This document shows positions 1 to 35,229 of a stretch of 35,229 bases of DNA, piece by piece. The stretch's first letter is position 1; every line of letters starts with the position of its first letter. Both the position numbers and the translations under genes were made by a program. The notes beneath the pieces were generated by a model that searched no databases, had not been told where the DNA came from, and saw only the letters and a list, made by a program, of their open reading frames with translations. The stretch spans positions 1-35,229 of the forward strand of contig JAUTCS010000117.1 in the NCBI GenBank assembly GCA_030673825.1, in the 5' to 3' direction. The DNA is from Verrucomicrobiota bacterium JB024 (lineage in GTDB: Bacteria > Verrucomicrobiota > Verrucomicrobiia > Opitutales > Cerasicoccaceae).

Positions 1-797
1 TATGTTCCTCGTGCGCGGCGTAATTGGGTGGGGGGGTGCTGGTAGTATTGCCGAACGAGCTTGTTGAAATGCTGGGTGTCGGGGATGCCGACATGACAGG
101 CGATTTGCTTGATCGGCATGGTGGTGTGTATGAGCAGGTGACGTGCGGCCTCCATGCGTCGTTCACGGATGTAATGGCCGACAGTCTTTCCCGTCGTAGC
201 CTTGAACAGGCGGTTCAGGTGGGTCTGGGAAATGTCGAGCTCTCCCGCAAGAGCTTCAACCCCGATGGTTTCCGAGATATGCATATCAATCTCGTCCATG
301 GCTCGGGCGACGATCGGATGCCTCAGCGGGTGGGAAGAGTCTTCGGTATGGGTTTCTCGAACGAGTTGCCAGAGGATGTCCCACAGCTTTGCTACGGCGC
401 GGGCCGGCTGCATACGGTACAGAGAAGAAATGGTCTGCAACTCAGCTTTGGTGCCCTCAAACTCCGGCCCCAGATCCTGCATTATCGGTATCGGGGTGGC
501 AGGCTCTCCTTCGGTCTCCCGCGGGATGAAGTGGACCCATGTTTTTATGGTCTTGGTGTCAAATTTATATACCAGATCGATGCCGGGCCAGGTGATGCCG
601 GCATAGCCTTCTTTAAACGGGTAGATATCATTTTTGATGTGCAGTTCGCCTTCCCCCTGGAATAGGTTCAGGCACCAGAATTGATCAAGCTTGTAGCGTT
701 CAGTCCTGCGCAAGCCATGGGTCCTGCGGCCAGACATCCGTAGGATTTGAGGGGGGGTGGATAGGGGGATTGGATGGCACTGGGAAGACCATTTCAT
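1..797 (-). CDS. AraC-family transcriptional regulator (3' end beyond window)
   Basis: Likely regulator of the adjacent carbohydrate genes. The frame is open from the left edge to an ATG at 797; an in-frame TAG lies a few codons upstream of that ATG, so the start cannot be earlier. A second in-frame ATG at 737 is possible but would remove the usual 'PP-x-I' lead-in of the sensor domain. About 265 codons are visible. Residues ~20-155 resemble an AraC-type cupin sensor (GEGELHI, then a Gly/Pro-rich turn). Residues ~160-265 form the double helix-turn-helix: LAGELDISQTHLNRLFKATTG, then a second helix pair containing IKQIACHVGIPDTQHFNKL. The family usually ends shortly after this point, so only a few residues should be missing. 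The gene is divergent from the PEP-CTERM gene and its glycan-related neighbours, a typical position for a local sugar-responsive activator; the ligand is not deducible. Confidence 0.88.
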   Translation of the reverse strand, partial: MKWSSQCHPIPLSTPPQILRMSGRRTHGLRRTERYKLDQFWCLNLFQGEGELHIKNDIYPFKEGYAGITWPGIDLVYKFDTKTIKTWVHFIPRETEGEPATPIPIMQDLGPEFEGTKAELQTISSLYRMQPARAVAKLWDILWQLVRETHTEDSSHPLRHPIVARAMDEIDMHISETIGVEALAGELDISQTHLNRLFKATTGKTVGHYIRERRMEAARHLLIHTTMPIKQIACHVGIPDTQHFNKLVRQYYQHPPTQLRRARGT

Positions 798-832
798 GTT
801 TATTATCTACCACTTTTAGCGATTTATTCCAA

Positions 833-861
833 TTGTTGTTTTTCGCCCCTGCGGGTATAGT
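833..861 (+). promoter_or_regulatory. Candidate sigma70-type promoter for the PEP-CTERM gene
   Basis: TTGTTG at 833-838 and TATAGT at 856-861 are separated by exactly 17 bases. Predicted transcription would start near 868, about 43 bases ahead of the ATG at 911. It lies in the divergent intergenic space with the AraC gene, which is also where an AraC-family protein would be expected to bind. No clear operator repeat was recognised. Confidence 0.42.
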
Positions 862-910
862 CAAACGAGATCATCCCATTGGCATGATTAACCTCAAAAC
901 CTCGATACTC

Positions 911-1705
911 ATGAAAATGCACACCCTGTCTTCCTTCGTATTGATCAGCGCCTGCGCCTCCCTTAGCGCTCATGCGACCTTTGTTGATGACTTCGATAAC
1001 CTGAATAACTGGGATATCTATAATACCGGTGACGGCAGCCTGGCTCCCGTCGTAGTGAGTGACAGCGGTGAAAACTATATGCAGATGCAGTTTGCGGCCT
1101 CGGCGGTGTCTCCCGCGGTTACGCGCACTGACCGGATTATCACCAAAAGTGCCTACGCCGATCTTAATTTCGTGACCAGCTCGGAACCGGTTTCTCTGGT
1201 TTTCGAGAACCTGTCCATGCAGGTGACGGGGGCGACCGGCACGCTGGCCATTGGCTTGACCCCCGACAACACGAACGGAAACATTTACACCCGCACTAAT
1301 GCGATCTTCTTCGCGCAGAGCGGGACGGGCTCGGCGCAGCTGACGCTTCGTGATGGAGCGGTAAATACCACGCTGTGGAGCACGAGCAACAGCGCAGACC
1401 TGAGCATGGACTACAGCATGATGTCGCTGGTTTTGACTTCGACGACGTGGGCGTTCGAGCTCTACGACGCCGGTGGCTCGAATCTGGTGAGTGTGTCCGG
1501 TTCGATGACAGTCAATGCCGCCAACTGGCAGAACGACCTGTACCTCTCCCTGGCCTTGCAGCAGAGCTCTACGAATAGCGCGACCTCAACGCTTACGCTG
1601 AACGGCATCAATACGATCCCCGAGCCTGCGACTGCCGCGCTGTGGATGGCGGTGAGTGTGGCGCTGGCCCTTTTCGTGCGCGTTCGGCGTGCCCGCCGGG
1701 CATAG
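911..1705 (+). CDS. PEP-CTERM sorting domain protein
   Basis: A 264-residue secreted protein with no recognised catalytic domain. ATG 911 begins a clean signal peptide (M-K-M-H, hydrophobic stretch to about residue 22, Ala-rich cleavage region). A longer in-frame extension to 770 exists but would bury the signal peptide. The body is rich in Ser, Thr, Asn and Asp and looks like a beta-sandwich. The C-terminus is a full PEP-CTERM signal: IPEPATAALW, a hydrophobic helix, then the basic tail VRVRRARRA. In this system an exosortase-type protease recognises the tripartite tail and moves the protein to the cell surface or matrix; no exosortase gene is in the window. It is the first gene downstream of the divergent regulator and is followed after 78 bases by the pseudopilin-like gene. 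The role is unknown; glycan attachment or surface binding is a guess from context. Confidence 0.85.
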   Translation: MKMHTLSSFVLISACASLSAHATFVDDFDNLNNWDIYNTGDGSLAPVVVSDSGENYMQMQFAASAVSPAVTRTDRIITKSAYADLNFVTSSEPVSLVFENLSMQVTGATGTLAIGLTPDNTNGNIYTRTNAIFFAQSGTGSAQLTLRDGAVNTTLWSTSNSADLSMDYSMMSLVLTSTTWAFELYDAGGSNLVSVSGSMTVNAANWQNDLYLSLALQQSSTNSATSTLTLNGINTIPEPATAALWMAVSVALALFVRVRRARRA

Positions 1706-1783
1706 CCGCTGTGCTCATTGCCGGGCTGTCCTCCGTTTTGCGGCAGGACACCGCCTCACTTTATCCGTCCAGGAGATACCCCC

Positions 1784-2503
1784 ATGAAATCTAAACGCGC
1801 CCAGAAGTATCCGTATCGTCGCATGGCCTTTACGCTCATCGAGGTGCTGGCGGTGCTCGCACTTATCGCCGTGCTGGCGGCGATACTGCTCCCGGCTTTT
1901 TCCCGCATCCGGGAGAAGACCATGGCGGTCAACTGTACCAGCAACATGCGCCAGATCGGCGCGTCAATGCTTCTGTATGTGAATGAACACGGTGGGCGTC
2001 TGCCCGGACCGCTGTGGCCGGAACAGGGTGTGCTATACCGCTCCAGTGGGGGACAGGTGGTTGAGGAGGGACATCTGGTCGCTTACCTGGTGCCTTACTT
2101 CGACGAGCCTCCCCAGGCTGACGGTGTGGCCAATGCGCGTAACATTGACGCGTTTCTGTGTCCTGCCTGGATGGCGAGCAAAGGCTTTGACGAGTCCGAG
2201 GTTGTCGGGGCGGGGATACCCTACCAGTCCGAGATTCGTTATTTCGGACACAAGCGCTCGAACCCCGACCTGCAAACGGAGCCGCGCATGCTGGTCGATG
2301 TCCCCGATCCGGCGCGCATCGCAGCAATCTTCGAGACGGATGCGCAGGACGGCACCTATTACGGCAATACGGGCAACTACCGCCTGGCGGATTCGCCCGT
2401 GCATGAAAGCTTCCGGCACTACCTCTTTTTCGACGGGTCCGTGCGGGCCGTCAGCCTGGAGGATCAGGCGCATCAGCAAGAGCTTCAGCGCAGAACGTAT
2501 TGA
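1784..2503 (+). CDS. Prepilin-type N-terminal / H-X9-DG domain protein
   Basis: A 239-residue pseudopilin-like protein. The start at ATG 1784 is fixed by an AGGAG ribosome-binding site at 1771-1775. Residues 14-40 hold a prepilin leader and hydrophobic helix (MAFTLIEVLAVLAL), with Ala rather than Gly before the mature Phe and the conserved Glu at mature position 5. Near the C-terminus His207 is followed by nine residues and then Asp217-Gly218 (HESFRHYLFFDGSV), which matches the H-X9-DG signature common in Planctomycetes, Verrucomicrobia and Lentisphaerae. Such proteins are multi-copy in these genomes and are presumed to be processed by prepilin peptidase. It sits in the glycan gene series, 13 bases before the hydrolase, not in the secretion operon further right. 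Function is not established. Confidence 0.85.
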   Translation: MKSKRAQKYPYRRMAFTLIEVLAVLALIAVLAAILLPAFSRIREKTMAVNCTSNMRQIGASMLLYVNEHGGRLPGPLWPEQGVLYRSSGGQVVEEGHLVAYLVPYFDEPPQADGVANARNIDAFLCPAWMASKGFDESEVVGAGIPYQSEIRYFGHKRSNPDLQTEPRMLVDVPDPARIAAIFETDAQDGTYYGNTGNYRLADSPVHESFRHYLFFDGSVRAVSLEDQAHQQELQRRTY

Positions 2504-2516
2504 AATATTGGATACA

Positions 2517-3782
2517 ATGATGCTTGTCGAACCATGGATGCCCGCGCTCGGCCTGTGCCTTTGCTGCTTGACGGTGAATCTTTACGCTCAGGATTTGCAG
2601 ACCTTTCCCCTTCCTGCGGAGCGGGGGGAGATTCCGTACTGGGATATGGATGTCCTGGGGCAGCCGCCGCAGGTTTATGAGGCAGATGTGCCGGAGTTGA
2701 CATCCGATCCAGGCATCCACCCCGTCTATTTTGAGGGCTTGCCCTGGAAGGGAAAACCGACCCGGGTGTTTGCCTGGCTCGGTGTTCCACCGAGTGTGGA
2801 GGGTCCTGTGCCGGGGATCGTTCTCGTGCATGGCGGCGGCGGCACAGCCTTTCATGATTGGGTCAAGCTGTGGATGGACCGCGGCTATGCGGCCATCGCC
2901 ATCGACACGACCGGCTGTGTGCCGACCTCAACCGACGGGATGAACGTCGGACACCGCCGCCATGAACATGCCGGGCCGGGGTTTGGCGGAGGTGGGTTTA
3001 CCGCGGCGCTGTCCCCGGTCGAGGATCAGTGGCTCTACCATGCCGTGGCGGATGTGATGCTTGCCCGCAGCCTGCTGGCTGCTCAGCCGGACGTGGACCC
3101 GGAGCGTATCGGCATCACGGGTATCTCGTGGGGCGGCATCATCACGGAGATTACCGTTGGCGTGGACAATCGCTATTGCTTTGCCGTCCCTGTGTACGGC
3201 TGCGGTCATCTGGGCGAGAACTCGTACTGGCTAGAAACGGATTTTCAGAAGATTTCGCCCGCGCCGGTCCGTCGCTGGATCACCTTGTGGGATCCCGCGC
3301 AGTATGTCGGGCAGGCGGAGATGCCACTGTTGTTCTGCAATGGGACCAACGATAAACACTTCCGCCCGGATTCCTGGCAGAAAACATACCGGGAGGTGCC
3401 CGGTGAGGTCACGTTGTCGATGAAGATACGCATGCCGCACGACCACCCGCCCGCGGGCGACCCGCCGGAGATACGGGTGTTTGCGGACTCAATCGTGCAT
3501 GGCGAGCCCGGCTTGGCCATCGTGACGGACCAGGGACAGTCGGGAGCGCTTGCGTGGGTCGAGTGGGAGCAGGAGGTGCCTGTGCAGTCGGCGGAACTCG
3601 TCTATACGACCGATACCGGAAACTGGGTGACGCGGGAATGGCGGAGTGTGCCCGCCAGACTGACATCCTTTGGGCACCGGGCGGAAGTCGCGATCCCCTC
3701 CGGCACAACGGCCTGTTTTTTTAACCTCAAAGACGAACGCGGTTGTATCGTCAGCAGCGGACACTTCGAACCCGACTCCTGA
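2517..3782 (+). CDS. Secreted alpha/beta hydrolase (prolyl oligopeptidase / acetyl xylan esterase-like)
   Basis: A 421-residue protein with an N-terminal signal peptide (hydrophobic residues ~9-24, cleavage near the A-Q at 24-25). ATG 2517 is taken because it is the first Met giving that signal; the frame is open much further upstream but there overlaps the preceding gene. Alpha/beta-hydrolase landmarks are present: oxyanion loop HGGGG at 105-109, nucleophile elbow G-I-S204-W-G, a likely acid Asp279 in NGTNDKHF, and a likely catalytic His at 308 or 310 in MPHDH. The family includes cephalosporin-C deacetylases, acetyl xylan esterases and S9-type peptidases. Between a pseudopilin-like gene and glycosidases, removal of acyl groups from an extracellular glycan is the most plausible job, but the substrate cannot be read from sequence. 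Confidence 0.82.
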   Translation: MMLVEPWMPALGLCLCCLTVNLYAQDLQTFPLPAERGEIPYWDMDVLGQPPQVYEADVPELTSDPGIHPVYFEGLPWKGKPTRVFAWLGVPPSVEGPVPGIVLVHGGGGTAFHDWVKLWMDRGYAAIAIDTTGCVPTSTDGMNVGHRRHEHAGPGFGGGGFTAALSPVEDQWLYHAVADVMLARSLLAAQPDVDPERIGITGISWGGIITEITVGVDNRYCFAVPVYGCGHLGENSYWLETDFQKISPAPVRRWITLWDPAQYVGQAEMPLLFCNGTNDKHFRPDSWQKTYREVPGEVTLSMKIRMPHDHPPAGDPPEIRVFADSIVHGEPGLAIVTDQGQSGALAWVEWEQEVPVQSAELVYTTDTGNWVTREWRSVPARLTSFGHRAEVAIPSGTTACFFNLKDERGCIVSSGHFEPDS

Positions 3783-3802
3783 ACCCGGACTCTCTTTCTG
3801 AC

Positions 3803-6667
3803 ATGTTTTATCGCCTGATTATGCTCTTGAGTTTATCCCTTGGCGGGCTGGCTTCTCCCGCGGCATATCCCGCCGAGGATCTGCCGGCTAGCACGGTTAA
3901 CATTGTTGCCTGGGAATTGCCTCCTGCCTTCTCCGTCACTGACCGCATACTGCAGGGGCGGGTACGTCTCGTCCCTGCGGTTGAGGCTGGTAGCCTCCAA
4001 CTAACGTTGTGCCTTAACGGAGCCCCTGTGGCGGGTGCGCAGGCATTCTACGGATCCCGGCCTCCGGTCTGGTCGAGTGACCAGACGCGCTGGATCAACT
4101 TCGCGCTTCTGCTCCCCGGGGATTTGCCCGACGGTTCGTATACGGTCGAGGCCTCGGCGGCGCCTCGGGTGAATGTTGAAGGCGAAACGAGTCGGCGCAT
4201 CATCGGCGGGAACGTGCCCGCGGCTCAACCAACCCGTCGACTCGATGTAACGGGCGGCGCAGGCAAGTGGCATGTCCGGCTCAGCCAGCCGCTGGCTCAT
4301 GAAGCCGTGCTGGGGGTCTGGTTGTTGAGGGGAGAGCGCGATGAGGTACTCCAGGCAGCAGCCTGCTACCCTTTGGCGGCGGGGCAGACCATGTTCGATG
4401 TGGAACTGCCGCGCGAGGGGCGCTGGGCGGCGGCAGGAGGGACGTTGCAGTTCCAGGTGGGGGGCGAGATGATCGACCCCGTCCGCCTTGCAGCCCGTCC
4501 GCCGTCGCCGGATGCCGCGGAGGAGAGCCCGGCAGAAAAGCCGATGGCGCACGGGATCTATCGGGAGCGCTCTGGTGCGTGGCATTTTTGGTGGGTCGAT
4601 GACCTGCACGCGTTATGGTGGGACGGTGAGCGGTGGATCCCGGAAGGGGGGATGTTTTACCTGTTTCCCAGTGAGGGAAGACTCGAAGCCCGCCAGCGTC
4701 AGTGGGCGGAAATCACCGCCTGTCTGGATAAAATGCAGGCCGCGGGGTTCAACGATCTGTACGTCAACGGCGGGGTTGGGCTGACGCAGACCTGGTGGGA
4801 CGTTCAGCGGGTTGTGAACGAATTTAACCGGCGGGGCGTACGGTTCGGCTGGCAACTGACAACGGGCGCGAAGCCATTCAGCGCGTACAGTATCCGCTCT
4901 TCCCGGGAGCAGGGATTGATCAAGGGGACTTGCGAGCAGGCGGGAACCCTGCGTGTCGAGTTGCCGCGTGTTTCGCTGAAGGCGTTGTTACTTGTCCCCG
5001 TGCAGGACGGTGAACGGGCCAGGCGCGTGGAGTATGCCTGGGAGGGAAAAAACGCAAAGGCGGGGATGGAGATCGCCCAGATTCTTGAGTCCGAGAACAA
5101 TGTCGGGACCGTGCCCGCGAACGTGTCGGTGCCGGGTTTGAAACCCGGTGAGTACTACGTGATCGTGGAGGCTGTCGAGGACGGTAAGCGCGTCTCCAAT
5201 GTCTGGGAGCGCTTGGGTGAAACCAAGCAGGGGCTGGACTGGGTCCGGCTGATCGATTGGGGAAGCGGGTTGCGGTTTTTCGTGGACCCGGTCTGCAACG
5301 AGGGTGGCATTAATAATCGCTACGAAGTGGTCCGGGTCGCCTCTCCGGCATTCGAGCAGGACTTTACCCGCCTGCTCAGGGAGAAGTATGGGGATTCTCT
5401 GGACCAGTTGGCCTTGGCCTGGCATTTGCCCGCAGGCGAGCTGCGTGATTTCGAGCAGGCGGCCCGCCTGATTCCGCTGCGGGACCTGGACAGCACGGTC
5501 CTTCGCGACAGTCTTTTACTGGTCGATCCCCAGTCGGGCGAAGTTCTTCGGACACAGGACGGGCCCGGGGCTTCGTGGATGGATTATCTGGCGCTCGTGC
5601 GCGTCTCGTATGCCGACAAGCGGGACGAGATCGCCCGTTATCTCAAGGAGATGGTGAGCGTGCCGGTGGTGTACAAACGTGTTTCCCCCTGGACCTCTCT
5701 TGAGGGGGTGAGCCGCGCGCTCGACGGATTCGATGGGGTCGGCCTGGAGCTCTATCCGGAGGAGCGGAGCACGCTGCCCGCGGGAGCGCTTTCCGGACGG
5801 GTGGAGGCGGATCTGGCGCCTCATACCGTCTGGCTGATTGTGACAGAACTGGGGTACAGTGCCAAGCCCGGCAACCTGGGCGTGAAAAGCTGGCCCTCGG
5901 AAGAGCACCTGCGCAAGGCCTTGCGAGAGGCTTTCGGTGCCGGTGCCAAGGGCGTCTTCCTCTTCGGGTGGAGGCTGCCGAGTCAGCACTGGGAAAACCA
6001 TTCTCTGCTCAACCAGCCTGACCGCCTGGAGTGGGTGCGTGCCGCATTCGATGAGCTTGTTGACGATCCGGCATCGGCCTGGTCGGTATTTGGTCAGGTC
6101 TTTCCGGAAGGGCAGTCCTGGTGGTGGAGGGCAGGAGGCGTCCCCTGGACGCGCTACAACAGTGTTTATGCCGGACCGCCTTCGGCTTTCCCGCAGTCGC
6201 TCTTTCTGGCGGAGGACGAAGATGGCGGCCAACTCTGGGCAATATCCACCAGTAAGCCGGTCCCGGGACTGGAGCCGGTGGTGGTTAATCTGTCTGATGC
6301 TTTTTACGCCGATCACTACGGGCCCGAATTGTCTCGGCTGCATGCTGAAGGTACCCGCATGATCTACCTCGGCCTGTGGCCCGAGCCGGCGCAGGAGCCA
6401 GCCGTCCTGCGTCGTCACTTTAAATCGACGCAACCTTTGGCAATGGCTGGGGGCGGCCAGTTTCAGCCGCTGGAGGTGTTCCCGGGGGATGAGGTTCTCG
6501 CCCGCGACGAGCACGGCAATGTCTGGGCAAAACTGACGGATGGCGACCAGTTGCTCATCGTGTCGGCTACCCCAGTCGCCCCTGCGGTCAAGAATGACGT
6601 CGAGGCGTCTCCCGTTCTCCAGCCGGAGTGGGTGGAATCGCTGATGTGGGAAGGCTGGGAGCAATGA
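3803..6667 (+). CDS. Large secreted glycosidase-like protein, family uncertain
   Basis: A 954-residue protein with a signal peptide (MFYRLIMLLSLSLGGLAS, Ala-rich cleavage). The start at ATG 3803 sits 20 bases after the hydrolase stop. The first ~240 residues look like one or two beta-sandwich domains. From about residue 250 a (beta/alpha)-barrel-like region begins with many aromatic residues (WHFWWVDDLHALWWDGERW), then an 'AGFNDLYVNGG' strand. Around residue 530 a segment (LLREKYGDSLDQLALAWHL) resembles the substrate-barrel insert of GH42-type beta-galactosidases. Later barrel strands include GLELYPEE and KGVFLFGWRLPSQHWENHSL. The C-terminal ~200 residues look like another beta domain. I cannot assign a numbered GH family or name catalytic acids. 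Immediately upstream of the GH78 gene, it probably attacks the same rhamnose-bearing polymer outside the cytoplasm. Confidence 0.7.
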   Translation: MFYRLIMLLSLSLGGLASPAAYPAEDLPASTVNIVAWELPPAFSVTDRILQGRVRLVPAVEAGSLQLTLCLNGAPVAGAQAFYGSRPPVWSSDQTRWINFALLLPGDLPDGSYTVEASAAPRVNVEGETSRRIIGGNVPAAQPTRRLDVTGGAGKWHVRLSQPLAHEAVLGVWLLRGERDEVLQAAACYPLAAGQTMFDVELPREGRWAAAGGTLQFQVGGEMIDPVRLAARPPSPDAAEESPAEKPMAHGIYRERSGAWHFWWVDDLHALWWDGERWIPEGGMFYLFPSEGRLEARQRQWAEITACLDKMQAAGFNDLYVNGGVGLTQTWWDVQRVVNEFNRRGVRFGWQLTTGAKPFSAYSIRSSREQGLIKGTCEQAGTLRVELPRVSLKALLLVPVQDGERARRVEYAWEGKNAKAGMEIAQILESENNVGTVPANVSVPGLKPGEYYVIVEAVEDGKRVSNVWERLGETKQGLDWVRLIDWGSGLRFFVDPVCNEGGINNRYEVVRVASPAFEQDFTRLLREKYGDSLDQLALAWHLPAGELRDFEQAARLIPLRDLDSTVLRDSLLLVDPQSGEVLRTQDGPGASWMDYLALVRVSYADKRDEIARYLKEMVSVPVVYKRVSPWTSLEGVSRALDGFDGVGLELYPEERSTLPAGALSGRVEADLAPHTVWLIVTELGYSAKPGNLGVKSWPSEEHLRKALREAFGAGAKGVFLFGWRLPSQHWENHSLLNQPDRLEWVRAAFDELVDDPASAWSVFGQVFPEGQSWWWRAGGVPWTRYNSVYAGPPSAFPQSLFLAEDEDGGQLWAISTSKPVPGLEPVVVNLSDAFYADHYGPELSRLHAEGTRMIYLGLWPEPAQEPAVLRRHFKSTQPLAMAGGGQFQPLEVFPGDEVLARDEHGNVWAKLTDGDQLLIVSATPVAPAVKNDVEASPVLQPEWVESLMWEGWEQ

Positions 6668-6707
6668 GATCAAACCCATCCCGGTATGCGCCGGTGGTAC
6701 TTTGAAG

Positions 6708-9404
6708 ATGGCAAATTTAGTAAAGACAAGATGCGAGGGATCGCATTCCCCGATGGGGATCGATGTGCGCCGACCCCGGCTTTCATGGCGGATCGAGGCG
6801 GCTGAACCGTCGTTTGTGCAGGTGGGTTACCGTGTGTGGGTGGCGACGAGTCCGGAGCTTCTCGATCAGGATGAGGGCGACTTGTGGGATTCGGGACAGG
6901 TGGAGTCCTCGGCCTCGGCGTGTGTCTGCTATGCGGGCGAAGTGCTGTCTTCGCGCCAGCGCTGCTACTGGAAGGTGCGCCTGTGGAGCGGGCAGGGGGA
7001 GCTTGAGAGTACCATCGGTAGTTGGGAGATGGCTCTGCTGGAGCCACAGGACTGGGAAGCGCAATGGATCGGTTACCCGCCAGGGGCCGATGGGGGGGCT
7101 CTCTATGTGCGCCGGGCCTTTACGTTGGATGGGACGGTCGCATCCGCACGGGTGTACGTCAGTGGACTGGGATATTATGAGCTGCGCCTGAACGGGCAGA
7201 AGGTGGGCGACCACGTTCTGGACCCGGCCTGGACCGCCTATGACAAGCGGGTGCTGTACTGCGTTTACGATGTGAGCGAGCAACTGTTATCGGGGCGTAA
7301 TGTAATCGGAGCTATTGTCGGAAACGGTTGGTACGGCATGCCCAAGCTGCGCCTGCAACTGGAAATCACTTACCGTGACGGGCGCACTATCCGTGTGTGC
7401 AGCCAGGGGGGCCACACGGCCGCCCCCGATACGTGGCAAGTCGCCCGTGGTCCGTTGCGGCACAACAGCGTCTATGGCGGTGAGGAATACGACGCCACGC
7501 TGGAAGGCCCCGGCTGGGATCAGCCGGAGAATGACAAGAGAGGGCCGGGCTTGGACTTTGTCGTGGCGATCCCGGTTGATGCTCCGGCGGGGATCATGAG
7601 TGCGCAAATGCTGGAGCCGATAAAAGTGGCGGAACGGTTCCCTGCGATAGCGTGGACGGAGGTGGAGCCGGGCGTCTATGTTTTCGATGCCGGTAAAAAT
7701 CTGGCCGGATGGGCCGCTCTGTGCGTTCAGGGGCCGCGCGGCCAGCGGGTGACCCTGCGGTATGCCGAGGGGATCGGCCCGAACGGCAAGCTCGCTCGCG
7801 GGACGCTTCGCCGGGCGGCGGCGAGGGATACCTATATTCTGCGTGGGCAGGGTGTCGAGCGCTGGGAGCCACGGTTCACCTATCATGGTTTTCGCTATGT
7901 AGAGGTTGAGGGATTGCCGGAGGCTCCGGGGATCGACACGTTGACGATCTGCGCGGTACGCTCGTCCCTGAGGCGCCGTGGCTTTTTTGCCTGTTCGGAT
8001 GATCTGCTGAACCGGATCGAGCAGATGGTGATCCGTACCGAGGAGAGCAACCTCCACGGCGTACCTACGGACTGCCCACAGCGGGATGAACGACTCGGCT
8101 GGCTCAACGACATGACGGTGCGGACTGAAGAGGTGGTCTACCACTTCGGGATGGAGCGGTTTTTAGAAAAGTGGTGCGCGGACGTTGCCGATACGCAGTG
8201 TGTGAAGACGGGAAGCATCACCGATACGGCTCCTTTTGCCTGGGGCAAGCGGCCGGCCGATCCGGTATCGGCCAGCTTCCTGCTCGTGCCGTGGCTATCC
8301 TATCTGCACTATGGGTGCGACCGATTGATCCGGCGCCATTTCTCTCAGATGGAGCGTTGGGTAGAGTTTATGGCCGCTCAATGCGAGGACGGTGTGTTGG
8401 CCTACAGCAGTTGGGGGGACTGGGCTCCGCCGGAGGCTTTCGCGCTGAAGGACAGTATCGGTGCGGGGGCCGTCTCCAGGTATACGCCGGGAGCGCTGGT
8501 CTCAACCGCCTACCTCTGCTATCAGGTCCGGTTGCTGGCACGTATGGCCGAGGTGATAGGACGGGAGGAGGATGCCCGCCGTTGGCATCGTTTTGCGCGG
8601 GAGATCGGGGAGGACTTTCACGCGAATTTCTGGAACGAAGCGATAGGCGGCTATGGCTCTGGAAACCAGGCCTGCAACGCCCTTGCACTGTACATGGAAC
8701 TGGTCCCCGGCGAGCTGCGGGCGAGAGTCGCACGTAGTCTCGCGGACAATGTTGCCGAGCACGGCTACCATTTAACCACGGGTAACCTCTGCACGAAGTA
8801 CCTGCTGGAAGTGCTCTCTGACACCGGGTATGTGGATGCGGCTTTCCGCATCGCGACGCAATCGAGCTACCCGAGTTGGGGTTATATGCTCGCCCATGGC
8901 GCGACGACCCTCTGGGAGCGCTGGGAAAACAAGACGGACGGCGAGATGAACTCTCACAACCATCCGATGCTGGGATCGATCTCGGCCTGGTTCTTTCAAT
9001 ACCTGGCCGGCATCCGTCCGGAGGTGACGGCTCCGGGGTTTAAGCGTTTTACAGTCACCCCTTATGTGCCTGCGGGCTTGGACAACGTCCAGGCCAGCTA
9101 CGAATGCCCCTATGGGCTCATCAAGGTCGAATGGGTGCGTGAAGGTGATGTCTTTACGCTGGAGTTGGAGGTGCCGGCCAATACTCACGCCCATGTCCGG
9201 GTGCCCGTTATCTGTGCCGGAGCCATCTGTACGGCAATCCGTATGGATGGTACGCAGCAGCGACTGCCATCGACCGAGAGGCATTCGGATGGCGTGATTT
9301 TTCATGTGGACGGAGGGTGCTATCGCTTCCGCATCGGACCGGATGCTTCCGTCTGCGACACTGCAACCGGTGTGTCCGGTTCGTTGCTGTCGAAAGTGGA
9401 CTGA
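6708..9404 (+). CDS. GH78 alpha-L-rhamnosidase
   Basis: An 898-residue enzyme expected to release terminal alpha-L-rhamnose by inversion. N-terminal residues match the Bac_rhamnosid_N pattern (NPxGID-like SPMGIDVRRPRLSW, then the CYWKVRLW and WEAQWIGYP motifs). A beta-sandwich with 'YVSGLGYYELRLNGQKVGD' follows. The (alpha/alpha)6 barrel starts near residue 425, with the acidic loop TDCPQRDERLGWLNDM at about 465-480, and continues to GATTLWERWENKTDGEMNSHNH near 735-760; both loops carry the conserved acidic residues of the family. A C-terminal beta domain ends the protein. There is no signal peptide, implying action in the cytoplasm on imported oligosaccharides. An in-frame TTG at 6702 could serve instead of ATG 6708; neither has a strong ribosome-binding site. 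The next gene begins 3 bases after the stop. Confidence 0.93.
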   Translation: MANLVKTRCEGSHSPMGIDVRRPRLSWRIEAAEPSFVQVGYRVWVATSPELLDQDEGDLWDSGQVESSASACVCYAGEVLSSRQRCYWKVRLWSGQGELESTIGSWEMALLEPQDWEAQWIGYPPGADGGALYVRRAFTLDGTVASARVYVSGLGYYELRLNGQKVGDHVLDPAWTAYDKRVLYCVYDVSEQLLSGRNVIGAIVGNGWYGMPKLRLQLEITYRDGRTIRVCSQGGHTAAPDTWQVARGPLRHNSVYGGEEYDATLEGPGWDQPENDKRGPGLDFVVAIPVDAPAGIMSAQMLEPIKVAERFPAIAWTEVEPGVYVFDAGKNLAGWAALCVQGPRGQRVTLRYAEGIGPNGKLARGTLRRAAARDTYILRGQGVERWEPRFTYHGFRYVEVEGLPEAPGIDTLTICAVRSSLRRRGFFACSDDLLNRIEQMVIRTEESNLHGVPTDCPQRDERLGWLNDMTVRTEEVVYHFGMERFLEKWCADVADTQCVKTGSITDTAPFAWGKRPADPVSASFLLVPWLSYLHYGCDRLIRRHFSQMERWVEFMAAQCEDGVLAYSSWGDWAPPEAFALKDSIGAGAVSRYTPGALVSTAYLCYQVRLLARMAEVIGREEDARRWHRFAREIGEDFHANFWNEAIGGYGSGNQACNALALYMELVPGELRARVARSLADNVAEHGYHLTTGNLCTKYLLEVLSDTGYVDAAFRIATQSSYPSWGYMLAHGATTLWERWENKTDGEMNSHNHPMLGSISAWFFQYLAGIRPEVTAPGFKRFTVTPYVPAGLDNVQASYECPYGLIKVEWVREGDVFTLELEVPANTHAHVRVPVICAGAICTAIRMDGTQQRLPSTERHSDGVIFHVDGGCYRFRIGPDASVCDTATGVSGSLLSKVD

Positions 9405-9407
9405 TTT

Positions 9408-10397
9408 ATGAAAAGAAAAAACCGCTACTCTGTCATCCTGGGTAACCTCGGGAACACGTGTGACCGCTTCCTGTCGAGCGGTTACAAGACCATCCCTCCG
9501 AAGCACGAGCTCGTCGCCCAGGCGGCAGCCATTCCCGGCGTGCGGGGCATCGAGCTGGTCGGCACCTGGGACATCACCGAGGCTAACGCGCGGGAAGTCC
9601 GGTCCATGCTGGACGGGCATGGGTTGGCGTGCGTCTCCATTATTCCTGACCTGTTCGGCCAGCCGCACTGGGGTAACGGAAGCCTCAGCGCGAAAGACCC
9701 CGGCACCCGTACCCGGGCTCTGGAGGAAACGCGGATGGCGGCACGTATTGCCTGCGAGGTTGGATGCCCACTGGTGAACCTCTGGCTGGGACAGGATGGA
9801 TACGACTATCCGCTGACAGCGGACCTGCGCGGTCAGCGGGCTTACTTAACGGAAAACATCCGGACGGTGGCCGCGGAGTTTCCGGAGTTGCGTTTCGCGC
9901 TGGAGTATAAGCCCAAGGAGCCGCGTATCTTTTCTTTCCACGCCCGCGCGGCAGACACCCTGCTGATGGCGATGGAGACGCAGTTGGACAACGTCGGCGT
10001 GTGCATCGACGTGGGGCACGCGTTGATGGCGGGGGAGAATGTGGCCGAATCGGTTGTCATACTCCAGCACTACAACGAGCGGCTTTTCCACATGCACTTC
10101 AACGACAACTACCGCTCCTGGGATGACGATATGATCGTGGGCTCCGTGCACATGACCGAGTACTTCGAGCTGTTGTTCTGGCTCGATGAGATGGGCTATG
10201 ACGGCTGGTACTCGATGGATCAGTACCCATACCGGGAAGACGGGGCCGCCGCCGTGGGCGAGAGCGTGGCCTTTCTTCGGGCGGTGGAGGCGCTGCTGAC
10301 CGACGAGCGGTGTGCGCAGATCCGTGAGCTGATCGCCTCGGGAGACGCTACCCGTTCGACGCGCTGGATGCGCGAGCTGCTCCTAGCCCCGCGATAA
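9408..10397 (+). CDS. Xylose isomerase-like TIM-barrel sugar isomerase/epimerase
   Basis: A 329-residue protein of the AP-endonuclease-2/xylose isomerase-like superfamily. The barrel shows the usual metal-site segments: Glu in ALEYKPKEPR, Asp-x-x-His in CIDVGHAL, the His/Asp of LFHMHFNDNY, and a closing Asp in YSMDQYPYRED. Family members interconvert ketoses and aldoses or epimerise keto sugars using divalent metal ions. Start ATG 9408 is three bases after the rhamnosidase stop, so the two are almost certainly co-translated. That coupling makes L-rhamnose isomerisation to L-rhamnulose an attractive role (some L-rhamnose isomerases belong to this fold), but the sequence alone cannot exclude another sugar. 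No kinase or aldolase for the rest of a rhamnose pathway is in the window. Confidence 0.85.
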   Translation: MKRKNRYSVILGNLGNTCDRFLSSGYKTIPPKHELVAQAAAIPGVRGIELVGTWDITEANAREVRSMLDGHGLACVSIIPDLFGQPHWGNGSLSAKDPGTRTRALEETRMAARIACEVGCPLVNLWLGQDGYDYPLTADLRGQRAYLTENIRTVAAEFPELRFALEYKPKEPRIFSFHARAADTLLMAMETQLDNVGVCIDVGHALMAGENVAESVVILQHYNERLFHMHFNDNYRSWDDDMIVGSVHMTEYFELLFWLDEMGYDGWYSMDQYPYREDGAAAVGESVAFLRAVEALLTDERCAQIRELIASGDATRSTRWMRELLLAPR

Positions 10398-10417
10398 ACC
10401 TTGGACGACATCCAGCC

Positions 10418-11125
10418 ATGATGCAGCGGTGGTTCGAGCGGATCGCGCAAAAGGCGGCCGATCCGGCCCAGGCGCCGGTCTTGACGGTCGCCTTCGGCGA
10501 CAGTGTGACCCAGGGGGTGATGGAGCACGGGCGGCTGTGCCGGGCAGGGGTTTACCATACCCGGTTGCAGCGTTCGCTGGAGGAGCGCTATGGGCAGACG
10601 ACCTTCTCCACTATCAACGCCGGTGTCAGCGGAAGCTCGGTCACGCAGGCGCTGGACCGGCTGGAGCGCGATGTGCTCCGGCATGATCCGGATCTGGTGC
10701 TGGTGGCATTCGGGCTGAACGACTGCCTGGACGGTCCCGCAGGTGAAGCGCGCTTCGAGGACAGCCTCCGGTATATCTGCCGCGCAGTGCAGGCGGAGAC
10801 CGAAGCGGACCTCGTCTTATTGACACCGCCGTTGATGGCCCGGCACCGGCATGAGGAACGTATTCACCCCGCGCATCGGGAGGTCGCCGACCGGATCATA
10901 GGCGCTCAGAACGAAGGCTTTCTTGATCGTTATGCGGAGATTGTCCGGTGTGTCGCCGATGAAGAACAGACCGTACTGGCGGATGTTCACGATGCCTGGC
11001 GGAGCATGATTGCGCAGGGGAGGGATACGGACCTGCTGCTGTGTAACGGCCTCAACCACCCCGACGAAGAGGGCCACCGGATCATCAGTGAGGTGATTAT
11101 ATCCTCACTGTCTCTCCAGGGGTAG
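10418..11125 (+). CDS. SGNH/GDSL-family hydrolase
   Basis: A 235-residue esterase-like protein. Block I is FGDSVTQG with nucleophile Ser29; block II Gly is in NAGVSGSS at about residue 72; block III Asn101 is in FGLND; block V is near residues 209-220 (NGLNHPDEEGH) and supplies the catalytic His. The Asp that usually precedes that His in GDSL enzymes is Asn here, or the acid is provided by a nearby residue. No signal peptide, so it is predicted cytoplasmic. It lies 20 bases after the isomerase and closes the plus-strand series. By analogy with rhamnogalacturonan acetylesterases of this superfamily it may remove acetyl groups from rhamnose-containing oligosaccharides; this is inference from context. 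Two consecutive ATGs (10418, 10421) make the start ambiguous by one residue. Confidence 0.85.
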   Translation: MMQRWFERIAQKAADPAQAPVLTVAFGDSVTQGVMEHGRLCRAGVYHTRLQRSLEERYGQTTFSTINAGVSGSSVTQALDRLERDVLRHDPDLVLVAFGLNDCLDGPAGEARFEDSLRYICRAVQAETEADLVLLTPPLMARHRHEERIHPAHREVADRIIGAQNEGFLDRYAEIVRCVADEEQTVLADVHDAWRSMIAQGRDTDLLLCNGLNHPDEEGHRIISEVIISSLSLQG

Positions 11126-11211
11126 ACCGTTTCTGATTGGAACGGGTTGTGCAGCCAGGCAATCATGCCTCCGCTTCCGGGCGATGTATCGCCGGATTCG
11201 TATGATATTCC

Positions 11212-12198
11212 CTATCCCAGTCGGCTGGGATCGACGACGACGTGTCGGATGCGTTGCCGCTTCCAGGTGTAGGTGGCGTGCAGCAGTCCGTCGGAGCTCT
11301 GGATGATGGCCGGGTAACTCAGCTCGCCTTCCTCGTTTCTCTCCAGTTCGAGCACGGTCTTCCAGTTTCTGCCGTCTGTGGAGAGGGCGAGATTGATGGG
11401 GGAGCGTCCGCTCGTGCAGTGGTTGTAGATGATCACATGGCGTCCGTCACGCATCGTGACGGCGTCGGTCCCTGAGTCGGGATTGGGCAGGTCGAGCAGT
11501 TCCATTTCGCTCCAGGTGTGCCCACCATCCTCGGACCAGGTGCTGAAGATGCGCTTGGCCAGTTGCGTGCGACCGACAGCCTGGAGTTTACCTCCCGGGT
11601 GAACGAGCAGGCTGGGCTGAATCGCGCCGAAGGGTTCGCCGGGATTGATAGGCTCCGTGCGGGACCAGGTGCCTCCGAAATCCTCGGTGCGCTCGAAGTG
11701 GACACGCCATCCCGTGGCCATCGTGGTCTCAGTGCTGGAGGGACACAGCAAGGTGCCGTCCGCGAACTGCAGGGGCTTGTTTTTGATAGGGCCGAGAATG
11801 CCTTCGGGCAGGCGCACGGGCTGGCTCCAGCTCGAGCCGTGGTCGCTGGAGGTCATGAGCATGCCCCACCAAGTCTGCGGGGAGACGCCCACCTTGTAAA
11901 AGAGCATCAGCGGCCCGTCCGGTACTTGATGCAGCACCGGGTTCCAGCTCGCAAAGCGTGCGGGTTGACCGTTGCCCTTTGTGTACTGGACTCCGTTGGC
12001 GACCTCAACCGGAGAGCTCCAGCGGTTGCCATCATGACGTGACAGCCAGATTCCCACCTGGGGATGGAACTCCCTGGGGCCACCGAACCAGGCGGCGACC
12101 AGGCCTCCGGGAGTTTCCGCCACGGTGGAGGCATGGCAGGAGGCGAAGGGGCATTGGTCAAAAATGAACTCAGTACGGAGTAATGCGAGGTCTTCCAT
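11212..12198 (-). CDS. BNR-repeat / sialidase-like exo-glycosidase fold protein
   Basis: A 328-residue six-bladed beta-propeller candidate. Asp-box (S-x-D-x-G-x-x-W) motifs are clear: SSDHGSSWSQP, TEDFGGTWSR, SEDGGHTWSE and STDGRNWKT, spaced as in the sialidase fold. The N-terminal segment CHASTVAETPGGLVAAWFGG and the later HPQVGIWLSRHDG are typical of a bacterial group annotated as exo-alpha-sialidase but found in plant-polysaccharide loci. No signal peptide is present. ATG 12198 is preferred over an in-frame TTG at 12228 because candidate promoter elements overlap or closely flank the latter. It converges on the SGNH gene with an 86-base gap. True sialidase activity is doubtful; a role on another acidic or rhamnose-linked sugar is equally compatible. 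Confidence 0.83.
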   Translation of the reverse strand: MEDLALLRTEFIFDQCPFASCHASTVAETPGGLVAAWFGGPREFHPQVGIWLSRHDGNRWSSPVEVANGVQYTKGNGQPARFASWNPVLHQVPDGPLMLFYKVGVSPQTWWGMLMTSSDHGSSWSQPVRLPEGILGPIKNKPLQFADGTLLCPSSTETTMATGWRVHFERTEDFGGTWSRTEPINPGEPFGAIQPSLLVHPGGKLQAVGRTQLAKRIFSTWSEDGGHTWSEMELLDLPNPDSGTDAVTMRDGRHVIIYNHCTSGRSPINLALSTDGRNWKTVLELERNEEGELSYPAIIQSSDGLLHATYTWKRQRIRHVVVDPSRLG

Positions 12199-12230
12199 GA
12201 ATGCGGCAAGGTTAGCAGATATTTCCAATT

Positions 12231-12271
12231 ATTATAAGCTTGAGCATAGCCGAATAGGCTTCTCCGGACAA
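12231..12271 (-). promoter_or_regulatory. Candidate promoter of the BNR/sialidase-like gene
   Basis: Read on the minus strand, TTGTCC (12266-12271) and TATGCT (12243-12248) are separated by 17 bases. A second perfect TATAAT lies at 12231-12236 but lacks a good upstream partner. Either would start transcription 25-40 bases before ATG 12198. Confidence 0.38.
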
Positions 12272-12316
12272 TAGGAATAAAAAAGCAAAAGTGGTATAAA
12301 ATGAACGTCGGATGTT

Positions 12317-12343
12317 GACGCTCGGCGTCTGGGGCGGCGCCCC
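12317..12343. repeat. Two adjacent short palindromes
   Basis: GACGC-TCG-GCGTC (12317-12329) is followed almost at once by GGGGC-GGC-GCCCC (12331-12343). They lie where the 3' half of the truncated gene at 12650 would be expected, inside a G/C-rich stretch without coding signal. They could be REP-like intergenic elements; no T tract supports a terminator. Confidence 0.4.
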
Positions 12344-12452
12344 TCCTGAAGCACTCGGGGGGGCAGTCCCCTGGGCTCCTCGTCGCCGGTGGAGGTGAGT
12401 GTCCGTTGTCTCGGGTAGGCCCGGCGCCTGCGACTGTACCGGGTCCCGGCTG

Positions 12453-12650
12453 TCCGCCTGAGGGTAGCCAGCCGGTTTGTTGGAGTTCGCGGTCCACCGA
12501 GGACTGGAGCAGGCGGTACACCCGCTCAGAATTCTCCGGGACCTGGTTGATGTCGCCCAGCTCCGCTCGGATCGTTACCCCGTACTGGTGCGACGAGTAC
12601 CCCGGCAGCCCGAGCTTCTTGCAATAGTTGGCCTCCAGCACGATTGCCAT
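12453..12650 (-). pseudogene. Truncated conserved small protein (N-terminal domain only)
   Basis: Starts at ATG 12650 behind a near-perfect AAGGAGG ribosome-binding site. The first ~66 residues, beginning MAIVLEANYCKKLGLPGYSS and ending SVDRELQQTGWLP, match from memory a short conserved protein of Verrucomicrobia and Planctomycetes that normally continues through a Gly/Asn linker into a second, helical domain of ~60 residues. Here the frame after the linker becomes Pro/Arg-rich, has no recognisable second domain in any of the three frames, and stays open until 11907, deep inside the BNR gene on the same strand. That overlap is not believable as coding, so the gene appears to have lost its 3' half. 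A functional short version cannot be excluded. Role of the family is unknown to me. Confidence 0.55.
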
Positions 12651-12693
12651 GAGGGCCTCCTTTCTGGTTCATCGACCCGTCCAGATACAACAA

Positions 12694-12710
12694 GACCGCG
12701 GCCTGCGGTC
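12694..12710. repeat. Palindrome in intergenic region
   Basis: GACCGC (12694-12699) and GCGGTC (12705-12710) form a 6-bp stem with a 5-base loop, upstream of the truncated small gene. The rest of 12651-12922 shows no gene; it also has a direct repeat of TATTCTTAC about 20 bases before the TTTAAATGCC stretch near 12880. Confidence 0.35.
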
Positions 12711-12922
12711 GATCCACGCCGGGTCTCAGATAACGGAACTCTCCGCTATCAAAGGTATATAACGCAGAAATGGGGCGAGTTGCCGGTGGAGGGGCAGGGT
12801 GGGGGCAAACGTCGGAGTATATCGCGGCTGCTCTGCGACGTATTCTTACTTTTATTCTTACGGTAACGCTAGGCGCTTACTTTAAATGCCGTAAGTGGCT
12901 GATTTTCAGCCAAAAAAGAAAA

Positions 12923-13000
12923 TGGTCGGGCTGAGAGGATTCGAACCTCCGACCCCTACACCCCCAGTGTAGTGCGCTAACCAGACTGCGCTACAGCCCG
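12923..13000 (-). tRNA. tRNA-Pro (anticodon GGG)
   Basis: On the minus strand the 5' arm CGGGCTG (12994-13000) pairs with CAGCCCG (12927-12933), followed by A and an encoded CCA (12923-12925). The D arm (GCGCAGTCTGGTTAGCGC), anticodon stem CTACA/TGTAG around loop CTGGGGG, and the T arm GGAGG-TTCGAAT-CCTCT are all present. The anticodon is GGG, decoding CCC and CCU proline codons. Confidence 0.96.
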
Positions 13001-13239
13001 CGACCAAGAGGGCGAGGATTGCAAAGATTACCCGTCTGTCAAAGAGAAAAGCCACCCCGGATGCAGTTTTTACGGACGGTGACGAATGTGACTATCTGGC
13101 GGGAATTGTAACGGGGAATACCCCCTATGTCACCGTCAATTCACAGACCACAAGGGATATTGGTGTTGCATTTCGGTCGCATTAACGGCAGTCTGCTGCC
13201 TCAAAAACAATCTCTCCAACACGCCATCCAAGCTTTTTT

Positions 13240-14346
13240 ATGAAAACCACCACCACGCTGCTTGCCGCTTGCTCTCTCCTATCGGCGGCTTCTCTCACCT
13301 CCTGGGCCGACACCGCCTACACGGACCCCGTCATGGCCTCCAGCACGACGATTGCTGGGAATGGCGGCTCAGGGATTAGTTTCTCTGTTATTGGATTTCC
13401 GGCACTTAGCTCGATTGAAGCCACAGGGGTTATTGATAGCATTGAGGGCGTAGATGGTGATGGATACACCACTCTTGTCGTAACTGATGTGCCCTCCACA
13501 TGGTCAACGAACAATTTTGATGCTCAGGGCGGAGTTGTTGAGTTCAACTTCCGCAACGTTCCTCTGTATTACGTCGAGATCACCTCGGGTGATAAAGAAG
13601 GGCAGCTTTTTGAAGTTTTAGCGACAGGCTCTGGCGCTAGTGCATCGATGACTGTTGGTGCTGATCTGAGTGGACTTGATTCGGCATTCTCCGGTGCGAC
13701 ATTTGCAATTCGTCGGAAACACACCATCGGAAGTGTTTTTGGCGAAAACAATGAAGCAGGATTTCGCCCTGGCCAAAATGATACGGAAGCCGACTTGATT
13801 TATAATCTCTATGGCGGTGTTTTTGAAACTATTTACTACCAAGATGATCAGATCGGCATCTTTGGTGATGGCTGGCGAGTTACTGGCGATTTCTTTACTG
13901 ATGCATCCGATGTATGTATTGACCCGGATTTTGGGGTTTTTGTCGCTAAACGAGATAACAATGCGATTAACGTAGTTTCCGTTGGTGATGTGAAGCTCGG
14001 CACGGCACGTACTGCTATTGTGCAAGGATTTAATCCGGTCATATCGAAATTCCCTGTCTCGATGACCTTAGGGACTTGTGGACTTTATGATTCTGAAAAT
14101 CCTGTGCTGACCGGTGGGCAGAATGATACAGAGGCTGATTTAGTTTACGTTTTGGTTAATGGTCAGTTTATTGCTTACTACTACCAAGTGGATCAAATCG
14201 GTATTTTTGGTAGTGGCTGGCGGAAGCTGGGAGACTTTTTTGCTGACCAAAGTAGCGTCGAGATTCCCTCTGGTGCACCTGTGATCGTTTTCCGTCGTTC
14301 TGCCACCCCTGTTGAGTGGGTGAAGATGCAACCATATGTTTTGTGA
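13240..14346 (+). CDS. TIGR02597-type secreted protein
   Basis: A 368-residue exported protein with a signal peptide (MKTTTTLLAACSLLSAASLTSWA, cleavage about residue 23). It matches the layout I know for the TIGR02597 family of Verrucomicrobia: an opening 'TDPV' region, a YYVEITSGDKEGQLFEV strand, 'FAIRRKHTIGSVFGENN', then two related modules. Module one is GQNDTEADLIYNLYGG...IGIFGDGWR (about residues 178-210); module two is GQNDTEADLVYVLVNG...IGIFGSGWRKLGDFF (about 296-330), an evident internal duplication. Each ends with an 'I/V-xx-G-x-x-V/I-F-x-x-R/K' strand. Function is unknown. The gene is noticeably AT-richer than the secretion operon beyond it. The PEP-CTERM gene starts 34 bases downstream and a shared terminator follows, so they form a two-gene unit. 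Confidence 0.85.
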   Translation: MKTTTTLLAACSLLSAASLTSWADTAYTDPVMASSTTIAGNGGSGISFSVIGFPALSSIEATGVIDSIEGVDGDGYTTLVVTDVPSTWSTNNFDAQGGVVEFNFRNVPLYYVEITSGDKEGQLFEVLATGSGASASMTVGADLSGLDSAFSGATFAIRRKHTIGSVFGENNEAGFRPGQNDTEADLIYNLYGGVFETIYYQDDQIGIFGDGWRVTGDFFTDASDVCIDPDFGVFVAKRDNNAINVVSVGDVKLGTARTAIVQGFNPVISKFPVSMTLGTCGLYDSENPVLTGGQNDTEADLVYVLVNGQFIAYYYQVDQIGIFGSGWRKLGDFFADQSSVEIPSGAPVIVFRRSATPVEWVKMQPYVL

Positions 14347-14380
14347 AGATACTCTTTGTCTCTGCTAACTTTAACGACTT

Positions 14381-15061
14381 ATGCGTGTGAAAAATATAGC
14401 TAAACTTGCTTCTTTTTTAGTAGTACTAATCTCTTTTAGCGCCATCAGTGCTAAAGGTCAGGATTTCACCAATATTCAATGGGGCGATGTTGCTGGTAGT
14501 GATTTTTTCCTGCTGGGTGACTCATCTGGAAGCACCTTTAACCCGACAACTAACCAGGCAATTGTCGTGCTTGGGTACTTTAATAGTGCGTTTAATGTGT
14601 CAGAGAATGCGACAGATCTGCAGGCACTCTTCGATAACTTTACACTGCTAGCCCAAGCTGAAATTGGAACCGGTTACAGCGGATTTGTTTCAACATCCAC
14701 ATCGATCAGCACAGATGGGAATCCGGCTGTCGGCCAAACCCCTTACTATTGGGTGTTGGAAGGTGTTACTACTTATGATTTGAGCAGTGTTCTTGGCGTT
14801 TCCGAGTATGCTATTCTTAGTGATAGCAATTGGGGTGTTATTCCCACGGGAGCTGCTCCCCCAGCCGGACAAACATACGATATTCGCGTTGTTAACCCGG
14901 ACACGGTGATTTACGGCTCCGTTGAGAATGGTGCTGGTTTCGGTTCCGGCAATCTTTACAAAACCGCAGAGGCTGTTCCCGAGCCTGCTTTCTATACGGC
15001 GGGGCTGGGTGTGATTGCCCTGCTGGTGGTGCAGTTGCATCGTCGCCGGAAGGTTGCCTAA
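14381..15061 (+). CDS. PEP-CTERM sorting domain protein
   Basis: A 226-residue exported protein. The N-terminus is a signal peptide (MRVKNIAKLASFLVVLISF, cleavage near SAKGQ). The middle part (starting DFTNIQWGDVAGSDFFLLGD) is a small Asn/Ser/Thr-rich domain with an aromatic 'YYWVLEGVTTYDLS' strand seen in short Verrucomicrobia paralogues. The C-terminus is a PEP-CTERM tail: VPEPAFYTAGLGVIALLVV then LHRRRKVA. It lies directly after the TIGR02597-type gene, shares its lower GC content, and is followed by a strong terminator, implying joint expression. Likely surface-sorted; partner or ligand unknown. Confidence 0.85.
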   Translation: MRVKNIAKLASFLVVLISFSAISAKGQDFTNIQWGDVAGSDFFLLGDSSGSTFNPTTNQAIVVLGYFNSAFNVSENATDLQALFDNFTLLAQAEIGTGYSGFVSTSTSISTDGNPAVGQTPYYWVLEGVTTYDLSSVLGVSEYAILSDSNWGVIPTGAAPPAGQTYDIRVVNPDTVIYGSVENGAGFGSGNLYKTAEAVPEPAFYTAGLGVIALLVVQLHRRRKVA

Positions 15062-15152
15062 GCGGATCGCATTGGAGTAGAAAGGATGACGGTTTCGTTG
15101 TCCGAAAAGCCCCGGTTGGCGGCACTTTGAAACAGCCACGTTACATTTTCCG

Positions 15153-15182
15153 TCCCCGCCTTGATCGGCGGGGATTTTTTTT
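15153..15182 (+). terminator. Rho-independent terminator after the TIGR02597/PEP-CTERM pair
   Basis: TCCCCGCC and GGCGGGGA form an 8-bp GC-rich stem (15153-15160 / 15167-15174) with a 6-base loop, followed by a run of eight T (15175-15182). It separates the secreted-protein pair from the secretion operon that begins at 15339. Confidence 0.93.
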
Positions 15183-15338
15183 GCCCAGGTGCAACTTTTC
15201 CGGGTAGGGAGTGTTTTAGCCACCAGCCCAGTAATCCGATGTCCGACAGCCAGATAGAACTTGGATTTATCCGCCGAAGCGGTAGAGAATACCCGTGCCG
15301 TCAACCCGGCTGAAAAACCCGACATCCGTTTAATTCCC

Positions 15339-15794
15339 ATGACCAACAATCGACTCCCTTTGCCCGCGGTCGCCGCCGTCTCACGCACGGTTCGCCGCGG
15401 CTTCACCCTGATCGAAATCCTGATCGTGATCGCCCTGATCGCGATGCTCGCCGGGGCGAGCATTGTCGCGCTGGACAAGCTTTTCGGCGGCGGACAGGAG
15501 AGCATCGCCCAGACCTTTGTCGATACGACCGGCCCGACCGCGCTGATGGCGTACCGCCTGAACATGGGCTCGTACCCGACGACGGACCAGGGGCTGGCCG
15601 CGCTGCTGACTGCCCCCGGTAACGCCGGGAGCCGCTGGAAGGGCCCGTACCTGAAAAAGGCTCCGCTCGATCCGTGGGGTAACCCTTACCAGTACCGCCA
15701 GCCCGGCACGCACAACGAGGACAGCTACGACCTGTGGTCCTTCGGCCCGGATGGCAAGGAGGGTGCCGACGATATCGGCAACTGGGACAAGTAA
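15339..15794 (+). CDS. gspG: Type II secretion major pseudopilin GspG
   Basis: A 151-residue prepilin. Leader ends ..RTVRRG21 with cleavage before Phe22; mature N-terminus FTLIEILIVIALIAMLAG has the conserved Glu at position 5. The GspG-specific region follows: YRLNMGSYPTTDQGLAALL, then KGPYLKKAPLDPWGNPYQY, and a C-terminal 'YDLWSFGPDGKEGADDIGNW' with the acidic calcium-site residues. GspG forms the shaft of the pseudopilus that works in the periplasm. ATG 15339 is the start that gives a normal-length leader; upstream codons of the frame show no conservation. First gene of the operon, beginning 157 bases after the terminator; no convincing promoter was found in that gap. Confidence 0.95.
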   Translation: MTNNRLPLPAVAAVSRTVRRGFTLIEILIVIALIAMLAGASIVALDKLFGGGQESIAQTFVDTTGPTALMAYRLNMGSYPTTDQGLAALLTAPGNAGSRWKGPYLKKAPLDPWGNPYQYRQPGTHNEDSYDLWSFGPDGKEGADDIGNWDK

Positions 15795-15879
15795 CGCCGC
15801 CGGCGGTCTGGCTGTGGGGAGGTCTCCCCGGATGGCCGGTTACGCCTGCGACCCATCACGAACTTTCTAAACCCTTGCT

Positions 15880-16434
15880 TTGCCCGCGCCTCATGCCCAG
15901 TCACCCTCTCGCCGTCCGGGTTTCACGCTCGTCGAGATTGTCATCGTCATCGGGCTGCTCAGCCTGGTGACGGGGCTGGTTGTGGCCAATGTGGAGACCC
16001 TCCTGCCCGCGTTCCAGAGTACGCCGCTGGAGGTGAAGTTCCGCCAGGCCGCGCGGGAAGCCCGCATCGCGGCGGCCACTTCGAACCGCCCCACGTACCT
16101 GCGCTTCGACGCGGCCGCGGAGGAGTTTCGGGTCATTGAAAAGAGCGCGACTTCTGAGTCCGAGGGTGGGGAACCGGCCGCGGACCTGGCCGCCTCCCCG
16201 TACTTCACTCCGGAAGTGACGGTGGACTTTTTCCCCATTGCGGCCGAGCAGCAGGGCACCACCGGCAGCTTGGGTTACGGGGCGGACGAGCCGGTTCCCG
16301 AGCTGACTTTCCACCCCTCGGGGGCGTCCACGCCCGCGCGGATCGTTATCCGCTGGCGCACGGGTGAGGAGTCCGTCCTTACGCTCGATCCCTTTTCCAG
16401 CGGACCGCTGGCCAGCAAGGAGCTTTTCCAGTGA
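15880..16434 (+). CDS. gspH: Type II secretion minor pseudopilin GspH
   Basis: A 184-residue minor pseudopilin. The leader ends at RRPG14 and the mature protein begins FTLVEIVIVIGLLSLV, Glu at position 5. The globular part is the GspH-type beta-rich domain with 'FRQAAREARIAAATSNRPTY' following the helix. The only plausible start in frame is TTG 15880: an in-frame TAA lies at 15868-15870 and the ATG at 15893 is out of frame. There is an 85-base gap after gspG and the stop overlaps the GTG of the next gene by four bases. GspH is thought to cap the pseudopilus with GspI, J and K. Confidence 0.9.
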   Translation: MPAPHAQSPSRRPGFTLVEIVIVIGLLSLVTGLVVANVETLLPAFQSTPLEVKFRQAAREARIAAATSNRPTYLRFDAAAEEFRVIEKSATSESEGGEPAADLAASPYFTPEVTVDFFPIAAEQQGTTGSLGYGADEPVPELTFHPSGASTPARIVIRWRTGEESVLTLDPFSSGPLASKELFQ

Positions 16435-16892
16435 AACGGCATCGCTCCGGCATGAGCCTGATCGAGGTCATCATCGCGCTGGCCATCTTTTCCGGCGTGG
16501 TGGCGATGCTCAGCCAGGCTGTCGTCGTGGCGATCCACGCCATGGACACGCTTGGCGAGGATAACCGCCGCGAGCAGGAGTTTCGCTTCGCCGTGAGGCA
16601 GATTCTCCAGGTGGCCGAGCGCGATGTGATCGAGGACGGTGGCGACATCAAGACGCTCGACTCGGGCAATATCCACTGGGAGGCCGAGGTGGAGGAGACG
16701 GACATCCTCGACCTGTTTTCGCTCCACGTCACGCTGGAGTGGGAAGAGGTGCAGACCGACACCTACGGGGAATCTTTCACACGGGAGCAGACCTTTTACG
16801 TGCTGCGCCCGGACTGGTCCTACGCCGACGAGCGCTCCACGCTGCTCGAGGACAAGACCCGGGACCTGGAGAGTTCACGCCGCGGCTTATGA
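16431..16892 (+). CDS. gspI: Type II secretion minor pseudopilin GspI
   Basis: A 153-residue minor pseudopilin with a very short leader (MKRHRSG7) and mature N-terminus MSLIEVIIALAIFSGVVAML, Glu at position 5; the 'MSLIEVI-ALAIF' pattern is characteristic of GspI. GTG 16431 is used, overlapping the gspH stop (GTGA). In the well-studied system GspI forms the tip complex with GspJ and GspK. The C-terminal half is acidic and charged and less conserved. The stop overlaps the start of gspJ by four bases, indicating translational coupling. Confidence 0.9.
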   Translation: MKRHRSGMSLIEVIIALAIFSGVVAMLSQAVVVAIHAMDTLGEDNRREQEFRFAVRQILQVAERDVIEDGGDIKTLDSGNIHWEAEVEETDILDLFSLHVTLEWEEVQTDTYGESFTREQTFYVLRPDWSYADERSTLLEDKTRDLESSRRGL

Positions 16893-17554
16893 AAACGCCC
16901 GCCTCCAGTCCGGCCCGCACGGGCTTCACGCTGATCGAGGTCGTGATGTCGATCGCGCTGGGTGGGCTGCTGCTGACCGCCGCGGCCTCGTTCCTGTTCG
17001 GGATTTTCCACCTCAAGGTGAACCTGGAGGAGCGCCCGGCCTTTGAGGAGCACATCGAGGGAGTGGAGCGCTTCCTGGCCTTCGCCTTCGCCAACGCCTT
17101 GGTCGAGGACGACGACGAAGCCGCCGAGGCGGTGACGTTTGCTGAGGTGCCGGGCGCGCTGCTCAACCAGGACGAGGTGCTGAGCTTCCGGCTCTCCGGG
17201 GAGCTTCCGCTCTTCGTCGAGCCGGAGACTTATCTGCCCGAGGTCACGTGCTTCCTCGTGTTCAACGCGGATGACGGGCTTTACCTGCTGTGGCAGACCG
17301 ACGCCATGGCCGCCGAGGACGACGATGACCTGCGCCGCACCCCGATCTCTCCCTACGTGACGAGCCTCGTGTACGCCTACTACGACGCCGAGGACGACCA
17401 GTGGGAGGAATCCACCGAACCGGAAGACGCCGATGGCGGGGGCCTTAAGCTGCCCGACATGATCAAGGTGATCTTCACCCACCCCGAGGATGAACGCCAG
17501 GAGACGATCGAGATTCTCCTCCCAGCCGCCGATACCGATGTCCCGCTGGTCTGA
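16889..17554 (+). CDS. gspJ: Type II secretion minor pseudopilin GspJ
   Basis: A 221-residue minor pseudopilin. The leader ends TG12 and the mature protein starts FTLIEVVMSIALGGLLLTAA with Glu at position 5. The remaining domain is unusually acidic, with Asp/Glu clusters near residues 70-75 (EDDDEAAE), 150-155 and 175-190. ATG 16889 overlaps the gspI stop; the 3' end overlaps the gspK start by 17 bases. Assignment as GspJ rather than another minor pseudopilin rests on position between I and K and on length; sequence motifs beyond the helix are weak. Confidence 0.86.
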   Translation: MKTPASSPARTGFTLIEVVMSIALGGLLLTAAASFLFGIFHLKVNLEERPAFEEHIEGVERFLAFAFANALVEDDDEAAEAVTFAEVPGALLNQDEVLSFRLSGELPLFVEPETYLPEVTCFLVFNADDGLYLLWQTDAMAAEDDDDLRRTPISPYVTSLVYAYYDAEDDQWEESTEPEDADGGGLKLPDMIKVIFTHPEDERQETIEILLPAADTDVPLV

Positions 17555-18650
17555 AAACATCCGTAATTGCCGCCGGGGCGCGATCCTGATGATCGTGCTG
17601 GTGATGATTTTCCTGGCCTCCGTCCTCGTGGTCAAGGTGGTCGAGGAACTGACCATGCAGATCCGCGCCAAGACCGCCCAGGTCTCGCGCGACGAGCTGC
17701 GCTACACCGGGCTCTCCGCGCTGGAGACGACCCTGGCCGTGATCAGCGAGATTTCCGAGATCGACGGCTCGCTCAACGGCCCGGCGCAGGGCTGGAACGA
17801 CCCGCTCGCCTACGCCAGCTCGCTCCAGTGGCCCGAGGGGGTGGAGATCGAGGTCACCGTGACGGACGAGACGGGCAAGTTCCCGCTGAGCGAGGTTTCC
17901 ACGACGCAGCTCAGTGCCTTTTTCGACTCGCTCGACATCAACTACGACGATGCCGAAACCCTCAGCGACTCCCTGCTGGACTGGATGGACGAGGATGACG
18001 ACACCCGGCTCAACGGCGCCGAGGAGAGTTTTTACGAGAACGAAGATCCGCCGCTGACCCCCGCTAATGCGCCCTTGAACAGTTGGGAGGCATTGCGTTA
18101 TATCAAGGGGTTTCGCGACCTCTTTTTCGATGAAAACGGGGCGCCCAACGCCCTCTACGACCGCTTTACCCGGTCCTTTTCCCTGCACACGACCACCGAC
18201 CCTAACATGAACACGGCGAACGCAGACGTCCTTGAGACCCTTGGCGAGCAGTACGGCTTCGACGCGGACTACCTCGCCGACCACCGCAGCGGGCGGGACC
18301 GGGTCGTCGGCACCTACGATGACGAGTCCTACACCAGCGCCGACGACCTGACCACGGCGGGCATCGCCATCGGCGATGCACCCGTCAGCTACGTCTGCGA
18401 AATCCTCAAGGTCGAGGTGCGCGTGCGCTACGGGGAAAAGGCTTACCTGTTGACCGCCCTCGTGGACACCGGCGAGGGCGAAGAGGATGATGATGACAAC
18501 GGAAGCTCCGGTGGAAATGGTTCCGGCAGCGGTACCCCTGCCACCGGCGAGCAGGGGGGCTCCTCCGGCGGAAGCGCTACGGTGACCGAGAGCACAAGTA
18601 ATTACCCGTACACCATCGTCAAACTGGTGGAAAGCATGGAGGTCGATTGA
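17538..18650 (+). CDS. gspK: Type II secretion minor pseudopilin GspK
   Basis: A 370-residue protein. The N-terminus RRG14-AILMIVLVMIFLASVLV is a prepilin leader and helix lacking the Glu at position 5, as is usual for GspK. The large insertion domain follows (ELRYTGLSALETTLAVI, DETGKFPLSEV, LLDWMDEDDDTRLNGAEESFY), all recognisable GspK features, and 'MNTANADVLETL' marks the helix-hairpin-helix part. Near residues 315-355 is a Gly/Ser/Asp-rich low-complexity linker before the last strand. GspK is believed to sit at the very tip of the pseudopilus and stop its growth. Start ATG 17538 lies inside the gspJ 3' end. Confidence 0.92.
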   Translation: MSRWSENIRNCRRGAILMIVLVMIFLASVLVVKVVEELTMQIRAKTAQVSRDELRYTGLSALETTLAVISEISEIDGSLNGPAQGWNDPLAYASSLQWPEGVEIEVTVTDETGKFPLSEVSTTQLSAFFDSLDINYDDAETLSDSLLDWMDEDDDTRLNGAEESFYENEDPPLTPANAPLNSWEALRYIKGFRDLFFDENGAPNALYDRFTRSFSLHTTTDPNMNTANADVLETLGEQYGFDADYLADHRSGRDRVVGTYDDESYTSADDLTTAGIAIGDAPVSYVCEILKVEVRVRYGEKAYLLTALVDTGEGEEDDDDNGSSGGNGSGSGTPATGEQGGSSGGSATVTESTSNYPYTIVKLVESMEVD

Positions 18651-18652
18651 GC

Positions 18653-20038
18653 ATGGCCAGCCTGAAACAATTTATCAAAGCCAACGCGGCCCCGCCCCCG
18701 CGCCCGGTGACTTTTGTCCCCGGAAATCTCTTTTTCACCCGGACGGTCGCCCTGCCCGAGGGCATGAAGCCCACGGACGTGTACTCCTTTGCCGAGCTGA
18801 CGCTGGAGGAGATGTCGCCCTTCTCGCTGGAGCACCTGGCCTGGGGCTACGTCACCGATGCCGCGAACCGCTGGCTGCTGATCATGGCCGCCTGCCGTCC
18901 GCGTATCCCGGCTCCCGAGATGGAGGGCTGGGACGAGGCGCTCTTTGTCCTGCCAGGCTTTTATCCGCTGCTGACCGGTGCAGAGGCATTGGCGGGCTCG
19001 CGTGCGCTGCTGCAGGGTAATTGCCTGACGCTTGCCCACTACGAGGGCGACTGCCCGCTGCCGATGGCGTTCACCCACGAGGTGATCGAGGCCGAGGGTA
19101 ACGTGGTGGCCGAGGCCCAGGCGCTCTTTGCGGCGGAGCGCCCGACGGAGTCCCGCGAGTCGGGGCTGCTCGTACTCCAGCAAGGCTGGGAAGAGCGAGA
19201 CGGCAGCGCGGTCTTCGAACTCGTGCGCCTGCGCGAGGGCGAGGTCCTTCCCGTTGTGGTTGCCGACGAGGACGACGCTTCTGCCGGAGAGACTGGCACC
19301 CTCGAAGAAACGGCCAGTGCTGACGCTTCGTTGAATCAGGCGGATATGGCGCCTGCCGGAACCGTGATTCCGGTCTGTATCGAAAATCTTGATACGGTTT
19401 GGCCCGCCGACCTGCGTGAGCCGGACTTTAAGAAGAAGGAGCAGCAGTCGCGCCGGATGAGCGCGGGGCTGTGGAAGGGCATGCTCGCAGCCGGCATCCT
19501 GGCGGCGGTACTGGTGATCGGCGTGTGTGCCTGGATCATTCTCGCGGGGGTGCAGTCTTCGCGGCAGGCGCGTATCCTCCGGCAGGCTCCCGAGGTGCAG
19601 GCCCTGGAGCTTAAGCAGCAGAACCTGGAGGACCTCAAGCAGTTCGCCGGTTCGCCCTTCCGCCCCTATGACATTCTGGACGACCTGAACGTCGTCAAAA
19701 ACGAGAAGATGCGCAGCAACGGCATTTACTTCGACTCGGTGGCGCTGTCCAAGGATAACGAAGTCACCGTGCGCGGGCGGGCCGGAAGCATTGTCGAGGT
19801 CAACAACTTTGCCGACGCGCTGACGGCCTCCGGCTTGTTTGAGCAGATCACGCCGCCGGACTACCAGTCACGCGGCAGCGCGGAGGTGCGCTTTACCCTG
19901 GAGCTGCGCTACCTGCCGCCGCCCGCCTCAGCACAGGCCGATCCTGCGGCTGAGCCCGCCGCGCAGCCGCAGACGGCTGACACGCCGGAGTCCGCCCCCG
20001 ACACATCCGCTGAACCCGCTAACGAGGAGGCCGCATGA
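18653..20038 (+). CDS. gspL: Type II secretion inner-membrane protein GspL-like
   Basis: A 461-residue bitopic protein. Residues 1-~205 form a cytoplasmic domain that should contact the ATPase; an acidic linker at ~205-230 follows; one membrane helix spans ~274-299 (GLWKGMLAAGILAAVLVIGV); the rest is a periplasmic ferredoxin-like domain with a coiled lead-in and an Ala/Pro/Glu-rich tail. The cytoplasmic part is divergent from proteobacterial GspL, so the name relies mainly on topology and position between gspK and gspM. ATG 18653 follows the gspK stop by two bases; an in-frame TTG at 18647 overlapping that stop is an alternative. The stop overlaps the next start (ATGA). Confidence 0.75.
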   Translation: MASLKQFIKANAAPPPRPVTFVPGNLFFTRTVALPEGMKPTDVYSFAELTLEEMSPFSLEHLAWGYVTDAANRWLLIMAACRPRIPAPEMEGWDEALFVLPGFYPLLTGAEALAGSRALLQGNCLTLAHYEGDCPLPMAFTHEVIEAEGNVVAEAQALFAAERPTESRESGLLVLQQGWEERDGSAVFELVRLREGEVLPVVVADEDDASAGETGTLEETASADASLNQADMAPAGTVIPVCIENLDTVWPADLREPDFKKKEQQSRRMSAGLWKGMLAAGILAAVLVIGVCAWIILAGVQSSRQARILRQAPEVQALELKQQNLEDLKQFAGSPFRPYDILDDLNVVKNEKMRSNGIYFDSVALSKDNEVTVRGRAGSIVEVNNFADALTASGLFEQITPPDYQSRGSAEVRFTLELRYLPPPASAQADPAAEPAAQPQTADTPESAPDTSAEPANEEAA

Positions 20039-20574
20039 TCCGCCGACTGTTTAAACGCCTCAGCCTGCGCGAGCAGGTGCTCCTCAGCCTGCTGATTTGG
20101 TGCGGACTGCTCATCCTGACGGTATTCCTGCTGGGCGCGCTTGTCTCGACCGTTCGCGACATGCGTGCGGCGGGCGAGCTGCTCGCTTACCAGAAGCAGT
20201 GGTACCAGTTGGAGCCGATCCTGGCCGAAGAACTGCAGGAGACGATGGAGAAGCTCAATCCGGACAAGACCTTCTCCGGGGCGGCGCTGGCCGGGCGCAT
20301 CGACGCGCTCGCACGCAGCTCGCGCGTCACCCCGACCATCAACACCCCGCGCGCTCGCGCCGACGACAAGCTCAAGCTCTACTCGATGCGGGTGAACCTG
20401 CAAAAAGACGGCCTGCCCGAGCTGCTGGAGTTCGACCAGAAAATCCAGGAGGAGTGGCCGTACATCAAGATCGAGAGCATCCGCATCAGCGCGGACAGCC
20501 GCGACCGTGAGAAGCACGACGTCCTTTACATTATCAACTCCTTTGAATTTAATGATGACCAGGGCCAGCAGTAG
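20035..20574 (+). CDS. gspM: Type II secretion inner-membrane protein GspM-like
   Basis: A 179-residue protein with a short basic N-terminus (MIRRLFKRLSLREQ), one membrane helix at about residues 14-38 (VLLSLLIWCGLLILTVFLLGAL) and a periplasmic coiled-coil plus ferredoxin-like domain, the architecture of GspM and PilO. ATG 20035 overlaps the gspL stop and has a strong GAGGAGG ribosome-binding site at 20024-20030. It is expected to dimerise with GspL and help position it in the inner-membrane platform. Sequence identity to known GspM is not obvious; the assignment is by topology and neighbours. Confidence 0.75.
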   Translation: MIRRLFKRLSLREQVLLSLLIWCGLLILTVFLLGALVSTVRDMRAAGELLAYQKQWYQLEPILAEELQETMEKLNPDKTFSGAALAGRIDALARSSRVTPTINTPRARADDKLKLYSMRVNLQKDGLPELLEFDQKIQEEWPYIKIESIRISADSRDREKHDVLYIINSFEFNDDQGQQ

Positions 20575-20604
20575 CCGGGCTTGAGTCGCACCCACACTCG
20601 AACC

Positions 20605-22818
20605 ATGAAATCCCGCTCTAAACTTTTTCTGTGGCTGACCGCCCTGGCGGCCTTCGGCGCATGTGGCGCTGGCACGGCCTTGGGCCAGGCGCCGGAGACT
20701 CCGCCTTTGCCGCTGCCCCAGCGCATCCCCGCGGCGTCCCGCCCGCCTGCCGCACAGCCCCCTGCGACTCCCCCAGCCACCGAATCGGAGATGGTCCAGC
20801 CCACGGCCCAGCCCGCTCCCGGCGAGCGTGACAAGACCATCGGCAACCTCGTGCTGGTGGACGAGAGCGCGCAGCAGGTGCTCAAGCTGATCGAGACCCT
20901 TTCCAACAAGCCTATCATCCGTGCGCAGAACTTGCCCGCGGTGAAAATCTCCTTCGACAGCCGCGGCCCCATGACGAAGCAGGAGGCGCTTATCGCGCTG
21001 GAGTCCCTGCTCAGCCTCAACGGTATCGCCCTGACGCCGATGGGCAACTCGTTCATCAAGGCCGTCACCTATCAGGACATTGCGCGCCAGGCCCCGGAGT
21101 TCATCGAGGGTAACGCGCGTGACTACCCGCCGAGCGAAAAGTTCTACACGATGCTGCTCAAGCTCAAGTACCTGAGCGTATCCGGAAAGGAATACGAGCT
21201 CATCATCCAGCCGCTCATGTCCCCGAACCCGATCGGCAACGTCGTCCCGCTGCCCAAGGCCAACTCCCTCCTGCTGACCGACACGCTGATCAACCTCCAG
21301 CGCGTCGAGGAGGTGCTCAACAACGCCGATGAGCCCCAGAGCATGGGCGAGGAGGTGCTCTTTTACCCGTTGCGCAACATGCAGGCCCGCGACCTCCAAG
21401 CCCGCCTCCAGAGCCTCCTGCTCAACCAGAATAGCGCCCTGAGCAAGTACTTCCTCAACAACACGACGATCGAGGCCGACGAGCGCACGAACCAGCTCAT
21501 CGTGCTCACGCACCCCACGAACGTCCCCATGCTCAACACGATTATCGACAGCTTCGACATCGACGTGGAGCCACAGACCTCCAGCGAGGTTTTTTATATT
21601 AAGCACGCCCAGGCCGTCGAGGTGCAGACCCTGCTCGACGCCGTCGTCTCCGGCCAGCAGGAGACCCGCGAGGAAGAGCCCGAAAACGCCGTGGGCAAAA
21701 ATGGCGGCGGCCAGCCCGGTGGCGGCGGTGGTGATGCCCCTGCCGCGCCGACGCCTCCGCAACCGTCAGCCATTTCACAGGCGGCGGACAATCTCGACTC
21801 GGGTAACCTCCAGTTCAGCAAGTACATCACCATCGTGGCCGACGAGCGCAGCAACGCCGTTGTCGTTTACGGCACGAAGACCGACATCAAGCAGATCGGC
21901 GAACTCATTGACAAAATCGACGTGGTGCTCGCTCAGGTCATGATCGAGGTCATAATCGCCGAGGTCACGCTCGACAAGGACGAGGTCAGTGGCCTGTCCT
22001 CGCTCGGCCTGTCCAGTGACGGTGGCGGCTGGAAGGGCGCTTCCATCTCAACCAATACGCCCTCGATTGCGGATACGCCCGCCTTTGACATTACGATGTC
22101 CACGGACCTGAAGACCTTTAACGTCGCCTTTGGCCCGGCCATGGCCGAGGGGAAGCTTCGTGTGCTTCAGGCTCCGGTCTTGGCGACCACGCACAATCAG
22201 GAGGCGAGCGTCAACGTCAGCGAGTCGCGTCCCTTCCTCACTGGCAGCACCACCTCGCAGGTGAACCCCGACGCCACCACCACGACCGTGCAGTACCGCG
22301 ACGTCGGTATCCAGCTCACGGTCAAGCCGCTCATCGGCTCCAATGGCGTCGTGCAGATGGAGATCGAGCAGATCGTGGAAAACTTCATCCCCGACAGCAG
22401 CGTGACGATCAACGGCGTGCCCCAGCAGGCCATCGCCAAGCGCGAGGCCACCTCCTTTGTCAGTGTGACCGACCAGCAGGTCATCGTGCTGGCGGGCTTG
22501 CAGGAGTCCAGCATCAGCCGGTCCAACCAGAGTGTTTTCCTGCTCGGGGACATCCCGATTCTCGGCGAGCTGTTCAAACCGGAGACGAACAATGACGCCC
22601 GCCGCGAGCTGATGATCTTTATCAAGCCGAACGTCATCTACACCCAGACCGACGCCACCCGCATCGCCAACCGCACGATCCACAATCTCGACAACGGTGC
22701 CCGTGTGCAGGACTACCTGAACAACCCGGACATGAGCGAGATCTATGACAAGGAGATCTACGAGCCGCCGACGGAGCCGGTTCAGCGTGTCCAGAAAAAC
22801 TACGGCCCGAACCGCTAA
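20605..22818 (+). CDS. gspD: Type II secretion secretin GspD
   Basis: A 737-residue outer-membrane channel subunit. Signal peptide at residues 1-29 (ends ..GTALGQA), a Pro-rich linker to ~75, then periplasmic N0 ([20 protein letters not shown]) and N1-N3 modules ([38 protein letters not shown]). A Gly/Pro-rich loop of about 40 residues interrupts N3. The secretin domain follows, ending in the family signature [11 protein letters not shown]...[13 protein letters not shown] and [15 protein letters not shown] 20605 is chosen over an in-frame TTG at 20581 because it starts the signal peptide. Position after gspM, not at the head of the operon, differs from the proteobacterial order. Confidence 0.95.
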
Positions 22819-22829
22819 GCCCGCCGCTT

Positions 22830-24554
22830 GTGAAACTCGACGAGATCATCCGCTCCCGCCTGAGCGAGGAGCAACTGGAGTCCTTCCGCGAGATCCCCCG
22901 GCAGGAGCGCATCGCGTTTCTCTCGGTCGCCTGGGGGCGCCCGGAGAGCGAAATCCTGCAGGAGCTGGCCGACCATAGCGGGCTCACCATTCTGGAAGAC
23001 ATCCGCCTGTCCGAGGCGCCGGAGGACAACCTGCCGCTGCGCCTCATCCACGAGTACCAGTGCCTGCCGGTTTACACCAGCACCGGTGCAACGGGTGCGC
23101 TGAACCTCGTCACGGTGTGGCCCCCGGACCCGGTGATGGACGACTGGATCGTCGCCGCCTGCGGGCGCCGGCCGCACTGGTTCATCGGGCAACCCGCGAA
23201 GGTCAACGAGACCATCGCGCAGGTCTTCGGGGTGGGCTCGGGCAGCCTCGACGCCGACGAGCTGGAGGGCTTCGCCGAGTCGGTCGAGGAGACCGCTGAG
23301 GAGGACGAGGACGCCGCGCTCATCCGCTTCGTCAACGAGGTCATCACCAAGGCTATCGCCGACCGCGCGACGGACATCCACTTTGAGCCGCAAAAGGAGT
23401 CGCTTCACATCCGCTACCGCATCGACGGCGAGCTCGTTCCGGTGCGCGTGCCCGACAACCTTGTGCAATTCCAGCGGGCCATTATCTCGCGCCTGAAGAT
23501 CATGGCTCGGTTGAATATTTCCGAGCGCCGCCGCCCGCAGGACGGACGCATCAGTTTCACCGTGGGTAAGGAGGACATCGACATCCGTATCTCCTCCCTG
23601 CCGGTGATGTACGGGGAGAGCGTGAGCCTCCGCCTGCTCAGCAACAAAACCCAGCCGGTCACGATCGAGGACCTTGGCTTCCTCCCGCGCGACGTGCACA
23701 AGATCAACCAGATCCTCACCCGGCCGCACGGGATCGTGCTGGCGACGGGGCCGACGGGGTCCGGTAAGTCCACCTCGCTCAGCGCCTTTCTGCGGCAGAT
23801 TCGCGACCCGCGCCGCCGCATTATCACGATTGAGGACCCGGTCGAGTACGAGATCGAGGGCGTCAACCAGGTGCAGGTTCACCACGAGATCGGCCTGACC
23901 TTTGCCAGCACGCTGCGCAGCGTACTGCGACAGGACCCGGACGTGATTATGGTTGGGGAAATCCGTGACCGAGAAACCGCCGAGATCGCCATCCGCGCTT
24001 CGCTGACGGGGCACCTTGTTCTGAGCACGCTTCACACGAACGACGCGCCCGGCGCCTTGACGCGTTTGATCGACATGGAGATCGAGCCCTTCCTCATCGC
24101 CTCGTCGGTGGAGCTCGTTATCGCCCAGCGCCTCGTCCGGCGGCTGTGCCCGAGGTGCAGCCGCGAGGCCGACATGGAGCTGGCGCACCTGGGTTCGTGC
24201 CTGGTCGCGCTGCACGTCGAACCCTCCGAGGTCGCGCACGGCCATCTGCTGCGCGAGCCCGTCGGCTGCGATCACTGCCGCAAGCTCGGCTACCGTGGTC
24301 GTGTCGGGCTGTTCGAGATTTTGCAGGTTTCCGAGGAGATCCACGAGATGATCATCCACAAGACCTCCGCGCGCGACATCCGCCACGTAGCCGAAAAACA
24401 GGGGATGAGTACCTTGCAGACCAGCGGCTGGGAGCAGTGCAAGCGCGGGATCACCTCACTCGACGAGGTTATGCGTTACGCGGACCTGATCGTGGAGGAC
24501 GAGGTCCCCGCCGCGCCCGTCTCCGAAAATGATAACCCGCCGCCCTCCGCCTGA
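22830..24554 (+). CDS. gspE: Type II secretion ATPase GspE
   Basis: A 574-residue cytoplasmic ATPase that powers pseudopilus assembly. N-terminal MshEN-like/N1E region to ~150; catalytic core from ~165 ([22 protein letters not shown]). Walker A GPTGSGKS at 307-314, Asp box ITIEDPVE at 332-339, Walker [11 protein letters not shown] at 371-380, His box LSTLHTND at 398-405. The C-terminal zinc module has two Cys pairs, C440-x-x-C443 and C480-x-x-C483, spaced more widely than usual by an ~35-residue insertion. The start is GTG 22830, eleven bases after gspD. gspF follows after five bases. Confidence 0.96.
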
Positions 24555-24559
24555 CCGCC

Positions 24560-25831
24560 ATGCCGACTTTCAGCTATCGCGGGATCGACGCTTCCGGCAA
24601 GACCAGCACGGGCTCGCTGGAGGCGACGGATCGCCGCCAGGTTATCCAGAAGCTGCGGGCGAAGAAAATCCAACCGTTGGAGATTCGTCAGAAAAAGGGT
24701 GGGGCGAGCCGAGCCGCCGCCGCACTCGACGACGCGCCCGCGCCCAGTGCGAAAGCCTCGCGTCCCGGGCTGACCGCGCGGCTCAAGCGCAAGGTCTCCC
24801 CGGCGCTGGTGCTGCCGTTTTTCAGTAAGCTGCATCAGCTTCACAACAGCGGGATGAGCATCGGCGACGCCGTTAATCTGATGACGCAGCGCATGTCCGA
24901 CGAGGGGCTGAAGGAGCTGTCCGTGCGCATTTACAAGGACCTGAGCGAGGGCCGCACGCTGGCGGTCTCCATGCGCTCGCAGCCGGAAATTTTCGACCCG
25001 ATGATGGCGCACCTCGTCGAGGCGGGCGAGGCCACAGGTAACGTCGTTCCGATTCTGGACAACCTCATCGCCCACCTCGAGCGCAAGGCCGAGCTCAAGG
25101 GCAAGATGATCTCCGCGCTGGTCTATCCGGTTTTCCTTATCTTTGTAGCGCTGGGCGTGGTGGCGCTGTTTCTGTTCTTCCTGCTGCCGCGCATTCAGAC
25201 GATGCTCGACTCGCTGGGGGAAAAGCTGAATCTCGCTGCGCGCGTCCTCATCGGATTTTCCGAGTTCCTGCTCAAGGACGGCCCCTTCATCTTTGGGGCG
25301 CTCGCGCTGGGCTTCGTCTTTATCATGCAGTGGCGCAAGTCCGACAAGGGCCGGTACGCCACGGATCGCTGGCTGCTGAAAATACCGCTCATCAAAAGCC
25401 TCGTCTATAACTCTGAAATCTGCCGCGTGACCAACGTGCTGGGCATCCTGTTGGGCAACGGCGTCAACACGACTGAGAGCCTTCGCCTCGCCGAGAACAC
25501 CGTGGGCAACCGCGTCATGCTGGAGCGCTACCGCGGCGCGCGTGCCATGATCAACGACGGTGCGCCGTTCTCTGTCGCCTTTAAAAAGTATCAGCTTCTG
25601 CCCGATCTGGACCTGGACATCATCAGCATCGGTGAGAACACCGGCAGTCTCGTCAGCGGTTTTCACGAGGTTTTCAAAATGCACTCCGAGGAACTGGAGA
25701 GTAAGATCAAGCTCTCCACGTCGCTGGTTGCGGGGACGGCGTTGACCTCGGCCTTCGTGATGGTCGCTGTTCTCACGCTGGGGATCATCATGAGTATCCT
25801 CAATGTCAGCCAGAACCTGATGAACCAGTAG
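24560..25831 (+). CDS. gspF: Type II secretion inner-membrane platform protein GspF
   Basis: A 423-residue polytopic protein. N-terminus MPTFSYRGIDASGKTSTGSL is the typical GspF/PilC opening. Two cytoplasmic T2SSF domains are visible (FFSKLHQLHNSGMSIGDAVN; CRVTNVLGILLGNGVNTTES), each with the small helical bundle, and three membrane helices near residues 190-215, 240-258 and 390-412. GspF forms the core of the inner-membrane platform beneath the secretin. Last clear gene of the operon; the dehydrogenase gene starts seven bases after it and may be read through. Confidence 0.95.
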   Translation: MPTFSYRGIDASGKTSTGSLEATDRRQVIQKLRAKKIQPLEIRQKKGGASRAAAALDDAPAPSAKASRPGLTARLKRKVSPALVLPFFSKLHQLHNSGMSIGDAVNLMTQRMSDEGLKELSVRIYKDLSEGRTLAVSMRSQPEIFDPMMAHLVEAGEATGNVVPILDNLIAHLERKAELKGKMISALVYPVFLIFVALGVVALFLFFLLPRIQTMLDSLGEKLNLAARVLIGFSEFLLKDGPFIFGALALGFVFIMQWRKSDKGRYATDRWLLKIPLIKSLVYNSEICRVTNVLGILLGNGVNTTESLRLAENTVGNRVMLERYRGARAMINDGAPFSVAFKKYQLLPDLDLDIISIGENTGSLVSGFHEVFKMHSEELESKIKLSTSLVAGTALTSAFVMVAVLTLGIIMSILNVSQNLMNQ

Positions 25832-25838
25832 TTGTTTT

Positions 25839-26705
25839 ATGGATACGATTGGATTTATCGGTGCGGGCGTGATGGGTGCCTCCATGGTGCGTAATCTTTT
25901 GAAAGCCGGCTATCCGGTCTACCTGCATACCCGCACCCGTGCGAAAGCCGAGCCACTCTTGGCCGAGGGTGCGAGTTGGACGGATTCGCCCGCCGCCGTG
26001 GCTGAGGCTGCGGATGTCATTATTACCATCATCGGCTACCCGAAGGACGTGGAGGCGGTTTATCTCGGGGAAGGTGGACTCGTGGCCACAGCCCGTTCCG
26101 GCTCCCTGCTGATCGACATGACCACGTCCAGTCCGGCGTTGGCCCGCCGTATCGCGGAGGTCGCCGCCGCGCGCGGAATCGATGTGTTGGATGCCCCGGT
26201 CTCCGGCGGCGATATCGGCGCCCGCGAGGGCACGCTGACGATCATGGCCGGTGGTGAGAAAGAGGCCTTTGAGCGGGCGCGTCCGGTCTTCGAAGTTTTA
26301 GGAAAAAGCATCCGTCGCCTCGGCGGCGCGGGCGCGGGGCAGCTGACCAAGATGGCCAACCAGATCGCGGTGGCTGCTTCGACGCTCGGAGCGGCCGAGG
26401 CGCTGGCCTTCGCGCGTAGCGCGGGCCTGGATGTGCAGGCCGTGCTCGACACGATCGGCGGCGGAGCGGCGGCCAGTTGGTCGCTGAGCAAGCTCGGCCC
26501 GCGCATGGTGGCGGGCGATTTCGCGCCGGGCTTTTACGCGAAGCACCTGCTGAAGGACCTGGGCATCGCTTTGGAGTCGGCCCGCGAAATGGGTATGAGC
26601 CTGCCCGGTCTGGAGCTGGCGCAATCGCTTTACGACGCGATGGTCAGGGACGGCTTCGGAGAGCAGGGGACACAGGGGATTTATCACCGCCTGGTGGGCA
26701 AGTGA
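25839..26705 (+). CDS. NAD(P)-dependent beta-hydroxyacid dehydrogenase (3-hydroxyisobutyrate dehydrogenase family)
   Basis: A 288-residue soluble enzyme. Rossmann GxGxxG at residues 8-13 (GFIGAGVMGASMV); substrate-binding motif DAPVSGGDIGAREGTL at 118-133; catalytic Lys171 and Asn174 in GAGAGQLTKMANQ. The family oxidises 3-hydroxyisobutyrate, tartronate semialdehyde, glyoxylate or succinic semialdehyde, and the exact substrate cannot be told here; Thr31-Arg in the cofactor loop favours NADP(H). It follows gspF by seven bases on the same strand but has no functional link to secretion, so it is probably a chance neighbour reading from the operon promoter. An 80-base region with a small palindrome separates it from the convergent binding-protein gene. 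Confidence 0.9.
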   Translation: MDTIGFIGAGVMGASMVRNLLKAGYPVYLHTRTRAKAEPLLAEGASWTDSPAAVAEAADVIITIIGYPKDVEAVYLGEGGLVATARSGSLLIDMTTSSPALARRIAEVAAARGIDVLDAPVSGGDIGAREGTLTIMAGGEKEAFERARPVFEVLGKSIRRLGGAGAGQLTKMANQIAVAASTLGAAEALAFARSAGLDVQAVLDTIGGGAAASWSLSKLGPRMVAGDFAPGFYAKHLLKDLGIALESAREMGMSLPGLELAQSLYDAMVRDGFGEQGTQGIYHRLVGK

Positions 26706-26713
26706 TTCATGGG

Positions 26714-26728
26714 GCAAGCGTCGCTTGC
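26714..26728. repeat. Short palindrome between convergent genes
   Basis: GCAAGC-GTC-GCTTGC forms a 6-bp stem with a 3-base loop. It shares the word CAAGCGTCGCT with the palindrome at 30421-30439. There is no T tract, so it is not a classical terminator. Confidence 0.4.
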
Positions 26729-26754
26729 GCAGATGCTGCCGTATCCAAAAACAA

Positions 26755-27750
26755 CTACTCGTCGCTCTGCGGGACGAAGGGGAGAGCGAGGACCTGCTCG
26801 ACGCTGACCTGCCCGGGCTTGAGCACGCCTAGTTCGACCAAGGTGTCGATCTCCTGCTGTATGCGCGTGGGGCTGATCGTGCCGTAGCCTTCGCCGGAGT
26901 CGCCGGTGGCGAGATGGTGTTTCAGAATCATGTCCCGCGAGTAGGTGAGAAACTCATCGCTCACGCCGTCGGAGCGCATTTTTTACATGAGGGCGTTACC
27001 GGGAGTCGGATCACCCTCCAGGTAGTCTTCCCAGCCCCGGACGTAGGCGCGGAGAAAGGCGTGGGCGGCCTCGGGCTGGCCTTCGAGGAATTTCTTGTTC
27101 GCGAACAGCGTGGCGTAGGCGTGCCAGCCGCCTTCGTCGAGCGTGAGCAGTTTTACCTGCGCCCCGGCCTTTTCCATGAAGTAGGGCTCGGCGATGTAAA
27201 ATCCCTCCTGAATGAAAGCGGGGTCGTTGAGAAACAGGCCGATACCGAAGTTTTGCGCCATGACCTTGAAGTCGATTTTGTAGCGCTGTTTCAAATACGG
27301 AATCCACAACGCCTCCGGACGGGCCATAATGGTTTGCCCACCGAGCTGATCGAAGCTGTCGATGGGGTTGTCCGCGTGGAGGATCAGGGCGGTGGGGATC
27401 TCGTGAAAAACGGTGGCGATGTTTGTCACGGGGATGCCCCGGGCGGCGGCGCGGATGACCTGCGTACTCGAGCTTTGGCCGATCTGCGCATCTCCGGCGG
27501 CTACGGTCTCCAGGACCATGACATTGGCCCCGCCGGGCCGGAGCGTGACGTCCAGTCCCTCGTCGGCGAAGTATCCCTTCGCCAGTGCCTGAAAGAGTCC
27601 CCCGTGTTCAGGCTCGGGTACCCAGTCCAGTTGGACCGTGATCGGTGTCAGTTGCTTGTCGTCAGTGGTTCCGGCGGGTGAGGACGAGTTGTCGCAGCCC
27701 ACCAATACGCCCGTTAGGATAATGCACGTGAGGAGTTGAAAGCATCTCAT
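26755..27750 (-). pseudogene. NMT1/THI5-like ABC transporter substrate-binding lipoprotein, interrupted by in-frame stop
   Basis: The minus-strand frame starts at ATG 27750 with a lipoprotein signal (lipobox LVGC, Cys19) and continues as an NMT1/THI5-like binding protein: VQLDWVPEPEHGGLFQALAKGYF, LRPGGANVMVLETVAAGDAQIG, then YVRGWEDYLEGDPTPGNALM. At 26980-26982 a TAA follows that Met; the same frame continues with KMRSDGVSDEF through HHLATGDSGEGYG to a Val-rich C-terminus and a TAG at 26755. The downstream 74 residues look like the normal end of the family, so a single codon change splits the gene. The split could inactivate the protein, leave a 255-residue shortened form, or be a sequencing error in the A-run. 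Family members bind hydroxymethylpyrimidine, riboflavin or other heterocycles; no permease or ATPase gene is adjacent. Divergent from the amidase. Confidence 0.8.
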
Positions 27751-27812
27751 TCGTGGGGTAGTTTTACTCCATTGTTATTTAACCGGCAACGCCGGATGTC
27801 GATTTAAGAAGT

Positions 27813-29111
27813 GTGGAACGCAGGGCCGACATTTTGCCCTTCCCGAGGGATGATTTTGCTGCCTGGCAGACGCGATGGTCAAGCAGTCCCGAGGCCGTGT
27901 GCACGGAGTTAAGCCGTCGCCTGACGCTGCTACCCGAGCCGCTGAAGCGCTCGATCTTTGCCGCCGTACCGTCTGAACGCCAACTGCGTGAGCAGGTCGA
28001 AATGATTGACGATGCGGCAGGGCTGCCGGGGGTCCCCTTTGTCGTGAAGGACCTCTTTGACATGGCGGGCTGGCCGACGCGGGCGGGCTCGACCTTTCTG
28101 GACGAGGTCCGTAATGAACCGGCGGAGACATCCCAGCTGGTCGAAAACGCGATGGCCAACGGGATGGTTTTTGCCGGGAAAACCCAACTCAACGAGTTCG
28201 CATTCGGGTTGACCGGGGAGAATCCGCATTGTGGAGACTGTCCGCACCCGAGAGTACCCGGCGCCCTGACCGGAGGCTCCAGCAGTGGCTCGGCCTGGGC
28301 GGTAGCCTCGGGGCTGGTGCCTTTTGCCATCGGGACGGATACCGCAGGCTCGATCCGCGTGCCAGCGGCGTTCTGCGGGCTGTATGGTCTGCGGTTGGTG
28401 CCCAATGCCTGGTCGCGCATGGGGTGTTTTCCCCTCTCACCGAGCTTCGACGCGGTAGGGTGGTTTACGGCGACGGCCGAGGACATGCGCCGTGCTACGC
28501 TTGTACTGCTTTCGGAGACCCAGGAACATCTCGGGCGCGGACTCTACCTGGGCGGTCCTGTCGAGATCATGCCGGAATTGCGCATGGCTGGTGATCGTCT
28601 CGCCCAGTATCTGGAGCTTGAGCGTGATGCGGAGATGGAGCGCTGGGGCAGTGAAATTCTCCGGGGCTGCGAGGGGGCGTTTGACGTGCTGCGCAACCGC
28701 GAAGCCTACGAAGTGCATGCCGCCTGGCTCGACCTGATGAAAGACCGCTACAGCCCGCAGGTTTGGGAGCGGATCAACCGTGGTCGCCAGCGCGACGATG
28801 GCGCCGTTCACCTGGCTTGGGAGAAGCGCGAGCATACCCGCAAGATGAATCAGGTCATGTTCGGGCAGTACGATTTTCTGGTCCTGCCGGTGACGCCGGT
28901 ACCGACCCCGACCCGCCGCCAGCTCGATGAGGAGTTGCGCCGCCAGTTGCTCATGCTGAACATTCCCGCCAGCTTCTGCGGGCAGCCGGTCCTGACAGTG
29001 CCGCTGCCTTTGCCGGACGGGCGCAGCGGCGGGCTTCAGTTCATCTTTAACGATGTGCGGCGTATCCCCGTGGCCCCGCTGCTGGATGCGGTGGCGGCTT
29101 ATCAGCCCTGA
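27813..29111 (+). CDS. Amidase signature family hydrolase
   Basis: A 432-residue Ser-cisSer-Lys amidase. Catalytic Lys79 in PFVVKDLFD, cis-Ser near 156 in TGGSSSGSAWAVASG, nucleophile Ser180 in GTDTAGSIRVPAAFCGL, at the spacing typical of the family. The C-terminal half is divergent, with the usual 'YDFLVLPVTPVPTP' strand. No signal peptide. GTG 27813 is the best start: it has no in-frame ATG upstream before a stop. Related enzymes include GatA, allophanate hydrolase-like and aryl-amidases; lack of gatB/gatC argues against GatA. It is divergently arranged with the binding-protein gene, only 62 bases away, so they may have served the same nitrogen compound. Confidence 0.88.
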   Translation: MERRADILPFPRDDFAAWQTRWSSSPEAVCTELSRRLTLLPEPLKRSIFAAVPSERQLREQVEMIDDAAGLPGVPFVVKDLFDMAGWPTRAGSTFLDEVRNEPAETSQLVENAMANGMVFAGKTQLNEFAFGLTGENPHCGDCPHPRVPGALTGGSSSGSAWAVASGLVPFAIGTDTAGSIRVPAAFCGLYGLRLVPNAWSRMGCFPLSPSFDAVGWFTATAEDMRRATLVLLSETQEHLGRGLYLGGPVEIMPELRMAGDRLAQYLELERDAEMERWGSEILRGCEGAFDVLRNREAYEVHAAWLDLMKDRYSPQVWERINRGRQRDDGAVHLAWEKREHTRKMNQVMFGQYDFLVLPVTPVPTPTRRQLDEELRRQLLMLNIPASFCGQPVLTVPLPLPDGRSGGLQFIFNDVRRIPVAPLLDAVAAYQP

Positions 29112-29230
29112 AGTGAGGCTGTCGGGCAACGGTTCAGTCACTCAATGGTTGGGACCGTATCGTTGAAATCATGTGACGTCGGATTTGTTGGCTGGCCCGG
29201 TTGACGCCGTATGGCTAAGGTCGTCCGCAA

Positions 29231-30250
29231 ATGTCAGGTATGCCGCAACCCGTGATAGACTGGGCCCTTGCTGTCGAGCTGCTGGGCCGTCTGGAGAAGG
29301 AGATCCTGCTGCGTGTGGTCGCGGCCCGCAACGCCGACGCCGAGCGCGCGCTGGCCGGGATCGCCGAGGTCACTAGCGCCGATACGATCTACGCGGTGGA
29401 CAAGATCAGCGAAGAGGTGATCCGGGAGTGGTTCGCACAGCACTGGCCGCAGGAATGGGTGGTCGAGGTTGTGATGGAGGGGGCCGAGGACGGCCCGCCG
29501 GTGACCTTTCCGGTGGGTACCCCGCCGGGGCAGACGCTGCTCAAGTGCCTGATCGACCCGATTGACGGTACGCGTGGGCTGATGTACGACAAGCGCTCGG
29601 CGTGGGCGCTGGCCGGTCTCGCCCGCCAGCGCGGCGCGGATAACACGCTACTCGATATCGAGGCCGCCGTCATGACGGAGCTGCCCGTTTCGCGCCAGAC
29701 ACTGGCCGACCAGGTCAGCGCGGTGCGAGGCCAGGGCATCCGCTCCCGCCGGATCGACCTGCGCGACGGCTCGGAGCACCCGGTCATCCTGCGCCCCAGC
29801 CCGGCGGTCGAGGTCAGCCATGCCTTTGGCACGGTCGCGCGGTTCTTCCCCGAGGGGCTGGTGTTGCTGGCGCAGTTCGAGGAGGCGCTCTGGCGCCGGG
29901 TGGGGGGCGTGAGTGGAGGCCTGCCAGTTGTATTCAACGATCAATACATCTCCACCGGCGGCCAGTTTTATGAACTGCTGGCCGGACACGACCTTTTCAT
30001 CGCGGACGTCCGCCCGCTGGCTTTCGCCAAGCTCGGGCTACCCGCGGCGCTGGTCTGCCACCCCTACGATGTGAGCGTGGCCATGCTGCTGGCTGAGGGC
30101 GGCTGCGTGGTCGAGCGGCCCGATGGGCGCCCGCTGGACTGCCCGCTGGATACGGTCTCGCCGGTGTCCTGGATCGCCTATGCGAACCCCGACCTGGCCG
30201 CGCGCCTGCGCCCCGCCGTGCAGGCGACCATCGCCGAGGTGTTGGGATAG
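29231..30250 (+). CDS. Inositol monophosphatase-family phosphatase
   Basis: A 339-residue metal-dependent phosphatase. The key motif is LIDPIDGTRGLMYDKRSAW with Asp109 and Asp112; the distal metal ligand Asp is in CHPYDVSVAMLLAEGG near residue 280, where the family usually has WD-x-A. The acidic pair expected near residue 80 reads EGAEDG. The family includes CysQ (3'-phosphoadenosine 5'-phosphate phosphatase), inositol and histidinol phosphatases; this branch, with the 'TRGLMYDKR' extension, is common in Verrucomicrobia and not assigned. ATG 29231 is used; ATG 29240 is an equally possible start. It stands alone with 119 bases upstream. Confidence 0.85.
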   Translation: MSGMPQPVIDWALAVELLGRLEKEILLRVVAARNADAERALAGIAEVTSADTIYAVDKISEEVIREWFAQHWPQEWVVEVVMEGAEDGPPVTFPVGTPPGQTLLKCLIDPIDGTRGLMYDKRSAWALAGLARQRGADNTLLDIEAAVMTELPVSRQTLADQVSAVRGQGIRSRRIDLRDGSEHPVILRPSPAVEVSHAFGTVARFFPEGLVLLAQFEEALWRRVGGVSGGLPVVFNDQYISTGGQFYELLAGHDLFIADVRPLAFAKLGLPAALVCHPYDVSVAMLLAEGGCVVERPDGRPLDCPLDTVSPVSWIAYANPDLAARLRPAVQATIAEVLG

Positions 30251-30312
30251 GGGAGTTTCGTTTTATTCTTTCGTACACGGTTTGGTCATGCTTCTTCACG
30301 GAGACTGAATTC

Positions 30313-30370
30313 ACGTCGCGTCAGTGGCGTTTCACGGCCAGGCCCAGCAGAAACGTCGCTGACGCGACGT
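30313..30370. repeat. Long imperfect inverted repeat (21-base arms)
   Basis: ACGTCGCGTCAG (30313-30324) is the exact reverse complement of CTGACGCGACGT (30359-30370); after a 3-base mismatch, CGTTTC (30328-30333) pairs with GAAACG (30350-30355). The loop is 16 bases. A CATTCTTTGCTTTC stretch follows, so it may terminate the phosphatase transcript weakly. Confidence 0.7.
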
Positions 30371-30392
30371 CATTCTTTGCTTTCGTTCAAAA

Positions 30393-30412
30393 CCGTGGGT
30401 TGAAACCCACGG
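30393..30412. repeat. REP-like perfect palindrome
   Basis: CCGTGGGT-TGAA-ACCCACGG, an 8-bp stem with a 4-base loop. Palindromes of this kind recur in the intergenic spaces of some bacteria and can be moved by REP-associated tyrosine transposases; whether it recurs in this genome cannot be seen here. Confidence 0.6.
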
Positions 30413-30424
30413 CTAACGATCAAG

Positions 30425-30439
30425 CGTCGCTACGCGACG
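30425..30439. repeat. Short palindrome
   Basis: CGTCGC-TAC-GCGACG, a 6-bp stem with 3-base loop, 12 bases after the previous palindrome. The flanking word CAAGCGTCGCT also occurs at 26715. Confidence 0.5.
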
Positions 30440-30575
30440 AATCCCATGCCGATCTGGTTGAATAACCAGCTCAATAATGTTTCCTTGCTGCGTGCGGCGG
30501 ATTGAAGCGTCGGATGCTCTCCCCTCCCACTCGCCGGGATAGGCGCCTTGACGGCGCAAGGGCGAGGCCCCTCAA

Positions 30576-30610
30576 TAAAAAACCCGGCTCGCGAGCGAAC
30601 CGGGTTTTTT
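30576..30610 (-). terminator. Terminator of the rpsB-tsf operon
   Basis: AACCCGG (30581-30587) and CCGGGTT (30600-30606) enclose an inner GCTCGCGAGC stem; A and T runs flank both sides. On the minus strand the hairpin follows the tsf stop by about 22 bases and is followed by TTTTTTATTG, so it works for tsf; the symmetric T run on the plus strand would also stop opposing transcription. Confidence 0.92.
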
Positions 30611-30631
30611 GTAAAAAGCTTGGAAGCTTGC

Positions 30632-31222
30632 TTATTCGCCCAAGGCGAAACGGACAAAGCGGCGGATCTTGATGTTCTCGCCGATGGTCTGGATGTTCTG
30701 GGTGATGAGCTCACCAATCGTCTGGTCAGTGTTTTTGACGAAGGGCTGTTCCATCAGGCAGACCTGTTCCAGGTACTTGTTAACCTTGCCTTCGACGATC
30801 TTTTCGATCGCGGCGGCGGGCTTGCCTTCGGCCTGGGCCATGGCGTCCTGCTTTTCCTTTTCGAGGATAGCCGGATCGACCTCGTCGCGGCTGACCGCGA
30901 TCGGGCTGGTGGCGGCGATGTGCATGCAGATGTCACGCGCCAGGGCCTTGAACTGGTCGTTCTTGGCCACGAAGTCGGATTCGCAGTTGAGTTCGAGCAT
31001 GACGCCGACCTTGCCACCCATGTGGATGTAGGACTCGATGATGCCCTCGGCGGCTTCGCGGCCGGCCTTCTTGGCAGCCTTGGCGATACCCTTTTTCTTG
31101 AGGATCGCAATCGCGTCTTCTTCGTTGCCGTTGGCCTCGATCAGAGCCCCCTTGCAGTCCATCAGACCAGCTCCGGTTCTCTTACGGAGCTCGTTAACCA
31201 TTGTAGCGGAAATAGTTGCCAT
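30632..31222 (-). CDS. tsf: Elongation factor Ts
   Basis: A 196-residue EF-Ts, which catalyses GDP release from EF-Tu during translation. The UBA-like start (MATISATMVNELRKRTGAGLMDCKGAL) and the dimerisation/core motif LNCESDFVAKNDQFKAL are unmistakable. At 196 residues it is the short, Thermus-like form missing one of the two core repeats of the longer proteobacterial protein. It follows rpsB by 23 bases, the standard arrangement, and ends before a strong terminator. Confidence 0.98.
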   Translation of the reverse strand: MATISATMVNELRKRTGAGLMDCKGALIEANGNEEDAIAILKKKGIAKAAKKAGREAAEGIIESYIHMGGKVGVMLELNCESDFVAKNDQFKALARDICMHIAATSPIAVSRDEVDPAILEKEKQDAMAQAEGKPAAAIEKIVEGKVNKYLEQVCLMEQPFVKNTDQTIGELITQNIQTIGENIKIRRFVRFALGE

Positions 31223-31245
31223 TGTTCAGCTGAGTTAGCGTGTAC

Positions 31246-32112
<867 letters not shown>

Positions 32113-32487
32113 GATCTTTGGCTCCGTACCTGCGCGGCTAGCACCGGCGGGTCTTGGATATTCGGGTTATGGATTAGCTTTTGTGATTATGCGTTTGCTT
32201 GAAATGACAATGCGTCAAAAGAGCGAGGAAGATAGGCCCCCGTGCGGCGAAGGCAACCCCTTTTTTTCGCCGGGTGTCATTCCGCCACTGGTCATGGGCT
32301 TTCTGGAGACATTTGCCTGCCTAGACGGATGGGCGAGCCTCCTGTGCCGGTTCGGAAATCTCGGCGCATGCCGCCTTCCAATCTTTTGTATGCAGGTTTT
32401 ATCAGGGGTACAGGGTGATTTTAAAGAAATGTGAAAAAACTTCTTGAAAAGATTCCGGAAAATGATGCTTTAGCGATTTTCCTTTAT
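32113..32487. other. Divergent intergenic region between rpsB and tRNA-fMet
   Basis: 375 bases with no credible gene. It should contain the rpsB promoter and leader on the minus strand and the tRNA promoter on the plus strand. No clear ribosomal-protein leader structure was recognised. Confidence 0.55.
32444..32472 (+). promoter_or_regulatory. Candidate promoter of initiator tRNA gene
   Basis: TTGAAA (32444-32449) and GCTTTA (32467-32472) are 17 bases apart and lie about 15 bases ahead of the tRNA. The -10 element is poor; position is the main support. Confidence 0.3.
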
Positions 32488-32564
<77 letters not shown>

Positions 32565-32570
32565 ATTTCT

Positions 32571-32600
32571 AAGGCCCCGGTATCCACCGGGGCCTTTATT
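32571..32600 (+). terminator. Terminator after initiator tRNA
   Basis: AAGGCCCCGG (32571-32580) pairs perfectly with CCGGGGCCTT (32587-32596) around the 6-base loop TATCCA, followed by TATTTAT. It sits six bases after the tRNA 3' end. Confidence 0.88.
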
Positions 32601-32691
32601 TATGCCGCTTTCCGGGCGATTAGCCCGAACACCCCCCTTTGCCCGAAAAGGGCGAAACATTCTGAAATAAGGGCGAATTTCGTGGGCCAAA

Positions 32692-32975
32692 GCCCCACTT
32701 TTGGCCCCACTAAATCCGCCTACTCTGTTTTGTAAGTCCTTGATTTACATCAAACCCAGCTGGTTGAGGCTTCCAAGTGGGTCCAAACATGGGCCACCTC
32801 AACGCCCAAGTCCAACTTCTCGGATCCAACCCTCCAGCTCTGCCGAAACGGCTCAAGTGAACCCTCCGTGAACCCTTTTTCCATCGGGACTCAAGCTGTG
32901 CGCCGCTCTTTGCGTCCGGTGATCCTTGCCTCCTCACCATGGCTTTTCCCTCCCGAGTGGGGCCAAAAGTGGGGC
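32692..32975. repeat. 19-bp perfect inverted repeat pair
   Basis: GCCCCACTTTTGGCCCCAC at 32692-32710 is the exact reverse complement of 32957-32975, with 246 bases between. Each arm itself contains the word CCCCAC twice around a TTTT. A related, imperfect word occurs between them. Nothing coding lies inside. Confidence 0.75.
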
Positions 32976-33008
32976 CAGTTTCGCTTGTTCGTTTGTGGGG
33001 AGTAAAAC

Positions 33009-33030
33009 TATGTGCACGAATTTCTCGTGC
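33009..33030 (-). terminator. Possible weak terminator of the large right-edge gene
   Basis: On the minus strand GCACGA and TCGTGC (33025-33030 / 33014-33019) form a 6-bp stem with a 5-base loop, 25 bases after the stop codon, followed by ACATAGTTTTAC. The T tract is short. Confidence 0.35.
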
Positions 33031-33054
33031 CGTCAATAGATGGCTAGGCTCTTG

Positions 33055-35229
33055 TCATCTGTAAATTTCTTCTAGTCGATGAGTAAGCTGCCTCGCCTCT
33101 GACCATCCGGCTTCAACGAACAGATCGAGTATTTGGAGGAGAGCTGTAAGGCATTTCGATTCTTTGGTGCCCTCAACCTTAAAAATGTCTCTATGATCTG
33201 CCAGTGCTTGTTGAAGCAATTCTACAACTTTACCGAGAGCAAGCGAGTCATACTGATATCCAGCTTTTGATCCTGAGATGATGGCATTGGTTGCTAGGAT
33301 AAATACTTCCTGTGGGGAGCATGGAAGCAGATGGTGGAGCGTTTGTACGACATTGTGCACGACACTTGGATGAGGCTCTTCAGCCAGCGCTCGAAGCACA
33401 CTGGCGGATTCAATCCAGAAACGTTGTTTCTGCGGCTCGGTGAGGTGGTTTTTGTCATCGTTCTGCTTTTCTGAAAAAGCACCACTGGTGAAATACAGTT
33501 CCCGTGCGATATCATCAATGATCTTAAGGGTGTGACGAATAGCCTCTTGGGTATACATTGCGCCTTCACTCTCATTGTCACCCTTCTGGGAGAATTTCTG
33601 CGCGTGCTTACGATGATATTCAAGCTTGGACTGAGCAGAAGCCAGTAGCTCTTTTAGGAATGTCCATGTCCGTTCGCGAGTAGCCTCTTTGGCGGCAACC
33701 ACATTCACGGCGTCTCCTGCGGTAAGCCACCCTCCTTCGCGACAGACAAAAAACTGCCGATCAAGAGACTTACTCACACGTTTGCAGTCGCATTCTTGCA
33801 CCAAGTTCCGAATGTACCATTCGCAAGCAGGATCACCGGTTCTGAAATAGTGGAAAAGGAATGCATTTGTTAGGCGGGGATGGATAATGTTTTCATCTGA
33901 TGCATTTTCGATGGATTGTTTCGCGATGTGTGACAGTCGTGGACTGACTTCTGCGGGGAACGTATGCCACAAATGATCAAGCGATCGCACTATCATCGTG
34001 AGCACTGAAAACCGGATTTCGTTATAAATAAAATGGTCAACGAGCTCCCACATTAGTTTTGGGGCCGCCTTGCTCAAACAGTGTAGTCTCTCCGCAAAAT
34101 AGAAACGGAGTGCTTCTGATTTATCCTCTCTTATCGTGTGTAAGGCCTCAGAAATTTCTGAATCAACACCACCAATTCGATAGGCATAGTACAAAAGGCC
34201 ACACGCTGCATCAAGCCGTGGAGCGGGCCACGTGTAACTAGGCCATTTTTCTTCATTCTGATCGTCATCCTCTCTCGCGATTGGACGCGGGTCAGTTAAT
34301 GCTTTCAGGAAAATGCGCCGCAAAGTACTCCATCGCCCATCATCGGGGCTCCACTCCGCATTACCGGCAATTGCTCTGCACGCACCAACGAGGTATCCCC
34401 ATAATTCATCAGCCCTTTCCCCATGACTAGAAAGATACTGAGCAACAGCTCGCTCAGATTGTTCTACTGTCACCCAAGCCTGAGCTAATATATCAGAGTC
34501 CAGATTGCCCCCGCGCAGATCGCGAACGGGCTTTATCGCTTCGATAAGAAGTATCAGTTCATCGTCAACAGGGTCTTTGATTTGGGCATTTTTATGGTTT
34601 TGCTGTCGATCGACTGACGTCGAAGAAGTATCAACGATCTCATTGTGTCGTTTCCGCCTTTGCTCTATGTGCGAAAACCACAAACTCTTCGCCTCTTCCA
34701 AAACGAGGTCACCTTCATCTAGCGCAAGTAACAGTTTCTTCTGTGCGTATACGATGTAACTCGGTGTTGGCGAACGAGGCTCACCGTGAAATAGATGAGC
34801 AGTTTGGGGCAGATTGAGAAGGAGTTTCTCCATCCACTTTCGTTTTTGAGCATCACCTACTTTATGGAGCGCGGCAAAAAGCAATCTCCCCGCTTCACAA
34901 TAATCGGCATGTGTGAGAAAAACTGATTCTAAAAGTAGAGGCTCAAGCTCTTTCCCAAGGGTTGAAGGGTACTTCGCTCCAGCCCTCATGAACACTTGCC
35001 ACATTTCTGAACTTCGATTTCGAGCACAAAGAACATCAAGTGAAATCTTTAAGTGTTCACCGTCACTGATGTTTGCCCATTGGTCTAGGGTTTTCTCGAA
35101 ATGCGATATGATTTCATTTTCATGGTGCTCGAAATCTGTTTGGGAGCGACCCCCCCGCCCCCGGCGCGGCGGGCGAACCCACTCGAGCGAGCTTAAAAAA
35201 AAGTTAAGCGGTGTGTTATTTAAGTATGG
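33055..35229 (-). CDS. Large helical-repeat protein of unknown function, C-terminal part (start beyond window)
   Basis: The frame is open from the stop at 33055 to the right edge, 724 codons, with no stop; the internal ATG at 35004 need not be the start and coding-like sequence (FEHHENEIISHFEKTLDQW) continues upstream of it. The product is almost wholly alpha-helical, with Leu/Ala/Trp-rich helix pairs resembling HEAT or TPR-like repeats (for example LRFYFAERLHCLSKAAPKLM and VLTMIVRSLDHLWHTFP), and no membrane segment. No nucleotide-binding or nuclease motif is in this part. Base use is clearly AT-richer than the neighbouring operons, and it lies just past a tRNA, both signs of transfer. Helical C-terminal halves of this size occur in large STAND-type NTPases, including anti-phage ones, but the defining domain, if any, would be outside the window. 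I do not recognise the family. Confidence 0.75.
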   Translation of the reverse strand, partial: PYLNNTPLNFFLSSLEWVRPPRRGRGGRSQTDFEHHENEIISHFEKTLDQWANISDGEHLKISLDVLCARNRSSEMWQVFMRAGAKYPSTLGKELEPLLLESVFLTHADYCEAGRLLFAALHKVGDAQKRKWMEKLLLNLPQTAHLFHGEPRSPTPSYIVYAQKKLLLALDEGDLVLEEAKSLWFSHIEQRRKRHNEIVDTSSTSVDRQQNHKNAQIKDPVDDELILLIEAIKPVRDLRGGNLDSDILAQAWVTVEQSERAVAQYLSSHGERADELWGYLVGACRAIAGNAEWSPDDGRWSTLRRIFLKALTDPRPIAREDDDQNEEKWPSYTWPAPRLDAACGLLYYAYRIGGVDSEISEALHTIREDKSEALRFYFAERLHCLSKAAPKLMWELVDHFIYNEIRFSVLTMIVRSLDHLWHTFPAEVSPRLSHIAKQSIENASDENIIHPRLTNAFLFHYFRTGDPACEWYIRNLVQECDCKRVSKSLDRQFFVCREGGWLTAGDAVNVVAAKEATRERTWTFLKELLASAQSKLEYHRKHAQKFSQKGDNESEGAMYTQEAIRHTLKIIDDIARELYFTSGAFSEKQNDDKNHLTEPQKQRFWIESASVLRALAEEPHPSVVHNVVQTLHHLLPCSPQEVFILATNAIISGSKAGYQYDSLALGKVVELLQQALADHRDIFKVEGTKESKCLTALLQILDLFVEAGWSEARQLTHRLEEIYR

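Follow-up and report, generated by a model that had tools for sequence, protein, structure and literature searches.

Results

The stretch of DNA analysed here (the window) is an entire contig of exactly 35229 bases (C117) from the genome of Verrucomicrobiota bacterium JB024, with nothing further to the right on that contig. At its right end (33055-35229) the minus strand carries a reading frame of 724 codons, which has its stop codon at 33055-33057 and is still open at the contig end. As the contig stops at 35229 and the gene lies on the minus strand, the missing end is the N-terminus, to be sought on another contig. The frame has a GC content of 0.477, against 0.609 for positions 1-32564 of the window, and it is convergent with a tRNA-Met(CAT) gene on the plus strand (32488-32564; ARAGORN; Rfam tRNA, 62.8 bits), with 490 bases from the tRNA to the stop codon. 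A preliminary description had reported at least 724 codons, AT-richer than their surroundings and running off the right edge 490 bases from the tRNA, which is confirmed here. An A11:T24 pair, the mark of an initiator, can be read from the sequence of the tRNA; the gene is thus that of the initiator tRNA, an integration target left intact by the element described below.

Judged by its sequence, the frame is a real coding frame, since residues 31-724 are matched by a curated profile and can be aligned with homologues. The profile, PDLC04700, is, like PDLC04702, a PADLOC model for the candidate family PDC-M54A, and the match (E 2e-86) covers positions 973-1657 of its 1657, reaching the C-terminus of the family exactly. 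In a blastp comparison with three chosen sequences only, one homologue aligns over 699 columns with 27% identity (E 1.4e-59). The C-terminal 694 residues (33055-35139, minus strand) are thus those of an M54A-family, Avs-like receptor. The in-frame contig end (35140-35229, minus strand) is unmatched and contains a very GC-rich patch; the PADLOC match begins at residue 31 and the blastp alignments to the three homologues at residues 32-39, and the first 30-38 residues may be either a true linker or an artefact of the assembly end.

The window protein is a very divergent new member of an already catalogued family and not a new kind. Of the preliminary reading, the sensor half, the island and the N-terminal P-loop stand, whereas the suggestion of an undescribed system does not, the family being present in PADLOC as candidate PDC-M54A. 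A housekeeping protein had been considered as well; for the window half, matches in Pfam and NCBIfam were at chance level and below the cut-offs (E 0.13 and 0.16), and there was no full-length housekeeping match. The same half gave zero matches in PHROGs, and a single-sequence search of the PDB returned only E 0.62. A literature search of main texts found no paper naming PDC-M54A or PDC-M54, nor was a published phage-defence test of any PDC-M54A member found.

At E <= 0.001, PDLC04700 matches the JB024 genome in two places only, the window and the left end of a contig of 7,555 bases (C64). The C64 piece (E 1.4e-54) comprises 437 residues from an ATG start, runs off the contig and covers profile positions 3-427. 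The two pieces do not overlap on the profile, and both are oriented as one gene requires. In 47 measured homologues out of 48 aligned, 516-546 residues separate the corresponding pieces (median 521), with 543 and 545 in the two nearest homologues, which puts the gap between the contigs at about 1.5-1.6 kb. By these sequence comparisons the two pieces would form one gene, encoding a protein of roughly 1,650 residues; I infer this union, as the bases between the halves are not assembled.

The C64 half is predicted, from sequence and models, to combine a nuclease domain of the Cap4/DUF4297 type with a STAND NTPase. It retains D70, D71 and K89, a Walker A motif (GEPGCGKS, from 334), a Walker B motif (DALDA, from 402), R408 and R437; a P-loop or effector domain at the N-terminus is what the preliminary description had suggested looking for. 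D71, K89, G337, G339, K340, D402, L404, D405, R408 and R437 are common to JB024 and all 77 of 77 homologues. The Q two places before K89, part of a QxK motif, is present in 76 of these 77, and in JB024 this position is S87. The residues of the D ... (E/Q)xK motif are presumably the catalytic ones in nucleases of the Cap4/DUF4297-type PD-(D/E)XK group, and the replacement of the conserved Q by S makes the nuclease activity of the JB024 protein uncertain. An nSTAND3 match in this half (E 2e-5) lies slightly below the cut-off. The PADLOC Avs models match it weakly and in the NTPase region only (Avs4, E 1.6e-4; Avs2, E 2e-4), and none matches the window half at E <= 1.

For the N-terminal half, the structure of the homologue L068 was predicted in place of the JB024 sequence (pLDDT 93.5); L068 shares 29-47% identity with each of the 49 further rows in its alignment. 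With Foldseek, Avs4 came first (E 7e-11, whole-model TM-score 0.32), the domains fitting singly, and the next matches, from E 3e-7, were AAA proteins of the ORC, p97 and NSF types. A structural aligner matched residues 265-602 with NLRC4, in the NACHT domain of this NLR (Z 18.4, 295 aligned, rmsd 3.8), and residues of about 2-264 with LmuA (Z 14.2), Cap4 (6vm6, Z 13.7) and Hachiman (Z 12.9). Residues 4-588 aligned with Avs4 at Z 16.2 over 400 positions with an rmsd of 15.8, a value which again means that the domains fit one by one.

The model of the window half (pLDDT 85.8) is nearly all helical, and on this model the half is a HEAT-like solenoid, the presumed sensor. That agrees with the preliminary description, which had suggested a sensor half of the long helical kind known from STAND/AVAST-type defence proteins. 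The model resembles HEAT/ARM solenoids in general, with the best score for a PP2A scaffold (Z 15.1); against residues 856-1587 of Avs4 it gives Z 13.8 (569 aligned, rmsd 14.3), no better than the eukaryotic HEAT/ARM matches. As helical repeats readily give such scores, the comparison speaks for a solenoid and for the domain order, and not for a shared function. The closest solved relative by sequence is a 1523-residue 'AAA family ATPase' with the same domain order (PDB 9n00/9n01/9yix). With sequence profiles, 9n00 is matched by the N-terminal half at E 3.2e-13 and by the C-terminal half at E 1.3e-4, with PP2A-type HEAT proteins ranking higher for the latter; no paper naming 9n00 was found in a literature search.

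The preliminary description had placed the gene on a likely island beside the tRNA, with the tRNA 3' end as a plausible integration target, and proposed a search for a repeat of this end. Such a repeat exists: the left attachment repeat, 52 bp at 32518-32569 (plus strand), begins in the anticodon arm, ends 5 bases beyond the tRNA and is identical to positions 2879-2930 of C35, a further contig of the JB024 assembly; ARAGORN found no tRNA at the second copy (first 20 kb of C35). Between the tRNA and the gene lie two 20-nt inverted-repeat arms (32692-32711, plus strand, and 32956-32975, minus strand) that are 100% complementary. Window positions 32688-32713 recur exactly, reversed, at 3000-3025 of C35, so the inverted repeat is also found beside the second attachment copy; these repeats look like candidate arm sites of an integrase. 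A tyrosine integrase (Phage_integrase) is encoded on C35 about 1.7 kb from the second attachment copy, and further on follow TrbI, a TraG-type P-loop ATPase, a TrwC relaxase and a TrwB/TraD coupling protein. The attachment copy together with the integrase, relaxase and conjugation genes on C35 makes the receptor a terminal gene of a conjugative element.

C64 and C35 overlap at their right ends, which are identical over exactly 141 bases when one of them is reversed. An end overlap of this kind usually indicates neighbours in an assembly graph; part of it has a second, 90% copy inside C35. From one attachment repeat to the other, the chain C117-gap-C64-C35 amounts to 2,665 + about 1,500 + 7,414 + 56,179, or about 67.8 kb, the join of C117 and C64 being a presumed one. 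The receptor is accordingly predicted from sequence to be the first gene, on the tRNA side, of an integrative conjugative element of ~68 kb.

Conserved synteny of the gene with rpsB, raised in the preliminary description as a contrary possibility, is absent from the three congeners compared (G001, G002 and G003), in which the gene was not found. Different genes follow the tRNA in G001 and G003, and G002 has a similar attachment region followed by a transposase (gene names by reading). From these sequences the tRNA-fMet site seems to be used repeatedly. Beyond the right attachment copy in JB024 lie CvfB- and U32-like genes (by reading), which are not beside the tRNA in G001 or G002; this flank was not found in G003. 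In G002 (contig C5, locus L114, 332-3785) the tRNA-fMet is followed first by the related attachment-side sequence and then by the transposase, which is IS66-like (name by reading).

At E 0.001, PDLC04700 gave matches in 5 of 14 control genomes, and at 1e-20 in 0 of 14, for which reason the surveys were run at 1e-20. Among 384 genomes of the class and 387 of the phylum, each set drawn evenly from a larger group, this threshold left a single positive per set, JB024 each time. JB024 was likewise the only positive among 10 genomes of its taxonomic family with a profile of the N-terminal half, and among 36 relatives with the sequence P0001. Homologues of the window half occur in 13 plasmid records, none spanning 80% of it in one place, and a phage collection yielded no homologue of it. 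Scans of viral contigs gave none with P0001 singly, two relatives each with the pattern sets A6 (added as loci L014 and L015) and A8 (L097 and L098), and at least two matches, in the P-loop region, with A4. In a collection of species genomes, a scan for two motifs of the family picked out 350 candidate stretches, 101 of which encode relatives; the best 80 of these 101, representing 79 loci, were retained. The spread of M54A is patchy.

Trees and motif counts are based on 77 of 90 M54A loci; left out were truncated or frame-broken loci (L033, L047, L051, L073, L084, L086, L089, L095 and L097), near-duplicates (L015, L075 and L083) and, for no compelling reason, L087. The structure alignments use a manual choice from these loci: A9 contains 48, in addition to the window half, and A10 contains 50. 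The JB024 sensor half is 17-27% identical to the 48 aligned relatives. In the sensor-half tree (667 columns, a few of them misplaced for the JB024 row) it forms a long branch of 1.95 changes per column outside the bulk of the sampled family, and the smallest well-supported set that includes it has six rows. In the N-half tree JB024 belongs to no supported set and its branch measures 2.79 changes per column. Measured along the tree path, both trees have L068 closest to JB024, and the long branches make the exact place of JB024 unsure.

From the names M54A and M54B, PDC-M54 would be a system of two genes. M54B lies immediately downstream of M54A in 38 of 90 loci; another 45 offer room for it but do not have it, and in 7 there is no room. 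An HMM of 36 M54B homologues found none in the open frames of C117, C64 and C35, and the whole JB024 genome, searched with one PADLOC M54B profile (PDLC04706), yielded no M54B either; the two-gene set is therefore incomplete in JB024. As half of the sampled relatives (45 of 90) lack M54B despite having room, a single gene may suffice. The sole genome match of PDLC04706 at E <= 1 (E 4e-4) is to an HsdR-like protein of type I restriction, whose N-terminus weakly resembles the N-terminal ~110 residues of the profile (L008:11230-12675 and, in JB024 contig C21, 4279-4602, locus L013). This part of the HsdR-like protein is presumably DUF4145-like, and the match may be read as a hint at the nature of M54B. 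In seven loci (L006, L007, L074, L075, L076, L083 and L096) a Shedu (SduA) gene stands directly upstream of M54A; M54B is missing from six of these, while L076 stops too early to judge, and Shedu appears as a recurrent other partner.

Discussion

I consider it likely (probability about 0.7) that the window gene encodes the sensor half of an Avs-like STAND receptor, PDC-M54A, at the end of a conjugative element of ~68 kb, acting as a phage-triggered nuclease. The most likely function is that of a sensor which would activate a DNA nuclease upon phage infection. PMC12931631 describes Avs1-4 as sensors of phage proteins that cleave DNA, and Avs5 as acting through a Sir2 NADase; ATP-dependent trimerisation is described for Avs2 in PMC12724215. 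Since the anatomy is the same in kind as that of Avs, I infer the mechanism from it, all steps beyond the anatomy included. The HEAT-like solenoid would bind a protein from an invading phage or a competing element, upon which the NTPase would assemble; the nuclease domains of Cap4 type, clustered in this way, would cut DNA, and the infection would be stopped with the cell sacrificed, as for Avs1-4. The receptor would work without the partner M54B.

The likeness to known systems is of several degrees. With PDC-M54A, the JB024 pieces share both extremities of the profile and the signature residues of the family, and differ from its other members by the 17-27% identity of the sensor, the long branch, the missing M54B and the S for Q. 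Avs4 (AVAST type 4; PDB 8dgf, bound to a phage portal) has the same succession of effector, STAND NTPase and long helical sensor at a similar length, and the L068 model of the N-terminal half and the model of the window half align to it in order. The three-part architecture of Avs/AVAST in one protein is matched by JB024 provided that both contig pieces are one gene, but there is no strong sequence match to known Avs types (E about 2e-4, against 1.4e-54 to PDC-M54A). In its model, the first 264 residues of L068 have the fold of the Cap4/DUF4297/LmuA/HamA nucleases (Z 12.9-14.2) with D and K conserved. These nucleases have SAVED, HerA, Lamassu and Hachiman as partners, whereas here the domain is fused to a STAND receptor.

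It is unlikely that the same receptor serves conflicts between elements, guarding the island against rival plasmids and conjugative elements or retaining it, without phages as its target. The terminal position of the gene on a conjugative element would suit this, as would the homologues on large plasmids (the 13 records), their absence from the phage collection and their small number in viral contigs. However, defence genes are a common cargo of conjugative elements, and the location of the gene therefore says little about its target. Moreover, the closest characterised architecture, that of Avs1-4, senses phage proteins, according to PMC12931631. Less probable still is a decaying or inactive relic, with the gene broken or its nuclease dead. 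The change from Q to S in the nuclease motif, the lack of a detected partner gene, the very long branch in both trees and the unassembled middle of the gene all point that way, yet both halves (694 and 437 residues) are open with zero stops, where a relic would be expected to have some, and Walker A, Walker B, D71, K89 and the conserved C-terminal end have all been kept.

A further possibility is that the halves come from two separate M54A-like genes, each cut at a contig end; in its favour are the long branches of both halves and the fact that C117 and C64 share no end of >30 bases. I regard this as very improbable: the pieces do not overlap, are the sole two found in the genome, have the right orientation and are alike in GC content (0.477 for the window gene, 0.457 for the C64 piece); L068 is nearest to both by tree path; and the chain C117-C64-C35 closes an island between two attachment repeats.

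On the reading as one phage-sensing Avs-like receptor, two points could set the JB024 member apart, namely the S within its nuclease motif and the missing M54B. A rather doubtful extension is that the deep M54A branch without M54B forms an Avs type of its own, with a single gene, a modified Cap4-type site, a place near a tRNA on conjugative elements and a trigger new for Avs. A catalogue candidate, PDC-M54A, gains a concrete anatomy of Cap4-like nuclease, STAND NTPase and HEAT-like sensor and with it a testable mechanism, and a divergent member of it is placed on a conjugative element with further defence-type genes.

Other genes of the island and the window

Neighbouring defence genes, which the preliminary description had suggested looking for, are present: besides the receptor, both C64 and C35 carry further defence-type genes. 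At 54059-58843 of C35 (L117:14059-18843) lie a CapP-like M78 peptidase (E 6.6e-61), an E2-like protein (E 2.5e-9) and a PycTM-type effector (E 7.8e-14), beside a 483-residue protein for which no match was found in Pfam (E <= 0.01) or PADLOC (E <= 0.001). These genes may make up a divergent set of CBASS- or Pycsar-like type whose core protein is unrecognised. A run of three genes near the receptor, at 2775-7533 of C64 (locus L005), is a possible second defence set; it encodes a protein of 255 residues without a match, an Upf1-like SF1 helicase with MkoA/MkoC/DpdJ-like matches, and a NERD/UvrD-like helicase.

On the same contig, at 1588-2612, a gene for a Phd-type antitoxin is followed by a P-loop kinase-like frame interrupted by a stop, which by reading only looks zeta-toxin-like. 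Near the integrase end of the island, C35 encodes a Fic protein close to SoFic of PADLOC (7184-8320, locus L112; E 1.1e-120), and a long metabolic block (21357-48855) of oxidoreductase-like, transporter-like and sugar-related genes, by reading, lies between its conjugation genes. Within the window, a second AT-rich stretch (13240-15061, GC 0.46-0.49) is located beside tRNA-Pro; it is not obviously mobile and encodes two secreted-type proteins, one of them with an apparent PEP-CTERM anchor at its end (by reading).
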